From positions 21,702,501-21,766,500 of the forward strand of contig NC_068973.1 of the NCBI RefSeq assembly GCF_016808095.1: 64,000 bases of DNA, in the 5' to 3' direction. Under the pieces are notes generated by a model. The model saw nothing but the letters and a program-made list of their open reading frames with translations. It searched no databases and was not told the DNA's origin. Below are positions 1 through 64,000 of the stretch, one piece after another. The DNA is from Vigna angularis. Taxonomy: Eukaryota; Streptophyta; Magnoliopsida; Fabales; Fabaceae. Position 1 is the stretch's first letter, and every line of letters begins with the position of its first letter. The translations under genes were made by a program, and so were the position numbers.

Positions 1-2
1 TG

Positions 3-1313
3 TATATTCAACAGAGGCCATGGTTTGCTGATATGGCTAATTTCAAAGCTGCAAGGGTAATGCCAGAAGATCTAACTTGGCAACAAAGAAAGAAATTTTT
101 GCATGATGCCAAGCAGTTTATCTGAGATGATCCTTATTTGTTCAAAATTGGAGCAGATAATCTTCTGAGGAGATGTGTGATAAATGAAGAAGCAGAAGGA
201 ATTGTCTGGAATTGTCATGATTCACCTTATGGGGGAAATTTTAATGGAGAAAGAACAGCAGCAAAAGTTCTCCAATCAGGGTTTTATTGGCCAACTCTAT
301 TTAAAGATGCTCATAGTCATTCTAGAAATTGTGATAAGTGTCAAAGAGCAGGGACAATTACTAGACGTCATGAGATGCCATTACAAGGCATTTTAGAGGT
401 TGAGGTTTTTGATTGTTGGGGTATTGACTTTGTGGGACCCTTTCCTCCATCTTTCAACAATGAATACATATTGGTAATAGTGGATTATGTGAGTAAATGG
501 GTGGAAGCATTAACTTGTCCTAAAAATGATGCTAGCATTGTAATCAAATTTTTGAAGAAGCAGATATTTTCACGTTTTGGAACTCCAAGAGTGTTAATTA
601 GTGATGGGGGATCCCATTTATGCAATTATCAGCTAGGAAAAGTACTCAAACATTATAGAGTGAGACATAAGGTAGCTACACCTTATCATCCACAAACCAA
701 TGGAAAAGCTAAGGTATCTAACAAAGAGATAAAAAGGATCCTGGAAAAAATCGTTACTTCATCAAGAAAGGATTGGTCACTAAAACTAGATGATGCTCTT
801 TGGGCTTACAGGACGGCAATGAAGACATCCATGGGATTATCACCTTTTCAATTAGTTTATGGAAAAACATGTCATTTTCCAGTAAAGTTGGAGCATAAAG
901 CTTTGTGGGCTTTAAAATTCTTGAATTTTGATCCTTATGAAACACAGAGCACACGCAGAAGGCAGATTCTGGAACTTGAAGAAATGCGGTTACATGCATA
1001 TGATTCATCTAGGGCTTATAAAGATAAGATTAAGTTTTATCATGACAGGAAGCTAGTGAATAAAGTCTTTAATCCAGGGCAGCAGGTGCTATTATTCAAC
1101 TCAAGATTGAAGCTATTTCCTGGGAAGTTGAAGACAAAATGGTCAGGACCATTTGTAGTAAAAGGAGTGCATCCACATGGAGCAATTGAATTACTTGATC
1201 CAACTGTTGATGATCCACAGAAAAGTTGGGTGGTGAATGGTCAACGTCTCAAGCCTTATCTAGGAGGAGAAGTGCAACGCTTGTTCACACTGATGCAGTT
1301 GGTTGATCCTTGA
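3..1313 (+). pseudogene. Ty3/gypsy polyprotein, C-terminal part (integrase), element 1
   Basis: This is the tail of a gag-pol polyprotein; the start lies left of the window. Integrase would insert the element's cDNA into host chromosomes. The frame is open from position 3 except for TGA at 123-125, where relatives usually have Trp. Counting from the Met at 138, an HHCC-like zinc finger (H27, then N34 where His is usual, C65, C68) precedes the core domain with D97 and D156. The expected catalytic Glu, 35 residues after D156, is Lys192. A C-terminal SH3-like tail follows (PFVVKGVHPHGAIELLDP to QRLKPYL). With a stop, a lost zinc ligand and a lost catalytic residue, this copy should be dead as an integrase. 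Family assignment to the Athila/Tat side of gypsy is inferred from motif style and from the tRNA-Asp primer sites of the related elements in this window. Confidence 0.9.
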
Positions 1314-1325
1314 GATTTTGGGTCA

Positions 1326-1368
1326 GGCTCGTGACGTTAAACAAGCGCTTACTAGGAGGCAACCCAGT
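1326..1368 (+). other. Conserved post-ORF motif (GACGTTAAACAAGCGCT plus GGAGGCAACCCAG)
   Basis: Thirteen bases after the integrase stop the sequence reads GTGACGTTAAACAAGCGCT, then a small hairpin (ACTAGG, loop AGGCAA, CCCAGT with one mismatch). The same motif occurs twice in each of elements A, B, C and D. Its role is unknown. Its constant place after stop codons and its stem-loop suggest an RNA-level function. Confidence 0.8.
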
Positions 1369-1375
1369 GTTCTGA

Positions 1376-2566
1376 ACTTATTTGCTTCTGTTTTTAGAAT
1401 AGGGTTTGATGTACTCAATTAGAAACTTTATCTGTTATGATGGTTTGGGGTTGATTGATAAGTAATGCTTGATGATGCTTTGATATTGATTGATGTTGAG
1501 ATGTGCACATTACATGCTTATACAGGTGATTCACAAGTTTTGTGAACAAATGCATGATGTTGTGATTGTGATTATGATGCTAAGCAGGATGTATATGTGA
1601 AATGTGAATGAACTTATATGTGAGGTTTTGAGCTCCAGAGTTTTTGTGATTAAATGCTATTACTTTGAAAGCATGAATGACTTTGCCCAGGTTTTCTATG
1701 ATTGAATCAATTGCTTGTTTGCATCATATGATCAAGGCCATTTGTTGGTAACCCTTTTGTTAGCCAAATGCATGATTTTAGCCCACTAAAAGAGAGCATT
1801 ATGTGTTCTATCATTTGAACCCTTAGCCTTGAACATAAATTAAAAACCCCTTGTGAAAAGCTTTACCTTGAGTTAAGTAGAAAATATCTGGTGGTATTGA
1901 TCAATGTTCAAGTTTGGGGTTGTTGGGATGTTATGAAAGGGAAATTGAAAAGCATTGAGCTAAGAGCTAAGAACTAAGTATGTGAAAAGAAAAAGAAAAA
2001 GAGAAAGAAAAGAGAAGAAAAAGCAAAGCTCAATTCAAAGGAAAGATGGGAATAAGTAAGAATGATTGTGTTTATATGATTCTCTTAACTCAAGGGTTTT
2101 GTGATCTAGAAAAACCAATTTTCTTGTTAGCCCAGCCACATTATAAGCCATTGAAAAGTCCTTGTGATGATGCATGCTTGTGAATGTATTTGATTATGGT
2201 TAAATGAAAGGCAAAGTCAATTCATGTGACATGGTGATAGTAGAGTGAATGAGTGATTACCTCTTATACACTTGTGTGTTTGAGTGAAAAACTTTATCTA
2301 GTGAGGAAAGATTCCATGAGCACATGAACATCCATGCTTAGTTGATTGATCATTCATGAAAACGAGCATTTTACGGATATTAGGTGATTATGTGAACACT
2401 AGAGCATGTGCATGTCTTGATTGAAGTTTTTGTCATGAGCTTAATTGAGTACTTACTTATCTTGGAAAGAGGATTTTTGAATGGAGTGAACCATTGTATT
2501 GATTGGTAGAAGATTGAGTTACATCTTGTTTGCTTGAGGACAAGCAAAGTTCTAAGTTTGGGGTTG
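1376..2566 (+). other. 3' UTR and polypurine tract of element 1
   Basis: No credible ORF is present. The stretch resembles the 3' UTRs of elements B, C, D and element 3: a purine-rich tract (about 1986-2030), then a perfect 8-bp stem with an AGGA loop at 2529-2548, then the polypurine tract (AAGTTTGGGG, about 2554-2563) that would prime plus-strand synthesis next to the LTR at 2567. There is no accessory ORF here: the integrase motif runs straight into the UTR. Confidence 0.8.
2529..2548 (+). promoter_or_regulatory. PPT-proximal stem-loop (TTTGCTTG-AGGA-CAAGCAAA)
   Basis: A perfect 8-bp inverted repeat with a 4-base loop lies about 7 bases upstream of the polypurine tract. Identical copies occur at 6470-6489 (element 3), 22208-22227 (C, minus) and 39983-40002 (D, minus). 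The position suggests a role in 3' end processing, packaging or plus-strand priming; that is inference. Confidence 0.75.
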
Positions 2567-3909
2567 TGATAACAGTTGAAAAACTGTTATTTTCATGCTT
2601 AAAATTGATACTAAAAGCAACCTTTAACACTTAGAAACTAGCTTAGAATCATGTTTTTGTTCATATTTTCATAAATAAGAGAGTTGGACAGGTTTATGCT
2701 TGATTTCAGTGTTTTATGCAGGTTTTAAGGTGAATTTCATGAAAGAAGTGAAGAAGGATAGAGATGGAATCAGAAAAGAACTCAAAAACTACAAAAGAAG
2801 AGAAGCCGCAAGTGCCGCTCAATGCCAGTTTACCGCTGAGCGGCACTCAAGAACACCCATTGGCTCCGCTGAGGGGTGAATGTGCAGTTGAGGGGAGAAT
2901 TGACTACGCGCTGGTACCGTTGAGCGGTAGTTTACCGCTGAGCGGTGGTATTTTGGGCTTAGGCCCAGTTTTCTGTAATATTTTGAATAATATATAAGCT
3001 TTAGGACTTCCTAGGGTTTGTATCTTTGGCTGGAGACGAAGCAAACACACACCTTTCCACCCCTTGAAGGAAGATCTTGGATGCTAAGGCTACCTACTGA
3101 TCTTTCTAGGGTTCTATCTTTCACTATCTCATTGTATTTCATCTCGTTTCACCATGAATATGTTGAACTAAACTCTTCTTGTTGTTGGGGAATGAATGTA
3201 ATCTTGTGAAACTCTCATATATGGAATTTTATGTTTAAACATCATATCTTTTATACATGCTTTCTTTCATCATTAGTTAGGGTTTTTCCTCTTTGCTCAA
3301 AGCATGCATTGTTTAACTCATTCGATGTCATGATTATTGATTTTAGTGATATGGACACATACGGTAAAATCTAGATCCGGGGAATTTCTCCCAAAAGTAA
3401 TATCGCCTAGACATAGGGATATGAGGGTTGGTTGCCTTTAAGCTTCTGTGCTTCAGAATTAATTATTAGGGATGATAGGAATTGTATGAACTCATAATTA
3501 AGGACAGGCTTTCTTTGCCGAGACATCGGGTTTAAGGTAATTTAGAGAGCGGCATTAACGTTGATGAAAAGAATGATGAATTCCTAAAATATATGAGAGT
3601 GGATAAGATGAAATTGATTTCCCCGACAACATACTCATCCTTATAAATTTGTTCCGTGTTTGTGTTCCTCTTTTCCATTGATCAAACTCATGCATACATG
3701 TTTGCTTATTGTCTTTTGCATTTGAAACCACAAGAATTTGTTCACAAGTCTTAAATAATCAACAAATCATATAACTAACTAGGCGTGAGTCCTTTGGGAG
3801 AACAATACTTGGTCTTACCGAGTTTATTACTTGATACGATTCGGTCACACTTGTCGAGGGTTAAACAAGTTTTTGGCGTCGTTTTTCGGTGTTCATAAAT
3901 TTGTCATCA
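2567..3909 (+). repeat. 3' LTR of element 1 (gypsy family 1)
   Basis: The LTR begins TGATAACAGTTGAAAAACTG directly after the polypurine tract and ends TTTGTCATCA; the same ends are seen in the solo LTR with a target duplication at 51656-52864. Length is 1343 bp. U3 carries ACCGCTGAGCGGT-type palindromes and a TATA box at 2991. The next bases (CTAGG, 3910-3914) would be the target duplication; the left copy is outside the window. Small ORFs inside the LTR are chance readings of the palindromes. Confidence 0.88.
2805..2999 (+). promoter_or_regulatory. LTR promoter: CCGCTGAGCGG palindrome array plus TATA box
   Basis: Several near-perfect palindromes of the form ACCGCTSAGCGGT (for example at about 2839 and 2933) and degenerate half-sites (CTCCGCTGAGGGG) fill the 130 bp before a TATATAAG box at 2991-2998. 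The same arrangement recurs in the other family-1 LTRs here. Palindromes at this distance would suit a dimeric transcription factor. Confidence 0.7.
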
Positions 3910-3925
3910 CTAGGTTGGGGGGAGT

Positions 3926-5182
3926 TGATAAGTGCAAAAAAAGTAGGAAATTTTCATATGAAATTTTGGCACTTCTATTTTAAATTGTGTACATTGGTAT
4001 CAATTTTCGCAAATCTAAAAAAGATGAAAGGTAATCATATGTTTTTGAGTTTTTGATTAAAAGGAAATCATTTGATCCCTATTTTGTATGTTTCAGATAA
4101 ATTAAGAGAGAAGAGCAAATCCTGGAACAATTCGCCCAAGCTAGAATGATCCCGCCTAAGCGAGAGCTAATCAGAGAAATATCTTATACAAGCAACTTTC
4201 GCCTAAGCTAAAAAGATCTCGCTTGAGCGAGATTAGCAAGTCATTAATTTAAAAGTCATTCTCACATAAGCGAGAATAATTTAGCTTAAGCAAAAATGAC
4301 TATCTTCTCCAAGAAGTTTCTTCTCGCTTAAGTGATAATCATCTAGCTTAAGCGAGAAATCACGCAGAATATATACTTACGATTCAGAAAGGAAGGAGGG
4401 TAGCGGAGAAAAATATCACAGAGTTATCCAAAGAGTTGTTCTTCCACTTTAGTTGTAGGATCTTATTCTTCATCTCTTAGAATGCTAATGGCTACCATGA
4501 GTGATGATCTTTTCTCTTGGGATTGAATGTAATCGATTCGAACTTGGATGTAATTTGGTAATATTTATATATAGCATTTCTGTTTTTATTCAATATTGGT
4601 ATTTTTGTTCTACTCTTAGTGCTTGATTCTATCTGATCAATAGTTTCATGAATGTGGGTTTTAGACGTGCCTGGAAAGTATTTCTAAATTCTGATATGAA
4701 CAAGAATACTTGATATCCTGTGATGCTAGGGATAGATTTCAGTTTATCAATTGCTTATAACACTTGAATATAATGTTGGACAGTTTGTTGGATATGTGAG
4801 GAATAAATATTCAAGGAATTGATCTTAGGAATTTTATGTGTGAGGAATCGGTATAAATGACTTATGTGTGTTGCATCAATATTGGTAATTTCATTTGATA
4901 TATGTTTATATTCATTCAGATTGCAAACGAGTGAGATAGATGAATTCAATCCCAACTTCTCATATTAAATTTTCTTTAACTTATCTGCTGTTACTATTTT
5001 ACTTTTAGGTAACAGTATAAATTATCAAATTCCATTATGAATCAGATTGAATACCCTTGTATACATGTTGTTTAAGATAAATTTATCTGTTTAATTGAAG
5101 TTGTTCCTCGTGGGATCGATACTCTAACTTAAAAATCATTATACCATAGTTGACTATTGGTACGCTTTCCAAAAGTTCAACA
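3926..5182 (+). repeat. LTR of a second gypsy-type element (family 2)
   Basis: TGATAAGTGCAAAAAA follows a purine run (GGTTGGGGGGAG, 3913-3924) that looks like this element's own polypurine tract, so this is probably a 3' LTR whose internal region was split by element 1. It ends GTTCAACA at 5182. Length is 1257 bp. The U3 half carries CTCGCTTAAGCGAG palindromes before a TATA-like ATATATAC. No coding sequence is present. The exact right edge is uncertain because the left target site is not visible. Confidence 0.65.
4125..4376 (+). promoter_or_regulatory. Family-2 LTR promoter: CTCGCTTRAGCGAG palindromes plus TATA
   Basis: At least six full or partial copies of CTCGCTTAAGCGAG (for example CTCGCTTGAGCGAG near 4223, CTCGCTTAAGTGATA near 4323 and AGCTTAAGCGAGA near 4344) precede AATATATAC at 4369-4376. 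The word differs from family 1 but keeps a GCT-(N)-AGC core and the same position relative to TATA. Confidence 0.65.
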
Positions 5183-6507
5183 ATGTTGCTGGATCAGGAT
5201 TTTTTGAATTGTGCTTAATTTTTTGTTATGTACTTGATTTAATGAATTGTGCTGCAATGGTTTGGTATGATGTGATAAACTGTTATTTGTGATGAGTAAT
5301 ATTCTTGTGTTTGCTCTATTGTTCTATGATGCATGTTGAGTTAATGATTGGTGAGGCTTTTAAGCATAAATGGTGGTTGCTCATAGTTTTGTTAAAAACA
5401 GATGCATAATTTCAATTATGATTAATCTGCTGGGCAGGATGTTTATCAAATTGTGGAATTTGAGATAACCTGTGAGAGGTTGGGTTCTAGAGTCTTTGAT
5501 TGATTGAATGTTATTGCTTTGGAAGCATGATTGATTTTGCCTAATTTTCTATGATTAAAGCATTGGCTTGCTTGTTACACATGATCAAGGCCATGTTTTC
5601 TTCTCCCTTAGAGCCAATGTCAATAGGTGAACCTAACAAAGAACAATGTTTCTCTTTACCCTTTGAACCTTGAGCCTAAATTTGAATTTTGAATGAAACC
5701 CTTTGTTGAAATCCTTACGCACCTTGAGTTGAGTAGAGTATGTGTATGTGGTAATGGAGAATGGTTCAAGTTTGGGGTTGTGAGAAACCGGAAAGAACTT
5801 TGTGAAATTCATTAAAGAGCATTGAGCCAAAGAAAAAAGCAAAATAGAAGAAAAGAAAGAAAAGAAAAGGTTAAGCTCAATGCAAGTAAAGTTGAGAATG
5901 AGTTGAATATTGGTTTCTCACATAAAAGAAGAAAGAGAGATTATTATTAATGTGAATAAATGAATTATGCACTCTCTTAACTCAAGGATTTTGTTGTCTA
6001 GAAAAACCAATTTTCTTCTTAGTCCGGCCTCAATACAAGCCTTGAAAAGCCCTTGTAATGATAACTTGCTTGTAAGTGTGTTTGATATGTGGTTAAATGA
6101 AAGGAAAAGTTGATTCATGTGACATTGTGATGATAGAGTGTAAGAGTGTTACCTCACTATACACCTTTGAGTTTGAGTGAAACACTTTTGAGTGCTTGAG
6201 TGAAATACTGTCTTTGGTGAGGAATTGTTCTATGCACTGTATGATAACATTCTTGCCTGCATATTGATTATTCATAAGGTTTGCATCTGTTGTGTATGTC
6301 TTGATTATGTGAGCACCATAGTTGAAGCTTGATTGGATAAAGTATCATTATATCTTGACTAATCTTTCTATGATGAGCAGACATGAGTGATTTACTTGTC
6401 TTAGAGGAAAATGTTTTTTGGTGTGCTAGAACATTGTAGTATGATTGTTTTGTTTAAGCCAAGTTACATTTTGCTTGAGGACAAGCAAAGTTTCAAGTTT
6501 GAGGTTA
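5183..6507 (+). other. 3' UTR of element 3 (gypsy family 3)
   Basis: This non-coding stretch matches, with drift, the 3' UTR of elements 1, B and D: AGGTTGGGTTCTAGAG, the purine-rich tract at about 5828-5870, and the conserved stem-loop at 6470-6489 before CAAGTTTGAGG and the LTR. No real gene is seen. The family-2 element appears to have inserted into it at about 5183. Confidence 0.65.
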
Positions 6508-7840
6508 TCATAACGGTTGAAAATACCGATATTTGTGATTCAATTTTGATATTAAATGCATCCTTTTTGACTTAGAAACTTGCTTGAACTCATGTTTTTG
6601 ATTTAGTTTTGCGAATAAGTGAGTAGGGGTTATACTTTATGATTTTATCACTAAATTCCCTTTATTTTGTAGCTAATAATGTGCTTGAAAGAATCTCTAA
6701 TAATATATAGAGTTGTATAGAGCTGAATCAGCCATAAAAGTAAGCAAAACAACAAAAAAAGTCAGTTTTCGAATGCTATCGCCAAGGCTGAGCGCCCCTG
6801 AGGAGGGCTGAGTGCCAGTTTGTGTAGTGCAGGGCGCCTGAGCCCCAGCTTTGTACCCAGGGCGCCTGAGCGCTAGTTTTGTCCAACACACTGCCTGAGC
6901 GCCCTAAGTGCGACGTTGAGCGCCAGCAAAGTGGGCTTGAACCCATTTTCTATTATTTTTATGTTCTATTTAAGGACATGGACGTCCTAGGGATTGTATC
7001 TCTCTATGGCTTGAGCACAGAAACACATTTTTCACCCCTTGGAGGCATATTTGGGGATGTGGGAGCTCTCCTCTTCAATTTCTAGGGTTTTTCTATCTCT
7101 TCCATTCCATTGTACATCTAGTTTCTCCATGATAATGGAGAACTAAACCTTTTTTGTTGTTGGGGAAGATGTAACCTCTAAACTCTCATGTATTTGAATT
7201 TGGTTTAATTACATATGCTTCTTTCATTAATTGTTAGTGTAATTCTTCTCGGTCAATGCTTGTTATGTCTAACTCATTCATGGCATGGTGTATGATTTGC
7301 ATGAGTACTAGGAGGTATCTTACAATTCAAGTTCTGGAGAATTGCTCCCAAAAGCAGTATTGCTCAGGGATGGGGGTATGAGTTTTGGTCAACTTAAGCT
7401 TCTAATCATAATTTAGAATTAATTATTAGGAATGCAAGGGATTGTGGTCTAGTAATTAAGGATAGGCTTTCTTCGCCGAGGGATCGGGTTTTAAGTATTT
7501 TAGAAAGTGATGTTAACAATTGAATGAAGAAAAAGAATTCATATATGCATGAGAGTAAAGATGGTGAAATCTAAACCCCAACAACATACTCATCTCATAT
7601 TTTCAACTTCATCCATTCATTCTAGTGTTTAGCCTCAATTGATCAATTTGCATTCATATTTATTTTCTTGTTTTTGCATTCAAAATCCTCAATTGTTTTT
7701 CAAAAAGTCTTAATTAGTTGAGTAATCACATGACTGTTTAGTGTCGTGAGTCTCTTGGGAAACGATACTTGGTCTTACCATTTATTATTACTTGATACGA
7801 TTCAGTACACTTGCTGACATCTTAACAGTTTCTTTTATCA
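6508..7840 (+). repeat. 3' LTR of element 3 (gypsy family 3)
   Basis: The start TCATAACGGTTGAAAA corresponds to the TGATAAC start of family 1 with one change; the end is TCTTTTATCA at 7840. The R/U5 half shares long blocks with family 1 (GTTGTTGGGGAA, ACTTGGTCTTACC, CTTGATACGATTC). U3 carries GGCGCCTGAGCGCC-type words instead of CCGCTGAGCGG. The DNA right of 7840 is host sequence leading to the kinase gene. Confidence 0.75.
6776..6974 (+). promoter_or_regulatory. Family-3 LTR promoter: GGCGCCTGAGCGCC words plus TATA
   Basis: Repeated GC-rich half-palindromes (GGCTGAGCGCCCC, AGGGCGCCTGAGC twice, CTGAGCGCCCT, GTTGAGCGCC) fill 6785-6925, followed by CTATTTAAG at 6966-6974, a likely TATA box. 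The block occupies the same place as the palindromes in families 1 and 2. Confidence 0.6.
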
Positions 7841-9200
7841 ATACTCATCTCTCCTATTCACTATAATTTTTTTCGTTTGTATTTTGTCCACAGAGGCACT
7901 ACAAATTCTCTTCTTCTTGAAATCACTAGCATCATGCAAAAATAAATTAATATTAGAAAAGTTGTGTTTAGCATAGTTAACCTTACACTAAATTAAATAA
8001 ATCTTAAAATAAAAAAGTATTAATGTTGACTTGATTGACAATAAACGCTTCAATTTAAAAATTAGTAATGAATAGAATTGTTTAGCTTATATACTATTTA
8101 AAAACCTTCAAAAGATAAAATTAATGAATTAGTGTCCATGATTTTATTTTATAGTTGTATGCACGTATAAGATAAATATGACGCTACTACCTATTTAGTG
8201 TTTATTTTCAATTATTAACATTAACTTTTGACCGACATTAAATATGGTTTTTTTAGTGATTTGCTTGATTATTCTCGTCAATAAACACTTGTAGAAGGAT
8301 TGAAAACCATTTCAACCAAAAGTAACAACTAACAAAAACAAAATACTAACCAAACAATTTATGGGATAAACGTTGATTTTGAATTTTGTTTAACATGTAA
8401 AAGTAACATAAACCAAATCTAATTAATTGGATTTGATTTAAACTTAAAAAACATAAAGATTTAAATTAAAAATGAATCCACTAAAATTAATTTAAATAAT
8501 TTGTCAATATAGAGTATCTATTGGAGTGTAATTTCAAGTGTTTTTAATTATTTTATTTTTTTATATGTCAATAAGTAGTCGATTATATCTATTTTTAATC
8601 AAATCTTTATTGTTTATATTTTTTTCTTATATTATAAACTGAAAAACATTTTTATAATTTTATAAAGTTAATGTTGATTGTATATTTTTTTTTATGGAAG
8701 TTTTTTTTTATTAGAAGTCACATATACTATAAATAAAAACAAATTATAATATACAAGTGAAGTGTAAATCACTTTTCCTTACTTTGCAGCGTCTAGTCTC
8801 TAGTTGTACTTTTGTTTTATCCATATGGAATACGTTAACTAATAACAGGAGATGTGTAGCATAACGCCAGTGTTGTGAAGAAACAATTTCCGTGGTGCCG
8901 GTTCGTTAGTACCAACCATAGTTGTGGGTCTCATGAATAATCCAATCATTAAATTTCAAGTGTCTCGCCCAATCACCCTTGATGGACATTGCATAGTTCT
9001 CTTCACCACCCTTTCACACTGTTCTTGGAGATGCCAGCAGAGCTTAGACTCAACCTTCCCTTTAGCCTCTTCTTCTTAATCCTTTGCTGCTGTACTCATC
9101 ACAAATCACACACCCCCTCTCTCTTTCTTCCGCCCTATTAATATCACTTTAGTTTCATGATATACCAGTATCACCCACTTCCTATCTGTTCCTAGCTTTC
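7841..9200. other. Upstream region of the kinase gene
   Basis: AT-rich DNA without a credible ORF from 7841 to about 8760. The last 200 bp are CT-rich (CTCTCTCTTTCTTCCG, about 9117-9132) with TATTAATATCAC near 9136, compatible with a plant 5' UTR or core promoter. No transcription start can be fixed from sequence alone. Confidence 0.5.
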
Positions 9201-12200
9201 ATGGGATGCGTTTGTGGCAAGTTTTCTCCCCCTTCCGAGACTCAGCGCCGGAATCAGCCAGTTAAGAGAGTTTTGAGCCGCAAGGGTTCCAGGCCACGCT
9301 CCTCTAATGTGGGAGAGAGGGTGAAAAGGGACACTCAGAGACAGAGAGTGCGTGTGAGTGTGAATAAGGATTCAGCTGGAGATGCTGTACGAGGAGGAGG
9401 AGGAGGAGAAAATGAAAAACCAGTTCCTAAAGAAGAGAAGAACAAGGTACGAGAGGATGCTGCTAAAGAAAGTAAGAGTAGTAAAGATTTGGATTCTAAT
9501 GAGTCCAAGAACGAATTTGTGGATGGGTGGCCAAAGTGGTTACTGGATAACATCCCCACCAATGTTCTGGCTAAGCTTGTTCCCAAGAGCGCTGATTCCT
9601 ATGAAAAACTTGCCAAGGTAATCCAATTCTTTTGATTATAATATCATTACTTTTAATATAAATATTTTCACATTGAAAATTTCATTAACCTTGTTTGTTT
9701 AACGTACATATTTGCACAATTCATATATATGGCATGCATGCATTAAGGCAAGCGTATTCAATATAGTCACTAGGAACGCATTCTACTGTTATTATTACGT
9801 AATTTGTTTGTGTAGTTCCATGAAACTGAAATGGATTTCCGTTTTGTGATGCAGATAGGACGTGGAACGTATAGCAATGTGTACAAAGCAAGAGAGAAGG
9901 GCACTGGAAAGATTGTTGCTTTGAAGAAGGTACGGTTTGACACATCGGATTCTGAAAGCATAAAGTTTATGGCAAGAGAGATCATGATGCTGCAGAAGCT
10001 TGATCATCCCAATGTCATCAAGCTTAAAGGACTAGCTACTTCCAGAATGCAGTATAGTCTTTATCTGGTTTTTGACTTCATGCAGTCTGATCTCACTCGA
10101 ATTATCTCCCGACCCGGGGAGACACTCACCGAACCGCAGGTTCGCTTTAGTACCTCATTTTGCGACAGTTAAAAGCTATTAATTGAGATGTTTTGTGTTG
10201 CAGATCCGTATTCAGTAATGATATGATAAAAATACTGATATAGAGTTTGTAATGCCAATAATTTGATGGTCATACATTAAGTAAATGATTGCCTAATTAC
10301 TTTTGGATATGCAGTGCAAAATGCAGTATTTTTTATTAATTTATTTTGTCCAGATCAAGTGCTATATGCAGCAGCTACTTTGTGGTCTCCAGCACTGTCA
10401 CGAGAGGGGAATTATGCACCGAGATATTAAGGCTTCTAACTTATTAATAGACAGAAAAGGGGTTCTGAAAATTGCGGATTTTGGGCTTGCAACTTCCATT
10501 GAATCTGGAAAACCTCTAACAAATAGAGTGGTAACACTTTGGTATAGAGCTCCAGAACTTCTTTTGGGTTCAACCGATTATGGATATAGCATTGATCTCT
10601 GGAGTGCAGGGTGCCTCTTGGCTGAGATGTTTGTTGGAAGACCAATTATGCCTGGCAGGACAGAGGTAAGCGACTGGTATTACCATATGAATGAAACATT
10701 TAGATTCCAAAGTCAACAATAATTCTATCATCAATATCCATTTCATGCATGTTCAGATGTTTACAACAGTTTCAAAAGCGTTTTATAAATAAATATATCC
10801 AATCCTATGATATAACCTTACTTTATGCATGGTATCGTAAGTGGGAATATGACTAATTTATTTTATGACCAATCACCAAGAAAATCCGGCAAAAGGTCAT
10901 TTCGGTAACGAAAAAAACTTCGTTAATTAAGAGAAACAGAACATATTGGAAGATCTCTTTATGCCACCTCAATGTTTCGAATCTTGAAAATATGCGTAGT
11001 GTACGGAAAAACCAATTGTCCTCTTCTTGTTTGACTTTTTTTTCTGAAAGGATCTTTTGTATGAGTTTTATGAAGGCCCAAAAGGTTGGTGGAAACAAAA
11101 AGGAAATAACAATACAGAAAAAATTAGTTTTAAGGAAATAAATAACTTGCCGTCCAATTCTTGAATTTGGAGATTATCTTTTTATTTTGCGATTGAAATG
11201 CTTACTTTTACGTACGACTCCGAGAGAGAAGGTTACAAATTACAATTTCCATTGTCTTGGTCATGTCTCATGCATGTTAGAGGAATCCTTGGTTTTGTTC
11301 TTTTGTCCTTCATTTTATCTCCTTCCTAATTTTATTCTCGATGGACATATATATGGTTGTTTATGTGATGGACTTATATATGATTGTTTATGTCTTCTTT
11401 AAATCTCATATGTTTTTATTTTTTGGTATCTAAATTAGCTAATTAAATAAAAGATACTTTTAAAATTAGCCAAATTAATTGACAAGTGTAAAATGGTATA
11501 AAAGGACATGTTTAATTAATTGTACTTCATTGTAACTTTAAATTCGATAACTGCATAAATTTTCAAATAAATTTTTGTGTGTTTTAATGTTTTGAAACCC
11601 TTCTTTTACACCGTGGAATTTTAATTTAATTAAATGGGGTTAAAGGATGAATTATGTTTAGGTTAGTAATGAAGTAAATTGCAAGTGAAAATTTCACATC
11701 TAGGGTTTATCTTTATTTATAAAATTGTATAAAAAACTTGTCGAACTTATTTTCTTATATTAATCATGCAGTGGGAATTTATTTTGCATCTTAGATTGCT
11801 TACTTTCTTTCAAGTAAAAAAAAATTATTAGTGAAATTCTATATTGCCTAAATTTAAAGATAAAAATAATTAATTATATTGACTAATTAAAAGACTATTT
11901 TATAAACTAAAAGTATTGATATGTATAACAATTTTATTACCAATAAAAAATTATAATTAATTTATAAATTTAAATTTAAATTGGTGTCTAATATTAACTA
12001 CCAAATTTTAATTATTTATTATTATTAATTTTAAATTAATTTTCATTTTTAAATTAAAAACTAATTAGTTTTAATTTATAAAGTGATTTTTAATTTAGTT
12101 TATATAATGATTAATTATTTTTTATATCTACATTTAGTTGTTATTTAAAGATTTTTTATTGTTGTAATGATAATATTTATATTTTTAAGTTATAAATAAC

Positions 12201-13709
12201 TGATATTATCATTGAGTGATGCTAGCTGTAGCTAATAACAAGTCTAAATGTTGGTTTGTTTAAATGAAAAATCATATTTTGACACAAATATTTTATATTT
12301 ATTTGATTATTTATTTTAAATATAAAAATTTGTTTTTTATAATTATTTTATTTTTGTATTATTTGTTAAATGATTGTATAAGTGTGTAGATGGTAAACAT
12401 TTAATTTGTATATAACATAGGTTGAACAGATTCAGATGATCTTCAAACTTTGTGGTTCTCCTTCAGAGGATTATTTCAAAAAACTGAAGCTAACAACAAG
12501 CTTCCGGCCTCCACAGCATTACAAACCTACCTACCAAGAGAACTTCAACAAGTTTCCTTCCTCTTCCCACTCCCTCTTGGCCAGACTTCTTGATCTCAAC
12601 CCCACAAATCGTTCAACTGCTGCCTCTGCCCTTCAAACTGAAGTATGTTTTTCTGCTATTCACATTTTTATTTTTTTATTTTTTATTTTTATCAATAAAT
12701 ATTAATTGTAGATTTTGTTATTGAGAGAAATTAAACCCACCATGTTTTTCACTTTTTCCTCTATAAACTCTTCAAACCAATATTATATTTTTTAAATACT
12801 AAGATAGAAATTCAATCTTCCCAACAACTTTTTATCACTAAAGCACAATAGTTTAAAGCTCCAACCTTCTGCTATTCACATATTTTTTTCCAACAAGTTT
12901 TATTAAGCTTTTTGTGCACTAACGATGTTTCTTTGTTGTGAACTTTTCACTGCCTCCAGTTCTTCCGATGTAGTCCATTAGCATGTGACCCTTCAGCTTT
13001 ACCAGTAATCATCAAAGACGAGGATGAACGCTTACAAACTAAGAGAAGCAAAAGGTACAATGCAGAGATATACACTATATTTGTGTATTATGAGCTTTGA
13101 ACAGGATATGAACTAAATTATTCGTTAAGTAACAGAGTAAATCACTTGATTTCATATTGAAGTGTTTATTGCTTATCATGATCTAGGCACAGAGTTTCTA
13201 AAAGAGGCCAACCATCTCAAACAAGTAAAAGTGAAGCTAAATCAAGAAAAACCCAAAGTCCAGAACAACCTCGTCAAGACACACAATCAACAAAACAGGT
13301 GAGTAATCACACTTTGTCTACTTCATCATTTTTATCATAAGATAATGAATTATGCACACCCTTTTGTGATTGACAGAAGAATGTGGAACAGCAGAAGCAG
13401 AGTCAAGAAACTGGGCATAGTGCTAGCAGCACATCATCCGGGTCAAGACTATTCACGAATGAAGGGAGCACAAATACATCTTTATCACCAACTTTTCTCT
13501 CTAGTGGCAGTGTGAGAAAATCTCCCAAAACAGAGGGTAGCCCAAATGCTCTTAAGAACATAAATCACTATAATGCACTCTTACAGGCTTCTATGATTGA
13601 TATCATCAACCGAAATGAAGGCACCGAAGTTCCTCAGCTTCCAAAATCCTTCTCTCACTTGGATTATCGACTTGGTCCAGACAATATCAAACCTCTATAC
13701 TTCATCTAA
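9201..13709 (+). CDS. CDK-like serine/threonine protein kinase (CRK / At1g54610-like), seven exons
   Basis: Proposed exons: 9201-9617, 9855-10139, 10354-10665, 12421-12642, 12960-13054, 13187-13298, 13377-13709. All introns are GT-AG and phases join cleanly, giving 591 residues. The N-terminus MGCVCGK is a likely N-myristoylation/palmitoylation signal, so the protein may sit at membranes. After a basic, low-complexity 139-residue leader comes the kinase domain: Gly-rich loop GRGTYSNV (141-148), Lys163, HRD (256-258), DFG (276-278), APE (300-302). All catalytic residues are present. The C-helix reads [11 protein letters not shown], as in plant CDC2-related kinases rather than PSTAIRE CDKs. The tail is Ser/Lys-rich and unconserved. 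The family resembles Arabidopsis At1g54610 and IBS1 from memory; substrates and cyclin are unknown. The C-terminus is altered by a tandem duplication. This is the only evident host gene in the window. Confidence 0.9.
10666..12420 (+). other. Long intron 3 of the kinase gene
   Basis: A 1755-bp intron runs from GTAAGC to AACATAG between the exons encoding kinase subdomains VIII-IX and X. It is very AT-rich beyond 11400. I saw no coding sequence or recognisable transposon in it; the small ORFs are unconvincing. Confidence 0.75.
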
Positions 13710-13916
13710 TAAATATATTTAATTTTGATCCTTCTTAAGAACATAAATCACTATAATGCACTCTTACAGGCTTCTATGATTGATATCATCAACCGAAATG
13801 AAGGCCCCGAAGTTCCTCAGCTTCCAAAATCCCTCTCTCACTTGGATTATCGACTTGGTCCAGACAAGCCATCAAACCTCTATACTTCATCTAATAAATA
13901 TATTTAATTTTGATCC
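13551..13916 (+). repeat. 183-bp tandem duplication of the kinase terminal exon
   Basis: CTTAAGAACATAAATCAC begins at 13551 and again at 13734. The two copies run through the last about 50 codons, the stop and the first 3' UTR bases, and differ at only a few positions. Copy 1 lacks two bases (GACAATATC versus GACAAGCCATC), so its reading frame ends DNIKPLYFI; copy 2 would end [14 protein letters not shown]. Copy 2 now lies in the 3' UTR. Confidence 0.9.
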
Positions 13917-14334
13917 ATTCCAAACATGATTTAATTTTTCATTATCATTTAATTATGTTGATCACCTCATTAAAAGAGTTTGACTATGATTGGTCAGACA
14001 CTTTTTAACGATGAGACTCGAGATGATTAAATGTTTGTGACAATAAATTACAACTTAGGGATCAAAATTAAACCCTGAATAAGAAGTTTGGATCGGGCAA
14101 TTGGATTATCTGCATAGTGTTATTCAATTTTAATTTTCTATTATAGTATTTGTTATATTTATTTGGCTCACTTTCTTGTTGAAAGTTATACAAATAAACG
14201 ACTATCCTTATTTTGGATATGTTGCAACTTTTCATTTATATATTATGCTATTGAATGAATTATACAAAGCAAGCGTTGTAATAGATAAATTACTCTAGAA
14301 ATTAATGAAAAAGCATATATTATTAAGAATCAAT
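13917..14334. other. Intergenic region 3' of the kinase gene
   Basis: AT-rich sequence with no credible ORF or recognisable element. It probably holds the rest of the kinase 3' UTR and its polyadenylation region. Confidence 0.6.
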
Positions 14335-15048
14335 TCAAATACATTAGAGTTCACAAGGTTACATTATCTCCCAACAACAAATAGAAGTTAGTTCACCATA
14401 GACATGGTGAAAGTAGATGAATAAAGGAGAAGAATGAGATAGGAAAACCCTAAAAATTGGAGATGGAAGCTCCCACATCCAAATCCGCCTCTAGAGAGTG
14501 AAAAAGTGTGTTGTTGCGCTCCTCCTGCCAAAGATACAAAACCTAGGAAGTTTGGGTCCTTTAAATAGAGCGAAAACAGAATAGAAACAAGGCCCAGGCC
14601 CGTGTCGCTGGCACTCAAGCGCCCCACTTAGGGCGCCCGGGTGGTGAACGGTGGTTCCTGGCGCTTAAGCCTCAAGCAAAACAGAATGTAACTCTGCTCT
14701 TCAAAATAATCACTACAATGACTCAACATTTTTCAAAAAAATTTCTTCCAGGACAAGAGATCACTTTTATCAACTCAGCATACAGATGTCAATCAAGACG
14801 TGCAGATGCCTTAATTCAATCAAAATCAATGTGATGCTCATATACTTCAACAGATGCTATCCTTAAGAATGATCAATCAACAAGGAAAATAATCAGAAAT
14901 TCAAAGAACTACTCACCAAGGAAAGTGTTTCACTCAAACACTCAAAAGTGTATCACTCCAACACTCAAAAGTGTATCACTCCAGCACTCAAAAGTGTATC
15001 ACTCAACTCAAAGGTTTATAATGAGGTGTTGGTGTCTTTTTCACTCTG
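14335..15048 (-). mobile_element. Truncated minus-strand gypsy LTR and 3' UTR remnant
   Basis: From about 14335 to 14695 the reverse strand reads like the middle of a family-3 LTR (TTGTTGGGAGATAATG, then GCTCTATTTAAAGG as TATA, then GGGCGCC words). From about 14696 it jumps into 3' UTR sequence found in the other elements, without the LTR start or polypurine tract. So an internal deletion joined the two parts. Element A inserted at its right edge (15049). Confidence 0.65.
14938..15005 (-). repeat. Three tandem 23-bp units with an ACACT-CAAA-AGTGT hairpin
   Basis: The unit ACACTCAAAAGTGTATCACTCC starts at 14938, 14961 and 14984. Each unit holds a 5-bp inverted repeat. Single copies of similar sequence occur in the other UTRs (for example near 6186), so this is a local expansion within the UTR. 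Confidence 0.8.
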
Positions 15049-16379
15049 TGATAACAATTGAAAAACTGTTATTTTTATACTTAAAATTGACTTCAATTAC
15101 AACCTTTATGACTTAGAAATGAGCTTGAACTCATGATTTTGTTGAATTATTGAAAATAACAGAGTTGGACAGGTTTTATGCTTGATTTCCTTGTTTTTGC
15201 AGGTTTTGAGATGAATTTGATGAAAGAAGTGAAGTAGGAAAGAGATAGAGACAGAAAAGGACACAAAAAGTGCAAAAGAAGAGAATCAGCAAGTACCGCT
15301 CAGCGCCATTTACTGCTGAGCGACACTTTTCAGTACCCGTTGGCACCGCTGAAGGGAAAACTAGCGCTGAGGGGAAGAATGAAATGCGCTACTACCGCTG
15401 AGCGGCACTTTTCTGGGCTTGGGCCTACTTTTGTGTATTTTTTAGAATATTATATAAGCTTTAGGACGTCCTAGGGTTTGTATCTTTGGCTGGAACGAAG
15501 CAAAAACACACTCTTTCACCCCTTGGAGGAGGATTTTGGATGCTAAGGCTCCCTTCTCAACTTTCTAGGGTTCTATCCTTCACTTTTCCATTGTATTTCA
15601 TCTAGTTTCACCATGAATATGGTGAACTAAAGTTATTTTGTTGTTGGGGAATCAATGTAAATCCTTAGAAACTCTCTTGTATGGAATTTGTTCTTAAAAA
15701 TCATCTTTATGATACATGCTTTCTTTCATTAATAGTTAGGATTTTTCCTCTTTGCTCAAAGCATGCATTGTTTAACTCATTCAATGTCATGATTATTGGT
15801 TTTGTCGATATGGACACATGAAGAGAAATCTAGATCTGGAGAATCTTTCCCAAAAGTATATTACCAACCTAGACATAGGAGTATGGTAGTTGGTTGCCTT
15901 TAAGCTTCTGTTCACTATAATGCATGATTAATTGCTAGGGAGACAAGACATTGTAAACTAGTGATTATGATTAGGCTTTCTTCGCCGAGACATCGGGTTT
16001 TTAGTAATTTAGAAAGTGGCATTAACATTAATGAAAAGAATGATGAATTCCTAAATACAAGAGAGTGGATATGATGAAATTGATAACCCCCAACAACATA
16101 TTCATTCATATAATTCAAATCACGTGTTTTGTTTCTTCTTTCCCATTGATCAATACATGCATACATATTTATTTTTCAGTCTTTTGCTTTGTATACTTAC
16201 AATAATTTGTTCACAAGTCTTAATTAATCAACAAAATCACACAACTGTCTAGGCCGTGAGTCCTTTGGGAGAGCGATACTTGGTCTTACTAGGTTTATTA
16301 CTTGATACGATTCGATTACACTTGCCGAGGGTTAACAAGTTTTTTACTCCGTTTTCGGGGATCGAAGATTTGTTCATCA
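15049..16379 (+). repeat. 5' LTR of element A
   Basis: Starts TGATAACAATTGAAAAACTG and ends TTTGTTCATCA, followed after AGTTT by the primer binding site. Length is 1331 bp. U3 palindromes (CCGCTGAGCGGCAC type) lie at about 15295-15410 and the TATA box TATATAAG at 15451-15458. It inserted into the remnant ending at 15048. Confidence 0.88.
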
Positions 16380-16385
16380 AGTTTT

Positions 16386-16403
16386 TGGCGCCGTTGCCGG
16401 GGA
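16386..16403 (+). promoter_or_regulatory. Primer binding site, tRNA-Asp
   Basis: TGGCGCCGTTGCCGGGGA is the exact complement of the 3' 18 bases of plant tRNA-Asp(GUC). It sits six bases past the LTR. This primer is typical of Athila/Tat gypsy elements. Confidence 0.92.
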
Positions 16404-16653
16404 CTCGTGGTTTAACTAGTCTATTTGTGTGATTTTTGATTATTTTTGATTATTTTTGACTTGTTGTGAATATTGTTTTTCTGTTTTTATTTTCTGTTTT
16501 CTATTTTTATTTTTATTTTATTTTATTTTCTGTTTTTATTTTTGGTTTTTATTTTCTATCTTCTTATCTTTTCAATTATATCTTTTGATTATTTCTTCTC
16601 TTTTCTATCTTTTTGTGCTAACAAAATTTTTCTAGGGTTTTGTTTCCTTGTGT
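16404..16653 (+). other. T-rich leader of element A
   Basis: About 250 bp of T-rich low-complexity sequence (repeats of TTTTTATTTTCTG) between primer site and gag. It ends TTCCTTGTGTATGCAGG, which looks like a polypyrimidine tract plus a 3' splice site just at the gag ATG; the same ending is seen in B, C and D. An intron in the leader is possible but no donor was settled. Confidence 0.55.
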
Positions 16654-17860
16654 ATGCAGGGTAATATTCGGACTAGAAGCAAAAAGATTTTTGAACCTCT
16701 TCTTGAAGGCCTGGACCAAAGTAGAAGGATGAGGAAAGTTCGAACTTCAAGAGAACTATTTCCTTCTCTTGAGATACTCTTACAACCTTCACCACAAAGG
16801 TCTTACCACAACACTCAAAATATGGCAGAGGAGAATAATGGTAGACGGACTCTTGCAGATTACACCACTTTTGTTGGCCCTCAACATTTTAACAGTATAG
16901 CAAGGTCGAGGGTCAATGCTACAAACATGGAGGTGAAACCAGCGTTGATACAGTTGGTGAAAAGCAATTAGTTTAATGGGCTATCACATGAAAGCCTGTA
17001 TGAACATCTCACCACCTTCAAAGAAATCAGTAACACCGTGAAGATAAATGGAGTTCCAGATGAAGCAATCAAGCTTAGCTTGTTTCCTTTCTCATTGGGA
17101 AGCAATGCTAAGTTATGGTTAAATTCTTTTCCAGAAGGTAGTTTTACAAAATGGGAAGCTGTGGTTGCAAAGTTTTTGAATAAGTACTTCCCACAATCTA
17201 AAGTGAATAAAGGGAAGCAAGAGATCTCTTCTCTCAGACAAGGCATGGAGGAGACGTTAGGTCAAGCATGGGGCAGGTACAAAAGCTTTTTGAGAAAGAC
17301 TCCCATGCACGATTTTGATGAAGTAGCAGTAGTTCTACTTTTCCTTGGAGGTCTTGGTTTACAAATCAAGTTGATGTTAGATGCCTCAGATGGAGGTAAT
17401 ATTAAATGTAAAACTCTAGAGGAAGCAACAGAATTGATAGAAAACATGGCTGTTAATGACAATGAAATGCATAGTGAAAAAGGAACCTCTATTCAACCGA
17501 AAGGGGTTCTACAATTGCAGTCAAATGATGCCTTGCTTGCTCAGAATAAGGTTATAACTCAACAGTTAGAGAATCTAACAAAGACACTTACTCAATTACC
17601 GAAGGAATTAAAAACTATTGCTCAAGTTCAACAACAGATGTGTGAACTATGTGGTGGTGACCATATCAATGGTCAATGTGCTTAGTGAAGGCCCTAGAAG
17701 ATGTAAATTTCATGAAAATCAATTTCCATACCGCCAAGGTAATTTCAACCAAGGATGGAAACCTCACCCAAGCATGGGTCAAGGTTAGGGACAATCTGGA
17801 CAAGCTGGGCAATCAGGACAATTTAATAGGCCACAACAACAACCATCATTATGGCAATAG
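16654..17860 (+). pseudogene. Gag of element A (disabled)
   Basis: Gag would form the virus-like particle and bind the RNA. The ATG at 16654 opens MQGNIRTRSKK; the central capsid-like gag domain spans about 17000-17450 (EWEAVV.KFLNKYFPQSK-type motif, here KWEAVVAKFLNKYFPQSK). Near 17640 is a zinc knuckle CELCGGDHINGQC, spaced CX2CX3HX4C, one residue shorter than the usual CX2CX4HX4C. Lesions: TAG at 16969-16971, a small deletion with TAG at 17683-17685, and a shift into the protease frame by 17861, preceded by TAG at 17858-17860. Confidence 0.88.
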
Positions 17861-19204
17861 ATGTCTACACTCACTGAAAAACATACAAAGTTGGAAGAAA
17901 CTCTTAACCAGTTTATGCAGGTAACCATCTCCAATCATAACAGCACTCAAGCAACCCTTAGAAGTTTGGAGATGCAAATCGGACAGTTAACTAAGAAGTT
18001 GGAAGAAAGGCCTGATAAGAGTTTTGCGGCTAATACCGAGGTTAACCCTAAAGAAGAGTGTAGAGTTTTAGTGAGTGTAAATTTTGAAAGAGTTGAGTTA
18101 GAGAGAAAAGAAGAGAAAGAAAAGAAAGTAGAAGAAAAAGAAGAGAGAGTGGAGAGAAAAGAGAAAGAAGAGAAAGAAAATAGAGTAGAGAGAAAAGAGA
18201 AAGAAGAGAGAGAAAAGATAAAAATTGAAGATATTCTTCCTTTTCCCACAGATTATGAGAGATTAGAGAAAGGGAGACAGTTTGGGCATTTTATAGAAAT
18301 ATTCAAAGAATTGGAGGGTGATTTACCTTTGATGGAGATATTGCAACAAATTGCAAATTATACAAAACCCATGGAACAAGTCTCCACAAAGAAAAGACAT
18401 AGAGAAGAGGAGACAAATGATTACAAAGCGGTCAAGAAGAAGCTACTCCCTCCAAAAGAGAAAGATCCAGGAAGTTTCACCATTCCATGTGTCATAGAAA
18501 AGAAAAAGGTAAATAAAGCCCTACTTGATTTAGGGTCAAGCGTTAATTTAATGCCTTATTCTTTACGTGAACAAATGGGTGATCTTAAAGTCAAGCCTAT
18601 AAAGATGAATTTGTTAATGGCGGATGGCTCTTCAAAGAATCTGTATGGTATAGCAGAGGATGTTATGGTTTGTGTTGGAGAACTAAAATTCTTGGTGGAC
18701 TTTGTGGTGATGGAGATGAAGGATGAAAGAGTTCCTATTATTCTGGGAAGGTCGTTTATGAAAACGGCTAAAGTCATCATTGATGTAGATGAAGGAATAG
18801 TGGTGTTTCAAGACTGAGATAAAAATGTGGTGATTGATGTCTTCAAAGAGGAACAGTAGACAGAAACTAGTTATAAAGCTACATATCAAGATGTACTCAT
18901 GATTAGTCCTCAAGATGCAAAGCCAAGATTCAAAGGTAAAAATTGTTTCTTGTTTCAGGATAGGGAAGAAGATCAAGATAGCAAAGGAAGGACGGTTCAC
19001 GATGATGCAAGGCAAGCACAACCCAAACCTGGTAAACATGTGAAATTCAAAAACAGGTTGTGGATTGTTAAAGACTATAAGAAAGATGGAGTGATAGAAA
19101 TTGAGTCTCCACATTCAAGAAGAGTCAAAGAGGTGGACCGGAAGCAGCTGATGAGTTGGTGTGATGAAAGAAAGATAAACACCAACATTGAAGATGGAAC
19201 ATGA
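17861..19204 (+). pseudogene. Protease and C-terminal segment of element A (disabled)
   Basis: Continues the gag-pro polyprotein. A Glu/Lys-rich linker (codons from about 18095 to 18225, with repeats of ERKEKEE) precedes a retropepsin-like domain with the DLGSSVNLMPYS active-site region (about 18525-18560) and the second conserved block IILGRSFMKTA (about 18736). TGA at 18815-18817 (CGA in relatives) and TAG at 18857-18859 interrupt it. The last 100 codons end in KNRLWIVKDYKKDGVIEIES and DRKQLMSW, which resembles the integrase C-terminal tail of element 1. There is no reverse transcriptase downstream. The stop is at 19202-19204. Confidence 0.85.
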
Positions 19205-19218
19205 GTTTTACTTGATCA

Positions 19219-19262
19219 AGCTAGTGACGTTAAAAGAGCACTTTTCTGGGAGGCACCCCAGT
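19219..19262 (+). other. Post-ORF motif, first copy (element A)
   Basis: GCTAGTGACGTTAAAAGAGC is followed by the hairpin CTGGG (19246-19250), loop AGGCAC, CCCAG (19257-19261). It lies 15 bases after the polyprotein stop, as does the motif after integrase in element 1. Confidence 0.85.
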
Positions 19263-19346
19263 TGATTTAAGAACATTATTTTATATTGATATTGGTTGTA
19301 ATTTTTTTAAATTTTGGATATTACTTTTATGTTGAAACTTTTTGGG

Positions 19347-19499
19347 TTAGCATCTACTGATGGATGCTAGGTGGTTAAGTATCTACTGATGGATGCTAGG
19401 TGGTTAAGTATCTACTGAAGTATACTAGGTTTATTAACAGGTTTGTTACACCTACTGATGGGTGTTGGTAAGGCAAAATTGCACCTACTGATGGGTGTT
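19347..19499 (+). other. Array of five small hairpins with a common 8-nt loop (element A)
   Basis: Stems and loops read from sequence: TAGCATC/GATGCTA (19348-19369), AGTATC/GATGCT with one G:U (19378-19397), AGTAT/ATACT (19407-19426, loop 10 nt), ACACC/GGTGT (19448-19465), GCACC/GGTGT with one G:U (19481-19498). The loop is TACTGATG in four of the five. The stems differ while pairing is kept. There is no ORF. Function is unknown; an RNA structure is inferred. Confidence 0.8.
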
Positions 19500-19507
19500 G
19501 GTGGATT

Positions 19508-19560
19508 TTGGGTCAGGCTTGTGACGTTAAACAAGCGCTACCTGGGAGGCAACCCAGTTG
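19508..19560 (+). other. Post-ORF motif, second copy (element A)
   Basis: GTCAGGCTTGTGACGTTAAA then CAAGCGCTAC and a perfect CTGGG-AGGCAA-CCCAG hairpin (19542-19557). GCTTG/CAAGC around the TGACGTTAAA loop could form a second stem. This copy is closer than the first to the one after integrase in element 1. Confidence 0.85.
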
Positions 19561-19719
19561 ATTTACTATATTTTGTTTGTTTTGATTCTGCTTTAGTTGC
19601 ATGTTAGGGATTGAATGTATGAGTGATTTGAGAACTTAAATGCATGGAGTGAGTGAGAGGCATGAGTGGAAGGCACCTAGGGTAAGCTAGGAAGAAAGAA
19701 AACATCTCACGCAAGTGCT

Positions 19720-20475
19720 GCTCAGCGCCAATTACCGCTGAGCGGTACTTATGCAGAATGGTTTTTTGGGTCGCCCTTAGCGGGACCCGAGCCCATTAGG
19801 GTATTTTTATACCCTAGGGTGCGATTTTGGGTTCATTTTCAGATTTCTTTCCTCTCACACACTTCTAAACACTTTTCTAAGAGTTCTCTACATCTTTCCC
19901 TTCATTCCCCTTTACAAAATCCCTCTTCCACTCTCTTTCTCACTAGTTTTGCATCTAAGTTTGGGGTTTGGAGAGAGCATTGTTGTTGGGGCTGAGTTCT
20001 TCACATTCTTAGAACATTTTCTACTCATCTATCATCTCCACCCAAGTAAGTCAAGCAATTTTTCATTCTAGGGTTTTTGAAAGCATGAATTGGTATGATT
20101 ATGAATGTTCAAATCATGATTCTTTAGGGATTTTGATTTCTATGCATGATATGATGAATTAATTGATATTTGAACCGATTAAAATGCTTGATTTTGGTTT
20201 AGAAGTATGAAAATTGCTTGTTGGTGGAGTTAGGAAGTGTTAAAAATAAGCTTTTCAAAATCTGCAGAATCGCCGCTCAGCGGTAATTACCCCTGAGCGT
20301 GACTCTGCCAGACTTGGTTTTTGGCTTCCTTTTCTTGCTGGCTTGGTCCACTGGTTGCGCTGAGGGGATTTTATGACCCTCAGCGGTGGTTTAGCATGGA
20401 TTGGGGATGTTGTTTATGGTTTACTAATGATTAACAACAAGTTTTGTGGTGTTGTAATTTGTGTTTGATGTAGGG
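19720..20475 (+). promoter_or_regulatory. Internal promoter-like block, 5' UTR and intron before the accessory ORF (element A)
   Basis: A TTACCGCTGAGCGGTA palindrome at about 19731-19746 (the same word as in the LTR) is followed 50 bp later by TAGGGTATTTTTATACCCTA (19797-19816), a TATA-like inverted repeat, then a CT-rich leader. A donor GTAAGT at 20046-20051 and an acceptor GATGTAG ending 20473 define a likely 428-bp intron. More palindromes lie inside the intron (about 20272-20395). Elements B and D keep the same order with introns of 424 and 410 bp. Confidence 0.65.
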
Positions 20476-21335
20476 ATGGCATCCTCTCCAAGCAAAAGAT
20501 TGAAGACCACAACCTCCAAGAGGAAAGACAAGGAACCTGAACACCCTCATTCTAGTAGGTTCCTCTCTCGCAAACAACAGAAGCATTTTAAGATTGTTCA
20601 AGATAGGAGACTCCTGATGGAAAGGAAAGCTGGAATGATACCTAACTTTGCTCCTCAGTTTGGAGAACAACTGATGGGAAGAAACTGGAGGAGATTGGCC
20701 AAATACCCTACACTAGCCAACATAGTAGTGGTAAAGGAATTTTACACCAACGCAAGAAAGTTGGGTGATTATCCGGTTGAGGAGTACCTAAGCTATGTTA
20801 CATGCCACGCTATTAGGTATGATCCTAACTCTATCAACAACTTTTTGGGTACTAAATGGGTTGGAGAGTAGTGCCAGTTTGCTCTCTGTATGGAGGAAGG
20901 CACTGATTTTAATGATGTAGAGAGTGTTCTATGTGTACCGGGAGGACACCTCCAGAGGAACATAAATGGTGCAGTGGTGAATATCAAGAGGACTAATTTG
21001 ACTCCTCTTGCTAAGTATTGGATGACATTCTCCCATGCCAACATTCAACCGTGTTCGCATGTTTTAGACATCACTCTCAGAAATATGAGCATTAACATTG
21101 GCCAAGTGATTGCCAATGAAATACAAATGTGTGCCAACACAATGAACAACAAGGCACCTTTAGGGCATCCTTCCTTGATTACACACCTGTGCAAGATAGC
21201 TGGGGTGGATACTTCTGCTCCGCCATTGGAGAGGCCGGGGAAATTCATTGATGAAGCCTATTATAGGCAGTATTGTGGAGGAGAGGAGGCAGCTCAGCCA
21301 GTTCCACCATAACGTCCTCGAAGAGAAAGAAGACT
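20476..21335 (+). pseudogene. Accessory ORF of element A (plant transposon-associated protein family), disabled
   Basis: The ATG lies two bases after the presumed splice acceptor. The product begins MASSPSKRLKTT (basic) and contains RRLLMERKAG, VVKEFYTNA, NIQPCSH and APLGHPSLITHLC, shared with the ORFs of B and D. It matches what I recall as the 'putative plant transposon protein' domain family; its function is unknown. No signal peptide or clear membrane helix is seen, so it is not obviously envelope-like. TAG at 20869-20871 (CAG in B and D), an in-frame loss of about ten codons near 21076, and TAA at 21310-21312 disable it. Similarity stops at about 21335, where element C begins. Confidence 0.8.
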
Positions 21336-21354
21336 AGTATTGTCTATTATAGGT

Positions 21355-22189
21355 AGTATTGTCTAGGCGATATTGCTTTTGGGAGAATTTCCCTGGATCT
21401 AGATTTTGCCGTATGTGTTCATATCAATAAAACCAATAATCATGACATTGAATGAGTTAAACAATGCATGCTTTGAGCAAAGAGGAAAAACCCTAACTAA
21501 TGATGAAAGAAAGCATGTATCAAAGATGAGATATTTAAACAAAAAATTCCATATATGAGAGCTTCACAAGATTACATTGTTTCCCCAACAACAAGAAGAT
21601 TTTAGTTCACCATATTCATGGTGAAACTAGATGAAATACAATGAGATAGTGAAAGATAGAACCCTAGAAAGATGAGTAGGTAGCCTTAACATCCAAGATC
21701 TTCCTCCAAGGTGTGGAAATGTGTGTATTTGCTTCGTACTCTACCAAAGATACAAACCCTAGGAAGTCCTAAAGCTTATATACCATTCGAAATATTACAG
21801 AAAAGTGGGCCTAAGCCCAAAATAATGGCGCTCAGCGGTAAGTGCGTGTGTTGTATTCTTCCCCTCAGTTGCACTTTCACCCCTCAACGGAGCCAACGGG
21901 TGTTCATTAGTGCCGCTCAGCAGTAAACTGGCGCTGAGCGGTACTTGCAGCTTCTCCTCTTTTGCACTTTTTGAGTTCTTTTCCGATTCCATCTCTATCC
22001 TTCTTCACTTCTTTCATCAAATTCACCTCAAAATCTGCATAAAACACTGAAATCAAGCATAAACCTGTCCAACTCTCTTATTTCTGAAAATGTAATCAAA
22101 AACATGATTCCAAGCTAGTTTCTAAGTGTTAAAGGTTGCTTGTAGTATCAATTTTAGACATGAAAATAACAGTTTTTCAACTGTTATCA
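21355..22189 (-). repeat. Truncated 3' LTR of element C
   Basis: The right edge CAACTGTTATCA (22189) is the LTR start on the minus strand. The TATA box and CCGCTCAGCGG palindromes (about 21825-21945) are present. The LTR's 3' part is missing; sequence begins at about 21355 in the GTCTAGGCGATATTG block. Confidence 0.8.
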
Positions 22190-23036
22190 CAACCCCAAAC
22201 TTAGAACTTTGCTTGTCCTCAAGCAAACAAGATGTAACTCAATCTTCCACCAATCACTACAATGATTCACCATATTCAAAATCCTCTTTTCAAGATAAGT
22301 AAGTACTCAATTAAGCTCATGACAAAGACTTCAATCAAGACATGCACATGCTTTAATGTTCACACAATCACATAATATCCAACAAATGCTATTCTCATGA
22401 ATGATCAATCAACTAAGCATAGATGTTCTTATGTGTTCATGGAATCTTTCCTCACTAGATAAAGTATTTCACTCAAACACACAAGTGTATAAGAGGTATT
22501 CACTCATTTACTCTACTATCACAATGTCACATGAATCAACTTTGCCTTTCATTTAACCACAATAGAAAACACTTACAAGCAAGCATCATCACAAGGACTT
22601 TTCTATGGCTTATAATGTGGGTGGGCTAACAAGAAAATTGGTTTTTCTGGATCACAAAACCCTCGAGTTAAGAGAATCATCTAAACACAATCATTCGTAC
22701 TTATTCCCAACTTTCCTTTGCATTAAGCTTTGCTTTTTCTTCTCTTTTCTTTCTCCTTTTCTTTTTCTTTTCACATACTTAGCTCTTAGCTCAATGCTTT
22801 TTATTTTCCCTTTTTCTAAATTTCCCAACAACCCTAAACTTGGACATTTATCAGTACCACATAATATTTTCTACTTAACTCAAGGTAAAGCTTTTCATAA
22901 AGGGTTTTCAAATCATGTTCAAGGCTAAGGGTTCAAAGGATAGAACACATTGTTTTCTCTTTTGTTGGAATAAAATCATGCATTTGGCTAACAAAAGGGT
23001 TACTAACAAATGGCCTTGATCATATGATGCAAAACT
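22190..23036 (-). other. 3' UTR of element C
   Basis: Contains the polypurine tract (reverse of CAACCCCAAACTT, 22190-22202), the conserved stem-loop at 22208-22227 and the reverse of the purine-rich tract (about 22734-22775). There is no credible ORF. It ends at the deletion junction described for element C. Confidence 0.75.
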
Positions 23037-23442
23037 TAGATGGAAAACTAGTGAGAAAGTGAGTGAAAGAGAGATTTTCTAAAGAGGAATGAAGGGAAAA
23101 TTGTAGAGAACTCTTGGAAAAGTGTTTAGGAGTGTGTGGGAAGAAGAAAATATGAAAATAGAGACCAAATCGCAGCTTAGGGTATAAAAATACCCTAATG
23201 GGCTTCGGTTCCGCTAAGGGCAACCCAAAAAGCCCATTGTACGATACTACCGCTCAGCGAAAATTTGCTGCTGAGCGGCACTTACGTGTTTTGATTTTCT
23301 TCTTCCTAGCTTACCCTAGGTGCCTTCTACTCATGCCCCTCACTTGCTCCCTGCAATTAAGTTCTCAGATCACTCATACATTCAATCCCTATCATGCAAC
23401 TAAAGCAGAATCAAAACAAACAATACAAATAAAATCAATCAA
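23037..23442 (-). promoter_or_regulatory. Promoter stub of the lost accessory ORF (element C)
   Basis: Palindromes TACCGCTCAGCG and CTGCTGAGCGGCAC (23251-23282) and the inverted repeat TTAGGGTATAAAAATACCCT (about 23177-23196) match the block ahead of the accessory ORF in A and D. The ORF and intron themselves are deleted. Confidence 0.65.
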
Positions 23443-23741
23443 CTAGGTTGCCTCCCAGGTAGCGCTTGTTTAACGTCACGAGCCTGACCCAAAATCCTCC
23501 AGCACCCTTCAGTAGATGCAAATCTTTCTTACCAACACCCATCAGTAGGTGTATACAAACATAGTATCCTTCAGTAGATACTCTTCCGCCTAACATCCAT
23601 CAGTAGATGTAAACCCTGTAACAAACTTATAACAAAAATACCCAAAAATTCAAAATTACATCACCAAACTAAAAATTAAAAGTTCTTAAATCACTAGGTT
23701 GCCTCCCAGCAAGCGCTCTTTTAACGTCACCAGCTTGACCC
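23443..23741 (-). other. Motif-hairpin-motif block of element C
   Basis: Second motif at 23443-23490, first motif at 23693-23741, both with the GGGAGGCAAC hairpin core. Between them are four hairpins with stems, in plus-strand order: GCACC/GATGC (23502-23519), ACACC/GGTGT (23535-23552), AGTATC/GATACT (23563-23582), ACATC/GATGT (23593-23610). The 8-nt loop is CATCAGTA or CTTCAGTA on the plus strand, that is TACTGATG or TACTGAAG in sense. Confidence 0.8.
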
Positions 23742-23756
23742 AATAAAACTCAAGTT

Positions 23757-25513
23757 CTTTCTTCTTTTTCTTCTTTCTACTGAACTTCTTCAGGAATTTG
23801 ATAAAACCAGGAACCTGTTGCAATGTCTCAATCATAGGAACTTTAATCTCCAATTTCTTGAAGATTTCCATAAAGCGCTCAAATTCCTTCTTCCTATAAT
23901 ACTTCTTTGGATGAGGAAGAGGTTTTTCATATCATTCTTTCTTTTTTTCTCTCGTCCTCTTTTTCTTTTCTCTCACTTTCTTTTTGCTTTCTTTTTTTCC
24001 ACTCACTTTCTTCATCTTCACACAAATTTTCTCTTCTTCTTTCTCTTCTCTCTCATTTCTCTCTTCTTTTTCCAACTCAACTTTTTCTACATTTACCCTC
24101 ACTGGCACTTTACACTCTTCCTTGGGGTTAACCTCAGTATTAGCCCCAAAATTCTTGTCAGGCCTTTCTTCCAACTGCTTAGTAAGTTGACCCACTTGAA
24201 TCTCCAAGTTCTTAATAGCAGCTTTAGTGCTCTTTTGAGTGGATTCAGTTTTCTGTATGAATTGCTGAAGAGTTTCTTCCATCCTTATTGATCTTTCATT
24301 AAGTATAGACATTTATTGCCAAAAGGTTGGTTGTTGTTGTTGCTTGTTAAATTGCCCTGCTTGTCCAGCTTACCCACTTTGTCCTTGACCAATGCTTGGG
24401 TGTGGTTTCCACCCTCGATTGAAGTTCCCCTGACGGTATCGAAATTGATTGGCCATGAAGTTAACATCCTCTAAAGCTTCCACTGGAAAGGCGCATTGAC
24501 CATTGATATGGTCACCTCCACATAGTTCACAATCTGTTGTTGAACCTGTGCAACAGTCTTTAACTCTTTTGGTAGTTGTGCAAGTGCCTTTGTGAGATTC
24601 TCCAGTTGTTGAATTATTATTTTGTTCTAAGATAACAAGGCATCATTGGATTGCAACTGTAGAACTCTTTTTTGTTGAATAAGAGCTCCTCTTTCACTTT
24701 TCAGCTCATTGTCATTAGTAGCCATATTTTCAATTATTTCAGTGGCTTCCTCTGGAGTCTTCCATTTAATATTTCCTCCAGCTGAGGCGTCTAACATCAG
24801 CTTGGTTTGTGAACCAAGACCTCCAAGGAAGATTAGGACTACTTCTACTTCGTCAAATCCATGTCTGGGAGTCTTTCTTAATAGGCTTTTGTACCTGTCC
24901 CATGCGTGACCTAGTGATTCCTCCATGCCTTACCTGAAAGATGAGATCTCTTGCTTTCCTTTGTTTACCTTGGATTGTGGGAAGTATTTGTTCAAAAACT
25001 TTGTCACCATAGCTTCCCACTCTATAAAGCTCCCTTCTGGAAAAGAGTTCAACCAAAGCTTAGCATTGCCTCCCAATGAGAAAGGAAACAAGCTAAGTTT
25101 GATTGCTTCGTCAGGCACCCCATTTATCTTCACTGTATTGTAAATTTCATTAAAGGTTGTGAGGTGCTCATATGGGTTTTCATGTCACAACCCATTAAAT
25201 TGATTACTCTTAACCAGTTGGATCAACCTGATTTCACCTCCATGTTGGCTGCATTGACCCTCGGTCTTGCTATGCTGTTAAAATGTTGAGGGCCAACTAC
25301 ATTGGTGTAATCTGCAAGAGTCCGTCTAACATTATTATTCTCCATCTCCTCAATGCTATGGTGAGAACCTTGTGGTGAAGGTTGTAAAAGATCTTCCGGA
25401 GGAGGGAAAAGTTCTCTAGATGTACAGATTCTTCTCCTCCGTCTACTCTCGTCTAAGCCTTCAAGAAGAGGTTCCGAGGTTTTCTTGCTTCTAGTTCGAA
25501 TTGCTTCCTGCAT
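23757..25513 (-). pseudogene. Gag of element C (disabled, protease deleted)
   Basis: The ATG is at 25513 (MQEAIRTRSKKTSEP), capsid-like domain at about 25133-24640 (FLNKYFPQSKVNKGKQEISS), zinc-knuckle region near 24500 degraded. The reading frame is broken between about 25223 and 25133, at 24927, at 24627 and near 24312. Reading then passes through an Arg/Glu/Lys-rich linker and directly into the post-polyprotein spacer, with the protease and C-terminal segment deleted. Confidence 0.82.
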
Positions 25514-25790
25514 ACACAAGAAAACAAGTCCCTAGAAAAATTTGTTAGCACAAACAAATAGAGAAGATATATAATAAGAGATAAGAAGATAAAAGATAGA
25601 AATATAGAAGATAAAATAAAAACAGAAAAATAAAAACAAAAAAATAAAAACAAAAAACAAAAAAATAATAACAGAAAATAGAAACAAAAAAATAAAAACA
25701 GAAATTCAAAAATCGAAATTTAAAATTCAAAATTCAAAAACAAGTCAAAGATAATCAATAATCACACAAATAAACTAGTTAAACCACGAG
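25514..25790 (-). other. Leader of element C
   Basis: A-rich on the plus strand (repeated AAAATAAAAACAGAA, T-rich in sense) between primer site and gag, as in element A. No ORF is supported. Confidence 0.6.
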
Positions 25791-25808
25791 TCCCCGGCAA
25801 TGGCGCCA
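25791..25808 (-). promoter_or_regulatory. Primer binding site, tRNA-Asp (element C)
   Basis: The plus strand TCCCCGGCAATGGCGCCA equals the tRNA-Asp 3' end with one change (C to T). It sits six bases from the LTR at 25815. Confidence 0.88.
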
Positions 25809-25814
25809 AAAACT

Positions 25815-27142
25815 TGATAACAAATTTCTGAACACCGAAAACGACGCCAAAAACTTGTAACCTCGGCAAGTGTGACCGAATCGTATCAAGTAATAGACTT
25901 GGTGAGACCAAGTATCGTTCTCCCAAAGGACTCACGACCTAGTTAGTTATATGACTTCTTGATTATTTAAAACTTGTGAAAATAAACAAATTCTTGAGGT
26001 TTCAAATGCAAAAGACAAAAAGTAAACATGTATGCATGAGTTTTGATCAATGGAAAGAAGAACACAAACACTTGGAACGAATTATATGGATGAGTATGTT
26101 GTTGGGGTAATCAATTTCATCTTATCCACTCTCATATATTTAGGAATTCATCATTCTTTTCATCAATGTTAATGGCACTCTCTAATTTACCTAATCATAA
26201 TCACTAGTTTACAATGTCTTGTCTCCCTAGCAATTAATCATGCATTATAGTGAACAGAAGCTTAACGACATCCAACCATCATATTCCTAGGTCTAGGTTT
26301 ATACTACTGTTGGGAGTGTTTCCCCAGATCTAGATTTTACCGTATGTGTCCATATCAATAAAACCAATAATCATGACATTGAATGAGTTAAACAATGCAT
26401 GCTTTGAGCAAAGTAGAAAAACCCCTAACTAATGGTGAAAGAAAGCATGTATCATAAATATGATGTTTAAACACAAAATTCCATATATGAGAGCTTCAAA
26501 AGATTACATTGATTCCCCAACAACAATACAAAGTTTAGTTCACCATATTCATGGTGAAACTAGATGAACAATAATGAAAGAATAGAAGAGATAGAAAAAC
26601 CCCAGAAAGAGAAGAGGAGAGCCGTCACCATCTCAAATTCTACTCTCAAGGGGTGAAAAGTGTGTTTTGCGTCTTCTCCAGCCAAAGATACAAACCCTAG
26701 GATGTCCTAAAGCTTATATACTATTCTAAAAATTACAGAAAAGTAGGCCCAAGCCCAAATTAATGGGCTCAGCAGTAAAATACCGCTCAGCGGTAAGTGC
26801 GTGTGTTGAATTCTTCCCCTCAATTGCACTTTCACCCCTCAACGATGCCAACGAGTGTTAAGTAGTGCCGCTCACTGGTAAAATGGCGCTGAGCGGTACT
26901 TGCGGCTTCACCTTTTGCACTTTTTGTGTCCTTTTCTGATTCCAACTCTGTCCTACTTTACTTCTTTCATCAAATTCACCTCAAAATCTGCATAAAACAC
27001 TGAAATCAAGCATAAACCTGTCCAGCTCCCTTATTTCTGAAAATGTAATCAAAAACATGATTCCAAGCTAGTTTCTAAGTGTTAAAGGTTGCTTGTAGTA
27101 TCAATTTTAGACATGAAAATAACAATTTTTCAACTGTTATCA
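25815..27142 (-). repeat. 5' LTR of element C
   Basis: Runs from TGATAACAAATTTCTG (25815) to TTTCAACTGTTATCA (27142) on the plus strand, 1328 bp. CCGCTCAGCGG words lie at about 26775-26900 upstream (in sense) of the TATA region (AGCTTATATACTATTC, about 26712-26727). The flank GATAT (27143-27147) would be its target duplication; the partner is lost. Confidence 0.85.
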
Positions 27143-28690
27143 GATATATATCTCTCTGTTAGACTCAGTCATCCATGTTTGAATATATGATTTTCTGGAA
27201 TTTAATGTGTTTCCAGATGGTTGGGTGGTCTGAGGTTCGAGAAAGCCATAAACTGACGCCCGACCTGATTCCACTACGATGGTGTCCATGTACCTGAAAG
27301 AATAAAGTTAAGTATATTTATTAAAAAGTAATAATACTAATATACAAATTGGAAAATAACAAATAAAAAACTTACATGCACCATAGTTGTATGCATGAAA
27401 TGTTCAACATTTTTTCTCCACCAATGATCTCATATGCATCATCGAAATTAATATACAATGGAACATGGCACTCGAGGCCAAATGTTCTTAACTCCAATAG
27501 CATCTCTACCGGTCCTTTTCTCAACTTATTTAATCTGGAGGTCAATATGGATATAGCATCATGGTCTTCTACTTCCTCATGAGCCCCATTCACAGGTTGA
27601 GCAATTGGTTGTCTCCTAGGACGGTAGACTTTGAACTTACATTTACAAAAGTTAGGAATCGTTTAATTATAACTTGACGATTTAAGATAATAAAAAAAAG
27701 AATATAATACTGCTTGTGGGCCAAAATATGGCATGATCATAGCCTTAGGCCAAGCTATGAATGTGCCTAAGGCCTCCCCCACGAATTAGATTTCAGATGT
27801 AGGCACTAGCACTCGAGCCTGGGGGTCTCTTGGATCATCAATCATTACCCACGCGTGAGTGGGCAATAAAGGAGCACCATGAATGGTCTGGCCTCCTGCA
27901 ATCTATCATCCCACGGCCACTAGCGTAGAGGATCCTCATTAACCAAAAACTCATACCGAATATTGTAATCAGTACGATCTGCAATAGAGCATCACCCTTT
28001 GGTGCTCACATGAGGTGCAGTAGGATCATCTGTAGGGGCGTCCTCCTGCTGTGACTGTTGTTGTTGCTCTTATTGTTCTTGTTGTTCTTGTTGTTCTTGT
28101 TGTTGGGTGATCATCGCAAGTTTTTCTTCAAGCATTCTTAAGCGTTCACCCATGCTTTCCTCTAATTCGACTTGCACCGATTGCCTGATGCTACTAACGA
28201 TTTCCTGAGTCACGACTTCTGTGCTTCTTGGTTTAGGGCCAAAGTAGTCCCTCAATCCAATAGCTCCTTCAACAACACACACACGACCAAGACGGTCTAG
28301 CCGACCTGTGGCTGCTACTAGGAGGTCCTCCCTACCTTGTGCCACAAATGTGCCTTGACTCTGTTGGTCAACCAAGTCATCCTGCATATCATAATGAAGA
28401 TTAGACACATTAAAAATTTTGTTCCATAATTTTTTTATGAACTATGGTAATTAGTTAGAAGTTTCCACTTACAATTCTCTAGGATATCTCCTGAGAAGAC
28501 TGGGATGTAAACTGGCCATTGGACTTTGTCCATGTAGCCTTCCACAATTCATGTCTAGCTAGTGGAGGTGCTAGATCAGGTGACTCAAGATCTAACTCCT
28601 CAGCGCGACGTTTTCTCATCTTTTTCTCTAATAACGCATAATCACCACGTGACAGTACGTGTGGTGTATCCATCAGTAGATGCTGTCATT
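27143..28690 (-). pseudogene. Fragment of a spliced transposon-type gene (CACTA / Ulp1-associated style)
   Basis: Three coding blocks on the minus strand belong together: 28673-28479 (DTPHVLSRGDYALLEKKMRK, LARHELWKATWTKSNGQF), 28408-28070 (QGTFVAQGREDLL, IGLRDYFGPKPRS, ending in a QQEQQEQ run) and 27593-27372 (NKLRKGPVEMLLELRTFG, VPLYINFDDAYEIIGG). Between the first two, GTAAGT (plus 28467-28472) and an acceptor ATATGCAG (28382 side) define a 91-bp intron. Further coding-like sequence (VGEALGTFIAWP near 27760) contains stops. Such proteins occur in legume CACTA-like transposons and Ulp1-type genes; this assignment is from memory. Both ends are cut by LTR elements. Confidence 0.5.
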
Positions 28691-28699
28691 CATAATCAT

Positions 28700-28948
28700 T
28701 CCATATTTTACATCAATTACTTTTGCATCTTTCAATCCAATTGATCAACACTTGCATTCATGTTTACTTTTTCCGTAATATAAACACAACAATTTTGTTT
28801 ACAAGTCTTATTTAATCAAGAAATCACACAACTGTTTAGGCCTTGACTCTCTTGGGAAACGATACTTGGTCTTACCATTTACTATTACTTGATGCAATTC
28901 GGTACACTTGCCGAAGTGTTAACAAGTTTTTGGCGCCGTTGTCGGGGA
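28700..28948 (+). repeat. 5' LTR remnant and primer binding site of element B
   Basis: CAATCCAATTGATCAAC to GTGTTAACAAGTTTT matches the last part of the family LTR. The final about 50 bp of the LTR are gone: ACAAGTTTTT is joined straight to TGGCGCC, as expected from deletion between the two AAGTTTTT repeats seen in element A. The primer site TGGCGCCGTTGTCGGGGA (28931-28948) has one mismatch to tRNA-Asp. Confidence 0.82.
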
Positions 28949-29106
28949 CTCGAGGTTTAACTATTCTATTTGTGTGATTATTGATTAGCTTTGACTTGAT
29001 TTTTATCTTTTTAGATTTTTATTTTATCTTTTTATCTTTTCTATATTTTTTATCTTTTTTATCTTTTTGTGCTAACAATTGTTTCTAGGGTTTTGTTTTC
29101 TTGTGT

Positions 29107-30578
29107 ATGCAGGATACAATTCGTATTAGGAGCAAGAAAACAACGAAACCTCTTCTTGAAGGATTGGACGAGAGTAGACGGAGAAGGAGAATCTGAACAT
29201 CTAGAGAATTATTTCCTTCTCCAAAGACACTTCTACAACCCTCACCACAAAGATCTAACCAGAGTACTGAAGAGATGGCTGGAGAAAATAATGGTAGACG
29301 TACTTTGGCGGATTACACCACTATTGTTGGCCCTCATCATTTTAAAAGCATTGCTAGGCCGAGGGTCAATGCTTTAAACATGGAGGTGAACCGGCTTTGA
29401 TACAATTGGTGAAGAGCAACCAATTTAATGGACTGTCACATGAAAGTCCATATGAGCATCTAACCATATTCAACGAGATTTGCAACATTGTAAAGATCAA
29501 TGGTGTGCCGGATGACGCTATAAAGCTTAGTTTGTTTCATTTCTCATTGGGAGGCAATGCTAAGCTGTTGAATTCTTTCCCGGAGGATAACTTTTCTGAA
29601 TAGGAAGTCGTGGTTTCAAAGTTTCTAAACAAGTACTTCCCACAATCCAAAATCAACAAAGGGAAGCAAGAAATTTCTTCTCTCAAGCAAGGTATGGAGG
29701 AAACGCTAGGTCAAGCATGGGATAGATACAAGAGCTTGTTGAGAAAGACGCTCACTCATGGCTTTGACGAAGCAAAGGTAGTCATCTTTTCCTTGGAGGT
29801 CTTGGTTCAAAAATCGAATTTATGTTAGATGCGTCAACTGGAGGTAATATCAAATGCAAGACTCTAGAGGAAGCTAGATGCCTCAGCTAGAGGTAATATC
29901 AAATGCAAGACTCCAGAGGAAGCTTTTGAATTGATAGACAACATGGCTACTAATGACAATGAGATGCATAGTGAAAGAGGAGCTCCACCTCAACAGAAGG
30001 AAATCCTACAATTGCAATCTCAAGATGCCTTGCTTGCACAAATTAAAATCATAACTCAACAGTTGGAGAATTTGACAAAGACACTCGCTCAGTTTCTAAA
30101 GGAGCTAAAGAACGTTTCACAAGTTCATCAACAACTTTGTGAATTATGTGGTGGTGACCATATCAATGGTCAATGTGCTTTTCTAGTGGAGGCCCTTGAA
30201 GATGTCAATTTTATGGGCAATAAATTCCAAAATCAATTCCAATACCACCAAGGAAACTTCAACCAAGGATGGAAACCTCACCCAAGCATGGGTCAAGGTC
30301 AAAATGAACAAGCTGGACAAGCAGGACAAGTTAATAGACCACAACAACAACCATCATTATGGGAACAAGTATCTGCATTAAATGAGAGATCAACAAAGCT
30401 AGAAGAAACTCTTCAACAATTTATACAGGTATCTCCAATCATAAAAGCACTGAAGCTACAATTAGAAATTTGGAGATATAGGTTGGCCAAATGGCTAAGA
30501 AGTTGGAAGATATGCTTGACAGGAGTTGTGGGGCTAATACTGAGGTTAACCCTAAGGAAGAGTGTAAAGCTATTGTGA
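29107..30578 (+). pseudogene. Gag of element B (disabled)
   Basis: The ATG at 29107 opens MQDTIRIRSKKTTKP. TGA at 29194-29196 (CGA in relatives), frameshifts near 29390 and 29820 and TAG at 29601-29603 (Trp in relatives) break it. The capsid-like domain lies at about 29400-29800 and the zinc knuckle CELCGGDHINGQC near 30140. A 49-bp tandem duplication (29826-29923) repeats the codons around TAGATGC..GAGGAAGC and shifts the frame. Confidence 0.85.
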
Positions 30579-31716
30579 GTACACGTGATGAGAGGGTGGA
30601 CTAAAAGAAAGAGAGATTTGAGTTAGAAAAGAGAGATTAAAAAGAAGAGAGAAAAGGTGAGGATGAGAGAAAAGAGAAAGAAAAGAAGAGGGGAGAGAAA
30701 AATTGTGAGAAAAGTGAAAGAGTTCTTCCTTATCCTAAGGGGAGTGAAAAATTTGATAAAGAGAGACAACATAAGCGTTTTAAAGAGATCTTCAAGCAAT
30801 TGGAGATTAAAATACCTTTGACCGAGGCGCTGCAACAAATTCCTGCTTATGCAAAGCACAGGAAGCAAATCCTCGCAAAGAAGAGATATCTAGAGGACGA
30901 AACTAGTGATGAATAGGGAGATTGCAGAGCTATTTTGGAGAAACCACTTCCTCCAAAAGTGAAACATCCAGGAAGTTTTACTATTCCTTACGTCATTGGG
31001 AAGGAGAATATAAGGAAGGCCTTAATTGATTTAGGGTCAAACATTAATTTGATGCCCTTATCTATGCTTGAAAGGATTGGTGATTTTGAAGTCAAGCCAA
31101 CAAAGGTGACTTTGCTTATGACAGATGGGTCTTCAAAGAAACCTTATGGTGTAGTGGAAGATGTTGTGGTTTGTATAGAGAAACTTAAATTCCTGGTGGA
31201 CTTTGTGGTGATAGAAATGGAGGAAGATGATAAGATCCCAATTATTCTTGGAAGGCCGTTTATGAAAACGGCAAAAGTAATCATCAATGTGGATGATGGG
31301 TTGATAGTGCTTCAAGACCGAGAAGAAAAGATGATCTTTAATGTCTTCAAAGCTGAGCAGCAGATGAAGAGAAGGAGACTAATCATAGAGCTGCATGTAA
31401 GGATGCAACAGTGACTAGCCCTAAAGTTGCAAATCCGGTCACCAAAGGTAAAAATTGTTTCTTGTCACAGGTTAGGGAAGAAGAAAAAGATGGCAAAGGA
31501 AGGATGGTTCATTTTGACTTGATGGATGCACAATTCAAACTTGGCACACTGGTAAGATTCAAGAACAAGTTGTGGGTTGTGAAAGATTTCAAAGAGAATG
31601 GAGTGATAGAGATTGAAGCTCCATATTCAAGGAGAGTCAAGAAGGTGGACCGAAAGCAATTGATGAGTTGGTGTGATGAAAGAAAGAAGAACACCTACAT
31701 TAAAGAGGGAACTTGA
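30579..31716 (+). pseudogene. Protease and integrase-tail-like segment of element B (disabled)
   Basis: A Lys/Glu/Arg-rich linker with stops leads to a retropepsin-like domain (30935-31330) with DLGSNINLMPLS and IILGRPFMKTA blocks. TAG at 30914-30916 precedes it and a frameshift near 31370 separates it from the C-terminal segment, which ends KNKLWVVKDFKENGVIEIEA then DRKQLMSWCDE at about 31560-31680. The stop is at 31714-31716. Confidence 0.82.
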
Positions 31717-31726
31717 GCTTTATTGG

Positions 31727-32019
31727 GTCGAGCTAATGACTTTAAAAGAGCGCTGGCTGGGAGGCACCCAGTGATTTGAGAACATTAATTTCATTGAATT
31801 TATTTATTTTGGTGATGTAATTTGAAACTTTGGAACATTGTTATATTTCGGTTTAGCATCTACTGATGGATGCTAGGTTGGTGAGTATTTACTGAAGGAT
31901 ACTCAGAAGGTACACGTACTGAAGGGTGATGGTAAGATTTGCACCTACTGATGAGTGTTGGAAGATTTTGGGTAAGGCTCGTGACGTTAAAAAAGTGCTA
32001 CGTAGGAGGCAACCCAATT
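31727..32019 (+). other. Motif-hairpin-motif block of element B
   Basis: First motif with CTGGG-AGGCA-CCCAG (31757-31771). Hairpins: TAGCATC/GATGCTA (31854-31875), GAGTATT/GATACTC with one G:U (31883-31904), two weakened ones at 31912-31930 and 31941-31958. Second motif at about 31975-32019, where the GGGAGG stem has decayed to TAGGAGGCAACCCA. Conserved loop TACTGATG or TACTGAAG. Confidence 0.78.
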
Positions 32020-32194
32020 GATTGAATTTATCTTTGTTTGTTTGTTTTGGTTTTGTTCTAGTTGCATTATAGGAATTGATTGTGAATGTTTGAGTGATGT
32101 GAGAGACTAAATGCATTGATTAAGTGAGAGTTGAAGTTGAGAGGCATGGGGGATTGACGCTTTGGACAAGCCAGGAAGAAAGAGAATGGGTATC

Positions 32195-32966
32195 GCAATG
32201 CCGCTCAGCGGTAACTACCGCTGAGTGCGAACGCTGTAGATTTATCTTTTTGGGTTTTAAAAAGTTGGGCTTAACGGGGTTTGGCCCATTAGTTTTTTTT
32301 TCTAACCCTAGGGCGCATCTAGGCCGCCACTTTCAGATCCCATTCTTCCCAAACACTCTCAAGCACTCTCCAAAGAGTTCTCTCCACTTTTTCCTTCATC
32401 CCTCTTCACAAAACCTCTCTTTCAACTATTTTTACATCAAGTTTCCATCCAAGTTTGGGGTTTTGTGAGAGCATTGGTATTAGGGGCTTATTTCTTCACA
32501 TTTTTAGAGCTTTCTTCACATATTTAGCATTTCCAACCAAGTAAGTACATGCATTTTACATTATAGGGTTTTTAAAGTATGAATTAGTATGAATATGATT
32601 GTTTAAGCATGATTCTTGAGGGATTTTGATGTTTATGGATGATTGGATGAATTAATCACAGTTTGGACCGACTAAATTGTTTGAATTAGGACTGGAACTA
32701 GGAAAAATGTGTGGGTGGAGATTAGAAGCAATTTTGGGCAATTTTGGTAAAATTTGCGGAATCGCCGCTCAGCAAAAATTTCCCCTGAGCGCGATTTCTG
32801 CAAAATGGTGTTTTTAGGTTTTTGGCTGGTTGTTCTCTGCGCAGGTGGCGCTAAGGGGTTTTGTTTTGCCCTTAGCGGTGATAAAGAGAGTTTTAGGGAG
32901 TTGTTTGTGGTTTACTAATGCTTAACAATGTTTCTTGTGGTTTTGTGAATTGTGTTTGATGCAGGG
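32195..32966 (+). promoter_or_regulatory. Internal promoter-like block and intron before the accessory ORF (element B)
   Basis: GCCGCTCAGCGGTAACTACC at about 32201-32220 matches the LTR palindrome. The TATA-like inverted repeat of A and D is degraded here. A donor GTAAGT (32541-32546) and acceptor GATGCAG ending 32964 define a 424-bp intron directly before the ATG at 32967. Confidence 0.62.
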
Positions 32967-34165
32967 ATGGCCTTCTCATCGGGCAAAGGAATTAAGACTG
33001 GGGGAAATAAGAGGAAGGAACCAGAGTGCCCCTATTCTAACAAGTTCCTCTCCCTTATACATGAGCAACACTTCCTCACTGTCCAAGATAGAAGGCTCTT
33101 GATGGAGCGGAAGGCGGGTTGGGTACCAGACTTGGCTCCACAATTTGGGGAGGAAGTAGAGAGTAGAAAGTGGGAGAGAATAGCCACTTACCCTACACCA
33201 GAAAACATAACAGTGGTCAAGGAATTCTACACCAATGCAAGATCACTGGGTGACTCTCCCACTGAGGACTATATGAGCTATGTTAGAGGAAAAATCATTT
33301 GGTACGGTCTTGACTCAATTAACAGGTTTTTGCATATTGAATGGACTAGTGTGCAGTGTCAGTTTGCTCTGAACATGGAAGAAGGAGCATATTTTGAGGA
33401 TATGGAGAGTGTGCTATGTGTGCCTAGAGGGAATTTTCAAAGGAATAGGAATGGTGCAGCTGTGCATATTAGGAGAGCTTATATGACTTCCCTTGCAAAA
33501 TACTGGATGGCGTTTTCTTATGCCAATATCCAGCCTTGTTCTCATGTTTTTGATATTACTGTCAACATGGCCCTTTTTCTATATTGTGTGTTTAGAGGGA
33601 TGAACATTAATATTGGCCATGTCATAGCAAGTGAGATTCAGACCTATGCCAGTACTATGAACAACAAGGCACCCTTGGGGCATCCATCTCTGATCACACA
33701 CCTCTATGAGTTAGTTGGGGTTAACACTTCTTCACCACCATTGGAGTGTCCTAGGAAGGCGATTGATGAGGCATACTATAGACGTATTATGGAGGAGATG
33801 AGGTAGCTCAACCAGTACCACCACCACGTCCCTCTAGAAGGAGAGGACCACCACAAGCACATGCACCACCTCATGATGCAGAGCCTTTTCAGATGAGGGA
33901 CATGTATATGTCTCTGATGGAGGACATGTTGCAGTCTATTCACAGAGGGCAAGTTGCCACTACGGAGATGATCATAGGGATGTATGATACACCCCCTTGA
34001 AGACGGTGGACTATGGATGAATTCAACAATGTGGTGGCATGGCCAAAAGAGCAGGCACAAGGCAGTGGAGTTGGAGCAGCTGAAGCTCTAGCTGTGGAGG
34101 ATGATGATGATTTTGAAGATGTTGAAGAAGGAGAGGTGGAAGATTCTGATGATAGCATGGGTTGA
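32967..34165 (+). pseudogene. Accessory ORF of element B
   Basis: About 400 codons beginning MAFSSGKGIKTGGNKRK. Conserved blocks: RRLLMERKAG, VVKEFYTNA, QCQFALNMEEGAYF, YWMAFSYANIQPCSH, INIGHVIASEI, APLGHPSLITHL. A one-base deletion near 33785 shifts the frame after the conserved domain; the shifted frame runs, with a TGA near 33997, to an acidic tail (EDDDDFEDVEEGEVEDSDDS) and TGA at 34163-34165. The family is the same as in A and D; no enzymatic motif is recognised. Confidence 0.82.
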
Positions 34166-34176
34166 TGAGGAGCTAA

Positions 34177-34202
34177 GATAGCATCTACTAATGGATGCTA
34201 TC
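34177..34202 (+). other. Nine-bp hairpin after the accessory ORF (element B)
   Basis: GATAGCATC (34177-34185), loop TACTAATG, GATGCTATC (34194-34202): a perfect 9-bp stem 11 bases after the stop. The loop is one base different from the array loops. Element D has the equivalent at 41195-41220 with a changed stem. Confidence 0.82.
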
Positions 34203-35248
34203 AACACTAGAGCAGGACTTTTCTTATCTTTTATTTTGTATTATTGAACTTATTTGCTTCTGTTTTTAGAATAGGTTGTGATGTACTCAGTTTGAAACTT
34301 TATCTGATGTGATGGTTTGATTGACTTGTGCATGATGAGTATTGCTTGATGATGCTTGGATATTGATTGATGTTGAGATTGTACACCATATGCTGAAATA
34401 CAGGTGGTTGTTCACAAGCTATTTGAACAGATGCATGATGTTGTGATTGTGATTATGATGCTAAGCAGGATTTGTATCTGGAATATATTGAATGTTAAAT
34501 GAGCCTATATGTGAGGTTTTGAACTCCAGAGTTTTTGTGAATGAGGACTATTACTTTGAAAGCATGAATGACTTTGCCCAGGTTTCTGTGATTGAATCAA
34601 TTGCTTGCATGTGTCATATGATCAAGGCCATCTGTTGTTATCCCTTTTTAGCCAATGCATGATTTTAACCCAGTAAAAGAGAGCACAAGGTGTTCTATCC
34701 TTTGAACCTCTAGCCTTGGACATGATATGAAAACCCTTTTGGAAAATCTTTACCTTGAGTTAAGTTGAGAATATTTGTGGTATTGATAAAGGTTCAAGTT
34801 TAGGGTTGTTGGGAAATTTGAAAAGGGAAAATAAATAAGCATTGAGCTAAGTGTTGAGCAAATGAAAAGCAAAAGAAAAAGGAAAGAAAAAGAAAGAAAA
34901 AGAAAAGCTCAATGCAAGGGAAAGTTAGGAAGAAGTGAGAATGGTTTTGAATGACTCTCTTAACTCATGGATTTTGTGATCTAGAAAATCCAATTTTCTT
35001 ATTAACCCAACCACATTATAAGCCATAAAGAAGTCCTTGTGATGATGCTTGCTTGTGAATGTGTTTGATTATGGTTAAATAAAAGGCAAAGTTGATCCAT
35101 GTGACATTGTGATAGTAGAGTGAATGAGTGACCTCTATATACACTTGTGTGATTGAGTGAAACACTTTATCTGGTGAGGAATGATTCCATGAGCACTTGA
35201 CTACATCTATGCTTAGTTAATTGATCATTCATGAGAATAACATTAATG
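34203..35248 (+). other. 3' UTR of element B
   Basis: Matches element 1's 3' UTR from TGAACTTATTTGCTTCTG onward, including the purine-rich tract near 34862-34910. It is cut before the polypurine tract by the reversed LTR at 35249. No gene is supported. Confidence 0.75.
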
Positions 35249-36568
35249 ACAAATTTATGAACACCAAAAAACGGCGCCAAAAACTTGTTTAACCCTCGGC
35301 AAGTGTGACCGAATCATATCAAGAAATAAACTCGGTAAGACCAAGTATCGTTCTCCCAAAGGACTCACGGCCTAGTTAGTTATATGATTTGTTGATTATT
35401 TAAGACTTGTGAACAAATTCTTGTGGTTTCCAATGCAAAAGACAATAAGTAAACATGTATGAATGAGTTTGATCAATGGAAAAGAGGAACACAAACACGG
35501 AACGAATTATATGGATGAGTATGTTGTTGGGGAAATCAATTTCATCTTATCCACTCTTATATATTTTAGGAATTCATCATTCTTTTCATCAAAGTTAATG
35601 TCGCTCTCTAAATTACCTTAAACCCGATGTCTCGACGAAGAAAACCTATCCTTAATTATGAGTTCATACAATTCCTAGCATCCCTAATAATTAATTTTGA
35701 AGCACAGAAGCTTAAAGGCAACCAACCCTCATATCCCTATGTCTAGGCGATATTACTTTTGGGAGAAATTCCCCGGATCTAGATTTTAGCTTATGTGTCC
35801 ATATCACTACAATCAATAATCATGACATCGAATGAGTTAAACAATGCATGCTTTGAGCAAAGATGAAAAACCCTAACTAATGATGAAAGAAAGCATGTAT
35901 CAAAGATATGATGTTTAAACATAAAATTCCATATATGAGAGTTTCACAAGATTACATTGATTCCCCAACAACAATAAGAGTTTAGTTCACCATATTCATG
36001 GTGAAACTAGATGAAATACAATGAGATAGTGAAAGATAGAACGCTAGAAAGATGAGTAGGTAGCCTTAGCATCCAAGATCTTCCTCCAAGGGGTGGAAAG
36101 GTGTGTGTTTGCTTCGTCTCCAGCCAAAGATACAAACCTTAGAAAGTCCTAAAGCTTATATACTATTCGTAATATTAAAGAAAAGTGGGCCTAAGCCCAA
36201 AATACCACCGCTCAGCGGTACCAGTGCGTAGTCAATTCTCCCCTCAGTTGCACGTTCACCCCTCAGCGGAGCCAACGGGTGTTCTTGAGTGCCGCTCAGC
36301 GGTAAACTGAGGCTGAGCGGTACTTGCGGCTTCTTTTCTTTTTGCACTTTTTGAGTTCTTTTGTGATTCCATCTCTATCCTTCTTCACTTCTTTCATCAA
36401 ATTCACCTTAAAACCTGCGTAAAACACTGAAATCAAGCATAAACCTGTCCAACTCTCTTATTTCTAAAAATATGAACAAAAGCATGATTCTAAGCTAGTT
36501 TCTAAGTGTTAAAGGTTGCTTTTAGTATCAATTTTAAGCATAAAAATAACAATTTTTCGACTGTTATC
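35249..36568 (-). repeat. Reversed family-1 LTR
   Basis: TAATGACAAATTTATGAACACC to TTCGACTGTTATCA, about 1320 bp, with AGCTTATATACTATTC (TATA) near 36153 and CCGCTCAGCGG words at about 36208-36320. Flanks (AACAT, CAAAT) do not form a clear target duplication, and left and right flanks come from different UTR positions. It may therefore be a rearrangement product, not a simple solo LTR. Confidence 0.75.
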
Positions 36569-37361
36569 ACAAATAACACAGGTGGTTGCTCATAATATTG
36601 TGAAACAGATGCATGATGAATTGTGATTGTGATTATGATACTAAGCAGGATGTTTATCAAATTGTGGAACTTGAGTTAACCTGTGAGAGATTAGGCTCCA
36701 GAGTTTTTGATTGATTGAGTGTTATTGCTTTGGAAGCATGATTGATTTTGCCTAATTTTATATGATTGAACCACTTGCTTGCGTGTTACAAATGTCAAGG
36801 CCATGTTTTTCTTCTCCCTTAGAGCCAATGTTTATAGGTGAACCCAATAAAGATCAATGTTTTCTTTAACCTTTGCATCTTGAGCCTAATTTAGAAAAGT
36901 GGAAAAACCCTTTTTGAAATCCTTACCTTGAGTTAAGTAGAGTATGTTTTTGTGGTAATGGAGAATGGTTCAAGTTTGGGGTGGTGAGAAACCGAAAAGA
37001 ACTTTGTGAAATTCATTAAAAAGCATTGGGCAAAAGCAAAAAGCAAAAGAGAAGAAAAGAAAGAAAAGAAAAGGTTAAGCTCAATGCAAATAAAGTTGGG
37101 AATGAGTTGAATATTGGTTTCTCACATAAAAGAATAAAGAGAATTGAGATTTAATGAGAATAAATGAAATGTGCACTCTCTTAACTCAAGGAATTTTGTT
37201 GTCTAGAAAAACCAATTTTCTTCTTAGCCTAGCCTCAATACAAGCCTGGAAAAGTCCTTGTGATGATAACTTGCTTGTGAGTGTGTTTGATATGTGGTTA
37301 AATGAAAGGCAAAGTTGATTCATGTGACATTGTGATGGTAGAGTGTAAGAGTGACACCTCA
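36569..37361 (+). other. 3' UTR fragment of a family-3-like element
   Basis: Similar to 5390-6170 (GCAGGATGTTTATCAAATTG, the AAAGAGAAGAAAAGAAAGAA tract near 37045). Interrupted at 37361 by the chromovirus-like element, leaving CCTCA (37357-37361) as its likely target site. No ORF is supported. Confidence 0.65.
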
Positions 37362-37660
37362 TGATGGAGACTAGTCCCGACTGGAAACCAGCAGACAAAA
37401 ACTCCAAAATTGATGAAACCAGCAGTGACTGAAGGTGCAACGGATTGATTAAACCAGCAAGGTCCATGCCTCATTCCAGCTCATCCAGCAAGATTCATGC
37501 CTCATTCCAAGTCAGCCAAGTCATGTGAAAAATTTTGGTGCCTTTCCCATTCCGCAAGCACCTTCCTTTTTGGCTCCTTTGCTTTCCTTTATTGATTTAA
37601 CTTCTTGGATGACTCAATCATGGTCTCCAAGCTTTATTAGTCCCTACAAAATAAAGTATA
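37362..37660 (-). repeat. 3' LTR region of the chromovirus-like element
   Basis: TGATGGAGACTAGTCCCGAC at 37362 matches CGATGGAGACTAGTCCCAGC at 55288 and the similarity runs on for about 100 bp until the copia insertion ends the second copy. The inner boundary near the pol stop (37667) cannot be set because the partner is cut. Confidence 0.6.
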
Positions 37661-37666
37661 AGTGCT

Positions 37667-38662
37667 TTAGTTAAGAGAAGAAGGATTTTTATAAGTAACC
37701 TTCCATAGAATTAAAATGTTAGGTGATCCTTCTTCTTCTTGAATCTTCCCAGCCATGGCTCTAGTAAGAGATTCAATGTGATTTCTTGATGGTCTTCCAT
37801 CAAACCCTCCCTCTTGAAAAGGATCTGTCCTCAGATCTACTTCATCGTGTTGATCATCTCCTGTGAAAGGAATAAAATCGTAGATGTTAAAAGTAGGACT
37901 GACACCATAACTTTCAAGAAGGTCTAATATGTATGCATTATGATTTATCTTTTTGACCACTTTGAAAGGACCATATCCTCTTGGACTAAGTTTGGACTTT
38001 CGTTGAGAGGGAAATCTTTCCTTTCTCAAATGAAGCCCAACTAAGTCTCCTTCTTCAAAAAACTATTTTCTTTCTCGGTTTGTTGTTATACTCTGCATAT
38101 TTTTGGGTTTGTTTTTCAATTTGGGTTTTAACCTTCTCTTGTAATTTCTTGATAAACTCCGCTTTAGATACACCTTCTTTATGAAGAAAAGAAGATGTTT
38201 TTGGAAGAGGTAGTAAATCAAGAGGTGTAATAGGGTTAAAACCATAAACAACATCAAAAGGAGAAAGATTAGTAGTCTTGTGAACTACTCTATTATAAGC
38301 AAATTCAATATGAGGTAGATGATCATCCTAACTTTTATTATTACTTCTTAATATTACCCTTAAAAAAGTAGATAGAGATATATTTACTACTTCCATCAGT
38401 TTGTGGGTGACATGTGGTAGAAAATAGAAGTTTAGTTCCTAGCTTTTCCCATAAAGTTTTCCAAAAATTGCTTAGGAACTTAACATCTTTATTAGACACT
38501 ATGGTTTTGGGTAAGCCATGCAATCTCACTATTTCTTTGAAGAAGAGTCTAGATATATAGCTAGCATCATGTACTTTGTGGCAGGGTATAAAATGTGCCA
38601 TTTTACTAAAACGATCTACTACCACAAATATAGAATCATACCCCTTTTGAGTTCTTGGCAAT
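37667..38662 (-). pseudogene. Integrase, 3' part (chromovirus-like element), disabled
   Basis: Continues the pol frame broken at 47583 by element [13 protein letters not shown] and the second Asp (NKDVKF) are present, but 7-8 bases are lost just after HPQTDG, shifting the frame at the catalytic Glu. The C-terminal part (38029-37667) reads SPRGYGPFKVVKKINHNAY and DLRTDPFQEGG and stops at 37667-37669. Frames are also broken between 38341 and 38029. Confidence 0.82.
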
Positions 38663-39964
38663 TGATGGACAGATTTATGATCACCAAAATATGATGTCAC
38701 AAACTTGTTTTACAATCGGCAAGTATGACCGAATCGTTTCAAGTAATAAACTTGGTAAGACCAAGAATCGTTCTCCCAAAGGACTCACAGCCTAGTTTAG
38801 TTATGTGATTTGTTGATTAGCTAAGACTTAAAAATAAAATAATTGGATTTTATATGCAAAAGACGAAAATAAACATGTATGCATGAGGGTGATCAATGGC
38901 TAAAAGAAAATACAAATACTTTCAATGGAATATATGGATGAGTATGTTGTTGGGGGTCAATTTCATCTTATCCACTCTCATATATTTTAGGAATTCAACA
39001 TTCAAGTCATCATTGTTAATGCCACTCTCTAAATTACCTTGTCAAGAAGGCCTATCCCCAATTACGAGTTCATACAATTCCTAGCATTCCTAATAATTAG
39101 TTCTTTTAGCACAGGAGCTTAACGACAACCAATATACTATTGGGAGTAATTCCCCGGATCTAGACTTCCTCGTATGTTCCCGTATCGACAAAATCAATAA
39201 TCATGCATTGAATGAGTTAAACAAAGCAAGCCTTGAGCAAAGAAGGAAAAACCCTAACTAATGATGAAAGAAAGAATATGTCTTAGATTAAGATGCAAGC
39301 ACAAATTCCATATATGAGAGCTTCAAAAGATTACATTGATTCCCCAACAAACATACAAGGTTTAGTTCACCATATTCATGGTGAACCTAGATGAACAATA
39401 ATGAAAGAATGAAAGATAAAACCCTAAAAAGGTGAAGAGGTAGCCTGAGCATCCAAGATCCTCCTTCAAAGGGGTGAAAGAGAGAGTATTTGCTTCGTCA
39501 CAGCCAAAGATACAAACCCTAGGAAACCCTAAAGCTTATATACTATTCGTAAATTACAGAAAATTTAGGCCCAAGCCCATAAGTGTGCCGCTCAGCGGTA
39601 AAGTACCGCTCAGCGGTGAGTGCGTGAGTAGTTTTCTCCCCTCAGCGGCCATTTTGCCCCTCAGCGGATCTCCCGTGAGCTCCTGAGTGCCGCTCAGCGG
39701 TAAACTGCCGCTAAGCGGTAGTTGCGGCTTCTCAATTTGCACTTTTTGATGTCTTTTCTGATTCCATCTCTCTCCTTCTTCACTTCTTTCACCAAATTCA
39801 CCTTAAAACCTGCACAAAAACACTGAAATCAAGCATAAACCTGTCCAGCTCTCTTATTTCTGAAAATATGAATAAAAACATGATTTCAAGCTAGTTTCTA
39901 AGTATAAAGGTTGCTTTTAGTATCAATTTTAAGCATGAAAATAACAGTTTTTCAACTGTTATCA
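38663..39964 (-). repeat. 3' LTR of element D
   Basis: TGATGGACAGATTTATGATC to CAACTGTTATCA on the plus strand, 1302 bp. CCGCTCAGCGG and CCCCTCAGCGG words crowd 39587-39720; the TATA region AGCTTATATACTATTC is at about 39533. The polypurine tract (reverse of CAACCCCAAACTTAG) adjoins at 39965. Confidence 0.9.
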
Positions 39965-41194
39965 CAACCCCAAACTTAGAACTTTGCTTGTCCTCAAGCA
40001 AATAAGATGTAACTCAATCTTCAACCAATTCATATGATGGTTCCCTTATTCAAAAATCCTCTTTTTCAAGATAAGTAAAAACTTCAATCAAACTTATGAC
40101 CAAGAGTTCAATCAAGATGTGCACATGCTTTAGTGTTCACAAAGTCATTTAAATTCCAACAAATGCTATTTTTCATGAATGATCAATCAAGTAAGCATGG
40201 ATGTTCATGTGTTCATGGAATATTTCCTCACTAGGTAAAGTGTTTCACTCACACACAAGTGTATAAGAGGTAATCACTCATTCACTCTACTATCACAATG
40301 TCACATGAATCAACTTTGCCTTTCATTTTACCACAATCAAAAACATTCACAAGCATGCATCATCACAAAGACTTTTCAATGGCTTATAATGTGGCTGGGG
40401 TAACAAGAAAATTGGTTTTTCTGGATCACAAAATCCTTGAGTTAAGAGAATCATAATCAACACAATTAGTCTTATTTTTCCCAACTTGCCTTTTTCATTT
40501 GCATTGAGCTTTGCTTCTTTTTCTTTTCTTTTCTTTTTCTTTGCATATTCTTACTTTTTTGCTCTTAGCTCAATGCTTTTCCTTTTTCATGTTTTCCCAA
40601 CAACCCCAAACTTGAACATTTAACAATACCACACAATATCTTCTACTTAACTCAAGGTAAAGATTTTCAAACGTTTTTAATTTATGTTGAAGGCTAAGGG
40701 TTCAAAGGATAGAACACAAAGTGTTCTCTTTTAGTGGGCTAACTTTATAAATTTGGCCAATAAAAAGGGTTCCAACAAACGGCCTTGATCACATGATGCA
40801 AAACAAGCAATTGATTCAATCATAGAAAACCTGGGCAAAATCATTCATGTTTCCAAAGTAATAGCATTCAACAATAACAACTCTGGAGCTCAAAACCTCA
40901 CATATAAGCTCATTCACATTTGACATACACATCCTGCTTAATTTCTCAATCACAATCATAATATCATGCATTTGTTCACAAAGCTTGTGAATCACCTATA
41001 TAAGCATTTTAATGTGCACATCATCTCAACATCAATCAATCAATAAGCATCATCAAGCATTACTTATCAAACAATCACAGTTAATAACAAACCATCAAAA
41101 CAAACCAGGTTTCCAAAAGAGTACATCAAACCCTAATCTAAAAACAAAAATAAATAAGTTCAGAAAACTTAAACCAACAAAAGCATAAGCATAT
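39965..41194 (-). other. 3' UTR of element D
   Basis: Contains the polypurine tract, the conserved stem-loop (39983-40002) and the reverse of the purine-rich tract (about 40513-40545). No gene is supported. Confidence 0.78.
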
Positions 41195-41220
41195 GATAAC
41201 ATTCATTAGTAAATGCTATC
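41195..41220 (-). other. Nine-bp hairpin after the accessory ORF (element D)
   Basis: In sense: GATAGCATT, loop TACTAATG, AATGTTATC. Compared with element B the C:G pair next to the loop is T:A, and one pair is G:U in sense (A:C on the other strand). Confidence 0.82.
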
Positions 41221-41231
41221 TCAGCTCCTCA

Positions 41232-42458
41232 TCAATCTGAGCTGTCCTCTGTATCTTCCTCTTCCTCCTCATCTTCATCATCTTCAAATGCATCATCATC
41301 ATCAGCTTCATCTTCTTCCATCTCTCTAGCTGAAGTTTCAGCTCCTCCTCCTTGCTCTGGCTCCTCTGGCCAAGCTACCACATTATGGAATTCATCCATA
41401 GTCCACCTATGAGCTGGAGGTGTGACATACATCCCCACAATCATCTCAGTAGTAGCCACCTGCCCTCTATGAATGGACTATAGCTGAGCACCTATAAGAG
41501 ACATGTACATGTCTCTCATCTGAAACGGTTCTGCCTCATGTGTCTCGGCAGATGTCTGGCTCTATGCTGGCCCTCTTTCTCTGCGAGCACGGCGTGGTGG
41601 AACTGGCTGAGCTGCATCCTCACCTCCACAGTACTGTCTGTAATAAGCCTCATCAATGGCTTTTCTTGGCCTTTCAAATGGTGGAACAGAAGTATCCACC
41701 CCAGCTAGCTTGCAAAGGTGAGTAATCAAGGAGGGATGTCCCAGGGGTGCTTTGTTGTTTGAGGTATTGGCACACACACTAATCTCATCAGCTATCACCT
41801 GCCCAATGTTAACATTTAAGTTCCTGATAGCACAGTAGATGAAGAGTGCCCTGTTGAGAGTAATATCTGACACATGTGAACATGGCTGAATGTTGGCATG
41901 AGAAAATGCCATCCAATACTTTGCAAGAGGAGTCAAATCCGTCCTCCTAATGTTAACCACTGAGCCAGATCTATTCCTTTGGAAGTGTCCTCCAGGTATG
42001 CATAGTACTCTCTCTACATCCTCATAATCAGCATCTTCCTCCATACAAAGAGCAAACTGGCACTGCTCACCAGCCCACACAGTGTCCAGGAAGTTATTGA
42101 TAGAATCAGGATCATACCTGATAGCATTGCCTCTGACATAGCCCAGATAATTTTCAGCTAGATAGTCACCAATCTTTTTTGCATTGGTGTAGAACTCTTT
42201 TACCACAGCTATGTTGGCAGGTGCAAGGTATGTGGCTAGCTTTCCCCAGTCATTCCCTAACACTTGCTCTCCAAATTGAGGAGCAAAGTTAGGTATCATT
42301 CCAACTTTTCTTTCCATTAGAAGTCTCCTGTCCTGAACCACCCTAAAGTGCTTCTCTTGTTTCCGAGAGAGGAACCTACTAGAATAGGACTGTTCCGGTT
42401 CCTTTTCCTTTCTCTTGGTTGCCATGGTTTTCAATCTCTTTCCTGAAGAGGATGCCAT
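41232..42458 (-). pseudogene. Accessory ORF of element D
   Basis: One frame of 409 codons from ATG at 42458 (MASSSGKRLKTMATKRK) to the stop at 41232, broken only by TAG at 41562-41564 and TAG at 41478-41480. The conserved region reads KEFYTNAKKIGDY, QCQFALCMEEDADYEDVE, YWMAFSHANIQPCSH, LNVNIGQVIADEI and APLGHPSLITHLCKLAGVD. The C-terminus is strongly acidic (EDDEDEEEEEDTEDSSD), the N-terminus basic. No transmembrane helix or catalytic motif is seen. The product's role is unknown; nuclear or nucleic-acid association is only a guess from charge. Confidence 0.85.
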
Positions 42459-43325
42459 TCCTACATTTAAACACAAATACAAAACCACAGAACATGATGT
42501 TAATCATTAGTAAAACACAGAACACAACTCCTTTCTAAGCTAAACCACCGCTGAGGGCCAGAATTTCCCCTCAGCGCCACCAGTGCTACATTCTAGATCA
42601 CAAAAACCAAGTCTCGCAGAGTGCCGCTCAGCGGTAGTTTACCCCTGAGCGGTAACTCTGCAAAATTTTGAAAAACTTCTTTTAAAGCTGTCCTAACTCC
42701 ACCCAAATGCAATTTTCAGTTTTCCAGTTCATAATCATGCAGTTTAATCGGTTCAAACATCAAATATATCATCAAATCATGCATAGAAATCAAAACCCCT
42801 AAATAATCATGCTTTGACAATCACATTCAAAATCATGAACCCTAGAATGAACAAAATGCATTTTACTTACTTGGGTGGAGATACTAGATGCAATGAGAAT
42901 GCTTCCAAGCTAAAATGGTCTCTTCCAACCCCAAACTTTGATGGCACACTAGTGAAAAAGTGAGTGGAAGAGAAGTTTTCTTAAGAGGGAAGAGTGAAAA
43001 GATGTGGAAAACCTTGGAGAAGGTATGTGGAGTGCTTGTGCAGAGAAGAGCCTGAAAGAATGAACAATTACGCAGCTTAGGGTTTAAAAATACCCTAATG
43101 GGCTCGGGTCCCGCTAAGGGGAAACAAAGCCCACTCTGCGAGAGTACCGCTCAACGGTAAGTTGCCGCTCAGCGGCACTTTCGTGAAGTGCTCTTCTCCT
43201 TCTTTTCTTAACCTACGTGCCTCTTAGGCATGCCCCTCACTGGTTCCCTGCAATTCTATGCTTAAAATACTTATGCAAACCCTACTATGCAACTAAAATG
43301 AAACAAACAAAAATATTCAATCAAT
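42459..43325 (-). promoter_or_regulatory. Intron and internal promoter-like block before the accessory ORF (element D)
   Basis: In sense: palindromes GTGCCGCTGAGCGGCAAC-type (43143-43185), TATA-like TAGGGTATTTTTAAACCCTA (about 43079-43098), leader, donor GTAAGT (plus 42865-42870), intron of 410 bp with more palindromes (about 42544-42655), acceptor AATGTAG (plus 42461 side), then ATG. The order matches A and B. Confidence 0.65.
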
Positions 43326-43655
43326 TGGGTTGCCTCCCAGGTAGCGCTTGTTTAACGTCACGAGCCTGACCCAAAATCCACCAACACCCATCAGTAGGTG
43401 TTACAAAATCCACCAACACCCATCAGTAGGTGTTACAAACTTACCAGCACCCATCAATAGGTGCAAAATTTTCTCACCAACACCCATCAGTAGGTGTTAC
43501 AACTTAGCAGCCTTCAGTAGATGCTATGTCCAGCAAAATATTTACACAATAATGTTCAACAAATTAAAAATTACAAAACCAAAATAAAATCAAAAGTTTT
43601 TAAATCACTGGGTTGCCTCCCAGCAAGCGCTCTTTTAATGTCATTAGCTTGACCC
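43326..43655 (-). other. Motif-hairpin-motif block of element D
   Basis: Second motif at 43326-43372, first motif at 43607-43655. Between them five hairpins (plus strand): AACACC/GGTGTT three times (43383-43402, 43415-43434, 43479-43498), GCACC/GGTGC (43447-43464), AGCAGC/GATGCT with one mismatch (43506-43525). Loops CATCAGTA, CATCAATA or CTTCAGTA. Confidence 0.82.
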
Positions 43656-43663
43656 AGTAAAGT

Positions 43664-46081
43664 TCAAGTTCCTTTTTCATAGTTGATGTTGTTATCCCAC
43701 CAACTCCTCAGCTGTTTCCTGTGCACTGTTTTGATTGTTCTAAGACATGGAGATTCTATCTCTATCATCTCCTTCTCTTTGAAGCCTTTCACAACCCACA
43801 ACTTGTTTTTGATTCTCACGGGTGCACCAAGTTGGGATCTTCTTTTCTCCCAGTCATCAGGAATTTCTCCTCCTCTTCCAATCTTTTCTTCCTTTTTCAC
43901 CTGAAACAACAAACAATGGTTACCTGCAACCTTGGGATTTTCATCTTTATGGCTAGTCATGTGTGCATCTTGAAATGCAGCTTTATAACTAGCTTCTTCC
44001 TCCTGTGTTTGCGTCTCATCTTTAAAGACGTCTACAACCACTCTCTCCTCTCGGTCCTGGAGAACCACTATACCTTCATTTACATCAATGATAGCTCTGG
44101 CCGTTTTCATAAATGGTCTTCCAAGTATGATAGGTATCTTCTCTGTCTCCATCTTCATCACCACAAAGTCTTCCAAGAACTGGAGTTTGCCAACACAAAC
44201 TATAACGTCCTCTGCAATCCCACATGGTTCCTTTGAAGATCCATCGGCCATTACTAACTTAACCTTTACAGGTTTCATATTAACATTACCGATTTGCTCC
44301 AGTAAAGAGTAAGGTATCAAGTTAACACTTGAACCTAAATCAAGAAGAGCTTTCTTAACCCTTTTCTTCCCTATGGTACAAGGGATAGAAAAACTTCCTG
44401 GATCTGTTGCTTTAGGAGGGAATGGCTCTTTTTTAACAGTTAAACACTCCTTTACCTCATCATCTCTACGTCTTGTCTTTGTAGAGATGTTTTCATCAGA
44501 TTTCGTGTAAACTGTGATTTCTTGTAGAATCTGCTCCCAAGGTGCATCATTATCTACCATCTTGAATAATTTTGTGAAGTCAAGTTGTTTCCCTTGATGC
44601 ATTGGAAAAAGAGAAGTATTTTTGCTCTCTATTTCTTCTGTTTCTCCTGTTTCTAACTCAATTGTCTCATCTTCAGCGCTCTCTACTACCTTGCATTCTT
44701 CTCTAGGGTTAACCTCAGTATTAGCCCCAAAATTTCTATTTGGCCTTTCTTCCACCTGCTTGGTGATCTGCCCCATCTAAGTCTCCAAATGTTTGATAGT
44801 AGCTTCAGTGCTCTTTTGGGTAGACTCAGTTTTCTGTATGAAATTGTTGAGAGTTTCCTCCATCCTCATGGACCTTTCGTTAAGCATAGATAATTGTTGC
44901 CATAAGGTGGGTTGCTGCTGTTGCTTATTATATTGACCAGCTTGCCTCGTTTGCCCTTGACCAATACTTGGGTGTGGTTTCCACCCCTGATTGTAGCTCC
45001 CTTGACGGTACTGATTGGTCATGTAGTTTACATCCTCTACGGCTTCAACTGGAAAGGCACATTGACCATTGATATGGTCACCTCCACACAATTCGCACAA
45101 CTGGGATTGTACCTGTGCAGCAATCTTCAACTCTTTGGGTAATTGTGCAAGAGTTTTAGTAAGAGTCTCCAGCTGATGAGTTAGAATTTTGTTTTGAGCT
45201 AGCAAGGCATCATGTGTCTGTAATTGGAGAACTCCTTTTTGTTGCATAGGAGCTCCTCTCTCACTGTGCAGCTCATTATCACTAGTAGCCATATTTTCTA
45301 TAATCTCTGTTGCTTCCTCTGGAGTTTTCCATTTAATATTGCCTCTTGCCGAGGCATCCAGCATCATCTTGGTTTGTGAACCAAGACCTCCAAGGAAAGT
45401 TAAGACTACTTCCTGATCTTCAAAACCATGCGTGGGAGTTTTACGTAACAAGCTTTTATACCTGTCACATGCATGCCCCAGTGATTCTTCCATGCCCTGT
45501 TTAAATGAAGAAATCTCTTGCTTGCCTTTACTCACCTTTGATTGTGGAAAGTACTTGTTTAAAAATTTGGTTACCACTGCTTCCCACTCTGTGAAACTTT
45601 CTTCTGGGAAAGAATTTAACCAACGCTTAGCATTGCCTCCCAATGAGAAAGGAAACAAGCTAAGTTTGATCGCTTCATCTGGCACCCCATTTATTTTGAC
45701 TGTGTTGCAAATCTCATTAAATGTAGTGAGGTGCTCATACGGGCTTTCATGAGATAACCCATTGAATTGATTGCTCTTCACCAGTTGGATTAATGCTGGT
45801 TTGACCTCCATGTTAGCTGCATTGACTCTAGGTCTAGCTATACTGTTAAAGTGCTGAGGTCCAGCAATATTGGTGTAATCAGCAAGAGTTCTTCTATTAT
45901 TATTGTTCTCCATATTTTCTGTGCTAGGGTCAGAACCTTGTGGTGATGGTTGCAACAGAGTTTCCAGAGAAGGAAAGAGTTCTCTAGATGTTCGGATTCT
46001 TCTCCTCCGTCTACTCTCGTCTAGACCTTCAAGAAGAGGTTTTGTTGTTTTCTTGCTCCTTGTTCTAATTGCTTCCTGCAT
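43664..46081 (-). pseudogene. Gag-protease-C-terminal polyprotein of element D
   Basis: A single frame from ATG at 46081 to the stop at 43664, about 805 codons, with one internal TAG at 44777-44779. Order: basic N-terminus, capsid-like gag domain (about 45770-45400), zinc knuckle CELCGGDHINGQC (about 45085), linker, retropepsin-like domain with DLGSSVNLIPYS (about 44300) and IILGRPFMKTA, then the segment ending KNKLWVVKGFKEKEMIEIES and HRKQLRSWWD. There is no RT. If the TAG were suppressed or read through, the frame would be whole. The last segment resembles an integrase C-terminal tail. Confidence 0.88.
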
Positions 46082-46266
46082 GCACAAGAAAACAAAACCC
46101 TAAAAAAATTGGTTAGCACAAAAAGATATAGGAGAAGATATAATATTCAGAGAATAAAATAAAATAAAATAAAAATAAAATAAAATAAAATAAAAACCGA
46201 AAAAATAAATTCAACGGTAGTCAAAGATAATCAATAATCACACAAATTAACCAGTTAAACCACGAG

Positions 46267-46284
46267 TTCCCGGCAACGGCGCCA
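46267..46284 (-). promoter_or_regulatory. Primer binding site, tRNA-Asp (element D)
   Basis: The plus strand TTCCCGGCAACGGCGCCA matches the tRNA-Asp 3' end with one change. It is six bases from the 5' LTR. Confidence 0.9.
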
Positions 46285-46290
46285 AAAACT

Positions 46291-47582
46291 TGATGGACAG
46301 ATTTATGATCACCAAAATATGATGTCACAAACTTGTTTTACAATCGGCAAGTATGACCGAATCGTTTCAAGTAATAAACTTGGTAAGACCAAGTATCGTT
46401 CTCCCAAAGGACTCACGGCCTAGTTTAGATATGTGATTTGTTGATTAGCTAAGACTTAAAAATAAAATAATTGGATTTTATATGCAAAAGACGAAAATAA
46501 ACATGTATGCATGAGGGTGATCAATGGCTAAAACAAAATACAAATACTTTCAATGGAATATATGGATGAGTATGTTGTTGGGGGTCAATTTCATCTTATC
46601 CACTCTCATATATTTTAGGAATTCAACATTCAAGTCATCATTGTTAATGCCACTCCCTAAATTACCTTGTCAAGAAGGCCTATCCCCAATTACGAGTTCA
46701 TACAATTCCTAGCATTCTTAATAATTAGTTCTTTTAGCATAGGAACTTAACGACAACCAATATACTATTGGGAGTAATTCCCCGGATGTAGACTTCCCCG
46801 TATGTTCCCGTATCGACAAAATCAATAATCATGCATTGAATGAGTTAAACAAAGCAAGCCTTGAGCAAAGAAGGAAAAACCCTAACTAATGATGAAAGAA
46901 AGAATAAGTCTTAGATTAAGATGCAAGCACAAATTCCATATATGAGAGCTTCAAAAGATTACATTGATTCCCCAACAAACATACAAGGTTTAGTTCACCA
47001 TATTCATGGTGAACCTAGATGAACAATAATGAAAGAATGAAAGATAAAACCCTAAAAAGGTGAAGAGGTAGCCTGAGCATCCAAGATCCTCCTTCAAAGG
47101 GGTGAAAGAGAGAGTATTTGCTTCGTCACAGCCAAAGATACAAACCCTAAAGCTTATATATTATTCGTAAATTACAGAAAATTTAGGCCCAAGCCCATAA
47201 GTGTGCCGCTCAGCGGTAAAGTACCGCTCAGCGGTGAGTGTGTGAGTAGTTTTCTCCCCTCAGCGGCCATTTTGCCCCTCAGCGGATCTCCCGTGAGCTC
47301 CTGAGTGCCGCTCAGCGGTAAACTGCCGCTGAGCGGTAGTTGCAGCTTCTCCATTTGCACTTTTTGATGTCTTTTCTGATTCCATCTCTCTCCTTCTTCA
47401 CTTCTTTCACCAAATTCACCTTAAAACCTGCACAAAAACACTGAAATCAAGCATAAACCTGTCCAGCTCTCTTATTTCTGAAAATATGAATAAAAGCATG
47501 ATTTCAAGCTAGTTTCTAAGTATAAAGGTTGCTTTTAGTATCAATTTTAAGCATGAAAATAAAAGTTTTTCAACTGTTATCA
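46291..47582 (-). repeat. 5' LTR of element D
   Basis: Same ends as the 3' LTR, 1292 bp, lacking a short CTAGGAAACC segment. The primer binding site lies six bases to its left. Confidence 0.9.
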
Positions 47583-47587
47583 GGAAT

Positions 47588-49521
47588 CCTAGAACAAAAT
47601 CCATGCTTATCTCCTCCCAAGGGGTATTAGCTATGGGAAGAGGTGCATAGAGTCCATGAGGCATAATTTTTGACTTAGCTTGTAAACAAGCTATGCATTT
47701 AGAACAATGCCTTTGAACATCTACTCTCATGTGTGGCTAATAGAATTTACTTTTCAAAATGTTTAGAGTTTTATCAACTCCATGATGGCCCATGAGTCCT
47801 CCTCCATGACTCTCTCTAATAAGAAGTTTTCTAATGGATCCTTGGGGTATACAAAGTTTTCCTTTATTAAAAAGATACCCCTCAGAAAGATAGAATCCAT
47901 CAAAAGGCTTCTCAAGACGTGAAGAATAAGTGGATGCAAATGTTTCATCGTTTTCATATAGTTCTCTTATATCATCAAATCCTAATATTTGTGAGCCTAG
48001 GGTGACTAATAATGCATGTCTTCTAGATAAAGCATCTGCAACAACATTAGTACTCCCCTTTTTGTGTTTGATGACATAAGGAAATTGCTCCTGGTATTCC
48101 ACCCACTTGGCATGTCTTTTGTTTAGCTTTGCTTGCCCTTTAATATACTTGAGAGATTCATGGTCAGTATGTATGATGAATTCTCGAATTACTAAATAAT
48201 GCTCCCAAGTTTTTAAAGCTCTAATGAGGGCATATAACTCTTTATCATAGGTAGGATAATTTAAAGTAGGTCCTGTAAGTTTTTCACTAAAGTAGGCTAC
48301 GGGATGACCTTCTTGAATTAAAACAGCTCCTATCCCTACCCTAGATGCATCACATTCTAGTTCAAAGGCTTTGGAAAAATTAGGCAAGGCTAGAATAGGT
48401 GCATGAGTTAACTTATGTTTCAAGGTCTCAAAAGAGAAAGCTTGTTTATCACCCCAAAGAAAAGGAACATATTTCTTGATTAGTTAATTCAAAGGAGCAA
48501 CTAGGGTGGAGAAGTGCTTTACAAATCTTCTATAAAAACTGGCTAAACCTTGGAAACTTCTCACCTCTCCTACTATTTTAGGGGTTGGCCATTCTTGTAT
48601 AGCCTTGATCTTCTCAAGATCAACATGTACACCTTCTTTTCCAACTTTGAATCCAAGGAAAATTACACTTTCTTGACAAAAAGTACATTTATCAAAGTTG
48701 GCAAAGAGATGATGTTCTCTAAGAAGAAGCAAGACTTTTTTAACATGGCTAAGGTGCTCTTGAAGACCTTGACTATAGATTAAGATGTCATCAAAGTAGA
48801 CCACTACAAAACTCCATATGCATTCCCTAATGACATGATTCATCAACCTCATGAATGTACTTGGAGCATTGGTCAAGCCAAAGGGCATGACTAACCATTC
48901 ATACAAACCAAACTTGGTCTTGAAAGCGGTTTTCCATTCATCTCCCTCTTGAATTCTTATTTGATGATATCTACTTTTGAGATCAATTTTAGTGAAAATG
49001 TTTGCTCCATGTAATTCATCCAACATGTCATCTAATCTAGGAATGAGGTGCCTATATTTAACAGTTATATTGTTAATGGCCCTACAATCTGTACACATTC
49101 TCCAAGATCCATCCTTCTTAGGAACCAAGAACACAGGCACAACACAAGGACTTAAGCTCTTTTGGATCCACCCTTTGTTCAATAATTCATTAACTTGTTT
49201 CTCTATCTCTTTTGTTTCCATGGGGTTGGTCCTATAGGCTGGCCTATTAGGAAGGCTTGCCTCAGGCACCAGATCTATTTGATGTTTTATTCCCCTCAAA
49301 GGTGGTAATCCACTTGGTACCTCTTTAGGAAATACATCATCAAATTCTTTTAAAAGTTTTTGCAACCCCTTTGGTAGAGAACCAAGTTCATAATTTACTA
49401 AAACAAGTGCCTCTTTGCAATAGAGAAGAAAATGAGGTTGTCCAAGCAAAATATTTTTAGAAACTTTTAAGGTTTGAGGTTGGACAACTTCTTTGGTTGA
49501 GGCATTGTTTACCAAACTCAT
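47588..49521 (-). pseudogene. RT, RNase H and integrase N-terminus of the chromovirus-like element
   Basis: RT block 49521-48484 with FDDILIYS at the polymerase active site, PRLDDMLDEL and the LVPKKDGSWRMCTDCRAIN motif. An in-frame TAA at 48484-48486 separates it from RNase H (48423-, [27 protein letters not shown]). The integrase zinc finger ([12 protein letters not shown], then [12 protein letters not shown]) has TAG at 47737-47739 inside it. Pol then runs into element D's target site at 47583. RT makes the cDNA and RNase H degrades the RNA; both are intact by motif but broken by stops. Confidence 0.88.
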
Positions 49522-51206
49522 ATTCTTCTCCTTTTTCTCTTTCCTATTTTCTCTTTCCTATTTTCCTTTTTCTTCTCTCCATCCAACTTCTTCTTAAGAA
49601 TTATCTGGTCCTCTCTTACTTTTGAAGGTGTAAGAGGACACAAAACAATTTTCCTACCCTTGTGTTGAATGGTGATTTTGTTGGTGACTCCATCATGTAG
49701 AGCTTGTTTATCAAATTGCCAAGGCCTTCCAAGTAATATGTGCCCAGCTTCCATTGGTACTATATCACAAACAATTTGGTCTTCATATGTTCCAATGGAA
49801 ATGGGTACACTCACTTGTTCTTTAACTACTATTCCTTCATCCTCTTTGATCCATTGAAGTTTATAAGGTTTAGGATGAGGAGTAGTAGTTAAGCCTAGCT
49901 TCTCTACCATTCTTGAACTACAACAATTGCAACAAGAGCCACTATCCACAATCATTGAACATGTCTTTTCAAAAACTTTACACCTTGTGTGGAATAAATT
50001 CTCTCTTTGTGACTGTTCTAGCTCAACATGTTTATTTTCAAGGAGTCTTCTTACCACGAGTAAGTCACCATGACAAGGTAAAGTTTCTTCTTCTTCAGAA
50101 GTGGATGTTTCAGACTCACTATATGAAGAACCGTTGATGTCGCTCTCATGCTCAAGAATGTAAGTTGATCTTCTATTTCGACACTTAGATGCATAGTGTC
50201 CTTTTTCCCCACATCTAAAACACTTAGTCTCCTTGCTTTTATGGTCTCTTGAAGGTTCTTTAACCCTTTCTTTTTCTCTCTCTTTTTCCCTAGACCCATC
50301 ATACCTTGATTTAGATAGACTACCCTACCTCTTGTATTCTTTCTTATGACTAGAACTAGTAGGGTAGTCCTTTCTATTGGAGATTTTTCTCTTGAGTTGT
50401 TGCTCCACCCTCACACAAAGTTGGACTAATTCATTGAGATCATTGTAAGGTAAGAGTTCTACCTTATCTCTTATGTCATAATTAAGTCCGCTTTGGAACC
50501 TAGCAATTGTTATCCTCGGTTCCTCTCTTATCCCAGCTCTCAACATGAGTAACTCCATTTTCTGCCTATATTCTTCAACACTCATGTTTCTTTATTGGAG
50601 TTTATGGAGCTTGTCCATTAACTTCCTATCATAGTAAGCTGGCACATGCCTTCTTCTTAAGGCAGACCTTAACTCATTCCAATACCTAATGGAAGGTAGG
50701 TTTCTCAATCTCAGATCTTTGACCAAGGCTGTTCACTAATATAAGGCATAGCCTTGAAAGCTTAAAGAGGCCATAGTAACTCTCCTCTCATGATCTATTT
50801 GGTGACACTCAAACAATTGCTCAACGCTCATCTCCCATTCTAGATATTCTTCCACGTCATCTTTTCAATGGAAAGGAGGAAGATCAATTTTGGGTTCCCT
50901 TGGGTGATGCTCTCTCACTCTATGATTTCTCCTAGAAGGTATTTGATAGTGGTCATCATTGTGATGACTACTATAATGCTCAGGTTCACTAGGTGGAGAG
51001 GATGTATCTCCAAGGTATTCTCTTTTTCTATGTGTAGACCCTTCTTTCCTTTTACCCTTGTCTTGATTGATCAAAAGTTGACCAATCATATCCTTGAGCT
51101 CACTAATCTCTTTGTCCCTTTTTTGGAACTTTTGTTCAAATTCCTCTATTAGTTGTAAGCTCTCACTTTTAGGTTTTACACTTCCTTAGACACTAGATTG
51201 ACTCAT
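49518..51206 (-). pseudogene. Gag and protease of the chromovirus-like element
   Basis: Gag begins at ATG 51206 (MSQSSV, then an immediate stop). Fragments 51089-50865 and 50585-50325 carry the gag domain; the zinc knuckle CFRCGEKGHYASKC (canonical CX2CX4HX4C) is at about 50182-50225. The protease has VDSGSCCNCCS (about 49940). Protease and RT are out of frame because CTCTTTCCTATTTT is duplicated in tandem at 49537-49564 (14 bp). Several other stops are present between gag fragments. Confidence 0.82.
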
Positions 51207-51655
51207 TCTTGAAAAGTAGGTAGAAGTTCTTTTCACAAGTTTTTTTTCAAAAAAAACTCGACAAGTAATGAGTGAAAAGGTTTTCACAAACTTCCTTTGT
51301 TTTTGGTGAAGGATTTCTAAAGAGATCCTAGAGGCAAAAATGTTTCCAAGTAGCTCCTAGGAAGAAGAGGTGAGTCACAATTGGACAAGCTTAGAAACTA
51401 AGTTCTTCCTAGCGAGAGTTTCCTTAGAATTATCTTTTACCTTAGTTTCTAGGTAGAAATCTTTCAAAATATTTTCAATGTTAATGAAATGCTCCTAAAA
51501 ACCAAAAGAAGGTTTATCTAGATGCTATGCAATCCTATATACCATGGAGACTTAAAACAAAAAGGATCAAACAAGATATTTAAAGAAATCGATAAAGATG
51601 CAAAATGTAAATGCTAAACAGCCCTAAGTGAAAGTACAAGTGACGCTTAGAGCCC
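51207..51655 (-). other. 5' UTR of the chromovirus-like element, gag-proximal part
   Basis: Non-coding stretch between gag and the solo LTR. The last five bases, AGCCC, are the left target duplication of that LTR. No feature beyond this was recognised. Confidence 0.6.
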
Positions 51656-52864
51656 TGATAACAGTTGAAAAACTGTTATTTTCATGCTTAAAATTGACAC
51701 AAAAAGCAACCTTTACACTTAGAAACTAGCTTGAAATCATGCTTTTATCCATATTTTCAAAAATAAGAGAGTTAGACAGGATTATGCTTGATTTCAGTGT
51801 TTTTGTGCAGGTTTTAAGGTGAATTTAGTGAAAGAAGTGAAGAAGGAGAGAGATGGAATCAGAAAAGTCAACCAGAAACCAGAAAAGTCAACCAGTCAAC
51901 CAGAAAAGTCAATCAGTCAACCAAAAAGTCAACCAGTCAACCAGAATACGGAAAAAGTCAACCATACGAGTTTTGGGCCAGTTTTCTATTATTTTTATGT
52001 CCTATTTAAAGACCTAGATGTCTTAGGGTTTGGTATCTTGGGCAGAAACAAAGCAAACACTCTCTCTTCCACCCCTTTGAAGGAGGATCTTGGATGCTCA
52101 AGCTACCTCTTCACCTTTCTAGGGTTTTATCTTTCATTCTTTCATTATTGTTCATCTAGGTTCACCATGAATATGGTGAACTAAACCTTGTATGTTTGTT
52201 GGGGAATCAATGTAATCTTTTGAAGCTCTCATATATGGAATTTGTGCTTGCATCTTAATCTAAGATTTATGCTTTCCTTCATCATTAGTTAGGGTTTTTC
52301 CTCTTTGCCTAATGCTTGCTTTGTTTAACTCATTCAATGCATGATTATTGATTTTGTCGATACGGGAACGTACGGGGAAGTCTAGATCCGGGGAATTTCT
52401 CCCAATATTATATTGGTTGTCGTTAAGCTCCTGCACTTGATGAACTAATTATTAGGAATGCTAGGAATTGTATGAACTCGTAATTAGGGAGAAGCCTTCT
52501 TTGAAAGGTACTTTAGAGAGTGGCATTAACAATGATGATTTGAATGTTGAATTCCTAAAATATATGAGTGTGGATAAGATGAAATTGAACCCCAACAACA
52601 TATTCATATATATATTTCATTGAAAGTGCTTGTCTTTTGCTTTTGCCATTGATCAACCTCATGCATACATGTTTATTTTCGTCTTTTGCATAGTAAAATC
52701 CAATTATTTTGTTCTTAAGTCTTAGCTAATCAACGAATCACATAACTAAACTAGGCCGTGAGTCCTTTGGGAGAACGATACTTGGTCTTACCGAGTTTAT
52801 TACTTGAAACGATTCGGTCATACTTTGTGACATCATATTTTGGTGATCATAAATTTGTCCATCA
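51656..52864 (+). repeat. Solo LTR (family 1 variant) with perfect target duplication
   Basis: TGATAACAGTTGAAAAACTG to TTGTCCATCA, 1209 bp, flanked by AGCCC at 51651-51655 and 52865-52869. No internal region remains, so it is the product of recombination between two LTRs. Its R/U5 part is close to element D's LTR, but U3 carries GTCAACC repeats instead of CCGCTGAGCGG palindromes. Confidence 0.92.
51867..52010 (+). promoter_or_regulatory. GTCAACC (W-box-like) array plus TATA in the solo LTR
   Basis: Eight copies of GTCAACC or GTCAATC lie in 51867-51963; the reverse strand reads GGTTGAC, the WRKY W-box core TTGAC. CTATTTAAA at 52002-52010 is a likely TATA box 40 bp downstream. WRKY binding is inferred from motif knowledge only. 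Confidence 0.65.
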
Positions 52865-52869
52865 AGCCC

Positions 52870-55287
52870 CTTGACACACTTCCACACTAAAGAAACGAAA
52901 TTACACTATTACAATGTTCAAATGTGATCTTGGAATTGCTTCAAGAGCATTTTCCCAAGTCACTTAGCTAAAAACCAAAAATCAACTTGAAACAGCAAAG
53001 GTTCCGTGATATAGTGACTTAAACAAGCCTAAAATAATGCCTAAAACTAGTGTAGGCTTCAAACTTTGGCTGCTATTGTTTGTCACTCCAAAACAGGTTG
53101 CAAATCAAGCTTTTCTAGTGTATTTTTGGTGCTGGAACAGCAGGTTTGCAGCTGCTCAAAAGCCCCCTTTCTGTTTCCACTTCAGCCTCCTTTTCACTTC
53201 CTAATATGCTACCTCAGTAGGTGAAAATTTCTGCTCCTGGATGCCTCACAATAGCTGCCACAGCACCTCAAGATTCCACTCAAAACACACCAAAAATAAT
53301 TAGCAAACTGCACTAGAATTTGAAACCAGATTTTTAAACTTTTGACAATTTGTAAGGTTCTATAAGCCTGGATGCCTCACAATATGCTACCTCAGTAGGT
53401 GAAAATTTCTGCTCCTGGATGCCTTACAATAGCTGCCACAGCACCTCAAGATTCCACTCAAAACACACCAAAAATAATTAGCAAACTGCACTAGAATTTG
53501 AAACCAGATTTTTAAACTTTTGACAATTTGTAAGGTTCTATAAGCTTGGATGCCTCACAATATGCTACCTCAGTAGGTGAAAATTTCTGCTCCTGGAAAC
53601 AGCAAAGGTTCCGTGATATAGTGACTTAAACAAGCCTAAAATAATGCCTAAAACTATTGTAGGCTTCAAACTTTGGCTGTTGTTGTTTGTCACTCCAAAA
53701 CAGGTTGCAAATCAAGCTTTTCTAGTGTATTTTAGGTGCTGGAACAGCATGTTTGCAACTTCTCAAAAGCCCCCTTTCTGTTTCCACTTCAGCCTCCTTT
53801 TCACTTCCTAATATGCTACCTCAGTAGGTGAAAATTTCTGCTCCTGGATGCCTCACAATAGCTGCCACAACACCTCAAGATTCCACTCAAAACACACCAA
53901 AAATAATTAGCAAACTGCACCAGAATTTGAAACCAGATTTTTAAACTTTTGACAATTTGTAAGGTTCTATAAGCCTTTTATCACTTCATTATACTTCTTT
54001 TGATCATTCATTTTCATTCTCAAACATTGAACCAACTTTTTCCACAATCCAGAAATGAATTTGAACAAGAAATACCAAAACAGTGGCTGGAAAGTGTATT
54101 CTGCACCAGAAAAAGTGGACTGAGATGATGGTTTTAAACCCAATTTTGATTGGAAGTGATTCAGTAGTTCAATTGATGCATCAAACAACTTTGTATCATC
54201 ATTTTAAAGATGTTTAAACATTGAAACAGCTGGAAAACAAATTGCAATGTGAATTCACTGGTTCACTTCCAAATTAACCCAAAAAGTGATGGTTTAAAGT
54301 GCAAATCTGCATATAGGCCTACTTTTGACCAAATGAACAGTGCTAGCAACTTTAGATCATCAATTTAAACTTTCTCAAACTCTTATACAACACAGAAACA
54401 ACAGATTTCAAAACATCACCTCTGCTGTACCAAATTCTACAATAAAATGCACCAAATTTCCACCAAAATAGTTTTAAAAGAAACAAAGGCTGGAACAATG
54501 ATCAAATTGACTCAAGAAGATGTAACTCTACTGAACTAAGCTAGAATTGAGATGCTTAGCATGACCAAACTTAGATTACAGAATTCAAAGAAACTTAGCA
54601 CGGTGAAAAGCTTGGATTAAAAACTGAAACAATGGAATGCTATTAATTGTGAGCAACCAAGCTATGCAAATTGCATTTCATTACTTGTAATGGTCTGCTA
54701 CACATTTAGCCATGTCCAATAACATCAAATAAAGTTGTACAATGGTTCAGAAACAGAAAAATTCAACTGAAACAGATTCAAAGAAAACTTAAACCAGAAA
54801 TGAATTTTCAATCAAATTTGAAACTTGAACCAAAGTTTTAGTGATTCTGCTCATATCACCAAGGCTAGATTAAGCTCTCATTGCCTTATTTGGTTGATAT
54901 ATGAATTCACTTTCATCTGAACTCAAGCACATCCAAAAACCAAAGCAGGAAAAACCAGATTTAATGACAAATTAAAACACTACATCAGAATTTTGAGCAC
55001 ATGACTTTAACATACTAGAATTGAATTCTAAAGTTGGAAGAGACATAAGCAAGAATGATTCACCGTTTAAAATAAGTAACAAACATGTATGAACACTGGA
55101 AACACAACACAACAACAGGAAACACAAAATTAATGACTGGAAAAAGTAAAATAGAAGCAACAAAAATACTCAAAACAGAAACTAGAAAACTGAAACAGAA
55201 AGCACAACAAAATGCATAAATGGAATGCAAAGATGGAGGAATAGCTTAGCTCTTGGTACGTGGACGACCTAAGCTCAAGATACCACT
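52870..55287 (-). other. Long 5' UTR of the chromovirus-like element
   Basis: About 2.4 kb with no credible ORF, rich in A and C on the plus strand. It holds a complex tandem repeat at about 52990-53975 and ends at a TGGTATC sequence (reverse strand, 55279-55285) next to the LTR, a partial match to an initiator-Met tRNA primer site (TGGTATCAGAGC); the following bases differ. Confidence 0.6.
52990..53975. repeat. Complex tandem repeat: about 178-bp units inside a 600-bp duplication
   Basis: AATATGCTACCTCAGTAGGT occurs at about 53203, 53381, 53559 and 53809. The first three are 178 bp apart; the block starting AACAGCAAAGGTTCCGTGAT at about 52991 recurs at about 53599. Copies are nearly identical, so the expansion is recent. 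Confidence 0.82.
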
Positions 55288-55394
55288 CGATGGAGACTAG
55301 TCCCAGCTGGAAACAAGCAGGCAGAAGCTCCAAACCGGAAGAAACCAGCAGTAACTGAAGGTGTAGTAGATTAATGAAACAGTGTAGTGGTTTG
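55288..55394 (-). repeat. 5' LTR fragment of the chromovirus-like element
   Basis: CGATGGAGACTAGTCCCAGC matches the left LTR edge at 37362. It is cut at 55394 by the copia element; the rest should lie right of the window. Confidence 0.68.
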
Positions 55395-56483
55395 TGTCAG
55401 AGCGGCTGCAGCGGAATGGTTAGCGTGGAATAACAAACCAAGCGGGGGGGTGAATTGGTTCTTACTAAAAACGTGTGCCTTAAAAATTTCTACTCAATTA
55501 AACTTACTTAGCAGATAATAAAGACAATAAAATAGAGTAAGGTTGAGAGAAATTTGCACAGATGATTTTATCCTGGTTCGGATCTTACCAATCCTACGTC
55601 CAGTCGCTTATCTCAAAACAAGATAAACACTTCACTAATCACAAAACTATTACAAACTACAATCACACAGATACAATTTGTAAAAGTTTAGAAAACACCT
55701 CTCTTGAAGCCACAAGAGATGAAACAACACCTCCTTTGAATCTTCACAAAGGATGAAACACTTCCTCCGAATACTTCACGAAGGATGACTTCCTCTTCTG
55801 AACACTTCCTTAGACAGACCAAGGATGAACCAGCTATTCCTCTATCACCGTAGCAGTATTTCACCAACTCTACAGACAGAGTTTCCTTAGCTGAGCAAGA
55901 GCACACAATTCTCAAGAGTTTCTGAATATTTGAGCACAAGGGAAGAGTAGTAGGTTATCCCCTTGAGAGGAAATGAGAGTCTATTTATAGACTCATCCAA
56001 AGGCTCCTCCATTTTTCGTTTTCAACCTTTCTGACAGTGTTAATCGATTAGCTACAGTGGTTAATCGATTAACAACCCAACGTATACTTCAACGGCTAGT
56101 TTTTCAAACGTTCACTATGTTAATCGATTAACAGCCCTTGTTAATCGATTAACGCTAATCGATTAACACCCTCTGTTAATCGATTAGCACTGCACTGCTG
56201 GGCTTCTCCATGGCTCTCTGGAAAAATCGATTAACACCCTCTGTTAATCGATTAACGCTAATCGATTAACACCTCTTGTTAATCGATTAGCACTGCACAG
56301 TTTTTGCTTCTGGTTTATTTTTTACATCACTTTTGAATGCTTACATGAAACTACTAATTTTCCTATGTTCATACAATTATTACAAAAGATTACAAGTCTT
56401 CAAAGATCATTCTTCATGATTCATGGTTGTTCTAGACTTGATTTGGACATCATCAAAACTTCATCTTCATCATTTTGCTAACA
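55395..56483 (-). repeat. 3' LTR of the copia element
   Basis: In sense it starts TGTTAGCAAAATGATG and ends CCGCTCTGACA; 1089 bp. The polypurine-like AAAAATGGGGAGA adjoins its start (plus 56484-56496). A small ORF inside (55688-55939) is repeated in the other LTR and is not credible. Confidence 0.88.
55981..56290 (-). promoter_or_regulatory. Copia LTR promoter: GTTAATCGATTAAC palindrome array plus TATA
   Basis: Ten or so copies of TTAATCGATTA, several as the perfect 14-bp palindrome GTTAATCGATTAAC, lie at 56039-56290. CTATTTATAG at 55981-55990 (CTATAAATAG in sense) is the TATA box, downstream of the array in sense. The second LTR has the same order with fewer repeats (63778 onward). Confidence 0.75.
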
Positions 56484-56817
56484 ATCTCCCCATTTTTGAT
56501 GATGATCAAAACTTTCTTGATTTAAAGCTTTTGGTAATAATCTGTATTTGAAACACAACTTAAGGAAGAAACAATTGTTAGTGTACTTAGAAATAAGTTT
56601 AAGGCTTTAAATATTTCTCCCCCTTTTTGATCATTATTAAAAAGTGATGAATAATTTCTCCCCCTAAATGTATTAGAAATTATACTTCCCCTCAATAAAA
56701 TCATATATGCAAAGAAATAATAAGAAAAACAACATACTTTTTATTGAATTCAAATAGGCAAGCATACAAGGAAATATAAAGTTCACATACTAAGAAAAAC
56801 ATAAAAACATAAATTGC
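56484..56817 (-). other. Spacer between accessory ORF and 3' LTR (copia element)
   Basis: Contains the polypurine tract by the LTR and further purine-rich runs in sense (reverse of TTCTCCCCCTTTTTGA at 56615 and TTTCTCCCCC at 56656). No ORF is supported. Confidence 0.65.
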
Positions 56818-57954
56818 CTAAGACTCATCATTACTATCGGGAACATAGAGTTTTGCAAGTTTGTCATCAATCTCCTTAAGATGATTATTAATTTCATCAT
56901 AGCGAAGAGTGTGATAAGCCATCATATCATCCATCCTTCTTTGTTGCATAGAGGCCATTTCTTCAATTTGTCTAGATATACTTTCGAGACTATATTCTTG
57001 TGGAGGATGGGATGGGCCAGCAACATTTGTTGGATGAGGCATAGGAATATCTTCATCTTCTTCAGCTGATGCGTCCTCTTCTTGTGCAATATCATCTTCA
57101 GCACGGACAAACATATTTCCTTGTCGTATAAACCCCATTTGATGCAATGCTGATTCCTCAATTTCATGATTTCTTAAGACGGTGAGATATTTCTCTCCCG
57201 TAACATCAACTCCTTTATAAACACAGATTAAGGAAATAAGGAGGGGATATGGAAGATGACTTCTATCATACCTCTTTGCCCGGACAATAGTGTCGGAGAT
57301 GAGATCTGCCCAATTGATTTTGATATTTTGAGTAATGGCAGACATGATCATGAGATCAATTTCAAAGCATTGTGCTAAATTTGAGCCTCTTGGACAAAGC
57401 AACCATACAATAAGATAATGAAGAACCCTTTCCTCCATTCTAAGATTTCCTACTAGAAGATATCTCCTATTTGGTAGAGGTTGTTGAGGGTTGCGCATGA
57501 AAGAGCGATATGCCAAAATTTTGTTAAAATCACCAAAGTCATTTGGCACATGCATGGTATTTTCTAAGATGGGAAGATGAGCAACATTTGTCCAAATGTC
57601 ATTATCCAGAATGATATCTATCCCTTTTACACGAGTGTAAACAATACCATTTTGGGATTTTAGATTGTAGTAGAATACTCTTACCAAATCTGGATAGTAA
57701 CTCCCTTGAAGTTGCAGTAGATGCTGGACACCTTGCTCAATCAATTGCTGAGAAAATTGAAATTGATGTGTGGTAAACCAATTGAGATCTACAAATTTTT
57801 TACGAAGAATCTTGCGTTCTTTCCACATTTGTAGATATTCTTCATGCTTTCCATCATCGGAAATCCACCCTTGAATATTTGGACCACGTGCAATAGGTGT
57901 GCTTTCCGATCCATAGCTTCTTCTTCTTCTTCTTCTTCTTGATGGTTCAGCCAT
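56818..57954 (-). CDS. Accessory ORF of the copia element (plant transposon-associated protein family)
   Basis: An intact 378-codon ORF from ATG 57954 to 56818. The N-terminus is basic (MAEPSRRRRRRRSYGS). The middle contains YYPDLVRVFYYNL, RVKGIDIILDNDIW, KINWADLISDTI and LPYPLLISLICVYKGVDVT, which follow the pattern of the accessory ORFs in A, B and D. The C-terminal third is acidic (QEEDASAEEDEDIPMP), then a likely coiled coil (ESISRQIEEMASMQQRRMDD to LKEIDDKLAKLY). No signal peptide or membrane helix is seen, although SIRE elements are known for an envelope-like ORF in this place. It has no stop or frameshift, unlike pol beside it. Function is unknown. Confidence 0.85.
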   Translation of the reverse strand: MAEPSRRRRRRRSYGSESTPIARGPNIQGWISDDGKHEEYLQMWKERKILRKKFVDLNWFTTHQFQFSQQLIEQGVQHLLQLQGSYYPDLVRVFYYNLKSQNGIVYTRVKGIDIILDNDIWTNVAHLPILENTMHVPNDFGDFNKILAYRSFMRNPQQPLPNRRYLLVGNLRMEERVLHYLIVWLLCPRGSNLAQCFEIDLMIMSAITQNIKINWADLISDTIVRAKRYDRSHLPYPLLISLICVYKGVDVTGEKYLTVLRNHEIEESALHQMGFIRQGNMFVRAEDDIAQEEDASAEEDEDIPMPHPTNVAGPSHPPQEYSLESISRQIEEMASMQQRRMDDMMAYHTLRYDEINNHLKEIDDKLAKLYVPDSNDES

Positions 57955-58256
57955 GAGAGCAAGAGATTTGAATTTTGAGAGAAGAAATGAAGTGAATTTG
58001 AGTTGTAGAGGGATGGGTAAAGTGAGTGGGTAAAAATGAGGGATGGTATGGGTTTAAATAGGCTGAAAATGACCCCCCTAACGTACAAATTTAAAAAATG
58101 ACCGTTTATAGCCGTTACAACGGCTATTTTTGGGTAGAATTTACTGCCTGGTACGTATGCTATTAATCGATTAACGTTAATCGATTAACACCCTCTGTTA
58201 ATCGATTAACTGACGCTGATTTCCGAAAATCAGCAATTTGTTCTTATTTTCAATTT
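57955..58256 (-). promoter_or_regulatory. Internal promoter-like block of the copia accessory ORF
   Basis: In sense: three GTTAATCGATTAAC-type palindromes (58160-58210), an inverted repeat TAGCCGTTGTAACGGCTA (about 58108-58125), CCTATTTAAACCC (about 58052-58064, TATA-like), a CT-rich leader, then ATG at 57954. The palindromic word is that of the element's own LTR. Confidence 0.62.
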
Positions 58257-61200
58257 TTAACATGTTTTCAATATCCCTAAATCTCTTCTAAGCTCATAGA
58301 ATCTATCTTTAGGCAATGCTTTGGTGAAAATATCAGCTAATTGATGTTGGGTATCAATATATTCTATTTCACAATCTCCTTTTTGCACATGATCTCTAAG
58401 AAAGTGATGCCTAATCTCAATGTGCTTGGTTCTAGAGGGCATTATGGGATTCTTTGTAAGGTTTATTGCACTTGTATTATCACACTTAAGTGGTATATGA
58501 TCTAAATGAATGTCATAATCTTCTAATTGTTGTTTCATCCATAAAATTTGCGCACAGCAATTTCCCGCAGCAATATATTCAGCCTCAGTGGTAGATAAAG
58601 CTACACAGGCTTGTTTCTTAGAATGCCAAGAAACTAAGGAACTACCTAGAAGATGACATGTTCCACTAGTGCTTTTTCTATCTATCTTACAACCTCCATA
58701 ATCTGCATCGGAAAATCCTACAAGACTAGGTTCCGTTCCAGATGGATACCATAAACCAAAGGATGCAGTTCCATTAAGATATTTCAATATTCTTTTAACT
58801 GTTGTAAGGTGAGATTCTCTAGGACTAGATTGATACCTAGCACACACACAAACACTCTGCATAATATCTGGTCTACTAGCAGTGAGATATAGCAAAGAAC
58901 CTATCATACATCTATATTTAGTTTGATTTACCTCTTTACCTGACTCATCTTTGTCAAGATAGCAAGAGGTTCCCATAGGTGTAGATGCTTCCTTTGCTTT
59001 GTCCATTTCAAACTTCTTAAGAATTTCTCTACAATACTTAGTTTGAGAAATGAACGTACCTTCTTTCATTTGCTTAATTTGAAGACCGAGGAAGAATGTT
59101 AATTCTCCCATCATAGACATTTCAAATTCACCCTGCATAGTCTTAGCAAATTCTTCACAAAGAGATTTATTAGTTGATCCAAAAATAATATCATCAACAT
59201 ATACTTGAATAATCAAAATATGTTTTCCGACTCTTTTAATAAACAAAGTGGAATCAACTTTTCCTCTATTAAAATCATTTTCTAAAAGAAAATTGCTAAG
59301 TCTTTCATACCAAGATCTAGGTGCTTGTTTTAAACCATAAAGTGCTTTCTTTAACTTATAGATGTGATTTGGAAATTTAAAATCTTCAAAACCGGGTGGT
59401 TGTTCAACATACACATCTTCTTTTATAAAACCATTTAGAAATGCACTTTTAACATCCATTTGAAATAATTTAAATTTCATTATAGATGCATAAGCAAGAA
59501 ATAGGCGTATTGCCTCTAACCTGGCAACTGGAGCATATGTCTCATCATAATCTATACCTTCTTCTTGACTATATCCTTGAGCCACAAGCCTAGCTTTATT
59601 CTTGGTGATGTTTCCATCTTCATCCAGTTTGTTTCTGAATACCCATTTTGTTCCAATTACTTGATGAGTATCTTCTCTAGGAATCAATTCCCAAACTTGA
59701 TTTCTTTCAAATTGGTTGAGTTCTTATTGCATTGCTATACACCATTGTTCATCTTGAAGAGCTTCCTTAATGTTCTTAGGTTCTATCTGCGACATGAAAG
59801 CTACATTCATACAAAAATTAACTAAATTTCTTCTAGTGTTTACCCCTTTTGATATGTCGCCAATGATGTTGTCCAATGATAATCCTCTAGGTTGTTGCCA
59901 TATTTTGTTTAGATCTTCATCATCTTGAGGATTATTCATTTTCTCTTCATTGGTTGTCTTTTGCAAGTCTTCATTTTCACCTGCATCTGATTCATCTGAC
60001 TCAAGAGGTTTTACCTCAAGGTCCACAATTTCATCAAAGACAACATGCACAGATTCTTCTATTTCAAGTGTTTTCCGATTAAAAACTCTATAAGCTTTGC
60101 TAGTTAGAGAATATCCTAGAAAAATAGCTTCATCGGATTTGGAATCAAATTTTCCTAAATTTTGTTTTCCATTATTTAAGACAAAACATTTGCATCCAAA
60201 AATTCTTAAATGTGAAACATTTGGTTTTCTACCTTTAAAAAGTTCATAAGGAGTACATTTCAAAATTGGCCTAATAAGCATTCTGTTCAATACATAACAT
60301 GCAGTACTCACAGCATCAGCCCAAAATTGTTTAGGAACACTATATTCATTTAACATAGTTCTAACAAGTTCCTCTAAGGATCTATTCTTTCTTTCTACAA
60401 CTCCATTTTGTTGAGGAGTTCTAGGTGCAGAAAAATTATGAGAAATGCCATATTCTTCACAAAAAGTTTCAAAAGATTCATTTTGAAATTCACCTCCATG
60501 GTCACTTCTAATAGCCTTTATTTTCAAATCTTTTTCATTTTGAACTAAATTTGCAAACTTTTTAAATTCTTTGAAAGCTTCACTTTTAAGAGTAAGAAAG
60601 AAAGTCCAAGTATATCTTGAATAATCATCTACAATAACTAAGGCATAATAATTTCCTCCAAAACTTTTTATCCTAGAGGGACCAAATAAATCCATGTGCA
60701 AAAGTTCTAAGGGTTTTAAACTAGAAACAACATTTTTCGAATGAAAAGATGATTTCACTTGTTTTCCCTTTTGACATGCATCACACAATTTATTTTTCAC
60801 ATATTTTAGTTTTGGTAAACCAATTACTAGGTCTTTAGAAATGAGTTTATTCAATTGTTGCATATGAATATGTGCAGCTCTTTTATGCCATAACCATGGA
60901 TTTTCTTCTTTTACTACTAAACATGAAATATTCCTATTTGATGCATTTTCTAAGTCAATCAAATAAATATTGTTATGCCTAATTCCTTTCAAAGCAATTT
61001 CAGAAGAATCATTTTTATAAATAGTGCAAGAATTTTGTTCGAAAGTTACCTTGAATCCTTTATCGCATAATTGACTAATGCTAATTAAGTTATGCTTTAA
61101 TCCTTCCACATATAGCACGTCTTTGATCATCAAGGTATCTTCACTTCCAATATCTCCAATTCCAAGGATTTTTCCTTTGTTGTTATCACCATAGGTGACA

Positions 61201-61391
61201 AAGCCCCGTTCCTTTTTCCAGAAGCTTGTAAATTTCTTTTTATCTCCGGTCATGTGTTTTGAACATCCACTGTCAAGACACCACATATACTTCCTTGGTT
61301 TTGATAATTCCTACAACATAAAAAGAACAAGCTATTTAGGTACCCAACTACTTTGTATGGGTCCTTTGGGTTAGATTTAAAAAGATTAAAA
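58257..61391 (-). pseudogene. Protease, integrase and RT-RNase H of the copia element
   Basis: Reading leftwards: protease [13 protein letters not shown] (about 61275), GAG-pre-integrase with WHKRAAH and CDACQKGK, integrase core with Asp (HMDLFGPS), Asp (RSDHGGEF) and Glu (NGVVERKNR) all present, then RT with YVDDIIFGS and RNase H with SDADYGG and [10 protein letters not shown]; stop at 58257. Breaks: TAA at 59724-59726 (Glu usual) and several stops in 61287-61391 between gag and protease. Enzyme motifs look intact, so the decay is recent or confined to stops. Confidence 0.9.
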
Positions 61392-63099
61392 TCATTTTAC
61401 AACCCAAGCATATCTACCACTTCGAACACCATAATGCTTAATTTTATATTTATTAGATGTATGACCCTTTTTCATACAATAAAAGCATGATGCAACATTT
61501 GTGTTCCTATAAGTTGTTCCTTTTTCTACCCAAGTTCTACGGGTTCTATGATTATGTTTATTTTTAGGAACATACTTATTTTTAACAACCTTATTTTCAT
61601 TATTTTTACTACATTCTCCAGTGGTTGTATTTTCAGAAAAATATTTAAATTTTATACAAGATTCACATTCATTATTAGCAATATATTTTTCTTTTTCATA
61701 ATATAAAACTTTACTTTTTAGATTTCTAATTTCTTCCGCTTGATATAAAAATTTATTTTTCAAACTTCTGTTTTCTTCAGATAAATTTGTAAATTCAGTT
61801 TTCAAATTATCATTAATTTTAGAGAAATTTTCAGAAGTAATTTTCAAATTTTTATTTTCTTCAAGAACATTTTCAAAATTTAATTTTAACTCTTTGAAAT
61901 CCTTTTTCAATTTCTTATGAGCTATATCTAATTTTTCGGATTCTACTAATAAAGCAGCATAAGTATCATGCAATTCAGTTTCACTATCATATTGACTAGA
62001 ATTATCTGAATCGTTAGATGTACTTACTTGGCTTCCAGAGTCATCGTCATCCGCCATTAGACATATGTTTGCTTCTTCATTAGAACTTAGAACTGCTCGA
62101 GTCAGAAATTGATTCGTTGTCATCGTCCCATGCGATGTATGCTTTCTTTTTCTTGAAGAACTTCTTTTCTTTCTTTTCTTCACCCTTCTTTTGATTTGGG
62201 CAGTCTGCTTTTAAATTTCCCTTTTCTCCGCAACCATAGCATCTATAGTTTGAGGAAGATCCTTGATTTTCTCTCTTTTCGTTTCTGAATCTCCCTTTGC
62301 CTTTTGATTTTATGAACCTATTGAACCTCTTGATGAGTAAACTCAAATTTTCATCTTCTTCTGAGTCTTCATCTTCCATTTTGCTTTTGCTCTTTTCTAC
62401 CTCATATTTGAAGGCTAGAGTCTTTTTCTTAGTTTTTGCTTCTTCTTCATCTAGTCTTCCGAGGTCAAGTTCATGCTCTCTCAACTTTCCAAATAATGCA
62501 GCCATTGTCATTGTGTTGAGATTTTGTGACTCAGAAATTGCAGTCACTTTTGGTTGCCAAGACCTGTCTAAAGATTTCAAAATTTTTATATTAAGCTCAT
62601 CAGTATCAAAAGACTTACCTAATCCAATAAGATGATTTACTATGTTGGTGAAGCGTTTCTGAACATCTACTATTGTTTCTCCTTACTTCATCCTGAACAT
62701 TTCATATTCCTGGATTAAAGTATTCTTTCTAGCTCTCTTAACATCATCTGTTCCTTCATGGGTTACTCTAAGTACTTCCCACATTTCTTGTGCAGTTTTA
62801 CAAATAGAAATCCTGTAAAACTCGTCAACAGTTAAAGCAGATGAAATAATATTACGAGCTTTTACATCATTACCAAATTTTTTCTTATCTTCAGCAGTCC
62901 ATTGGTCACGGGGCTTTGGTTCCTGCATATTGTTAATTGGAACAAAAGGACCAGATACAACAGCATCCCAAATATCTATATCAATAGATTCCATAAATAT
63001 TTGCATTCTTACCTTCCAGAATGCATAGTTCTCACCAGTGAATAGTGGTGGTCTATTGATAGAAGCACCCTCTGCAAAGGTTTGATGCGATCCCGCCAT
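61392..63099 (-). pseudogene. Gag of the copia element (disabled)
   Basis: ATG at 63099 (MAGSHQTFAEGASINRPPLF). TAA at 62683-62685 interrupts the gag domain; a 7-bp tandem duplication (TTAGAAC twice, about 62082-62095) shifts the frame after the zinc-knuckle region. The first knuckle reads CYGCGEKGNLKADC, with Asn for His; a second at about 61470 reads CFYCMKKGHTSNKYK, with Tyr for the last Cys. The coiled-coil-rich C-terminal region (62183-61392) is otherwise open. Confidence 0.85.
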
Positions 63100-63119
63100 T
63101 TGAATGACTATCAAAGCAA

Positions 63120-63131
63120 GCTCTGATACCA
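63120..63131 (-). promoter_or_regulatory. Primer binding site, initiator-Met tRNA (copia element)
   Basis: The plus strand GCTCTGATACCA is the 3' end of plant initiator-Met tRNA; sense TGGTATCAGAGC. It lies two bases from the LTR start at 63134, as usual in copia elements. Confidence 0.9.
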
Positions 63132-63133
63132 AT

Positions 63134-64000
63134 TGTCAGAGCGGCTGCAGCGGAATGGTTAGCGTGGAATAACAAACCAAGAGGGGGGTGAATTGGTTCT
63201 TACTAAAAACGTGTGCCTTAAAAATTTCTACTCAATTAAACTTACTTAGCAGATAATAAAGACAATAAAATAGAGTAAGGTTGAGAGAAATTTGCACAGA
63301 TGATTTTATCCTGGTTCGGATCTTACCAATCCTACGTCCAGTCGCTTATCTCAAAACAAGATAAACACTTCACTAATCACAAAACTATTACAAACTACAA
63401 TCACACAGATACAATTTGTAAAAGTTTAGAAAACACCTCTCTTAAAGCCACAAGAGATGAAACAACACCTCCTTTGAATCTTCACAAAGGATGAAACACT
63501 TCCTCCAAATACTTCACGAAGGATGACTTCCTCTTCTGAACACTTCCTTAGACAGACCAAGGATGAACCAGCTATTCCTCTATCACCGTAGCAGTATTTC
63601 ACCAACTCTACAGACAGAGTTTCCTTAGCTGAGCAAGAGCACACAATTCTCAAGAGTTTCTGAATATTTGAGCACAAGGGAAGAGTAGTTGGTTATCCCC
63701 TTGAGAGGAAATGAGAGTCTATTTATAGACTCATCCAAAGGCTCCTCCATTTTTCGTTTTCAACCTTTCTGACAGTGTTAATCGATTAGCTACAGTGGTT
63801 AATCGATTAACAACCCAACGGATACTTCAACGGCTCTAAAAACGGCTAGTTTTTCAAACGCTAATCGATTAACACCCTCTGTTAATCGATTAGCACTGCA
63901 CTGCTGGGCTTCTCCATGGCTCTCTGGAAAAATCGATTAACACCCTCTGTTAATCGATTAACGCTAATCGATTAACACCTCTTGTTAATCGATTAGCACT
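63134..64000 (-). repeat. 5' LTR of the copia element (truncated by the window end)
   Basis: Matches 55395-56280 nearly base for base, with an inserted CTCTAAAAACGG and fewer palindrome copies. The TATA box is at 63719-63728. It continues past 64000. Confidence 0.9.

Follow-up and report, generated by a model that had tools for sequence, protein, structure and literature searches.

A row of hairpins with a near-constant loop and variable stems upstream of the env-like gene in Calypso/Athila-type retrotransposons of Vigna angularis

Retrotransposons of the Calypso/Athila type in Vigna angularis carry, 5' of the env-like gene, a short array of hairpins in which the loop is nearly constant and the stems vary. 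The common, lineage-level stem types retain their pairing, whereas the rare, mostly copy-private changes do not. On the basis of these data, it is likely that the paired structure has been maintained by selection. The best reading of the array, to which we give a probability of about 0.4 from sequence comparison, is that it may be a repeated RNA recognition site on the full-length retrotransposon RNA.

The hairpin array of element A and its surroundings

The window analyzed here, that is, the whole stretch of 64 kb, contains four arrays (in elements A-D) with 18 array hairpins, all of them between the same two motifs. Array A is located on the + strand between two copies of a conserved motif, 3' of the gag-protease region and 5' of the env-like ORF of a Calypso/Athila-type retrotransposon. 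Five hairpins with a nearly shared loop had been proposed here in a preliminary description, and all of them could be identified at 19347-19498:

19347-19370, + strand: hairpin A1, UUAGCAUC-UACUGAUG-GAUGCUAG, seven Watson-Crick pairs and one U.G
19378-19397, + strand: hairpin A2, AGUAUC-UACUGAUG-GAUGCU, six pairs, one of them U.G
19407-19426, + strand: hairpin A3, AGUAUC-UACUGAAG-UAUACU, five pairs, with a C.U mismatch adjoining the loop
19448-19465, + strand: hairpin A4, ACACC-UACUGAUG-GGUGU, five pairs
19481-19498, + strand: hairpin A5, the last of the array, GCACC-UACUGAUG-GGUGU, five pairs, the outermost (fifth) being G.U

The stems as first drawn needed some amendment in detail, namely for the U.G of A2, the C.U mismatch of A3 and the G.U at the fifth pair of A5. 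The loops start at 19355, 19384, 19413, 19453 and 19486, and are UACUGAUG in four hairpins and UACUGAAG in one. In the sense strand, hairpins with the UACUGAUG loop could form two extra pairs (A-U and U.G), which leaves a CUGA tetraloop. A search of the window for CTACTGATGG with at most one mismatch gave 20 matches, some of them outside hairpins, compared with 3.03 expected from shuffles (largest value 8). When the whole of array A was folded, the z score was not unusual in the sense strand (-1.13) and reached -2.67 in the antisense strand.

The order of parts in element A is gag, protease with a C-terminal tail, motif 1, array, motif 2, leader and env-like region:

16648-17682, + strand: gag region (tblastn with element D gag; PF03732 in ORF 17038-17685)
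17978-19201, + strand: protease and C-terminal tail (tblastn; weak aspartyl protease matches to PF13650 and PF09668, below the cut-offs)
19224-19260, + strand: motif 1 (GTGACGTTAAAAGAGCACT...GGGAGGCACCCCA), 5' of the array (sequence comparison of copies)
19506-19556, + strand: motif 2 (TTTTGGGTCAGGCTTGTGACGTTAAACAAGCGCT...GGGAGGCAACCCA), 3' of the array, with a CAG|G boundary at 19516/19517
20473-21297, + strand: env-like region, broken by one stop (tblastn with the element D env-like protein)

The space between the protease tail and motif 1 of element A is too small for reverse transcriptase and integrase. Throughout elements A-D, tblastn found no integrase, and the gap between protease and motif 1 is too small for pol. 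Motifs 1 and 2 are akin, since both carry GTGACGTTAAA, an AAGCGCT-like stretch and the GGGAGGCAACCC dyad. This GTGACGTTAAA..AGCGCT...GGGAGGCAACCC motif (19224-19260, 19506-19556 and 1331-1366) is found after the stop of gag-protease or of pol; the compared copies conserve it strongly, and it contains a dyad of its own.

Several other features of the window were also noted. Upstream of the env ATG, GTAAGT at 20046-20051 and GTAG at 20470-20473 have the appearance of an intron within the env leader. GC-rich dyads, CCGCTGAGCGG or CCGCTCAGCGG, are present at 19735-19745, 20273-20283, 21829-21838 and 21913-21941, in the env leader and the LTR region of Athila-type elements; they sit where Sirevirus palindromic motifs are reported, and one of them, AGCGGTASTACCGCT, looks similar to these. 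An ORF at 56818-57954 (- strand), adjoining a Ty1/copia pol (58257-61286), matched PF20167 at 46.2 bits (cut-off 45), so that the same domain as in the env-like ORF of the Ty3/gypsy elements occurs beside a Ty1/copia pol. Two 384-base copies that are 97% alike and a 217-base pair that is 99% alike lie close together at 52986-53976.

Other arrays in the window and the hairpin 3' of env

The remaining three arrays are listed below, together with a lone hairpin that elements C and D have after the env-like gene:

23497-23615, - strand: array B, four hairpins
31851-31963, + strand: array C, four hairpins, the third broken (G.G and A.A)
43379-43529, - strand: array D, five hairpins
34177-34202, + strand: lone post-env hairpin of element C, GAUAGCAUC-UACUAAUG-GAUGCUAUC, nine pairs
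41195-41220, - strand: lone post-env hairpin of element D, GAUAGCAUU-UACUAAUG-AAUGUUAUC, with a two-sided change adjoining the loop and one G.U

In both elements this hairpin has nine pairs and lies about a dozen bases 3' of the likely env stop. It was present in 19 copies, 10 of which have nine standard pairs, and the two-sided change adjoining the loop was seen in three copies (L012, L030 and element D of the window). Among the 171 cells of the 19 copies, 8 were G.U and 8 were A.C. One A.C mismatch is common to 7 of the 19 copies, which counts against the reading as a recognition array. A further loop match at 28671 (- strand) showed poor pairing and was left out of the analysis.

At 34203-34290, and at the same place in other copies, a T-rich stretch following the post-env hairpin ends in TTTTTAG and resembles a splice acceptor. 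In addition, the gag coding stretch at 24132, 30538 and 44713 can form GGGGCUAA-UACUGAGG-UUAACCCC, or nearly so, with a loop resembling that of the array; this is probably a coincidence of a conserved protein motif, and the stretch was set aside.

Abundance of the array in the genome

Motif 2 (51 letters, at most three mismatches) was found at 729 + 740 = 1469 sites in the 448-Mb genome of 33 contigs, and the reversed pattern at none. Similarly, the loop TACTGAWG followed after 8-20 nt by TTTTGGGTCAGGCT occurred at 507 + 478 = 985 sites, and its reversed pattern at none. Pattern and protein searches of viral and prokaryote collections, with the queries chosen here, detected no related plant copies.

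For 60 sites picked by motif 2 alone (zero mismatches, on contigs C1 and C2, from 100 listed of the 1469), we examined stretches of 481 bases. At least two family loops were present upstream in 59 of them, which speaks for the recognition-array reading; the exception was L068, where motif 2 directly adjoins an integrase ORF. The protease tail could be identified in 27 of these short stretches, integrase in 2 and neither in 31. A separate set of 39 loci, each with about 3 kb on either side, was picked by similarity to array A and is therefore a biased sample.

The hairpin set contained 418 hairpins from 106 motif 2 sites (103 with at least two loops), which were accepted by their loop and not by pairing. 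Seven hairpin-like variants (8 copies) that were too far from any common type were left out, one of which (GACACT/AGTGTT, 2 copies) is changed on both arms and pairs throughout; three single-loop sites and two motif-1-like sites without a loop were also left out, and the common-versus-rare comparison set six aside. The number of hairpins per array varies, from two upwards and mostly from three to five. In 98 of 103 arrays, the distance from the A in the loop of the last hairpin to the G of the downstream CAG|G is exactly 25 nt, and 96 of the 103 have an intact CAGG.

Pairing in common and rare stem types

Two-sided changes were observed at four of the six pairs among the 20 hairpins of the window (18 distinct). 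In shuffles of the window hairpins, which ignore relatedness, the percentage paired, the number of cells with two-sided changes and the covariation score were each reached in 0 of 500 trials, whereas the counts of pairs showing two-sided changes (reached in 58 of 500) and of pair types (72 of 500) were not exceptional.

In the genome-wide set, eight common stem types (at least five copies each) accounted for 356 of the 418 hairpins, and all of their 40 core cells (five pairs per type) were paired. Random re-dealing of the 3' arms among the eight types gave 40 of 40 in only 55 of 20,000 trials. Two-sided swaps occur at the second, fourth and fifth pair counted from the loop, five of the eight types have U.U at the sixth pair, and the common core stems could be linked by six steps with one changed pair per step. 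The rare variants gave a different picture, with 13 changes to G.U, 11 to A.C and 19 to other mismatches, and with no two-sided change in the type classification and one in the common-versus-rare comparison. Such rare, mostly copy-private changes are probably decay after insertion. At the five core pairs, changes that keep pairing made up 6 of 6 among the common and 11 of 40 among the rare ones (Fisher P=0.0013 with the cut-off set to either 5 or 8 copies; 0.27 at 3, 0.04 at 4 and 0.0056 at 10), a contrast of common with rare changes within one genome rather than a tree-based test.

Compensatory changes beyond chance were found, with two of five shuffle measures unexceptional and a Fisher P value that depends on the cut-off. 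The preliminary claim of a near-fixed loop on stems kept paired by two-sided changes was borne out in the window shuffles and in the 418 hairpins of a family with about a thousand places in the genome. It should be noted that individual copies do change without compensation, which had been named beforehand as evidence against the claim; in the contrast of common with rare changes over the 418 hairpins of one genome, the claim was not refuted.

Constancy of the loop and evidence on the strand

Among types with at least eight copies, one of eight loop columns varies (U/A) versus six of ten core stem columns; with types of at least five copies included, the numbers are three of eight and six of ten. 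Rare changes fall on both parts at similar rates, with 39 at the 8 loop sites and 59 at the 10 stem sites. The UACUGAAG loop was present in 137 of the 418 hairpins.

It had also been suggested that the imperfect pairs are G:U in the sense RNA. This holds for the common types, where G.U is present in two (42 and 8 hairpins) and A.C is absent, but not for the rare changes (13 G.U versus 11 A.C) or the post-env hairpin (8 versus 8). For every one of the nine commonest hairpins, stability is higher in the sense than in the antisense strand, partly because the loop can close further. In contrast, the 92 distinct arrays had a mean fold z of -2.37 in the sense and -3.40 in the antisense strand, and a mean stem probability of 0.56 and 0.61, respectively. 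The better antisense values of whole arrays may arise because the arms of neighboring hairpins can pair with each other in the sense strand. Overall, the evidence on the strand tilts weakly to the sense RNA and does not settle the question.

Lineage and pol-bearing relatives

The two proteins nearest to the protease ORF of element D carry the name V. angularis, and those of other Vigna species come next. The elements have the gene content of the Athila/Calypso lineage. Gag and aspartic protease are both present, with PF03732 in elements D and A and PF13650 above its cut-off only in D. Downstream, the env-like ORFs of elements C and D match PF20167, a domain that we take to be the Calypso env-like gene, and element A has a homologous region. 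The LTRs of element D are 97.9% alike, and its primer site lies 5 nt after the LTR and starts with TGGCGCC, so that the assignment to tRNA-Asp is one of position and start. A tRNA-Asp primer site 5 nt after the LTR is likewise given for Calypso/Diaspora of soybean in the accessible text of that report (PMC1142308), according to which env-bearing and env-less relatives also coexist; unlike the present elements, no hairpin array is described there. In element D (43664-46087, - strand), the gag and protease ORFs share one frame with a single stop between them.

An element at the start of the window shares LTR and 3' sequence with elements A-D and bears pol, its integrase matching rve and H2C2. 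The relevant feature, from motif and ORF search, is as follows:

1331-1366, + strand: motif 2, immediately 3' of the integrase ORF in the pol-bearing element, without an array

This element has neither env nor array. In L068, also pol-bearing, there is no array before motif 2, in a 481-base stretch too short to show env. Both array-less elements count against the recognition-array reading.

That the array might be confined to pol-less elements was suggested by the finding of integrase in only one of the 39 array loci (L020, where it is located at a different, array-less motif 2 site). This view was overturned by L073, in which one stretch runs from the integrase C-terminus through a stop, motif 1 and the array of four hairpins to motif 2, and by a search with a pol-end pattern. 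The pattern (at most two mismatches) found 53 + 80 = 133 sites in the genome, and on contig C1 at least two of the 16 sites listed are followed, after 218 nt, by an array site, a lower bound from strict lists. Thus, the array belongs to the stretch between pol and env.

Discussion

We propose that the array would act as a cis-acting RNA structure, a row of hairpins between the end of gag-pol (or the equivalent position in pol-less copies) and the env-like gene, with a further copy of the hairpin just 3' of that gene in many elements. The loop would be the recognized part, and the stem would merely present it. The array could thereby offer several adjacent sites on the full-length RNA to the Gag or Pol of the element or to an RNA-binding protein of the host, and binding might mark this RNA for nuclear export or packaging, away from env splicing. 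A recognized RNA site appears to fit best, given the structure and its placement, a last hairpin at a set distance from motif 2, and the recurrence of the loop 3' of env. Plausible roles are export, packaging and a restraint on splicing. Pairing of the loop with another part of the element was also considered and rejected, as CATCAGTA and CTTCAGTA are absent from the sense strand of element D.

Splicing is also the core of a serious rival, which we nevertheless consider unlikely. Here the array would be a signal for the env-like mRNA, with the loop UACURAU as branch point and TTTTGGGTCAG|G in motif 2 as acceptor; the hairpins would mask the branch points and keep splicing partial, and the predicted junction is CAG|GCTCGTGACG. 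A loose plant-type branch-point consensus accommodates each of the loop variants UACUGAU, UACUAAU and UAUUGAU, and both the 25-nt distance from the last loop A to CAG|G (98 of 103) and the retention of CAGG (96 of 103) would be expected. A spliced env-type mRNA has moreover been reported for barley Bagy2, as far as the accessible text goes (PMC7264820). However, the common UACUGAAG loop (137 of 418 hairpins) is a poorer branch-point fit, four or five branch points are more than splicing requires, TTTTGGGTCAGG is also retained by the pol-bearing element without env at the start of the window, and close relatives may simply have inherited a fixed distance. Even less can be said for translational coupling, in which the UGAUG of each loop would be a stop-start overlap passing ribosomes along the array. 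A spacing of 29 nt does put the AUG of one loop in frame with the next UGA (A1-A2 and A2-A3), but only 116 of 307 listed spacings, a listing that includes motif-1-anchored rows, are in phase (29, 32 and 41 nt), near the third expected by chance, and a third of the loops (137 of 418) have UGAAG without an AUG. With spacings mostly out of phase, a phased stop-start chain was rejected, and coupling in general is very improbable.

Two other explanations, both improbable, dispense with a function of the RNA. The array might be neutral, an imperfect palindrome repeated in tandem that spread through copying errors of reverse transcription, with arms matched by template switching instead of selection. 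Its varying length would agree with this, as would the accessible accounts of tandem repeats 3' of pol, common in Tat/Ogre and Retand elements (PMC7004042, PMC11963269), and of template switching that can create and mend stems (PMC8794818). A mechanism of perfect copying, however, should not leave common G.U stem types (42 and 8 hairpins), and it is hard to reconcile with the six single-pair steps that link the common core stems, with the constant distance between last hairpin and motif 2 seen in 98 of 103 arrays, or with a non-tandem copy having the same kind of loop 3' of the env-like gene. Alternatively, the repeated dyads might be a site on the DNA, 5' of the env-like gene, for a transcription or chromatin factor. 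Antisense stem pairing is equally good, rare changes show no strand bias, and the accessible text on Sirevirus palindromic motifs puts 77 of 79 linker copies at the same position upstream of env (PMC2829016). On the other hand, the Sirevirus motifs keep the sequence of the palindrome, whereas the array varies in its stems and nearly keeps its loop, and the common imperfect core pairs are G.U in the sense strand only.

These Sirevirus motifs are among the closest known systems. According to the accessible text, they cluster upstream of ENV and in the LTR, are proposed factor sites and share a CGG-CCG core in 12 of 13 listed cases (PMC2829016). Like the present array, they are several short dyads of unknown function clustered before the env-like gene of a plant LTR retrotransposon; unlike it, they belong to Ty1/copia elements and are near-constant palindromes discussed as DNA regulatory motifs. 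The array stems vary and contain no CGG-CCG core. The repeats of Tat/Ogre and Retand are also units of variable number 3' of gag-pol and before the 3' LTR (PMC7004042, PMC11963269), but are hypervariable monomers able to seed satellites, with no fixed loop or stem covariation described in the accessible texts; in contrast to them, the present arrays are short, with the last unit at a fixed distance from motif 2.

RRE and CTE, which serve the export of retroviral RNA, and the coat-binding hairpins of phages are recognized by loop or bulge, sometimes repeated, and located on full-length RNA. In foamy virus, the accessible report describes RNA sites of which PES recruit Pol and PARM activate protease, and RNA sites can be needed for the packaging of Pol (PMC3705302). 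As in the reading preferred here, structured RNA of a retroelement is recognized by an element protein, a likeness by analogy alone; PES, unlike the array, are located in the pol coding sequence, and that text describes no repeated hairpin array. Rfam gave no match at gathering in the window and none at E≤1 in 19180-19620. No published description of such a hairpin array was found in a literature search that did not cover the original Calypso and Bagy2 reports, so that a prior description may exist. Element strings searched in the literature matched, judged by title, no paper on such an element; the GGGAGGCAACCC string was matched in literature on E. coli.

To our knowledge, few cis-acting RNA structures are known in plant Ty3/gypsy elements. 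More speculatively, the array could represent a new class of plant retroelement RNA, a loop-specific docking array by which an element-encoded protein would gather full-length RNA for export or packaging, with pol-less relatives packaged together with the enzymes of pol-bearing partners; we regard this wider proposal as doubtful. The array is short, repeated and abundant, with a near-fixed loop, and could easily be tested by probing and pull-down. If the recognition-site reading is true, it would provide a handle on how such elements keep their full-length RNA apart from the spliced RNA of env, and on how copies without pol grew so numerous.
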